Shown: positions 1-25,978 of the stretch, one piece after another | Numbering within the stretch: position 1 is the stretch's first letter | How the letters are laid out: each line of letters opens with the position of its first letter | Virus record (IMG/VR): IMGVR_UViG_3300043410_000848 | Span: 1-25,978 of that record | Reading direction: 5' to 3' (one strand) | DNA from: a virus | Length of the DNA: 25,978 bases | Position numbers and translations under genes: made by a program | The notes under the pieces: generated by a model | Databases searched by the model: none | Told to the model about the DNA's origin: nothing | The model's input: only the letters and a program-made list of their open reading frames with translations

Positions 1-95
1 TCTGCAACTGAAATGTCAATGCGTAGTGATTGAAAGTTGCCTAGATTGAGGGTATATCCTAGACCCACTGTTACTTTGGTGCTGTCGTTTTCCAT
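1..95 (-). CDS. 5' part of a small phage protein of unknown function (runs off the window)
   Basis: Thirty-one codons and two bases are visible before the left edge. The ATG at 95 is preceded by a good Shine-Dalgarno (TTAGGAGAGAT, AGGAG about four bases from the ATG), in the 15-base gap after the stop of the MerR-like gene. The visible part alternates polar and hydrophobic residues (KVTVGLGYTLNLGNFQSLRI), as in a beta hairpin with a central N-L-G-N-F turn. I have an impression of short beta-rich phage proteins with a similar T-x-N-x-G-N-F/Y-x-S pattern, but I know no function for them. The same direction and short spacing suggest co-transcription with the genes to the right; a TGGTATACT motif at 169-177 could add a local promoter. 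Frame and start are fairly sure; the role is unknown. Confidence 0.7.
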   Translation of the reverse strand, partial: MENDSTKVTVGLGYTLNLGNFQSLRIDISVA

Positions 96-110
96 ATCTC
101 TCCTAATGGA

Positions 111-641
111 CTAAATTGATTCTGACCAGATTGGGATATAACGTCCGTCTTCTGTCCTTGTATATGTAAGTATACCATCTCCCATACGTCTTGTCAACTC
201 CTGTTTTGATGGAGTTACATCGTTGGTAATCAGACCATCTTTGCGAGGTCTACCGTGATGATATGATGCTAGTATATCACGAAGTTCACGAACTTGCGAC
301 TCCGAATAATAACTTCTTACCTGCCAGCCTCTGGCTCCTCCAGGCTGTGCCCCCATAGGTTCTGGGATTACGCCCTTCTTTACTAGTTCTGGCATATATT
401 TTTTATGACGATTTACTAACTCTGCTGTTTGACCAACTGTATAAGCACGTTCCCTATTTTTTTTAAAATCACTAATTAAACAACTTTCAATTTGGTCTTT
501 TGTAATATTATAAACAGACATAATTCCATTTGATTTGTTTAGGTGATGTGTTCTTACAAGACAACCATTCAAAAACCAAACCTTTTTGTTGCCAGGAATT
601 ATTGGTGCAGAGTTATACTCTTCCATTGTCATGGCAGCCAT
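111..641 (-). CDS. MerR-like helix-turn-helix DNA-binding protein
   Basis: The protein has 176 residues from the ATG at 641. A TTG at 659 in the same frame would overlap the upstream gene; I prefer the ATG because it follows that gene's TAG by one base and has GGAG six bases upstream. Residues about 66-92 (AYTVGQTAELVNRHKKYMPE, then LVKKGVIPEP) read as a helix-turn-helix of the MerR/excisionase type, and residues 109-126 (RSYYSESQVRELRDILAS) match the R-x-Y-S/T-x-x-x-V-x-x-L helix that follows the wing in MerR domains. A basic stretch, HHGRPRKDG, follows at 128-136. The N-terminal 60 residues are not recognised, and I see no cysteine-based metal or effector site. It sits at the end of the tail-tip genes. 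It may regulate the virion genes or the next genome module; the target is not visible. Confidence 0.65.
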   Translation of the reverse strand: MAAMTMEEYNSAPIIPGNKKVWFLNGCLVRTHHLNKSNGIMSVYNITKDQIESCLISDFKKNRERAYTVGQTAELVNRHKKYMPELVKKGVIPEPMGAQPGGARGWQVRSYYSESQVRELRDILASYHHGRPRKDGLITNDVTPSKQELTRRMGDGILTYTRTEDGRYIPIWSESI

Positions 642-642
642 A

Positions 643-1071
643 CTATACTCCGATTGCAATAATGTTTAGGTCAAGTGTGGTTGTGCCATCTGAATCAAAA
701 TCAATTTTGTAATAAACTGCTGTTGTGTCAACTGCTGTGATGGTTACTGTTGCCTTTACGGTTGTTGTGCTTTTAGAAACAAGTGTTGCTGTTACCACTG
801 GAGTTTTTGTAAATGCTGTCGAAAATGCAATTTGACCAGTCTTTGCTACTTTAGCAGCAACCTTTTCACTATTTACTACGTTAACTGACTGTGCATCAAA
901 GTTGATTGAGTTTGTTTTTGTAGTGCCGTATTTAGTTCCACTTACCTTAATGTTAGAACTTCCATATGTGGCAAGTTCTGAATTAATGCTAATTAGGGAA
1001 TTAACAATGTCATATAGGTATTGTGTATCAATCGGTTGACCATTGCTTGGTAATGAGGGTACTTTTGCCAT
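643..1071 (-). CDS. Small tail-tip protein with a lectin-like C-terminal beta domain
   Basis: The protein has 142 residues. Residues 1-35 (MAKVPSLPSNGQPIDTQYLY, then a short helix) look like an attachment segment. From about residue 75 it becomes beta-rich: FSTAFTKTPVVTATLVS, then YYKIDFDSDG and LNIIAIGV at the end. The pattern of F-x-x-x-F-x-x-x-P-x-V followed by a closing I-x-x-I-A-I-G strand is typical of small jelly-roll or H-type-lectin-like domains at the tips of phage tail fibres. Receptor binding is therefore plausible but inferred. No Shine-Dalgarno precedes the ATG at 1071. Instead an extended -10 element (1078-1086) ends exactly six bases before it, so the mRNA is probably leaderless. 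The stop lies one base before the next gene's ATG. Confidence 0.6.
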   Translation of the reverse strand: MAKVPSLPSNGQPIDTQYLYDIVNSLISINSELATYGSSNIKVSGTKYGTTKTNSINFDAQSVNVVNSEKVAAKVAKTGQIAFSTAFTKTPVVTATLVSKSTTTVKATVTITAVDTTAVYYKIDFDSDGTTTLDLNIIAIGV

Positions 1072-1077
1072 ATACTA

Positions 1078-1086
1078 ATTATAGCA
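1078..1086 (-). promoter_or_regulatory. Extended -10 promoter giving a predicted leaderless start for the gene at 1071
   Basis: On the minus strand the 18-base gap after the stop at 1090 reads TGCTATAAT, a perfect extended -10 (TGn plus TATAAT). Exactly six bases (TAGTAT) separate the hexamer from the ATG at 1071, so the predicted first transcribed base is the A of that ATG. No Shine-Dalgarno is present. A perfect TTGACA lies at 1110-1105, but the spacer is 21 bases, too long to count as a normal -35. Confidence 0.6.
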
Positions 1087-1089
1087 CAA

Positions 1090-1968
1090 CTATAGTCTAA
1101 GGTCTGTCAATGTTGTCGTGGCACTTGAAGAACCAAATGCTGAAGATGATTCTACTGTAAGGCTGCCACCATTAGTACCTCTTGACTTTACAGTAATTGT
1201 TTTATCTGCAAATGCTCCAGAACTTTCAAACACCCTTCTACCAACACATCCCACTGGGAACGTTTCATTAATTGCTGTAATTGTTCCATAATATTTTCCA
1301 CCAGAACCTGCTGCTGGGGTGGTAACCGTGCTTAATGTTGAACTACCAACATCCTGATATGTTTCAAATACTGGTGTCATCGATACAAATGTAATTTCTG
1401 CAGTTGAACCATAGGCATCTGGAAGTTTTGGATATGATGATAAAAATATTGCTGCTTGAACAGACTGTGCGGTTGAGTCATCTTTTTTGAATGAAAAATT
1501 ATTTGAAGATGTTGTTCCAGCATATTGAAAGTCTTTCCACCCATCGGCTGTAGTTTTCCAAGATAGATACACATCAAAATTTTGTGCTATCAGTGAACTT
1601 GTAGGATATTTCCACGATACTGTATAGATTCCAGAATCGTCTTGTGGATAGGAAATTGTAGAAACTAAGAATTCTCCAACCCCCATAGCAGCAGAAATTA
1701 TTGAAATGTCATATGGGTCTGTTGGGTGTGGGTTTAAGTTATCAAATCCATTACTTAAGATTGGTCTAGATAGCGGTGCAACATATAGTTCATAAAATGA
1801 TGTTGTTTTTCCAAGAAAGTCTAAAGGAAATGATACTGTCTGTATCTCTGACCAATCTGATTTTCTTGAGCCATCTTTAGACTTTACCCTATATCTAAGT
1901 TTGTAACTGCCATCGCTTCTTAAGCCATCAATTTCTGATACTGGAATCTTAACAATCTTATTAGCCAT
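1090..1968 (-). CDS. Minor tail / tail-tip protein with a fibronectin-III-like start
   Basis: The protein has 292 residues. Residues about 10-60 (SDGSYKLRYRVKSKDGSRKS, then DWSEIQTVSF) look like the end of a fibronectin-type-III strand set, with the Y-x-x-R-Y-R-V and W-S-E pattern that many phage tail proteins use to order chain segments. The middle (about 120-200) is beta-rich with aromatic residues (VYLSWKTTADGWKDFQY). The last 80 residues are Ser/Thr/Gly-rich and end in repeated short strands. I see no enzymatic motif. The ATG at 1968 lies one base beyond the upstream stop, with a weak AGGAAA ribosome site in the end of that gene, so translation is probably coupled. Position downstream of the hub and the fibre-like gene suggests a tail-tip accessory or fibre part; the exact role is not known. 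Confidence 0.6.
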   Translation of the reverse strand: MANKIVKIPVSEIDGLRSDGSYKLRYRVKSKDGSRKSDWSEIQTVSFPLDFLGKTTSFYELYVAPLSRPILSNGFDNLNPHPTDPYDISIISAAMGVGEFLVSTISYPQDDSGIYTVSWKYPTSSLIAQNFDVYLSWKTTADGWKDFQYAGTTSSNNFSFKKDDSTAQSVQAAIFLSSYPKLPDAYGSTAEITFVSMTPVFETYQDVGSSTLSTVTTPAAGSGGKYYGTITAINETFPVGCVGRRVFESSGAFADKTITVKSRGTNGGSLTVESSSAFGSSSATTTLTDLRL

Positions 1969-1969
1969 A

Positions 1970-3649
1970 TCAGTTTCCTATTGCCAAGTCAAGTCTAAAA
2001 TTAATTAGGTCTTTAGAGTTAGCACCCTTAATAATTTTTGCAGCCGAATCTGAATCAACTATGGTGTATGCTGTCAGTGCGTAAAGTGGATTTTCTGTAG
2101 TTGTGTTTTCCAACCTTAATCCATCCAACACAATTGCAAAGTGGTCTGTTGGCGTTCCAGCAACTTCGATTGCAGAATAAATTTTTAACGATACAACATC
2201 GTTCCAGTTAAAATTGCTTGATGTATATACTATGTCAGAAATCTTTTTGGTAAGAATTGTATACCTATTTGGATTTATTGGAAGTGTTGTTTCTGAAAAT
2301 GTTAATTTTGCAGAGTCTGTTCCGTTAGAAGACATAAATTCAAGCATGATATAGTATGCGGTTGGACTTGCTGTGGGCGTTGCTGTTGCATTTACAACAG
2401 AAAATGCTATAGAAATTTCATCTTGAGTAGAATTTCTACTTAGGTCAATTCCTGGATTAGACAGTCTCAAATAGTCGGAGGTTGATGCAAAAGTGTTTGC
2501 GGATGAATAGTCTGATAGTCCTCCTGGCAAAATGATAGCATCGGATAGTATCCTTGGCTTTTCTTGTCTAAGTGTACGATATGCGTCTGCTGTCCAGTAT
2601 GCATCATTAGAACTTACAAAAAATGGACTAGTGCTAAATGTTCCTGTTGGGAATGAGGTAGTAATAGAATCAACTACTGGAACATCAATGAATGATGATG
2701 ATGCATAGTCAAAATATTGCCATGACTCTGTTTGTGTAAAGTTCAACAATGTTCTGCTGTCAAGTGCTGTTGAGTATTGGTTGGAACCTAATGAATACAG
2801 TCCAAGTTCTGTAATGTCATACTGCGATACATCTGAGACTTCTGCTGTTAAAGATACTTGTTTTGTATATACCGTTGCATTAAACTCATCTGAATTGAAT
2901 GTGTATCCAGCATATACATTTGTACTTGGTAGACTACCAAACAGTGAAGACCCCCATCCACCATATGTAGTGTCATACAGTTGTGCAACAAATCCAGAAG
3001 AGGATGTAGAAGAAATTACATACATTCCATTCACTTGAGTATATGTTGCTGGACCAGTACTATAAATATCGACATCTGTGATAAAGACAATGTCTCCGAC
3101 ACCAAATGGATGGGCAGACGCTGTGACAACAGTTACTTCATTAGTATTACTAATATACATGTCTGTGCATTTAGCAACCTGCTTATCGACTACATATGAG
3201 CGAGATGTAATTGGGAATCTGGCAACTTCAAAATCTAATTTTGTTTTAGAAGATAATTCTGTTGATGTTGACGAACTCTTTGCAAAAACTGCTGCTACAA
3301 CACCACTAGTAATTGAACTAGTTGATGAAACTGTAAATGTTTTTTTGCCAGTAATTGCTGTTACTGTTACTATACCAGAGCCAAGACTTCCAACTCCTGG
3401 CGGAATTGTAATTGATGTAAGGATATCTCCAACCTGAATATAGTTTAAATTATCTGCACTTGTGGTTACTGTTGCTGTATATGGACCTGTTCCAGATACA
3501 CCACTGATTGTCATAGCATCGCCTACGGTTACAGAATTAATACTGGATAGTGGTCTGGGACCACATCCAATAGCAATATAGGATGCATAAGAACTAGCCT
3601 CACCAGCCAAATATTTAGAAATTAGTTCAACGCCATCATTTGTAATCAT
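1970..3649 (-). CDS. Tail fibre-like minor tail protein
   Basis: The protein has 559 residues. Its first 35 residues (MITNDGVELISKYLAGEASS, then YIAIGCGP) match the start common to many phage tail-fibre and minor tail proteins, which begin with a short helix and an I-A-x-G strand that dock on the baseplate. Two beta segments with a G-D-x-(I/V) turn follow at about 40-115 and about 165-235. The second holds the H-P-F-G-V-G-D pattern (H180), resembling domains in the hub and connector proteins. Residues about 250-300 (VYTKQVSLTAEVSDVSQYDI, then TELGLYS) are also typical of such N-terminal fibre modules. The C-terminal half is beta-rich and may carry a jelly roll. No catalytic motif is seen. The ATG at 3649 has AGGTG six bases upstream. 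Host-surface contact is an inference from position and the N-terminal motif. Confidence 0.65.
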   Translation of the reverse strand: MITNDGVELISKYLAGEASSYASYIAIGCGPRPLSSINSVTVGDAMTISGVSGTGPYTATVTTSADNLNYIQVGDILTSITIPPGVGSLGSGIVTVTAITGKKTFTVSSTSSITSGVVAAVFAKSSSTSTELSSKTKLDFEVARFPITSRSYVVDKQVAKCTDMYISNTNEVTVVTASAHPFGVGDIVFITDVDIYSTGPATYTQVNGMYVISSTSSSGFVAQLYDTTYGGWGSSLFGSLPSTNVYAGYTFNSDEFNATVYTKQVSLTAEVSDVSQYDITELGLYSLGSNQYSTALDSRTLLNFTQTESWQYFDYASSSFIDVPVVDSITTSFPTGTFSTSPFFVSSNDAYWTADAYRTLRQEKPRILSDAIILPGGLSDYSSANTFASTSDYLRLSNPGIDLSRNSTQDEISIAFSVVNATATPTASPTAYYIMLEFMSSNGTDSAKLTFSETTLPINPNRYTILTKKISDIVYTSSNFNWNDVVSLKIYSAIEVAGTPTDHFAIVLDGLRLENTTTENPLYALTAYTIVDSDSAAKIIKGANSKDLINFRLDLAIGN

Positions 3650-3661
3650 TTATTCACCTAT

Positions 3662-4198
3662 TTATATTATAGCACTAAGAGGGTCGTCTGAAGTTACAAA
3701 CTCTACCTCTACCTCTTCGCTATCCGTTAAATTCTTTAACTCAATACATATATATCCATACGTAGAGTCAAAATACACGTTTTTGGCTGGGAATGATTCA
3801 TACACGTCACCTGTGCCGCCATCAATATCTAAACGTCCCACAAATTCTGAGTTATTAACTGTATCTGGTAGATAATTTTTTAAACTTAGTGCAAATTGAC
3901 TCATAATAGACTGCTCATTATCTGCCTGTTTTTCATTAGTAGATGAACTAACTAACTCAAGAATATCACTTGAGTTCTGCACAAGGCTCTTGCCCTGCTG
4001 TAAGATAATTGCAGAATCTCCAGTATTGATAAACTCATTTCCTCCAATACCGTCAAAGGTTGCACCAACCATGTAATCTACAGGAGTACTTGCTGTTTCA
4101 ATGAAAAGGTTTGATGTTGCAATTTTTACCTGGTCATGCTGTGTGCTACCACTACGGTATCCAAACGTTGTCGTTAATTTTGGGGGTGTTGCTGCCAT
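3662..4198 (-). CDS. Minor tail protein of unknown function
   Basis: The protein has 178 residues and its ATG at 4198 overlaps the hub stop (TAATG), so translation is coupled. The sequence is acidic and beta-rich. Residues about 120-178 (GRLDIDGGTGDVYESFPAKN, then VYFDSTYGYICIELKNL and EVEVEFVTSD) alternate short strands and turns. There is no signal peptide, membrane segment or catalytic motif. The conserved place directly behind the hub gene suggests a small tail-tip or fibre-attachment protein; I do not recognise the family. Confidence 0.6.
   Translation of the reverse strand: MAATPPKLTTTFGYRSGSTQHDQVKIATSNLFIETASTPVDYMVGATFDGIGGNEFINTGDSAIILQQGKSLVQNSSDILELVSSSTNEKQADNEQSIMSQFALSLKNYLPDTVNNSEFVGRLDIDGGTGDVYESFPAKNVYFDSTYGYICIELKNLTDSEEVEVEFVTSDDPLSAII
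3666..3674 (-). promoter_or_regulatory. Extended -10 promoter in front of the fibre-like gene
   Basis: TGCTATAAT on the minus strand overlaps the last codons of the 178-residue gene (A-I-I, then stop). The predicted start of transcription is near 3659, leaving a leader of about ten bases that holds AGGTG before the ATG at 3649. Such a short leader is unusual, and the hexamer lies in coding sequence, so this is less certain than the intergenic sites. Confidence 0.4.
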
Positions 4199-7100
4199 TA
4201 TACTACCTCACTTAAATAAAGTTTCATGCTAGGACCATTAGAACTTCTTTCATATGAAATATGATAGACAACAAACCTAGCAGTGCTATTCTGCAAAACA
4301 TTGTCAATGTTATAATCTATTGTAACAATATCTCCGAGTTGAATCATTGGATTTGCAAAAATAGATACTCCGACAGACTTCTTCTTATGCATGTTCTTAT
4401 CTACCATCCATTGCATAATTTTGTTTGCAGTATCATAATTTTGAATATATGTACCAGAAATTGTAAAGTCTTTTCGTCCATAAGTATTCCTACTATTTTG
4501 AATAGCAATATACTTATTATTCAAATCAGTATAGTTGGAGTAGTTATTGAGGTCGCTATTTTTTTGGAAATATTCCTCAACTGTAAGGTCATGTGATGAT
4601 TGCTGTGTGAATGTAACTCCCTGGATTCTCAAATAATTTCCAGTTGATTCATCTAGATTTAGTGCAAAGTCAGTAGCATTAAAAATCAAGAATTCTGCTG
4701 AATATGGATTTGACCTAAAGTTTGAAACAACGTATCCTTGAGAATCGTTAAAGGTTGGTGAAATTTTTGAATATAGTGCAGGATATGCCTTATCATATCT
4801 GACATTAAAGTATGCACATTCACGCATTATGGTTCCAAACTCTTCATAATATAAGGTATATTTTGGCTGGTGCGAAGGACCAACTTCCTTTAGATATGTT
4901 TGAAGTACAGATGGATTAACCATATATTTTCTATAGTTTTCATTATCAAGTTTGTCATCATCAAGCATTATCTTTTTGGTTGTTGGTGCATTTGGCTTTG
5001 CAGACCTGTCGCCAATAACAAATACATTTTCAAACATGCATAGTCCCTTTCCACGCACGAATAGGGCAATACCTCTGTTGTTTTCAGTTACTGGAATTGC
5101 ATCATCGTCCTGTGCTGTTCCCACCAACTTTCCATTAATGTATAGATAAAACTTTCTGCTATATGTTCCTGTTGTGGTTTGAGCAAGTTCTTCTGTTTCA
5201 ACCATTAAATCATATACCGTTGGATTTTTAGTATTGGCTGCCTTTGACATGCCAACAAACATTCCATCATCCACTAGGATTGGTGCGTTGCCAAACCAAA
5301 GCATTACTGGAATAGCGTTTTTTGTATTTGCACCCTTTAATACTTTATAAAAGAATACGTTTGGCATTGTAGTAGCAGTATCGTTTTTACCACTATTGTC
5401 AACAATCGAATCATTTGTTAGTGCTGTAATTTCAAAATAGTAACCTGTGTTTTTATCAATTACTGGATTTGTGGTTGATGTTGGGTCGCTAATATTGATT
5501 GCAATACCTCCACCAGTTCCAGAAATGGTATACCCCTTATCAAATGTTGCCAAAATCTCTCCGCCAACTGGCATTTGTTTAGCCTCTGCTGTTGATTCTT
5601 TGGATGATAGTGGCTTACCAACAATTCTCATTCGTGTTCCAAAAGAATATGCCGATGGACACTCCGATGTAACATCTTTGTATACATAAGATACAGCATC
5701 AGTTGCATCAGTAATTGTTGAGAAATCAGCAGGTCCCTGAACAACAAGTGCAGAACTTTTTATTGCACCATTTGGTTTTGTTTGGTCAACCTGTTTTGAT
5801 GATGTTGATTCGGCATATGATGAACTGTCAAAGAAGTCTATTGTCTTTCCAGACACATATGGCTTTTCTACAACAAATCCAATAGAGTCATCCGTTGCGT
5901 GATATGACATATAGTCTAATGGCTCAACAATATTGTCTGTGACTTTTAAATCAACGCCACTTAATGCTGCAGTTACGTTTTTAGTTAATTTAATTTGTGT
6001 TGATGAAACAACTTCCTTTACTTCTGTGCCGCTTTGAATTGCCGAATTACCACGATTATCAAATAGTTTTGACACTTTCCCTGCGGTAGTAATTGCTCCA
6101 GGATTTGAATATGAAACATCAAATGTAAAGGTATTTGTAGTAACTGATTTAATGGTGTAGATAGCATTATATGTGCTTGGAACAACAGACTCAACCTTGA
6201 TTTGGTTTCCTGGTTTAAATCCATGTGAAGATACTGTTAACGTTACTACGCCAGATGAATAAGTTGGAGTTTGTGTGCCAACAGTCTTTGTAGCCTTAGC
6301 ATAGACACGCATTCCTGCCTTAATGCCAGTTGTATCTGTTACAGTTACAGTATTTGTATTTATTGTTGCAGTTGCATTTTGCAAAGTATAGTATGAATCT
6401 GAGTATTGATGGTCATTTCTATATATCCATTTCGACTGCATGGAAAATGCTCTATGGTTATCTGTTAGCGATAACCAGTCATTACTATCTTCAAGTACTG
6501 TATGTGTAGTTACAGTGGTTCCAAACTGTCCTCTACCGTGCTTTGCAACTTCACCATCTACAACGTTTCCACTTCCATCGAAGTTTGGTTCAGCATAAAT
6601 TCTAATTCTTCCTGTTGGGAATATCTTTCCATTAAATGGAAGTTTAGCAAAATATTTTTGATAGTCACTAACGCTTTCAATCCATACGTCGCCAATTCCA
6701 GATATTGTGTGCTCAACTGCATCATACTTAATGATTTCTGCATTTGCATATAGGTATCCCTTGTAGCGTGTAAGCCAATAAATTGATTGACCAACATCCA
6801 TAACATTATCTACGATAACGCCAGAAACCACATTTGGCAAAGTGCTTGATAGGTTTGAATTCAAAACTAATGCACTTAATGAATACGCTGACTGATTTGT
6901 GACTTCATCATTTACTGGTCTAAGTGATTCTGTACCTGCCACTTCCCATAGCAATACTGGTTTATTTTTGTAACTCTGTCCCTTATTTAGCATACCTGCT
7001 TCTTGTACACTAGAGTATGACTTTTGAATATACTTGTTTGAATAAACAACTTTGCCACCATTATAGATAATGCTGTCTTCAGCATCAAGACTTATAATGT

Positions 7101-9117
7101 TTGAGAGCACTGAGTTGACTGGTTTATTTGAATATATTCCATCTGCAACATAGTCTTTTGTTCCATATAAAGTAATGCTTGTTGCTCTTTCATCTACCGT
7201 TGGCATAATGTAATTTCTTGACATTGTGACAAAGTTATTGTCTTCGTCAAAGAACATTGCTGTCTGTGTTGATTGTGCCAGGTCATTCAAAATTTCTGCT
7301 ACAGTTTTGTCTGGTGCTACATAAAAGTATGGGATAATATCTTCTGACTCATTTGCATTTCGGTAAAACTTGTAATTTGAAAAACCAATATTATCTAGCA
7401 TTGTGGCAATTGCAAAACTTAATGATGCATTTTTAAGTAGAATTGATGGTGCAGTCACAGATTCAAAATAGAACATCATATCCCTTAATTTTATCGAAGC
7501 CATTCTATCGGAGGTTCCAATTTCTGGGAATCCATCAACATACATTGTTTTAATTGGAATATAATAGTCGCTCAGGGTTGGGTACTGTCTGTCATCAATA
7601 ATGTGTTCGTAGAATTTAAACTGCAAATTTCTTGATGATATATTTGAGATAAGACTTCCAGTAACTATACCAGAAGAAACGGCTAGGTCATTATATTCAT
7701 TAAATGATTGGTCATAGTCAAATATAGAAATGTTTCCTGTTGCCGCCAAAAGTTGTCCCACAGGCACACCAGTATTACCAATATCTGATGCAACCTTATC
7801 TATTGAAAATGATTTAGTTTTTTCTGACATATCTGCAACAAGTCTAGGCGACATTTCGATAAGGTCAAAACTTGAGCCATACTGAGACATTGAGTCAACC
7901 ACAATTCTAATTCCCTTGATGAATTGAAATTCTCTATATGTTGGTGTATAGATTGTAGATGCTGTTCCATAAAAATCTGGAGATGTTAGTGATGTAACAA
8001 GTGATGATTTAGTGGTTAGACCTTCTTCATTTAGATACCAGCCATATGTTGGCACAAATGAATTAGTTGTCCAGTTTGTTCCATTCCAAACATAAATTTT
8101 GCCAGATGTTGTATTTGTCTGGTCTGGTACTAGATATGCATCTCCAGTAGCACCAGAAATCGGAAGGGCATATTGAGATGCATACTCACCCAGCAATCTA
8201 AAGGTGGTTGGTGAATTTGTAATTCCATACGCTAATTCAACATAGCCATCGGAGCCGATGACCCTTTTCCCATTTGAGCGTACCTCGTTGATTGAGAATG
8301 TTTTAGCAGTGGTCCATGTTCCAGAAGTGTTCAGGTACTGAATTTTCCATCTTGCTGGAGTTTTCTGATTAACAAGATTGCCAGTATTTGCTGGGTCTTC
8401 GTAAAATGGGTCATTATAGGAAGTGTTATTAGATTTTTTATATGGACCATTATCTACATCGCCAACCCCTGTTTGCATTTTTACAACAAGTCTATTTGCT
8501 GGTACTGGGTCTGTATATACTACAAATGGTGCTGTGTCGTCAATAAAGTAGTCTCCTGTTCCAGAGCCAACATCTACTGTCGCAATTCCTCTTTGTGTGC
8601 CACCGAGGGTCTCACTGTTATCAATTCTGTATGAATTCCAATATTTAAATTTGTCATCTTTTGATGCAAGATAAAATCTTGGCTGTTCATGCATATTTGA
8701 ATTAGCATAATTTAAATAGTTGTCTCCAAAATAACGAATCTTATTGATACCAGAACGTGGTCTAAATCTAGAAACTGTGTCGGTTAGTGAATACAGCATT
8801 TTGTCTGTTTCATCAATAGTTGCATCAATGATTGGGTCTTGGGTGTCTTGAAAAATACCCACAGTTAAATTTATGTTTGAGTCAGTTGCACCGTAGTAAT
8901 ATTTGGTTGCTGATGCGGCAGTTTCTGGTGACCAGGTTGCCTTAATTACTCCAAAGTTAGCCTCTGTTGGGCTAAGTTCTGCTGGTCTATATCTGTAGTT
9001 TCCCATTTCAGAAATGTTATCTGAAAAGTTCATATTCCATTCTGCAAGAATTATAGACTGTAGATTTACTGATGAAGATTGCTCAATGTAGTTTTGAAGA
9101 TTAGTATTCTGATACAT
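4198..9117 (-). CDS. Large tail-tip hub protein with lectin-like and inserted beta domains
   Basis: The protein has 1639 residues, the second largest here, and its ATG at 9117 overlaps the upstream stop (TAATG). The final 70 residues (VSIFANPMIQLGDIVTIDYN, then RFVVYHISYERSSNGPSMKL) match the end of baseplate-hub proteins: a G-D-x-V-x-I strand and a last beta-barrel strand with M-x-L-x-L. The central part includes AKHGRGQFGT near residue 865, a signature I associate with large minor tail proteins of actinobacterial phages. Around residues 930-1045 lies a nested pair of repeats: an outer GIKAGMRVYA...EVVSSTQIKLT unit split by an inner HGF domain (H965). Residues about 1100-1330 look like a concanavalin-type beta sandwich (RKFYLYINGKLVGTAQDDD). 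It probably forms the hub ring and carries host-binding lobes. No protease or lysozyme motif was seen. Confidence 0.7.
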   Translation of the reverse strand: MYQNTNLQNYIEQSSSVNLQSIILAEWNMNFSDNISEMGNYRYRPAELSPTEANFGVIKATWSPETAASATKYYYGATDSNINLTVGIFQDTQDPIIDATIDETDKMLYSLTDTVSRFRPRSGINKIRYFGDNYLNYANSNMHEQPRFYLASKDDKFKYWNSYRIDNSETLGGTQRGIATVDVGSGTGDYFIDDTAPFVVYTDPVPANRLVVKMQTGVGDVDNGPYKKSNNTSYNDPFYEDPANTGNLVNQKTPARWKIQYLNTSGTWTTAKTFSINEVRSNGKRVIGSDGYVELAYGITNSPTTFRLLGEYASQYALPISGATGDAYLVPDQTNTTSGKIYVWNGTNWTTNSFVPTYGWYLNEEGLTTKSSLVTSLTSPDFYGTASTIYTPTYREFQFIKGIRIVVDSMSQYGSSFDLIEMSPRLVADMSEKTKSFSIDKVASDIGNTGVPVGQLLAATGNISIFDYDQSFNEYNDLAVSSGIVTGSLISNISSRNLQFKFYEHIIDDRQYPTLSDYYIPIKTMYVDGFPEIGTSDRMASIKLRDMMFYFESVTAPSILLKNASLSFAIATMLDNIGFSNYKFYRNANESEDIIPYFYVAPDKTVAEILNDLAQSTQTAMFFDEDNNFVTMSRNYIMPTVDERATSITLYGTKDYVADGIYSNKPVNSVLSNIISLDAEDSIIYNGGKVVYSNKYIQKSYSSVQEAGMLNKGQSYKNKPVLLWEVAGTESLRPVNDEVTNQSAYSLSALVLNSNLSSTLPNVVSGVIVDNVMDVGQSIYWLTRYKGYLYANAEIIKYDAVEHTISGIGDVWIESVSDYQKYFAKLPFNGKIFPTGRIRIYAEPNFDGSGNVVDGEVAKHGRGQFGTTVTTHTVLEDSNDWLSLTDNHRAFSMQSKWIYRNDHQYSDSYYTLQNATATINTNTVTVTDTTGIKAGMRVYAKATKTVGTQTPTYSSGVVTLTVSSHGFKPGNQIKVESVVPSTYNAIYTIKSVTTNTFTFDVSYSNPGAITTAGKVSKLFDNRGNSAIQSGTEVKEVVSSTQIKLTKNVTAALSGVDLKVTDNIVEPLDYMSYHATDDSIGFVVEKPYVSGKTIDFFDSSSYAESTSSKQVDQTKPNGAIKSSALVVQGPADFSTITDATDAVSYVYKDVTSECPSAYSFGTRMRIVGKPLSSKESTAEAKQMPVGGEILATFDKGYTISGTGGGIAINISDPTSTTNPVIDKNTGYYFEITALTNDSIVDNSGKNDTATTMPNVFFYKVLKGANTKNAIPVMLWFGNAPILVDDGMFVGMSKAANTKNPTVYDLMVETEELAQTTTGTYSRKFYLYINGKLVGTAQDDDAIPVTENNRGIALFVRGKGLCMFENVFVIGDRSAKPNAPTTKKIMLDDDKLDNENYRKYMVNPSVLQTYLKEVGPSHQPKYTLYYEEFGTIMRECAYFNVRYDKAYPALYSKISPTFNDSQGYVVSNFRSNPYSAEFLIFNATDFALNLDESTGNYLRIQGVTFTQQSSHDLTVEEYFQKNSDLNNYSNYTDLNNKYIAIQNSRNTYGRKDFTISGTYIQNYDTANKIMQWMVDKNMHKKKSVGVSIFANPMIQLGDIVTIDYNIDNVLQNSTARFVVYHISYERSSNGPSMKLYLSEVV

Positions 9118-10271
9118 TATACCTCTTCCAATGTTACGCTAACATTCCAAAAATCAAAGTTGCTGCCACCACGCTTAACAACATTGTAATCAAAACTGGA
9201 GATGAACATTTCCATTACGTGACCATATTGTGATAGTTGCGAGTATTCATTTATAGAAAATTTATTGTGATTGTCATAGGCAATAAAAACCCAAAATGAA
9301 CCAGTGTGGTTTTGATACCACTCAAGAAGTTCTGTTCCACCTGCACCGCCATCAACCGTATACTGTGTTCCAGCAACTGTGGTTCCAGAAATATTATCTA
9401 CTCTTGACTGTGGTGAGGCAACGCCAGACGAGTCAAAATTAGGACTATTTGAAAATGAACGTGATGGCAACATATCCCATGAAGTTGAAAGGGTAAGTTT
9501 ATCTGCAACATGGTATGAACGCATACGACCATTAATCATGCGTTCACGTTTTTCAATACGTTCTGGTTTAAATGACATGTCTTTTCTATTGTGGTCTGAC
9601 AATATGATAAAGTCATTTCCATTGGATAGTTCGCCAACCTCAAAGCCTTGTGGAACATAGATATATTCTGGTTCAACATATGCTGTTGCTGCTGAACCAA
9701 TCTCAAATTGTGCAGAGTCGAAATATGCGTAAGTTCCAGCAACAGTAACTGTCGATGATGAATATGTATATAGTCTTACAGTATCTGCGTTTATTGGTGC
9801 AGTTGCAGTAACAGATACCCTCGTCCAGGATGATGTATTTACTCCTGTACTTGTTGTTCCAGTTGATGTAGACAAAACTGTAGTTCCTTGTCTCCATTCA
9901 ATATATGATATAAATTGTTTTGAGGAATTTCCATCTTTCACATACATTGAAAATGTATATGTTTGTCCTGGTGTTACAGTTATTACACTTCCGCTGTGAA
10001 TGATACCTAGTTTACTGCTACCACTCACATATGTAACTTTTAAAGTATTTGTTGCAGAATGTGCAATCGTTTCTGGAGTTACCTCCAAAGTCCCAACTCC
10101 ACCACCATAACTTGCATAGTTCCAGTTTGTTGTAGCATTAAAACTTGAATTTGGAATTAGGTTAATGCTAGTAATTGGATTAATTACTGTAGTAGGTGCT
10201 GAGTCAGACCAAAGCATCGCTTGTGGTCTCTTATACTTTTTTCTTCCTGCTAAATATGTGGCACTAGCCAT
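9117..10271 (-). CDS. Distal-tail-like minor tail protein with an inserted carbohydrate-binding-like domain
   Basis: The protein has 384 residues and follows the tape measure gene, the usual place of the distal tail (Dit) protein that caps the tube. The ATG at 10271 overlaps the tape measure stop by eight bases and has AGGAG ten bases upstream. Residues 1-35 (GRKKYKRPQAMLWSDSA) and about 205-384 (RIEKRERMINGRMRSYHVAD through WYQNHTGSFWVFIAYDN to WNVSVTLEEV) form the likely tail body. Between them, residues about 36-200 read as a CBM4/9-like jelly roll: it opens with NLIPNSSFNATTNWNYASY, has the middle strands TPGQTYTFSMYVKDG, SWTRVSVTATAP and VRLYTYSS, and closes with AYFDSAQFEIGSAATAYVEP. 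Such insertions make evolved Dit proteins able to bind cell-wall sugars in some Gram-positive phages. Dit identity rests on position; the inserted domain is clearer. Confidence 0.65.
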   Translation of the reverse strand: MASATYLAGRKKYKRPQAMLWSDSAPTTVINPITSINLIPNSSFNATTNWNYASYGGGVGTLEVTPETIAHSATNTLKVTYVSGSSKLGIIHSGSVITVTPGQTYTFSMYVKDGNSSKQFISYIEWRQGTTVLSTSTGTTSTGVNTSSWTRVSVTATAPINADTVRLYTYSSSTVTVAGTYAYFDSAQFEIGSAATAYVEPEYIYVPQGFEVGELSNGNDFIILSDHNRKDMSFKPERIEKRERMINGRMRSYHVADKLTLSTSWDMLPSRSFSNSPNFDSSGVASPQSRVDNISGTTVAGTQYTVDGGAGGTELLEWYQNHTGSFWVFIAYDNHNKFSINEYSQLSQYGHVMEMFISSFDYNVVKRGGSNFDFWNVSVTLEEV

Positions 10272-13200
10272 TTACTACACTGCTCCTAATTCGTTGTGAA
10301 TCAATTCTCTTGATTTCTCTCATTACTGCATCTGCAATACCGCTGGCATCTGAAGAGTTTGCATTTACTGTAACACTATAATTATACACGCAATCTCCCA
10401 TTGATGCTCCACTATTCATAGCCTTTAGATTGTCAACTCCGATGGCATCTACTGCAGATTTCTTTACAACAAATTCTCCTGGGGTGAGCATAGCAGGAAC
10501 GGTATCGGTTCCAAAGATACCACCGCCAAGTTCAAATCTTTGAGGAACTACACCACCCATAGCAAATCTATAGGTTGGTCTAAGATGTGTGGGATACGCT
10601 GTATTAGCACTGATTCCAGTACCAGTAGTCACTGTCCATGAATCTGATACTGCATCAGTAATTGCATCGGCTGCCTTGAATGCAGTACCAGTAGAGGCTG
10701 TGGTTGCTCCTGGAGATAGCCATCCAGGATTTTTCTTACCATAAAGAATTTTATAATTTGCACCATCTTTGCTAACCCCATAGACAAATGCTCCAGCAGG
10801 AACAATATAGTAAGAACCTTTGGATAATTTTTCTTCGTTCCATCCACCAGCATTACTTCCCTTTGCACTTGGAAGTTTAATTGGGTTATTTACTGCACCA
10901 TCTGCTGAAACTACTTGCTCCCAATATCCAACGTTTGCCATAGCATCATATGTCCATTTAACTTCTGATGTTGATGGTAGGTTTTTCTTTGCTGCCGCTT
11001 CTGTTGCAAATGTAGTCTGATTATTTACATTGTTTGACTTTGTTTGCAAAACCCATGTACCTGGAGTTTTTTCATCCTGAACATATCCGTCTTTGTTTGC
11101 ATTTTCATCTCTCTTGACCATAACGAACTTTTTCTTTTTAAAGTCCCAAGCACTAGTCATTCCTGCCATTGACATCCATCCACCAGCAGAGCCATTTTGA
11201 ATTTGTGCATATTGGTTTGCCACAGTATTGCCCTTTGAGTCTAAACCAACCTTTTGAGTATTTCCAAGTGCAGTTTTACCTGGTTGAACAACATCTTCTT
11301 GCCCACCCTGCTTACCTGGCTTTACTGGATTGTATGGTTTAAGTAATGACAATGCCTTTCCATCTTTAAGCATTTGAGCAATGTGCTTTGCTGATTTAAG
11401 TGCATTCTGCTCAATATCATGTTGGTGCTGGGCTTCTTTGAGTTTGAAGCCAGCAATTTTTTCAGCATTATCAGCAATAGACTTTTCTAGAGTTTCACGA
11501 TGCTCAACATGTCCATTGATGATAACCTCAATGTCTGCAAGTTCTTGCTTTCTGGCATTTTCCAAACTTGTTCTTGCATCATCCATTGCTTGCTTTTGGT
11601 CATTTTGTTTTGCAGTTAAGGCTGCTCTTGCAGCAGCAGCAATGTCACCCTTAGAAATTGCATCTGCTAATGACAAAGTATCTTGTTGCTGTTGGTTGTT
11701 TCGTTCCTGAATCTTTCCAATTTCATCAAGAGCCTTTATTCGCTTATCATACTTGTCATTAATTTCTTTTTCTTTAATGCCAATTACTTCAAGACCTGCT
11801 TGATAAAGTTCATTGTCTTTTGCTAGTCGTTCTGCTGGTGTCATTAGAACATACTTAAGACCAATTTCACTGGCTTCTCTAATTTCTTTAAGTTTCTTTA
11901 GAAGTTCTCCAGCATCTTTTTTCAACTTTCCAGTCTTTTTATCAATGATTCTGTTTTGTTCTTCTTCAGTACCATTCATAAATGCATTGATTTCTTCTGT
12001 TGCTGCTCCAGCATTTTTCATCATTACTGCGATACCGCTCATAGTGCTAATGGCTTTAGTACCATACTTCATGATAGCCTTGTATGAATCATTCCAACCG
12101 ACTGTTAGTTTTTGTTGCCAAAGATTTGCTTCTCTAAGCATCTTTACATATGGGTCAAGAACTGATGGCTCTGGTGTCTTTACTTCCTTTTGCTTCTGAG
12201 CACCAGGTCCAGTAGTATTGTCAACGCCCTGGGTCTGTACAGTTCTATCTGCCTGATATGATGCAAAGTCTGCGAATGTTGATTTTGGTCCACCAACCTC
12301 TTGTTGCCATAATCTAAATGACTTCATCATTGCTGGATTGCCATACATTTCCATAATTTGTCTTAACTCTGTTGTATAAACAATCTTATTTGCATCATTA
12401 TATTTATTAAATCTCTTTACATCTTTCTTAATTGCATCTGCAACATCTTTTCCAAGTTTTCCTGCCTCAAGTGCTAGAGTAATCTTGTTGCCACTTAGTT
12501 TTTTAAGTGAGTCTATTTTCTTTTTAGTATCTACTAACTTATCTGCATTCTTAACTGAGAAATCAATAATTGCTTTTTGTGTTACTGTATCTCCAGCAAA
12601 TGGACCTGTTGTTTTTTGAGCAATTTCCAATGCATCCAAAGCCTCTTTTGCCTGTTCTGGATTTTTTAGAGACATGTCGATTAGGAATTTCTTTCCTTCT
12701 TCAGCACCCATATTTTGTGTAATTCCTATTGCACGGTTAGCCTCTGTGCCACCAAGATTTGTTAGCAATGTGTCAAGTTGTGAAGAGCCTTCGGCATCTT
12801 GACCAAATAGATTTTGTGCCTGTGTCACTTGTGTCAAACCAATTTGCTTGCTGGCAACTGCTTGTGCAAGATTCATCTTTTGAATATCAGTTTGACCATA
12901 GAACTTATTCTTAATCAAATCTTGTGCAATTGCTGCATCACCTTCTTGACCAGTACCCTTATAATTTTCTACAACTGCATTAATGGCAGTATCTTTTGCA
13001 GTTGCAATTACTCCACTATCCATTCCTGCTAAGGTACTTTGTGCAGTAATTCTATCTTGTTTGTTTTGCTCCAAAATTGCTTGTCTGTCTATTAGATATT
13101 GGTTTTCTAGTCTTGTAGCCTCTGTTATATCTTTTGCAGCCATTGCAGCAGCAATTCTCTTTTGATAATCTACTTCAAGTGAGTCAACCATTTGTTGTTG

Positions 13201-16200
13201 ACTTTCAAGCATTGACTGATAACTAGCAGCAACAGCACCACCTGCTTCTGCAACCTTACCCCAGATATCCCATGTTCCTGCTGCCTGATTTACTTTTTCA
13301 GATGCAGCATCCATGCTTGTTGTAAACAAGTTTAATGATTCTTTTGAAATTCTCATTCTTGTTTCTAGTGGATTTCTCTTTAGGTCTGCTCCATCTGGAC
13401 CAAAAACATCGGTTAGTTTTCCAGCAACGTTAATTCCAAAGTTGGCATTCTTTAATGATTTTCCTAGATTTGCAGCAATACTTCTTGCCTGTGCTGGTGT
13501 CATTACTCCTGCACCGATGGCAGTTGATAGTTGCTGTGTAATTTGGTCTTCAGCCATTGACAGGTCACCATTTTTGATTGCTGTTCCAACATTTTTTACA
13601 AGTTCTTTTCCAGCATCGGTTTTCATGTATGATTCGCCAAATGTTGTTTTTCCTGGAACTACGTTGAAGAACTGCCCTGCACTTGCAGCACGTTGCTTAT
13701 CCATAACTTCTGTTCCAGTAGCCTTTTTAGCAAATTCAGCAAATTGACCAATTGCCTTATTTCCAGCACCAAGAGCCATTGTGGTCTTGTATGCTTCATC
13801 ACGCATTTTTTGAAGAGCCTCATTGATTTGGTTATAAATTACAAAACCTGCTGCCAATGCTCCAGCAACAAGACCTGCAGGACCAGGAATCATGGACATT
13901 GCGGTAGTAGCAGCAGATAGTGGACCCATAACAGCCTTGGCTGCATCTCCAACTACACCAGGAACCTGAGTTGCTAGACCAACAGCAGTGGTAGCCCCCA
14001 TCATTCTTCCTACTACCTTGCCAGTACCCTCAGTTGCAGTAAACATCTTTTTAAGGAATCCGCCCTTGCCAGTTCCTGGCTCTCCCTTGCCACCGTTTGC
14101 ATCCCATTCTTTAATTTGTGCATTTTCCATATTGGACATTTTTTTGGTTCTAGCACTTTGCTGTGCCTGTTCTGCCTTTGAGTGTTGCTTGCCAGCAAGT
14201 TTTTCTTCACGATATAGGTCTGACTCTCTCTTAAGTTGAGCATATTCCTCATTATTAGCCTCAAGATGTGCTCTTGTTCTTTCAAGTCTGGCAATTCTTA
14301 ACTTTTCATCAGCATCTTTTTCAGCCTTAATTTTGTCTACAACATCTTTGTTTACGACTTTGCCTTTTCTATTAGTCATAGTCTTGTTATCTGCATTAAG
14401 AACATTTGCTAGTGGTGTGGCAATGGCTTCTGCGGCATCCTTAAGTTTATCTACCGCTTTTGCAAATAGTGATGCTGGCTTGCTCTCCTCAACAACTTCT
14501 TTTGGTTTTGGAACACCAGGAATACCCTTTGAATATCCAGGAACTCCAGAAGTTCCCTTATTATATCCTGGAACATTTCCAGCAATCATGTTGGCAATTA
14601 AGCCACGGTGTTTTTCAGCCTTGTCTGCAGGAATTACAGCCTCTCCTGGGGTAAGCATAGCAGGAACCACGTCTCCAGCACCCTTTGGACCAGGGACTGA
14701 GAATACTCCACCAGCAAGTTTGAGTGGGTTGTGTGTAGGAATACCAAGTAGGCTAATAGCACCACGAGTCTTATCCATGTCATCGTAGAACTCTTCAATG
14801 TCATACCATTGCTGATAAGCCTTGGTAATTTCATACTTCATTTGCTCAGGCTTACGATAATCTTTATCTTTTCTAGCAATAATCTTTACACCAGCAAGAT
14901 TTACACCAAGTTTTGCAAGTGTTTCTCTTGTGTGTGCATCATAGGATTCTGGTCTAGCGGTCATAAGAATAATTTTGTTACCACGTGCTTGTGCTGCCTC
15001 TAATGCTCTAATACCTGCTGGAATTGGCTGAGGATTCTTTGCAACTTCCTTATACCAGTCTTTGCGTTGGTCCTTTGGAAGTTTTTCGTTTGCTGCTTGG
15101 TGACCAGGCATAAATGCAGATAGGTTTAGTAGGGTATCGTCAATATCAAAAATTGATGCTTTTGGTTTTCCAGATTTTAGTTTGCCAACATTGTCAGTTC
15201 CTTCGGCAAATTTTTGTGCATTTTTGAATAGTTCAAATCCACCTGCACCAACTTTATATCCATGCTTAGGAGCAAACTTATTTTTGTCAAATACATCAAA
15301 GTCAGCGATTGCTGACCATCTTGGCTCTGTTTCTTGATAAGAGACTGTTCCTGTATATCTTTCCCCAAATGTTCCTGGTGGCAACGAAGCACCCTTAATT
15401 GATACTGGTGGATTTGAGTAGTCACCACCTTTTAGATATTCTTCAATTGCTCTTTCTTGTTCTGTTCTTGAAGATGTTCCTCGTTTTGCTGTTGCACGAA
15501 CTTCTCCAACTTTAATTTTGCTTCCAGCAACACGGATTTCTCGTCCAGTACTAAAGTAGTCTCCTCGTTCCATACCTGCACGAATTTGTTCATCTGCTGA
15601 CATTCCCTGATTTCTCTTAAATCTCATGTCGCCAACAAGTCCTGCACGTCTCATTAGTCCTCTTGCAAGTTCTCCAGCAGGTCCAGACATAGCAGCGAAT
15701 CTTTCAAGAATTGCTCTTGTAGCCCTTGAAACATTTGAGTCTTTTACAATTGGAGATGCAGCAGAAAGTTGACCAATCTGGTCTTCAATTTGCTGAACAA
15801 TTGGAGATACTCCAGAAGAGAATCTATTTCCGTTATCATCAACAGATGCTTCTGCTGTTGAGTTCATCTTTCCTCTAATTGCATTCCATGCTGCAAGATA
15901 TAATGGTGCTGGAATTCCAGTAGATGAACCTCTCATGTACTGATTCATCCATGCTGGAATATCTGCTGTTAGATTTCCTAGAACCTGGAAATCTTGTAGT
16001 TTTTGAGGCGTTAGTCCAGTTCTCTTCTGTACCTGAGAAGCAATGTTTGGATTAAACTTATCTAACTCTTCTTCTAGGTGTGCTCTTTCTGTCTGTGACT
16101 TGAGCATTGGCATCATTGCAAGAATTTCTGGCGGAACTAATTTTGCCCAGTCTGTTGGTGGAACTTTTGAAGTTCCCAAACCATATTTTTTAGGTGTAAC

Positions 16201-19200
16201 TGCTGAATGCATTTGGTGATATTTTGTCCAGTCAACACCTAGACCAGCACCAAGTCTTCTAACCATGTCTGCGTATGCCTGTGTCTCCTCTGGAGTCAGG
16301 TCTGTCATTCCAGCAATTGTTGCATCAAGTTTAGGGATAACTCTTCTAATTTCTGCCTTCATCTCAGCATCGTACTGTTCTGGTGTCATGCTCTTTGCAA
16401 TTTCTGCTGTTGCTTCTGCAAAGAATCTCTTAGCACCACCTTTTACACCAAGAAGGTTAATGATGGCTTGTTCTTCCATAGAGTTAATCTTGCTACCAAG
16501 TGCTCTCTTGCCAGATGCCCTGCCAAATACACCAGCAGTTCCCACATCGGCAAGAACGTCTCCGCCAAGATTTCCGACACCAAGGTCTTTGTCTCCACGA
16601 AGAAGTGATGCCACCAATTGCTTAAAGTATTGGTCTTTAGTAAACGTTGTTGGAATTTCTGCAATTCTTGGGTCAACTGCTGATTCAAGAACCAAGAATC
16701 TACGAAGTCCGTCTGGGTCCGTTGGGTCCATCATTACACGAATTGTTTGTTTTGGAGCAATCAAGCCATGTGCCTCACGAGCAATTGTGGTTCCACGAAC
16801 TTCAGCCAGTGCTGATGTTAAGTCCATTTGTGGCTTAACGAACACCCTAGTGCCATCTGGTTTTTGGTAAATTCCTCCCACACTAAATGCTGGGAATGAG
16901 TGACCAGTTGTTGGTGAAATCTGTGTTCCAAAATCTGTTGGAGGGACGTTGGCATATGGACCAGCAAGCACTTCATCGCTAATCTCTTTTAACTGTAATC
17001 CAGTTCTGGCTAGACCCTCTGTTTGCTTTTGTGTAAGTGGTCCATATACTGACTGACGCATACCTGCACCAGTAGTACCACTTTCAAATCCTGGAAGATT
17101 TCCAGCAACCATACCTGCAATTACTGGTGCATACTTCTGTGCATGTTTTGCAGGAATAACTGCTTCACCTGGTGATAGTAGTGCTGGAACAATGTCTCCT
17201 GCCCCCTTTGGACCAGGAACATATGAAACACCTTGTGCATATTTCTTTGGTTTTGCATTTGGATTACCAACTGGTACACCAGGAATTCCAGAATAAGCCT
17301 GTTGAGCCTGAACAGCATTTCTATATGCTTCGGTAAGTTGGTTTACTGCTGCCGCTTCAGATGTAAATGTTTGACGTAATTTTGCGTGAGCCTGGTCAAG
17401 TGATGCAGCAATAGCAGCACCCTTTAACTGCTCAGTTGTCATATATGTTGTTTGTTCTCCAAGGATGTCGGATGGCTTAGTTGTCTTATTAATAAACGCT
17501 TTAATGTTTGTAAAGAGTTTCATAATGTTAGCAATACCGTTTGAAATCAAACCGAAGGTCATTAGTAGTAATGGACCAATACCTGCTACTGCTGTAACAA
17601 GAACTGTAATAAATTGTTTAGAGCCTTCACTAAGGTTATTGAATCCATCAAGAACTTTTCCAACAAACTCAACAATTGGGGTTACAGCCTTTAGGAATGC
17701 TTCACCAACTGGTGCAAGTTTTGCCTGAATGTCCTGAATTGACTTCTGGAACTTATACATCGGAGAGTCTGAAATCTTTTTCATTTCTCGTTCTGACAGG
17801 ACTGCGAGTTCTTCTGCAGTTTGCTTAGATAGTTCTGCAACAGTTTGTGCTTGGCTACCCTCTTTAATTACGTTCTGAAATAATGTTGAAATACGTGAGA
17901 ACTGGAACTTACCAAACATTTGCTCAATTGCACGAGCACGGTTTAGTGGGTCAAGTGTATCAAAAGCCTTTGCCATGTCAATAACGGTTGCTCTAACATT
18001 ACCTTTGTCTTTTTCTACAATACCTTTTACGTTAATTCCAAATCCAGCAAGGAAGTCTGATGCCTTTTTGGTTGGGTTAATCATAGATGCTAGACCAGAC
18101 TTGAGTGCGTTAGCACCTTCAGATGCATTAATTCCACCTTCCTTCATTGCTGTAAGGAAGAATGATAGGTCTTCTACGTTTCCACCAAGTTGCTTAATGA
18201 CAGGTGCAGCCTTTGGAATAGCAACTGTAAGGTCCTCAATTGATGTAACTGTCTGGTTTTCAACTGCATTCAAAAAGTCAATCTTTTTTGATAGGTCTTC
18301 TGTAGATGTTCCAAATGCATTTGTCAATGACATTGTTGTTTCAAGAGCCTGTTGTTGCTCTACGTTTCCAAGTACCGCTAACTTATTTGCTTCTGTGATT
18401 TGTGTTAAAAGGTCTGCACCAGTTTTACCCATTGCAGCAGCCTTGGCAGCCATATCCATTGTATCGCTAACTGCAACACCATACTTAGTAAATTCATTAG
18501 CAAGACCACGAACAGCCTTTGCCATTTTATTTGCTTCATCTGTTGTGGTGTTCATGTCACCATATACACGTTGGAATGAAATAGAAGCCTTTTCAATTTC
18601 CATATATGCCTTAGCGGCAGCAGAACCCATCATTGTAAGTGGTACAGTAAAACCAACCATCAACTGACGACCTGCCCACTGAGTGTTCTTACCAAAGTTT
18701 AGAAGTTGGGTAGAACCCTGTTTCATAAGTTGGTTAAACAACTGTTGGCGTTGAGCGGCAATCTGAGTTTTTGTACCCAAGTTATCCATGTCAAGTGCTA
18801 GTGGTTTAACAGCAATTGCCTTCATAGCACCATTGGCATCACGACCTAGTTTAATATATTGGGTCTGAAGTTCTTTTACTCTTTCACGAGCAACTTGGTT
18901 AATTGTTTCAAATTCTGACTTGAATAGTTTACCAAAAGATTTTGATGCTCCACCTGCATAGCGGAAGTACTCACCCATTGTGAGTTTGTTCTTTTCAAGT
19001 GCTGTTGTAAATCTCTCTGCACTTGTTTGAATTGTTTGAATATTTGCCTGGAATTTTCCAGTTGCGTTAACTGAATTTACCAGGTTTTGCTGCATGGCTC
19101 TTGCAGCAGCAGCGTTATCAGCACCTGCTTTTCGCATGGCTTGCTGAAAGGCTGATATTTGCTGTTGTAAAAGTTTTAGTTGCGCCAGGGCATCTGACGT

Positions 19201-19239
19201 ATCTATGTTTATATTTACATTGGTTTCAATATCAGCCAT
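10264..19239 (-). CDS. Tape measure protein with embedded kinase-like and HAD phosphatase-like domains
   Basis: The protein has 2991 residues and sets tail length. Residues 1-120 are alanine/glutamine-rich helix. About 180-560 is a TP901-type tape measure core (for example MKEGGINASEGANALKSGL). A membrane-like segment lies near 545-580 (FITVLVTAVAGIGPLLLMTF). VPGPKGAGD...PGEAVIP occurs at 674-696 and 1515-1537, and a related TDTVPAMLTPGEFVV near 2910-2925. Between the first two copies are a kinase-like segment (780-1000: K802, E813, D885, N890, D898) and a HAD domain (1358-1505: D1365, D1367, T1427, K1468, D1486, D1487). About 1590-1690 is a charged coiled coil, about 1715-1790 is Gly/Ala-rich and hydrophobic, and 1790-2700 is helical. 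About 2720-2870 is beta-rich. The start has only a weak GGTG ribosome site. The identity is very sure; the enzymatic insertions are motif-level calls. Confidence 0.92.
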   Translation of the reverse strand: MADIETNVNINIDTSDALAQLKLLQQQISAFQQAMRKAGADNAAAARAMQQNLVNSVNATGKFQANIQTIQTSAERFTTALEKNKLTMGEYFRYAGGASKSFGKLFKSEFETINQVARERVKELQTQYIKLGRDANGAMKAIAVKPLALDMDNLGTKTQIAAQRQQLFNQLMKQGSTQLLNFGKNTQWAGRQLMVGFTVPLTMMGSAAAKAYMEIEKASISFQRVYGDMNTTTDEANKMAKAVRGLANEFTKYGVAVSDTMDMAAKAAAMGKTGADLLTQITEANKLAVLGNVEQQQALETTMSLTNAFGTSTEDLSKKIDFLNAVENQTVTSIEDLTVAIPKAAPVIKQLGGNVEDLSFFLTAMKEGGINASEGANALKSGLASMINPTKKASDFLAGFGINVKGIVEKDKGNVRATVIDMAKAFDTLDPLNRARAIEQMFGKFQFSRISTLFQNVIKEGSQAQTVAELSKQTAEELAVLSEREMKKISDSPMYKFQKSIQDIQAKLAPVGEAFLKAVTPIVEFVGKVLDGFNNLSEGSKQFITVLVTAVAGIGPLLLMTFGLISNGIANIMKLFTNIKAFINKTTKPSDILGEQTTYMTTEQLKGAAIAASLDQAHAKLRQTFTSEAAAVNQLTEAYRNAVQAQQAYSGIPGVPVGNPNAKPKKYAQGVSYVPGPKGAGDIVPALLSPGEAVIPAKHAQKYAPVIAGMVAGNLPGFESGTTGAGMRQSVYGPLTQKQTEGLARTGLQLKEISDEVLAGPYANVPPTDFGTQISPTTGHSFPAFSVGGIYQKPDGTRVFVKPQMDLTSALAEVRGTTIAREAHGLIAPKQTIRVMMDPTDPDGLRRFLVLESAVDPRIAEIPTTFTKDQYFKQLVASLLRGDKDLGVGNLGGDVLADVGTAGVFGRASGKRALGSKINSMEEQAIINLLGVKGGAKRFFAEATAEIAKSMTPEQYDAEMKAEIRRVIPKLDATIAGMTDLTPEETQAYADMVRRLGAGLGVDWTKYHQMHSAVTPKKYGLGTSKVPPTDWAKLVPPEILAMMPMLKSQTERAHLEEELDKFNPNIASQVQKRTGLTPQKLQDFQVLGNLTADIPAWMNQYMRGSSTGIPAPLYLAAWNAIRGKMNSTAEASVDDNGNRFSSGVSPIVQQIEDQIGQLSAASPIVKDSNVSRATRAILERFAAMSGPAGELARGLMRRAGLVGDMRFKRNQGMSADEQIRAGMERGDYFSTGREIRVAGSKIKVGEVRATAKRGTSSRTEQERAIEEYLKGGDYSNPPVSIKGASLPPGTFGERYTGTVSYQETEPRWSAIADFDVFDKNKFAPKHGYKVGAGGFELFKNAQKFAEGTDNVGKLKSGKPKASIFDIDDTLLNLSAFMPGHQAANEKLPKDQRKDWYKEVAKNPQPIPAGIRALEAAQARGNKIILMTARPESYDAHTRETLAKLGVNLAGVKIIARKDKDYRKPEQMKYEITKAYQQWYDIEEFYDDMDKTRGAISLLGIPTHNPLKLAGGVFSVPGPKGAGDVVPAMLTPGEAVIPADKAEKHRGLIANMIAGNVPGYNKGTSGVPGYSKGIPGVPKPKEVVEESKPASLFAKAVDKLKDAAEAIATPLANVLNADNKTMTNRKGKVVNKDVVDKIKAEKDADEKLRIARLERTRAHLEANNEEYAQLKRESDLYREEKLAGKQHSKAEQAQQSARTKKMSNMENAQIKEWDANGGKGEPGTGKGGFLKKMFTATEGTGKVVGRMMGATTAVGLATQVPGVVGDAAKAVMGPLSAATTAMSMIPGPAGLVAGALAAGFVIYNQINEALQKMRDEAYKTTMALGAGNKAIGQFAEFAKKATGTEVMDKQRAASAGQFFNVVPGKTTFGESYMKTDAGKELVKNVGTAIKNGDLSMAEDQITQQLSTAIGAGVMTPAQARSIAANLGKSLKNANFGINVAGKLTDVFGPDGADLKRNPLETRMRISKESLNLFTTSMDAASEKVNQAAGTWDIWGKVAEAGGAVAASYQSMLESQQQMVDSLEVDYQKRIAAAMAAKDITEATRLENQYLIDRQAILEQNKQDRITAQSTLAGMDSGVIATAKDTAINAVVENYKGTGQEGDAAIAQDLIKNKFYGQTDIQKMNLAQAVASKQIGLTQVTQAQNLFGQDAEGSSQLDTLLTNLGGTEANRAIGITQNMGAEEGKKFLIDMSLKNPEQAKEALDALEIAQKTTGPFAGDTVTQKAIIDFSVKNADKLVDTKKKIDSLKKLSGNKITLALEAGKLGKDVADAIKKDVKRFNKYNDANKIVYTTELRQIMEMYGNPAMMKSFRLWQQEVGGPKSTFADFASYQADRTVQTQGVDNTTGPGAQKQKEVKTPEPSVLDPYVKMLREANLWQQKLTVGWNDSYKAIMKYGTKAISTMSGIAVMMKNAGAATEEINAFMNGTEEEQNRIIDKKTGKLKKDAGELLKKLKEIREASEIGLKYVLMTPAERLAKDNELYQAGLEVIGIKEKEINDKYDKRIKALDEIGKIQERNNQQQQDTLSLADAISKGDIAAAARAALTAKQNDQKQAMDDARTSLENARKQELADIEVIINGHVEHRETLEKSIADNAEKIAGFKLKEAQHQHDIEQNALKSAKHIAQMLKDGKALSLLKPYNPVKPGKQGGQEDVVQPGKTALGNTQKVGLDSKGNTVANQYAQIQNGSAGGWMSMAGMTSAWDFKKKKFVMVKRDENANKDGYVQDEKTPGTWVLQTKSNNVNNQTTFATEAAAKKNLPSTSEVKWTYDAMANVGYWEQVVSADGAVNNPIKLPSAKGSNAGGWNEEKLSKGSYYIVPAGAFVYGVSKDGANYKILYGKKNPGWLSPGATTASTGTAFKAADAITDAVSDSWTVTTGTGISANTAYPTHLRPTYRFAMGGVVPQRFELGGGIFGTDTVPAMLTPGEFVVKKSAVDAIGVDNLKAMNSGASMGDCVYNYSVTVNANSSDASGIADAVMREIKRIDSQRIRSSVVNG
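10462..10530 (-). repeat. Third, diverged copy of the tape measure PGE motif
   Basis: This encodes residues 2904-2926 and includes GTDTVPAMLTPGEFVVKK. It keeps the D-x-V-P-A-x-L-x-P-G-E core of the other two copies but lacks VPGPKGAGD and has E-F-V-V for E-A-V-I. It is close to the form I associate with the C-terminus of many tape measure proteins, so it may be the ancestral copy. Confidence 0.75.
14629..14697 (-). repeat. Second copy of the VPGPKGAGD...PGEAVIP protein repeat
   Basis: Residues 1515-1537 of the tape measure protein repeat residues 674-696 with few changes. The similarity continues downstream as A-x-K-x-x-x-x-I-A-x-M-x-A-G-N-x-P-G followed by a G-T-(S/T)-G stretch. This copy lies directly after the HAD domain and is followed by a proline/glycine linker with repeated G-V-P-G-Y-(N/S)-K-G units. 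Confidence 0.85.
14725..15168 (-). other. HAD-superfamily phosphatase domain inside the tape measure gene
   Basis: Residues 1358-1505 show the four HAD motifs in order. Motif I is IFDIDDTLLN, with D1365 as the expected nucleophile and D1367 as acid/base. Motif II is IILMTARPE (T1427). Motif III is the lysine in PEQMKYEI (K1468). Motif IV is EFYDDMDKT (D1486, D1487, metal binding). Spacing and the K-x-E-I plus F/Y-D-D arrangement resemble the phosphatase half of T4 polynucleotide kinase. The substrate is unknown; the fold call is firm. Confidence 0.8.
16240..16902 (-). other. Protein-kinase-like (HipA/PI3K-type) segment inside the tape measure gene
   Basis: Residues about 780-1000 carry landmarks in kinase order. 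GGIYQKPDGTR with VFVKP suggests strands 1-3 with K802. ALAEVRGTTIAREAHGL suggests helix C with E813 (E822 is an alternative). RRFLVLESAV suggests the hinge. D885-x4-N890 in GDKDLGVGN suggests the catalytic loop, and LADVGTAG with D898 stands in the DFG place. Only eight residues separate N890 from D898, shorter than in ordinary kinases, so activity and even the fold need structural support. Confidence 0.5.
17152..17220 (-). repeat. First copy of the VPGPKGAGD...PGEAVIP protein repeat
   Basis: Residues 674-696 of the tape measure protein lie just after the core and membrane-like segment and mark the left edge, in protein order, of the cargo block. Nearly the same sequence recurs at residues 1515-1537. 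Residues up to about 722 (IAGMVAGNLPGFESGTTG) also align with the second copy. Confidence 0.85.
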
Positions 19240-19257
19240 TCAACTTACACCGCTTTT

Positions 19258-19584
19258 TTAGCCGTTAATTAGACCACCCATTAGTGATGCCTCACTAAGT
19301 TTGATACCAGATGCCTCTTCGACAATCTTGTATACGGTTGGAAGGTCTAGAAGTTCCTCTAGTGCCTTCAGGTCTGTGGCTAGTTCTGGAGCATACTGCT
19401 TCAGGGCAATCTGGACACATTCCATGAGAAGAGTCATTGACTTCTCGTTGTTGTCTGCTACTTCTGCAATGCCCTCAAATTTTGTCATGAATGGGCGAAG
19501 AAGTGAGATTTTAAGTGGACGAACAGCAATCTTCTGACCGTCTAGTAGTTCTACAGTTTTTGTCTCATTGATAGTTGTAGACAT
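19258..19584 (-). CDS. Short tail assembly chaperone (G-like)
   Basis: The protein has 108 residues and is clearly a paralogue of the first 100 residues of the longer chaperone encoded just upstream. Shared positions include V-E-L-x-D-G, V-x-P-L-K-I-x-x-L-R-x-F-M, E-C-x-x-I-A-x-K-Q-Y-x-P, D-L-P-T-x-Y-K-I and G-I-K. It ends shortly after this domain and has no T-like extension. Chaperones of this kind coat the tape measure protein before the tube polymerises; this gene ends 18 bases before the tape measure start, the classical position. The ATG at 19584 has a strong AAGGAGG site and lies just behind an extended -10 promoter. I see no in-frame route to a longer product: the A6 run at its end lies beyond the start of the stop codon. 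It may supply the abundant short form (inference). Confidence 0.75.
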   Translation of the reverse strand: MSTTINETKTVELLDGQKIAVRPLKISLLRPFMTKFEGIAEVADNNEKSMTLLMECVQIALKQYAPELATDLKALEELLDLPTVYKIVEEASGIKLSEASLMGGLING

Positions 19585-19609
19585 GAATCCTCCTTATGGT
19601 TTCTAGACA

Positions 19610-19618
19610 ATTATAACA
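19610..19618 (-). promoter_or_regulatory. Extended -10 promoter for the short chaperone (and possibly tape measure)
   Basis: The minus strand reads TGTTATAAT in the 47-base gap between the two chaperone genes, a perfect extended -10. The predicted transcript starts near 19603 and gives a leader of about 19 bases with AAGGAGG before the ATG at 19584. No convincing -35 lies 16-18 bases upstream (the 17-base position holds CTCATA), as expected for an extended -10 type. Confidence 0.6.
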
Positions 19619-19631
19619 TAAAGTATCTTAT

Positions 19632-20339
19632 CTATGAGAGGTTTTCGTAGTCTAGCCCCATTCCAATACCGAAGCCGAACTGCTGTGCTTTCTGACCTTG
19701 CAATGATAGAATATCATTTGGGTCACCATTACCAATTCCACTTACCTTCGCAGCAACTCTAGCCTTCATGGCTTCCCATGGGTCTTCTTCTTGTTTTCCT
19801 GCTTGTTCATCTAGGTCAACACCCTGCATTGCAGCCAAGAACTTTTTCTCATTATAGTCAAGTTCTCTTCTTGATTCTAAAATAGCCATTAGTTCTGCCA
19901 TACATAAACTGCTCTCTAGTTCATCATAGTTCTTCCAAATTCCCAAAAGAAATACCTCTGATTCTAGTTTTACTAGGTCAAGTGCCTCCCAACTACCGCT
20001 ACTTTTTGATGTTGCTTTGTTAGAAACTGGTTCATTATTAGTTACAGCATTTCTATTAATCTTAATTCCAGCACAAACATCCAAAATTTTATAAATAGTT
20101 GGTAGGTCAACAGAATCTTCAAGGTCTGCTACTGTTCTGATTGCTGGATAGTATTGCTTCATTGCTATTCTTGCACATTCAGAAAGTACCGCCACAGATT
20201 CTTCATCAGTTTTTGCAGACTGAATTGTATTAAATACTTCCATAAACTGTCTTAGGTACTTAATCTTTAGTGGGCTAACTTCAATAATAGTTCCGTCTAC
20301 TAGTTCGACTTCTTCTATATCATATATTTTTGTAGGCAT
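19632..20339 (-). CDS. Long tail assembly chaperone (GT-like)
   Basis: The protein has 235 residues. Residues 1-100 are the chaperone domain shared with the 108-residue paralogue. A polar linker follows at about 101-116 (NEPVSNKATSKSSG). Residues about 117-235 are an extension containing LESEVFLLGIWKNYDELESS, LDYNEKKFLAAMQGVDLDEQ, DPWEAMKARVAAK and GDPNDILSLQGQKAQQFGFG. In lambda-type phages a similar long form (GT) is usually made by a programmed frameshift from the short gene; here it is one uninterrupted frame. No Shine-Dalgarno precedes the ATG at 20339. A TGGTATACT element ends six bases before the ATG, predicting a leaderless mRNA. A run of five A residues at 20007-20003, in the linker, could allow a -1 slip to an immediate stop; this is speculative. 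Confidence 0.8.
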   Translation of the reverse strand: MPTKIYDIEEVELVDGTIIEVSPLKIKYLRQFMEVFNTIQSAKTDEESVAVLSECARIAMKQYYPAIRTVADLEDSVDLPTIYKILDVCAGIKINRNAVTNNEPVSNKATSKSSGSWEALDLVKLESEVFLLGIWKNYDELESSLCMAELMAILESRRELDYNEKKFLAAMQGVDLDEQAGKQEEDPWEAMKARVAAKVSGIGNGDPNDILSLQGQKAQQFGFGIGMGLDYENLS

Positions 20340-20345
20340 CTAATA

Positions 20346-20354
20346 AGTATACCA
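20346..20354 (-). promoter_or_regulatory. Extended -10 promoter giving a predicted leaderless start for the long chaperone
   Basis: The minus strand reads TGGTATACT right after the tail-tube terminator. Six bases (TATTAG) separate the hexamer from the ATG at 20339, so transcription should begin at the A of the start codon. The absence of a ribosome-binding site before this ATG supports the reading. Confidence 0.55.
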
Positions 20355-20361
20355 AAAAAGA

Positions 20362-20391
20362 AACTGCCCCAGGAATAAACCCAGGGCAGTT
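20362..20391 (-). terminator. Intrinsic terminator after the major tail protein gene
   Basis: The RNA forms a 12-pair stem: eight Watson-Crick pairs from AACUGCCC with GGGCAGUU, then U-G and G-U wobbles and two G-C pairs, around a UUUAUU loop. It is followed at once by TTCTTTTTT. It lies 16 bases after the stop of the tail-tube gene and just in front of the long-chaperone promoter. Confidence 0.9.
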
Positions 20392-20407
20392 CCACACTAT
20401 TTAATTA

Positions 20408-21148
20408 TTAGAATGAACGGTCAACAATCTTACCGTAAGCACCATTGTTGTCTGGAAGTAGACGGAATGATACTTCGAAAGCAGTTGCAGCGTCACGCTT
20501 TGCAGATACTGTTACTGAATCAATTGAAACAGCACGGTATGCAATGTAAACACGCTCTGCCTGGTTGCTTAGTGTGTCTGGAGTAGCACCACTAAGGTTG
20601 CCAGTTCCTGGACCAACAGCAATAATACCACGTTCGATTGGGTAGTCACCAAGGTCACCTGAAGTGATGTTTAGGAATGTGTTGCTCTCTGTACCACCAG
20701 TAGTTAGTACAGCAGATGCAGCAACGGTTCCTGTCTGAGCAGCACCAAGTGTTAGAAGTCGTGTAACCTCTGCTGATGTTCCATAGTTAAGTACACCAAA
20801 GTCTGAATTCTTGCCAGCGATTGCAAGGAGAAGGTTCTCCAGAGTCGCTTCAGCAAGGGTAGTCTTAAGTGTAACCTTCATGCCCTGCTTGAAGATTTTA
20901 GCAGTGTCTAGTAGTTGGTCTACCATAACTTCACCAAAGTCTGGAGCAAATGAGATTTCTAGACCGTTGTTGGTGTAACCAACGTTACGGAAGTTAGCAG
21001 TCTCACGTAGTGATAGAGTTTCCTTGTATGATTCTCCATCGACGAAGCCAGGCACAGATGTTGATGTCAAAGTTGCTGTGTCCTTAGTAACGAACAGAGC
21101 AGCAGCACCAACGATAATGTTAGCATTTGAGCCTCTTGTATAAGCCAT
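20408..21148 (-). CDS. Major tail (tube) protein
   Basis: The protein has 246 residues, a normal size for a siphovirus tube protein. The N-terminal half shows the expected alternation: an early strand (NIIVGAAALFVTKD), a loop (GFVDGESYKETLSLRETANF), then NNGLEISFAPDFGEVMVDQL with the D-x-L-L-D-T-A-K-I-F helix. The middle strands are VTLKTTLAEATLENLLLAIA, and the C-terminus is VSFRLLPDNNGAYGKIVD. It sits between the tail-terminator-like gene and the chaperones, as in most siphoviruses, and a promoter and an intrinsic terminator make it a separate transcription unit, fitting the high copy number of tube subunits. The start at 21148 has only a weak GGTG site, within a leader of about 50 bases. 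Base composition is closer to the capsid gene than to the tail-tip genes. Confidence 0.85.
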   Translation of the reverse strand: MAYTRGSNANIIVGAAALFVTKDTATLTSTSVPGFVDGESYKETLSLRETANFRNVGYTNNGLEISFAPDFGEVMVDQLLDTAKIFKQGMKVTLKTTLAEATLENLLLAIAGKNSDFGVLNYGTSAEVTRLLTLGAAQTGTVAASAVLTTGGTESNTFLNITSGDLGDYPIERGIIAVGPGTGNLSGATPDTLSNQAERVYIAYRAVSIDSVTVSAKRDAATAFEVSFRLLPDNNGAYGKIVDRSF

Positions 21149-21204
21149 AATTTATTTCACCATCTTTCGCTTATGAATTGTGTGAACGGTGTTTCCTCTG
21201 TATT

Positions 21205-21233
21205 AGTATACGATGCTTTTAATGATTAGTCCA
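21205..21233 (-). promoter_or_regulatory. Sigma70-like promoter for the major tail protein gene
   Basis: On the minus strand TGGACT (21233-21228, four of six with TTGACA) is followed by a 17-base spacer and TATACT (21210-21205, five of six with TATAAT). The -35 overlaps the stop codon of the upstream gene. The predicted start is near 21198, with a leader of about 50 bases in the 77-base gap. Confidence 0.55.
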
Positions 21234-21750
21234 GTTCAACCATTGTGTAGTCATAATAAATGATTATTTTGTTACCGCCATAGGTTCTGGCAGTTCCAAA
21301 GTTTACAATATCTCTGGTTTCCTGCAATTGGAATACCTTAAAATTGTGGAATCTAAAGTTTGGCTCTATAGTTTCACCCTCTACCACAATTGACCCCTTT
21401 TTAGCACACCATTCGTTTAGTTCTTCTGCTGTTTCATCTTCTCTATCCATAAGTCTATTAACCTTTTCAGTGATTTTAATCATGTTGATGATTGAGTTTT
21501 CTGCAGTTGCATAGAAATAGTATAGAAGTTCTTCACATTTAATATGTGGAAATGGAGTCTTACGCATACGCATCAGCCTATCGTATGTACACATTACACC
21601 ACCAGGTGGAAAAAATTCTGTAACATCGTTAATTGTGGATGGCGTTGTTGGAAAAAATGGTACGGTGTCAAAGCCCAAGCCCTCTAACTTTTCTTGAAGA
21701 TATGCGTTAATCCACAGTACAGGTGTATTAAGAATAGATGTTTTACTCAT
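21226..21750 (-). CDS. Probable tail terminator / tail completion protein
   Basis: The protein has 174 residues. It is the last neck gene before the tube gene, the usual position of the tail-terminator subunit that stops tube growth and joins tail to head. It starts with a helix (NTPVLWINAYLQEKLEGLGF) and has central strands (PGGVMCTYDRLMRMRKTPFP). A helix-rich middle follows (LLYYFYATAENSIINMIKIT), and it ends in beta strands (NKIIIYYDYTMVELD), which fits the alpha/beta layout of such proteins. Its ATG overlaps the preceding stop by one base (TAATG). I see no motif that proves the role; the call rests on order and secondary structure. Confidence 0.55.
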   Translation of the reverse strand: MSKTSILNTPVLWINAYLQEKLEGLGFDTVPFFPTTPSTINDVTEFFPPGGVMCTYDRLMRMRKTPFPHIKCEELLYYFYATAENSIINMIKITEKVNRLMDREDETAEELNEWCAKKGSIVVEGETIEPNFRFHNFKVFQLQETRDIVNFGTARTYGGNKIIIYYDYTMVELD

Positions 21751-22427
21751 TATTCTATTCTACCACCTTTAGCAGCCCATTCGTAGCCAACTTTAAACCC
21801 AACAGATTTTCCTTCACGTACTCCAGACTTTAAGTTATTCTTATATGGTTTTGCATCATTTAGGTGAGACAATACCCCACTTGATTGTAAAAATGATTGT
21901 GTAAAATAACTGTCAAAGAATGACTTTATTGTTTTTTCAAATCCTCCTTGAACACCTGTACCACCTGGATTTTCTACAATAATTGGTTTCTTTGTAAACA
22001 CTTGCTCTCCGTCATCATTAAAGGATAGTACTGATGCATTTTTTGGTCTAATCACAACTGGACTACCTTCTTCCATAATTCGTGCTTTGTCATAGAATGG
22101 GGTGTGTGAGTCATTTGAGAATGACCTTGACTGCGAAAATGTGTAGTTAAATGATAGACCATTTTTTCCACGTATAGTATATTCAATGTCAAACAATCTC
22201 GCTGCAGGGGAACCAGTCTGATACCATTCATAAACATGGTGCAATATTTGTGGGTCAACTCTTGCGTTTGTATCAATAAAGTCTTTTAATGTTTCAATTA
22301 TTTCTTTACCAAGATTATCTAGAATTTCTGGTCTTGCAGCATGAACACCTTCTAAAAATCCAATAGAGTATTGGGTTAGATTTGTAAGGTCTGATGTAAG
22401 TTTGTTAAAGTTAAACTCTACGTTCAT
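21750..22427 (-). CDS. Neck / tail-component protein (HK97 gp10-like position)
   Basis: The protein has 225 residues and overlaps the upstream gene by four bases (ATGA). An N-terminal helix (TQYSIGFLEGVHAARPEILD, then LGKEIIETLKDFIDTNARVD) is followed by mixed strands. It ends with a basic segment (KSGVREGKSVGFKVGYEWAA). The fourth place after the capsid gene, its length and the helix-then-beta layout match neck or tail-completion proteins, often annotated HK97 gp10-like. The role at the head-tail junction is inferred from position. Confidence 0.5.
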   Translation of the reverse strand: MNVEFNFNKLTSDLTNLTQYSIGFLEGVHAARPEILDNLGKEIIETLKDFIDTNARVDPQILHHVYEWYQTGSPAARLFDIEYTIRGKNGLSFNYTFSQSRSFSNDSHTPFYDKARIMEEGSPVVIRPKNASVLSFNDDGEQVFTKKPIIVENPGGTGVQGGFEKTIKSFFDSYFTQSFLQSSGVLSHLNDAKPYKNNLKSGVREGKSVGFKVGYEWAAKGGRIE

Positions 22428-22873
22428 AGGTCAACCGCCTGATTCTCTGAGCGTCTAAGAATAACTTTGTAATATTCCACTTTTCCAAATGGACCAACAA
22501 TTGGGTTAAGAGTTGCAATTTCAAACAATGTTGCATTTCCAGAACGAGGTCCAGAACTTTCATTATAAATTAAATTACCATCTTTGCCACGAATGTTAGT
22601 AATAACAATGTTTGTAATAGAATACAGAGATTCAGTCGATGATTGTGTTGGGTCGTTTCTAAATCTACCAATAATTGCATTATCGATATTGATATTTGCT
22701 TCAGTTCCAACGTCTTGCTTAAATTTACTACCGCCAACATTAAAAAAACAGGCTACGGTTTTATCTAAAACCCATTGTTTTTTTAAGTTACCATATGCAC
22801 CAGTTTCTACTACAGGATAGTAGATATCTGCAAGAAGCGGATACATAAAGTCAGTTGATTCGCAAGTAGCCAT
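22424..22873 (-). CDS. Probable head-tail stopper / head-closure protein
   Basis: The protein has 149 residues and is beta-rich (ADIYYPVVETGAYGNLKKQW, then ACFFNVGG, LYSITNIVITNIRGKDGNLI and VEYYKVILRRSENQAVDL). The ATG at 22873 overlaps the upstream stop (TAATG) and the end overlaps the next start (ATGA), so it belongs to a translationally coupled neck cluster. Its size and place, after the larger connector gene and before the gp10-like gene, agree with a stopper that holds DNA in the filled head. I recognise no diagnostic motif, so another neck role is possible. Confidence 0.5.
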   Translation of the reverse strand: MATCESTDFMYPLLADIYYPVVETGAYGNLKKQWVLDKTVACFFNVGGSKFKQDVGTEANINIDNAIIGRFRNDPTQSSTESLYSITNIVITNIRGKDGNLIYNESSGPRSGNATLFEIATLNPIVGPFGKVEYYKVILRRSENQAVDL

Positions 22874-24039
22874 TATAGTAGTCCTGGCTTGATGAGTGTT
22901 CCCTTATAGTTACTAAGGATTTTATCTACAATCATATTGCCAGTGCCCTCCAAGAATTGTGGTGCAAACTTAATGTCAAATTGGTCTGTACTGTACTCAG
23001 TAATAAATCTATTGTAATAATCGTTCTTTCCACACTTAATATCTTCAATAAGCATCTTGATTGCAATCTCAACATCTGGTGGTACAGCCTTAAATCCAGC
23101 ATCTACAATAAAAATATAGTCATATCCTCTTGGGAATGCAATTGGGTAATATCCATAAAAACCAATGTCTCCCACGCCTGGTTGAAGATTTAGTGGTGTC
23201 TGTTCCATGCGGTTGTATTCACCAAACTCCATACGCATAATTGCTGAGTTATCTAGTGATGGCTTATATTGATAAGCCCATACTGATTCAACACCGCCAC
23301 GAGCAGTAATGGCTTCATTATCAGAGGCGGCAATGTTTGTGTTGTCAACTGTAAATGTATTGGCAGTTGGTGTATCAATTACTGTGAAAGTACCATTGAA
23401 CTTACTTGGTGTTACTCCAGAAATTGTGATTGTCTGACCAGCCTGGAATCCATGTGTAATGGTTGTAGTAAGCGTCAGGATGCCGCTGGCGACATCTACG
23501 TTTTGAATTGCAATACCAATAGGGGTATTTTCTGCATCGTATACGAGTACGTTGTTTTCGTATACTTTCAATACACGGTTTACTGGATGCCATACAGGAA
23601 AATAGTCATTACCTTCGCCTGTACGCTGAATAATAAGTTTGTGGTTATAGAATGCACCACCAGTTCCTGAACCTTCTTGTAGATAAGTGTCAATAATGGA
23701 ACGAGCAATAATTTCATATTCTTGATAAGCATAAATATCTGCTGTGGTTGTAGCCAATAGGTTTGGGTCTACATATGGACGATAAACTGTAAGGTTTGAC
23801 TCTACTACAATTTCTCCATAAATATCTGTTTCATAAATCTTTACCGCAAATTCACGGTCAAACTGAGCCTTTGCTCGTGGAATGACGTAAGTTAGTTTTT
23901 TACTTGAATTTGATGTAAGTTCTGTTCTTTCAATTGAGTGGTCCACCAAATCCTCAACTTCAAAGATGTACGTTGCGTTTGCACTTGGAACATCCCAAGT
24001 TGTTGAAATAGGATATGGTGGAACTCTCAATACTTCCAT
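22873..24039 (-). CDS. Head-tail connector-like protein with an inserted beta domain
   Basis: The protein has 388 residues, long for a connector. Its C-terminal 90 residues (FPRGYDYIFIVDAGFKAVPP, then DVEIAIKMLIEDIKCGKNDY) form a helix-rich end like that of head-tail adaptor proteins, in which D-V-E-x-A-I-x-x-L-x-E-D-x-K is characteristic. Residues about 178-252 look like an insertion: a beta domain with THGFQAGQTITISGVTPSKF, N-G-T-F-T-V and N-T-F-T-V (H196), similar to domains in the hub and fibre-like proteins. The N-terminus (ISTTWDVPSANATYIFEVED) is also beta-rich. The ATG at 24039 follows the preceding stop directly, with GGAGG eleven bases upstream. It probably binds the portal ring; the inserted domain may be exposed on the neck (inference). 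Confidence 0.55.
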   Translation of the reverse strand: MEVLRVPPYPISTTWDVPSANATYIFEVEDLVDHSIERTELTSNSSKKLTYVIPRAKAQFDREFAVKIYETDIYGEIVVESNLTVYRPYVDPNLLATTTADIYAYQEYEIIARSIIDTYLQEGSGTGGAFYNHKLIIQRTGEGNDYFPVWHPVNRVLKVYENNVLVYDAENTPIGIAIQNVDVASGILTLTTTITHGFQAGQTITISGVTPSKFNGTFTVIDTPTANTFTVDNTNIAASDNEAITARGGVESVWAYQYKPSLDNSAIMRMEFGEYNRMEQTPLNLQPGVGDIGFYGYYPIAFPRGYDYIFIVDAGFKAVPPDVEIAIKMLIEDIKCGKNDYYNRFITEYSTDQFDIKFAPQFLEGTGNMIVDKILSNYKGTLIKPGLL

Positions 24040-24435
24040 TTAGGCAAATGCCTCCGCTACTTCTTCTGGTGTTGCTAGACGAACGCCTTTTTGTGCTGTC
24101 CAGAAGTCAACGGTTCTCTTTGGAACAATGTTGTAACCAACATTAATCTTTCCAAAACCATCTGCGTACAGGTTTCTAGTTGAGAATAGCGCAACCTTTG
24201 TGGTTGTTGATGATTCTGCAACTTCCTGCTTCTCTACCTTTGCTTTTCCAGCCTTGGTAGTTGTTGAACCCATTACTCCGTCTTCATTGAATGCCAATGT
24301 AGGAACGTCTTTTGTAGGTTCTGGTGCTACGATTACATCCTCCACTACTGCTTCTGCTACTGCCTCAACAGGTGCTTCTACAACTGCATCTTCAACAACA
24401 GGCTTTGGGGTAGGTGTCTTTTTTACTTCAGCCAT
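24040..24435 (-). CDS. Small head-region protein with a low-complexity acidic N-terminus
   Basis: The protein has 131 residues. The first 50 are dominated by Ala, Val, Glu and Pro (VVEDAVVEAPVEAVAEAVVE) and are probably disordered or a loose helix. The C-terminal 50 form a compact part with VALFSTRNLYADGFGKINVG, YNIVPKRTVDFW and VRLATPEEVAEAF. I associate this C-terminal pattern (G-x-G-x-(I/L)-x-x-G-Y-N-I-V-x-x-x-x-x-x-x-W-x...V-R-x-A-T-P-E-E-V) with small proteins encoded just after the capsid gene in actinobacterial phages; their function is not known to me. It has a strong AAGGAGG site and its own extended -10 promoter, suggesting high expression. A capsid decoration or head-tail role is possible but unproven. 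Confidence 0.65.
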   Translation of the reverse strand: MAEVKKTPTPKPVVEDAVVEAPVEAVAEAVVEDVIVAPEPTKDVPTLAFNEDGVMGSTTTKAGKAKVEKQEVAESSTTTKVALFSTRNLYADGFGKINVGYNIVPKRTVDFWTAQKGVRLATPEEVAEAFA

Positions 24436-24461
24436 GATAAATCCTCCTTAGATTTATTTTA

Positions 24462-24470
24462 ATTATACCA
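24462..24470 (-). promoter_or_regulatory. Extended -10 promoter for the neck gene cluster
   Basis: The minus strand reads TGGTATAAT just after the capsid-gene terminator. The predicted transcript starts near 24455 and has a leader of about 20 bases with AAGGAGG before the ATG at 24435. There is no -35 match at normal spacing. It probably drives the 131-residue gene and the coupled neck genes behind it. Confidence 0.65.
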
Positions 24471-24485
24471 GATAAATTAATGAAA

Positions 24486-24511
24486 GGGGCAGGAACCGAA
24501 GTCCCTGCCCC
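24486..24511 (-). terminator. Intrinsic terminator after the major capsid protein gene
   Basis: The RNA forms an 11-pair stem (GGGGCAGGGAC with GUUCCUGCCCC, one G-U wobble) closed by a C(UUCG)G tetraloop, one of the most stable loops known. It is followed by TTTCATTAATTT. The tail is less pure in T than the one behind the tube gene, so release may be partial. Confidence 0.85.
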
Positions 24512-24536
24512 CTCAAAGGGTAACACGTTACAGAGA

Positions 24537-25700
24537 TTAGTCTGTAGTTGTGTCTGCGAATGCAACTGCATCAAGTTCTTCCCAGGCAATACCGAAACGA
24601 ACGAATACAGTGTATTCAATTGTGTCCTTCTTAGGAACGTAGAAACGGTTAACAGTGATATCTCTCTGGAAACCCCAAATACGGTTCTGTGGGAAGGTTA
24701 GGTCAACGAAGCCTGTTGGGTAGTAAGGAACTTCCAAAACAGGAACTCCGAGAACACGAGTCTGACGTGCGCCACCAAAAGTCTGGTTAGCACCGCCAAT
24801 GAACTCACCACGAGTACCTTCAGTTGAACCGATTGTTGAGTAAACTGTAGCGTTGTTCTTTACGATGTTAGCGAATGTGTCTGTACCAGCGTAGAACTTA
24901 AGTCCGTTGGTAATGGCACGGTAACGACGTGGCATAGCAAGAATCAGAGCCTGTAGTTTATCAGTTGTCCAATCAGTAAATGCTGCGTTTGAACCAACAA
25001 GTGCAGTGTTGATTACTTCGTGAGCACTTCCAAGGTTTGAACCAGCACCAGTGTTAGGGTTGGTCTTCTCCATGTTAATGAAGCCGTTCATGATGCTTAG
25101 GAATGAACCTGTTGAACCGTCACCGTTGATGGCTAGGTCTTCGATATCATTACCGAAAGCATTGGTCATGAGACGTACTAGGTGGTCCTCAAGAGCAGCA
25201 CCTTCGATGTTGTCTTCAAGTGACTCTGCAGAAACTTCCCAGTCTAGACGAATCTTCTTGGTTGTTAGTTCTACCTTTGAGAAGGTAGCACCAGTGTTGG
25301 TGTAAGTTGAAACACCCTGGCTTGCAGCACGAATAACACGGTCTCCCACGTTAATCTTCTCAAGTTCCATTGTGTTTGCTCTCATTGTTACTCTGCGTCC
25401 GTCCTGAGCAAGGGTAGTTGCGTCCCAAACATAGTCGATGAAACGACGTGCCTGTTCAGGGCGTAGGATACCAGTACCTGGGTATGTTGGACTTGCAGTA
25501 GCAGATGGGTTTACACCATTTGCACCAGTTGTTACACCAAAGTTAGCGGTTGGGCTGTTAGCCATGTAAGTACCGTGCTCTGAGAAAGAGCCTGTACCTG
25601 ACGAAACGCTACCTGATGTACCGAAAGCACCTTCAGCGTTAGGGTAGTTGTTCACTGGACTAGCGGTTGAAGGCATATTTTTGATAATTTCTTCTGACAT
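24537..25700 (-). CDS. Major capsid protein (HK97 fold)
   Basis: The protein has 387 residues from the ATG at 25700. A GTG at 25712 is in frame but falls inside the Shine-Dalgarno (AGGAGGTG), so I reject it. Residues 1-70 are Gly/Ser/Asn-rich and flexible. From about 72 the HK97-like body begins (LRPEQARRFIDYVWDATTLA). An extended segment follows (TMRANTMELEKINVGDRVIR), then the spine-helix and P-domain region (LDWEVSAESLEDNIEGAALE, LMTNAFGNDIEDLAINGDGS). A-domain strands include TRVLGVPVLEVPYYPTG, and the protein ends with TVFVRFGIAWEELDAVAFAD. It follows a protease/scaffold-like C-terminus. Its DNA is visibly richer in G+C than the tail-tip genes, which may reflect codon choice in a highly expressed gene. 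An intrinsic terminator lies behind it. Confidence 0.9.
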   Translation of the reverse strand: MSEEIIKNMPSTASPVNNYPNAEGAFGTSGSVSSGTGSFSEHGTYMANSPTANFGVTTGANGVNPSATASPTYPGTGILRPEQARRFIDYVWDATTLAQDGRRVTMRANTMELEKINVGDRVIRAASQGVSTYTNTGATFSKVELTTKKIRLDWEVSAESLEDNIEGAALEDHLVRLMTNAFGNDIEDLAINGDGSTGSFLSIMNGFINMEKTNPNTGAGSNLGSAHEVINTALVGSNAAFTDWTTDKLQALILAMPRRYRAITNGLKFYAGTDTFANIVKNNATVYSTIGSTEGTRGEFIGGANQTFGGARQTRVLGVPVLEVPYYPTGFVDLTFPQNRIWGFQRDITVNRFYVPKKDTIEYTVFVRFGIAWEELDAVAFADTTTD

Positions 25701-25709
25701 TTTATTTTT

Positions 25710-25717
25710 CACCTCCT
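25710..25717 (-). promoter_or_regulatory. Strong ribosome-binding site that fixes the capsid gene start
   Basis: AGGAGGTG on the minus strand lies nine bases before the ATG at 25700 and matches the 16S rRNA 3' end almost fully. The longer frame from GTG at 25712 would begin inside this site, so the ATG is the better start. Confidence 0.85.
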
Positions 25718-25724
25718 GAGTGAG

Positions 25725-25978
25725 TTATTTTAGTAAATCGGATGTTGTGAGGAAACTTCCGCCCCATACTGATTTTTCCACCAGTACTGGTTCCTGAACG
25801 ACCTCACCGAGGTCGCCAGACTTACGGAAAGCGGTATCTGCTTCTACTGCATCAATACGCTTTCCAAGATTTGTGAAATCTGATTCTGCATCTGCAACTG
25901 CTGCTGATACATATCCAAGTGATTTCTTTAGGTCAGCAATTTCAGTCGCAAGAGCATCTTTTGCTTCTGCTAGTGACT
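25725..25978 (-). CDS. C-terminal part of a protease/scaffold-like head protein (runs off the window)
   Basis: Eighty-three codons and the TAA stop are visible; the start lies beyond the right edge. The visible part begins with a probable coiled coil (SLAEAKDALATEIADLKKSL), then a second helix (LGKRIDAVEADTAFRKSG). It ends in VEKSVWGGSFLTTSDLLK. A helical region followed by a short W-G-G-x-F-L end, directly upstream of the capsid gene, is what I expect of the scaffold portion of a capsid maturation protease or of a separate scaffold protein. No protease active-site motif is in view, so the choice between these two cannot be made here. It ends 24 bases before the capsid ATG and is probably co-transcribed with it. 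Confidence 0.6.
   Translation of the reverse strand, partial: SLAEAKDALATEIADLKKSLGYVSAAVADAESDFTNLGKRIDAVEADTAFRKSGDLGEVVQEPVLVEKSVWGGSFLTTSDLLK

Follow-up and report, generated by a model that had tools for sequence, protein, structure and literature searches.

Identity of the carrier protein

The window analyzed here, an entire IMG/VR virus record consisting of a linear piece of 25,978 bp, encodes a tape measure protein (TMP) inside which a complete HAD phosphatase domain sits beside a kinase-like domain. This combination suggests a tail ruler that doubles as a delivery vehicle, from which, we infer, enzymes pass into the bacterium. Listed in the direction of translation, with window coordinates and strand, the features of this protein are:

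10264..19239 (-), ORF of the TMP, carrier of the enzyme domains; unbroken frame of 2991 codons, matched by TIGR01760 and PHROG TMP families
17260..19239 (-), conserved TMP core, residues 1-660
17512..17622 (-), hydrophobic segment, residues 540-576, a possible membrane segment (hydropathy scan)
17074..17247 (-), repeat copy 1 (GPKGAGDIVPALLSPGEAVIP), residues 665-722, at the start of the variable region; profile matches in nearly all relatives
16201..16992 (-), kinase-like domain, residues 750-1013 (start approximate), with K802, E813, D885, N890 and D898-x-G900; from alignment, model and fold matches
15340..16101 (-), conserved stretch lying between the kinase-like domain and the HAD domain, residues 1047-1300; profiles mid1 and mid2, matched only in some relatives
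14725..15168 (-), HAD phosphatase domain, residues 1358-1505, with D1365, D1367, T1427, R1429, K1468, D1486 and D1487; from Pfam, PHROG, model, fold search and alignment
14551..14724 (-), repeat copy 2 (GPKGAGDVVPAMLTPGEAVIP), residues 1506-1563, at the end of the cargo; repeat comparison and profile
13834..13896 (-), hydrophobic segment, residues 1782-1802 (hydropathy scan)
10390..10533 (-), repeat copy 3, shorter (GTDTVPAMLTPGEFVV), residues 2903-2950; repeat comparison

The head and tail genes that were scanned lie on the minus strand throughout, and the 2991-aa ORF is flanked on either side by tail genes. It matches TIGR01760 (1.1e-33; 116.7 bits against a cut-off of 28.8), the Pfam family PhageMin_Tail (9.7e-25) and PHROG TMP families (E down to 1.3e-99). 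Judged by sequence, the ORF outside the HAD domain is a TMP, and from this identity a location in the virion would follow for the domains that it carries.

The conserved core is common to relatives of the TMP encoded at 420 IMG/VR places, and residues 55-660 are also common to the TMPs of Streptomyces and Gordonia phages, the nearest ones in cultured phages. A short-peptide-pattern scan of GTDB genomes, which can miss distant relatives, found no prophage relative of the TMP N-terminus. A WhiB gene is present in 10 of 17 related contigs; such genes are typical of Actinobacteria and their phages. Together with the Streptomyces and Gordonia affinity of the core, these relatives make an actinobacterial host likely for the window virus.

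A complete HAD phosphatase domain

The original prediction had placed a HAD domain at residues 1358-1505, with D1365, D1367, T1427, K1468 and D1486/D1487 as its catalytic residues, and the translation has each of them at these positions, in a segment that contains FDIDDTL, MTARP, K1468 and FYDD. In a Pfam search, the segment matches Acid_phosphat_B (PF03767) at 1.2e-14, with 54.9 bits against a curated cut-off of 27. HAD_PNKP is matched at 1.3e-7, with 32.2 bits for the domain alone (curated cut-off 27.6) and 23.8 bits in the whole ORF. PHROG 415, annotated as ‘polynucleotide kinase’, gives 4.9e-17, and the sequence matches in the PDB are e(P4) class C acid phosphatases and bacterial Pnkp1. 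With such profile scores, the HAD assignment is far above chance.

The structure was modeled within residues 1015-1514, and strand and helix numbers refer to the model. Its HAD part (pLDDT about 88) has a Rossmann-like core, present both in the model and in its PDB fold matches. Motif I (D1365, D1367) ends the first core strand (346-351) and motif II (T1427) the second (408-416), K1468 lies within helix 450-461, between the motif II strand and the acidic-pair strand, and the acidic pair D1486/D1487 follows directly after strand 466-471. The anticipated clustering of D1365/D1367 with K1468 and D1486 is borne out by this topology and by the fold match, rather than by measured distances. The best PDB fold match is the 3′-phosphatase domain of T4 Pnkp (5uj0; E 1.7e-6, target TM 0.76-0.77), and the next are class C acid phosphatases, a plant vegetative storage protein and the C-terminal domain of Nir2.

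Pfam and PHROG profiles, the model and the fold search thus agree on a complete HAD domain with all four motifs, and its place inside the TMP is confirmed. By motifs and fold it is a HAD phosphatase, with activity predicted. Going by what is established for the family, D1365 would form the aspartyl-phosphate through which phosphate is removed, and D1367 would serve as acid/base; T1427, R1429 and K1468 would hold the phosphate, and D1486/D1487 would bind Mg2+.

Relationship to T4 Pnkp and class C acid phosphatases

We aligned the TMP HAD copies with T4 PseT and three free-standing phage HADs. Equivalents of the T4 Pnkp (PseT; PDB 5uj0 / 1ltq) residues D165, D167, S211 (as Thr), R213, K258, D277 and D278 are kept in the TMP HADs, and the R-x4-D-x-R-K stretch is kept in all copies (R or K last) except the divergent L046. 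In contrast, Arg176 of T4 Pnkp has no counterpart, Asp254 is Pro in the TMP copies (L082 included), and the DxDGT motif of T4 Pnkp corresponds to DxDDT. We take Arg176 and Asp254 to be essential for the T4 3′-phosphatase. The P-loop kinase half of T4 Pnkp is absent from the protein bearing the TMP HAD, and the window domain, unlike the T4 phosphatase, is embedded in a TMP.

The best Pfam family of the window HAD is that of the class C (HAD IIIB) acid phosphatases and e(P4) 5′-nucleotidase (PF03767, TIGR01533), which also account for several PDB sequence and fold matches, although the domain scores far under the curated cut-offs of class C NCBIfam equivalogs such as TIGR01533. Class C acid phosphatases are free-standing lipoproteins or secreted enzymes. 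Among cultured phages, the best sequence matches (24-31% identity) are free-standing HADs annotated as ‘polynucleotide kinase’ (PHROG 415; for example in Gordonia phage Phinally and Mycobacterium phage Phabba). These are separate genes, and the three that were aligned retain the Asp254 equivalent, whereas the TMP HADs do not.

The domain had been likened to the 3′-phosphatase half of T4 polynucleotide kinase, a comparison that holds for the overall fold, the closest one found, and for the HAD core residues. It does not extend to Arg176 and Asp254, and class C phosphatases match equally well by sequence, so a nucleic-acid 3′ end as substrate is not established. Sequence and model together give partial support to the T4 Pnkp reading: the domain is closest in fold to the Pnkp phosphatase, yet lacks a tested feature of the 3′-end-specific group.

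The same evidence bears on whether the domain could be a true Pnkp-type 3′-phosphatase that enters with the genome and repairs 3′-phosphate ends, either on incoming DNA or on host RNAs, for example tRNAs cut by a defense nuclease. Such an enzyme would fit the T4 Pnkp fold match, the PHROG 415 and HAD_PNKP matches and the R-x4-D-x-R-K stretch found in every copy but that of L046. We nevertheless consider it unlikely, given the absent equivalents of Arg176 and of Asp254, the Asp that three free-standing phage HADs retain, the missing P-loop kinase half and the equal sequence matches to e(P4)-type acid phosphatases. As to the substrate, our best guess, a tentative one, is that the phosphate belongs to the end of a nucleic acid or to a nucleotide. 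A phosphoprotein, possibly the product of the kinase-like domain, ranks behind these as an improbable candidate.

A kinase-like domain upstream of the HAD domain

The kinase-like domain was missed in the original prediction and matters as much as the HAD domain. Its K, E, D, N and DxG residues stand in kinase active-site order and are invariant in 38 aligned sequences, and its model (pLDDT 89.9, pTM 0.89) displays small-lobe strands, a Glu-bearing helix and a catalytic loop. Kinases or proteins of kinase fold, RioK1 and HipA included, make up the 50 PDB fold matches listed, but these matches are weak (best E 4e-3, TM at most 0.35). Stronger matches came from the viral library, to a mycobacteriophage ADP-ribosyltransferase (2.9e-5) and an HK97-type portal protein (3.2e-5), and this library also returned annotated phage PI3/4-kinase proteins (4.2e-5 and 4.9e-4). 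Sequence-based naming with Pfam, PDB profile, PI3_PI4_kinase and HipA_C searches gave no match.

Of an initial set of 80 relatives, most have the domain (56 ORF rows, a count to which the window contributes and in which one relative appears as two ORFs), and a scan found 390 relatives of it in IMG/VR TMPs. In the best 80 of these 390, it always lies in a long ORF, mostly alongside the TMP repeat. It was found neither in cultured phages nor, by a short-peptide-pattern scan that can miss distant relatives, in GTDB genomes. In the TMP of L060 (4557 aa), the domain occupies residues 2836-3100, ~2,000 residues further along and near the far end instead of after the first repeat, a relocation that marks it as a movable module.

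Recurrence and selection

The HAD-TMP fusion recurs in 18 other viral contigs, one of which ends inside the HAD domain, and the catalytic pattern is kept in 16 of 16 full-length distinct HAD copies, the window’s included. dN/dS is 0.08-0.27 among HAD copies (mostly 0.08-0.25) and 0.11-0.27 for the kinase-like domain; comparisons of HAD copies with the divergent L046 give 0.34-0.57. Values with dS > 1 are rough. On the TMP-core tree, HAD presence changes at least five times, so the HAD module has been gained or lost repeatedly on a core that persists.

An assembly chimera or chance ORF is ruled out by the same fusion in 18 other contigs and by purifying selection, and a decayed enzyme by the invariant motifs. 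TMP length sets tail length, and inserted sequence is therefore tolerated, which would allow the HAD domain to be a catalytically idle spacer lengthening the ruler. This reading, or that of a fusion artefact, is highly improbable in view of the recurrent fusion, the invariant catalytic residues and the purifying selection, the artefact being already contradicted.

All HAD-bearing TMPs found carry the kinase-like domain too, always upstream, and purifying selection acts on both domains. The two might accordingly act together on one type of substrate, either a protein or a small molecule, which the one would phosphorylate and the other dephosphorylate so as to switch a host function early in infection. 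However, the kinase-like domain often occurs without the HAD domain in related TMPs, their association is partly due to shared ancestry, and kinase activity is a prediction with weak fold matches to known kinases; we regard such a pair as rather doubtful.

The repeat-bounded variable region

The variable region opens with the repeat GPKGAGDxVPAxLxPGEAVIP in nearly all relatives; in many the repeat recurs behind this region, and it is also found near the C-terminus. In the window, repeats with this PGE motif bracket the kinase-like domain, the intervening region and the HAD domain. The intervening residues 1047-1300 are modeled as a folded alpha/beta domain (pLDDT about 70-86), and the hydrophobic segments flank the cargo on both sides. 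Repeat copies 1 and 2 are 68% alike within one TMP and 60% between TMPs, and the repeat sequences hint, weakly, at cargo exchange by recombination between them.

Pfam searches of the relatives’ variable regions mostly gave no match. In the TMP of L016 (12155-14515), residues 637-696, after the HAD domain, weakly match a GNAT acetyltransferase (E 0.002, just under the Pfam cut-off), perhaps a third enzyme. The variable region of L030 has a RuvA_C match; this match and the GNAT one are weak or very short. Several TMPs, among them those of L006, L017, L042 and L046, have three or four repeat copies, and thus possibly more than one cargo region.

Proposed delivery from the virion

The enzymes known from TMPs mostly act by cutting the cell wall during entry. 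At that step neither a phosphatase nor a kinase-like domain would be of obvious use, and both point to work inside the cell. We think it probable, with moderate confidence, that this TMP is both tail ruler and carrier of an enzyme cargo delivered from the virion. The enzyme-carrier reading is backed by the fusion, the intact motifs, the fold, purifying selection, recurrence and modularity. The cargo between repeat copies 1 and 2 would be exchangeable and would comprise the kinase-like domain, the conserved middle region and a HAD domain of the type seen in Pnkp and class C acid phosphatases. In an infection, the TMP would presumably exit the tail before the DNA and cross the envelope, after which the cargo would fold in the cytoplasm.

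Folded globular domains, if the TMP is present in several copies, may not fit the tail tube, in which case the cargo would need unfolding or another placement. This steric problem speaks for enzymes that act, without delivery, in the cell making the virions, for instance after being cut from the TMP in tail assembly; some TMPs, such as lambda gpH, are processed in assembly. Sequence does not tell action in a newly infected cell from action in the virion-making cell. Against the latter, neither a cleavage site nor a protease was identified, a separate gene would be equally suitable, and an enzyme fused to the TMP is bound to the particle at low copy number, all of which leaves it improbable in our estimate.

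Carriage of enzymes on the TMP has two partial precedents. Tme, the tapemeasure-related effector of the Streptomyces davawensis contractile injection system (PMC11126660), is likewise a TMP-related protein with an enzyme domain acting as effector, but there the domain is a C-terminal endonuclease and the carrier belongs to a bacterial injection system, whereas the window has a phage TMP with a phosphatase. Polyvalent proteins combine several enzyme domains per polypeptide, minimal kinase domains and GNATs included, and are thought to enter with the DNA (PMC5512222). They share the multi-enzyme polypeptide with the window, where the carrier is a TMP; the words ‘tape’ and ‘phosphatase’ are absent from the main text of that paper.

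The HAD domain in a TMP had been put forward as lacking a known precedent, and our searches agree: three HAD queries found no HAD-TMP fusion among 50,697 records of cultured phages, and in the open-access literature (subscription papers and preprints lay outside this scope) neither a HAD phosphatase nor a kinase-like domain was found described as part of a TMP. The enzyme folds and the carrier are known; their combination was not found described. In many phages roughly the largest gene, the TMP is under-represented in domain databases (PMC10684548).

It is conceivable, if tentative, that the TMP serves as a cargo carrier throughout a large group of uncultured actinophages, with an exchangeable PGE-bounded region holding several enzymes (kinase-like, HAD and possibly, in one relative, a GNAT) that enter the host as infection begins. 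If true, this would make the TMP an overlooked vehicle for delivering early effectors, and the present domains and their mutants offer specific means of testing whether, and how far, TMPs enter the cytoplasm.

Genes next to the TMP

Upstream of the TMP, the proteins encoded at 19258-19584 and 19632-20339 of the window (both on the minus strand) each match PHROG 10504, as if the gene in the tail-chaperone position had been duplicated. The protein encoded after the TMP (9117-10271, minus strand) has a CBM_4_9 carbohydrate-binding domain, perhaps with a role in host recognition.

Follow-up and report, generated by a model that had tools for sequence, protein, structure and literature searches.

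We have analyzed a window of 25,978 nucleotides of viral DNA (IMG/VR virus record IMGVR_UViG_3300043410_000848, positions 1 to 25,978) that carries two adjacent genes for tail assembly chaperones, one long and one short. All features of the window described here lie on its minus strand, and in the direction of transcription the gene order is major tail protein (MTP), long chaperone, short chaperone and tape measure protein (TMP). The MTP gene (20408..21148) matches phrog_2175 ('Ig domain', E 8e-28) and phrog_885 (major tail protein, E 8e-4) and is syntenic with annotated MTPs. It is followed by an intrinsic terminator with a 14-bp stem and a T-run (20360..20393), immediately ahead of the long gene. 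This gene (19632..20339) encodes a fused G-T protein of 235 aa; 188 full relatives likewise have the N and T parts in one frame. The N (G) domain of this protein, residues 1-97 (20049..20339), was delimited by its match to phrog_10504 and by an AlphaFold2 model, and the T domain, about residues 116-235 (19635..19994), by alignment with the homologous -1 frame T ORFs of Stanwilliamsviridae and Trinavirus. The short gene (19258..19584) encodes 108 aa comprising the N domain only. The TMP gene (10264..19239) begins 18 nt past the short gene and encodes 2991 aa, with a match to the tape measure family phrog_10030 (E 1.3e-99). Judged by PHROG matches and synteny, the place between MTP and TMP is that of tail assembly chaperones. 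The TMP also contains, at about residues 1342-1490, an embedded domain resembling HAD phosphatases and polynucleotide kinase-phosphatases (PF03767, E 7.6e-14; phrog_415, E 2e-15).

Both chaperones match phrog_10504 (residues 1-97 of the long protein and 1-102 of the short), and the long protein alone matches phrog_10474, the T part, at residues 134-206. A preliminary description of this DNA had claimed that the 235-residue gene holds both domains in one frame and that the 108-residue gene repeats only the N-terminal one, and both claims hold: the two N-domains share 45% identity and 66% positives over 101 aa (E 3e-25). That the two genes might instead come from different families is excluded by this paralogy, by the shared PHROG and by the phylogeny given below. 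The hallmark of tail assembly chaperones, two products with a common N-domain of which the longer has an extra C-terminal domain, is present. The same two PHROGs correspond to a separate G ORF and T ORF in Streptomyces and Rhodococcus phages, where several of the G/T records are annotated as 'tail assembly chaperone', and the long protein is 48% identical to the G and T of Coruscant (E 2e-39). Searches of Pfam and NCBIfam gave no named family above cut-off for either chaperone. The window proteins have no match to PF12322 or phrog_150 at E values up to 1; single related members match these families weakly (E 0.0012 and 0.0037). Sequence searches found no relative of solved structure, and there were no DNA-level matches among isolated phages.

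AlphaFold2 models of the two proteins had pLDDT values of 69.9 (long) and 71.6 (short, modelled with the alignment rows from annotated records left out). The N-domain is predicted to form a beta hairpin and four helices (pLDDT about 75-91), while in the long protein a linker at residues 95-115 is predicted to be disordered (pLDDT <50) and the T domain to be helical. For the short model the top hit in BFVD is a protein annotated as a tail assembly chaperone (E 2e-6, TM 0.75), and the first-ranked PDB entry is HK97 gp13 (2OB9), a weak match (E 1.1, TM 0.46; VIA Z 4.4). This was the only link found to the chaperones of lambda, HK97 and TP901-1, for which family searches gave no sequence match. 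A fold search with the long model, at its pLDDT, returned nothing meaningful.

A fused long gene followed by a short gene was found in 198 distinct IMG/VR protein sets, usually with 26-80 nt between the two genes. Since the same pair recurs in so many distinct sets, an assembly artefact is ruled out as the source of the pair in the window. All ten contigs of 90-125 kb of the two-gene type contain exactly two N-domains and one T. Among 273 distinct sets, none had the intermediate form of a frameshifting locus plus an extra gene. One candidate intermediate, L159, was rejected: a one-base break lies inside the conserved N-domain of its long gene, in an otherwise normal two-gene locus (1-700 of that contig) close to the contig end, and this break is probably an assembly error. 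In four sets (L057-L060) the long and short genes are separated by a 781-nt gap that contains a SAM-methyltransferase gene (Methyltransf_25, E 4.7e-17), and each chaperone gene retains its own promoter and signals.

In most long-tailed phages a short and a long chaperone are produced from one locus by a programmed frameshift, an arrangement explained by the need for a fixed ratio between them. Relatives with such a single frameshifting locus, suggested earlier as worth searching for, do exist. We found 62 distinct sets, comprising Stanwilliamsviridae and Trinavirus isolates and other environmental phages, the IMG/VR scans having added environmental cases; in all 62 there is one N-domain ORF, and the T ORF behind it is in the -1 frame. 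An XXXYYYZ heptamer is present in 53 of them (GGGAAAC in 27, CCCAAAT in 15, CCCAAAC in 8, GGGAAAA in 2 and GGGAAAT in 1). The other nine are Boydwoodruffvirinae isolates and their like, and those of them that were read have CCCGGAA at the homologous place. The Stanwilliamsviridae (Streptomyces phages Coruscant, BillNye, LukeCage, Jay2Jay and others) have homologous N and T parts at the same position between MTP and TMP, and a terminator-like hairpin ahead of the locus in two of three tested, as in the window family. They differ from the window in having a single locus with T in the -1 frame and no second N-domain gene; the T ORF is open for 46-64 nt into G in the eight that were read. In the Rhodococcus phages NiceHouse and Trina, too, T lies in the -1 frame behind a single G ORF, and the chaperone of NiceHouse is annotated as a joined gene with GGGAAAA within the overlap. 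The N and T parts closest to those of the window family belong to environmental phages with GGGAAAC (L199, L218, L236, L344 and others), the nearest frameshifting sister. The promoter and Shine-Dalgarno sequence of this group resemble those of the short gene of the window family, but it has only one G, which carries GGGAAAC, and a -1 frame T, and seven of seven large contigs carry one N-domain. Contigs from metagenome-assembled genomes (MAGs) yielded one relative, also of the single-locus type: a 110-kb contig (L254) assigned to a cyanobacterium-labelled MAG, into which a phage contig was probably binned.

The signals ahead of the two chaperone genes are of different kinds, a point that, like the terminator, does not figure in the preliminary description. 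The figures that follow come from related sequences, with single-base shuffles as controls, and count -10 hexamers and Shine-Dalgarno sequences as consensus matches. The long gene of the window has an extended -10 (TGGTATACT, 20346..20354) whose hexamer ends 6 nt before the ATG, and no Shine-Dalgarno, a leaderless-type start. A -10 hexamer (counted at 5/6 or better) precedes the long gene in 96 of 102 relatives, the longest Shine-Dalgarno match is 4 nt or less in all 102, and a terminator-like hairpin lies ahead of the gene in 101 of 107 distinct relatives, against 0.8 in shuffles. No such hairpin was seen between long and short genes (0/98) or between short gene and TMP (0/90). The short gene of the window is preceded by an extended -10 (TGTTATAAT, 19610..19618) and by the Shine-Dalgarno AAGGAGG (19589..19595). 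All 100 relatives have a -10 hexamer here (TATAAT in 98, TACAAT in two) at positions -30 to -43, at least 98 of them TGn-extended (TGnTATAAT), and 98 of the 100 have a Shine-Dalgarno match of at least 5 nt. A sigma-70 scan that includes the -35 element misses these promoters. There is no good -35 at either site, so the promoter calls depend on the extended -10 and on how well it is conserved. The short-type start is also that of single-locus G genes (TATAAT in 40 of 58, a Shine-Dalgarno match of at least 5 nt in 55 of 58), and the leaderless-type start of the long gene is for that reason probably the derived one. The TMP gene shows no promoter of its own, with a -10 hexamer in only 7% of relatives, below shuffles, and it is probably read from the promoter of the short gene.

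A phylogeny of the two N-domains, as the preliminary description had proposed, separates the paralogs. The short N-domains form one clade (105/105, support 100), and in a more careful tree the longs form one clade (98/95) and the shorts another (90/37). Long and short N-domains are 43.2% identical when taken from the same genome and 43.6% when taken from different genomes. Same-genome pairs are thus no closer than cross-genome pairs, which argues that there has been no gene conversion between the paralogs and, with the shorts forming one clade, that the duplication is old. The short N-domain evolves more slowly than the long one (mean identity 70% versus 56%; 476 of 500 pairs).

We consider it probable that a tandem duplication has replaced the -1 frameshift in this lineage and that separate signals now most likely set the ratio of short to long chaperone. 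The proposal that duplication had taken the place of frameshifting is supported by the 198 two-gene sets beside the 62 -1 frame loci, together with the chance-level heptamers of the long genes discussed below. The two genes would encode the long (GT-like) and the short (G-like) chaperones of a tailed phage; the isolates nearest to it have Streptomyces and Rhodococcus as hosts. An ancestor would have made both forms from one locus by -1 ribosomal frameshifting, and a tandem duplication then affected the G/T locus, or the G part alone, in one lineage. Comparison with the relatives shows that the upstream copy became an in-frame G-T fusion while the downstream copy retained G only. The long protein would be expressed from a leaderless-type promoter isolated by the terminator and lacking a Shine-Dalgarno, and the short protein from a near-consensus extended -10 with a strong Shine-Dalgarno, on a transcript predicted to run on into the TMP gene. 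With the recoding signal gone, the required excess of short over long protein is most likely set by these separate signals. In lambda the short form coats the TMP and the T domain recruits major tail subunits. By analogy, the short form in the window would coat the TMP and the T domain of the rarer long form would recruit the major tail subunits. The short:long ratio in lambda is 30:1 (PMC5009743). Engineering TP901-1 to make a G-T fusion but no free G yielded particles that were complete in morphology yet not infectious (PMC4493119), a result that fits the retention of a separate short (G) gene.

Several other explanations bear on the same observations. The long gene could still make its own short form, by frameshifting or by a dnaX-like internal event, the 108-aa gene being a paralog with another role. 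XXXYYYZ heptamers do occur in 40 of 109 long genes, as in any A+T-rich gene, and in the window the long gene has one, TTTGGGA, at codon 131. However, codon-shuffled controls contain 40.0, no heptamer is common to most of the 109 long genes, and it is the short gene that carries the better conserved N copy and the control region of the ancestral G; we regard this explanation as extremely improbable. A hidden frameshift in the long gene was rejected on these chance-level counts, and a frameshift out of the short gene was rejected as there is no T-like frame behind it. In the window the long form is not reached by a -1 frameshift from the start of the short form, the long gene being in one frame and the short one a separate gene. 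A different view is that the chaperones have become subfunctionalised, their N-domains binding different partners or different stretches of the TMP, so that the ratio was not the point of the duplication. The divergence of the N-domains (about 43% identity) with no gene conversion and unequal rates would agree with this, as would the unusual length of the TMP. Yet relatives have their ratio-setting frameshift at exactly the place of these genes, and the overall set of domains (G plus GT) is conserved, which makes subfunctionalisation as the main explanation rather unlikely.

Two further alternatives concern parts of the preferred explanation, replacement of the frameshift by duplication. The -10 ahead of the long gene might not be its start, translation coming from terminator read-through or from an upstream start; terminators do leak, and a consensus match is no proof of function. 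This carries some weight, but it is the less likely course, given that the spacing between the -10 and the ATG is constant (first T at -12 in 60 of 96 relatives and at -11 to -15 in 86) while terminators and spacers vary, and that the ATG of the long gene is homologous to the G start of relatives. The geometry also matches that reported for leaderless genes, a common class in Actinobacteria with TANNNT some 12 nt upstream (PMC3160421). Alternatively, the two-gene state could be the older one, with frameshifting regained in the GGGAAAC phages: their clade is nested among two-gene phages in the MTP tree, and their G joins the short clade in the N-domain tree (95/88). Against this, the -1 frame arrangement is the one found in the outgroups, Stanwilliamsviridae and Trinavirus, and the one-clade alternatives are not rejected and score above the free-search trees, both for long and short N-domains as one clade apart from all frameshifting G (p-AU 0.857) and for two-gene MTPs as one clade (p-AU 0.677). 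A return to frameshifting would moreover require that a slip site, a T ORF and a single G be regained, which is less simple, and we hold such a reversal to be very unlikely. Because the outgroups frameshift, frameshifting is most simply, and on these comparisons probably, the ancestral state. The duplication that we favour as its replacement was probably a single event, which on the N-domain and MTP trees may have come before or after the GGGAAAC sister branched off.

Lambda G/GT, HK97 gp13 and TP901-1 gpG/gpGT, like the window, combine a short form with a long one that has an extra C-terminal domain, beside the TMP gene, but they use one start codon and a programmed -1 frameshift. It had been suggested that the long-first order in the window is the reverse of that in lambda; since lambda G and GT share a start codon, this contrast has no meaning. 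Separate short and long genes are not unprecedented, because some T4-like phages have been described as having one short gene and one long fused gene and no frameshifting (PMC10885494, citing Vladimirov et al. 2022). T4 gp26 and gp51 both belong to PF12322 and are paralogs (E 2e-6); their genes are adjacent and divergently transcribed. We take T4 genes 26 and 51 to be the pair meant by Vladimirov et al. (2022). As in the window, the short and long proteins of the T4-like phages come from separate paralogous genes (PMC10885494); unlike the window, T4 is a myovirus, its genes are divergent rather than tandem, and they fall into a different sequence family (phrog_150, PF12322). In Microbacterium cluster EA phages, where no frameshift is evident, two chaperone ORFs are described as separately expressed, in a passage that does not mention an N-domain repeated in both (PMC7302621).

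The window case is another variant of separate short and long genes, probably independent of the T4-like phages. What is new here is the other virus lineage and protein family, the tandem order, the defined start signals and the frameshifting sister. In the literature searched, coverage of which is incomplete, no earlier description of this two-gene lineage was found. On balance we lean slightly towards the stronger statement that this large lineage of environmental phages, kin of actinophages, has exchanged a ratio set by translational recoding for one set by transcription, with a scarce long form made from a leaderless mRNA behind the terminator and an abundant short form driven by a strong promoter and Shine-Dalgarno of its own. 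This solution would have arisen separately from that of the T4-like phages, and a frameshifting sister is at hand for direct comparison. A lineage without the frameshift and a sister with it make a natural experiment that asks which of the two matters, the ratio or the frameshift itself, and they also bear on how control of a ratio may pass from translational recoding to ordinary start signals. For annotation they carry a warning: two chaperone genes in a genome do not amount to a missed frameshift.

Similar start signals occur elsewhere in the window. In a 142-aa gene (643-1086, start at 1071) TATAAT lies exactly 6 nt upstream of the ATG, with no clear Shine-Dalgarno. The window thus holds a second start of the leaderless type, so this type of signal is not specific to the long chaperone. 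Extended -10 motifs are also found ahead of other structural genes, TGCTATAAT at 3666-3674 and TGGTATAAT at 24462-24470. The pattern KGNTATAMT has 9 matches in the window against 3.9 expected, and this recurrence of the motif suggests a common late promoter type.
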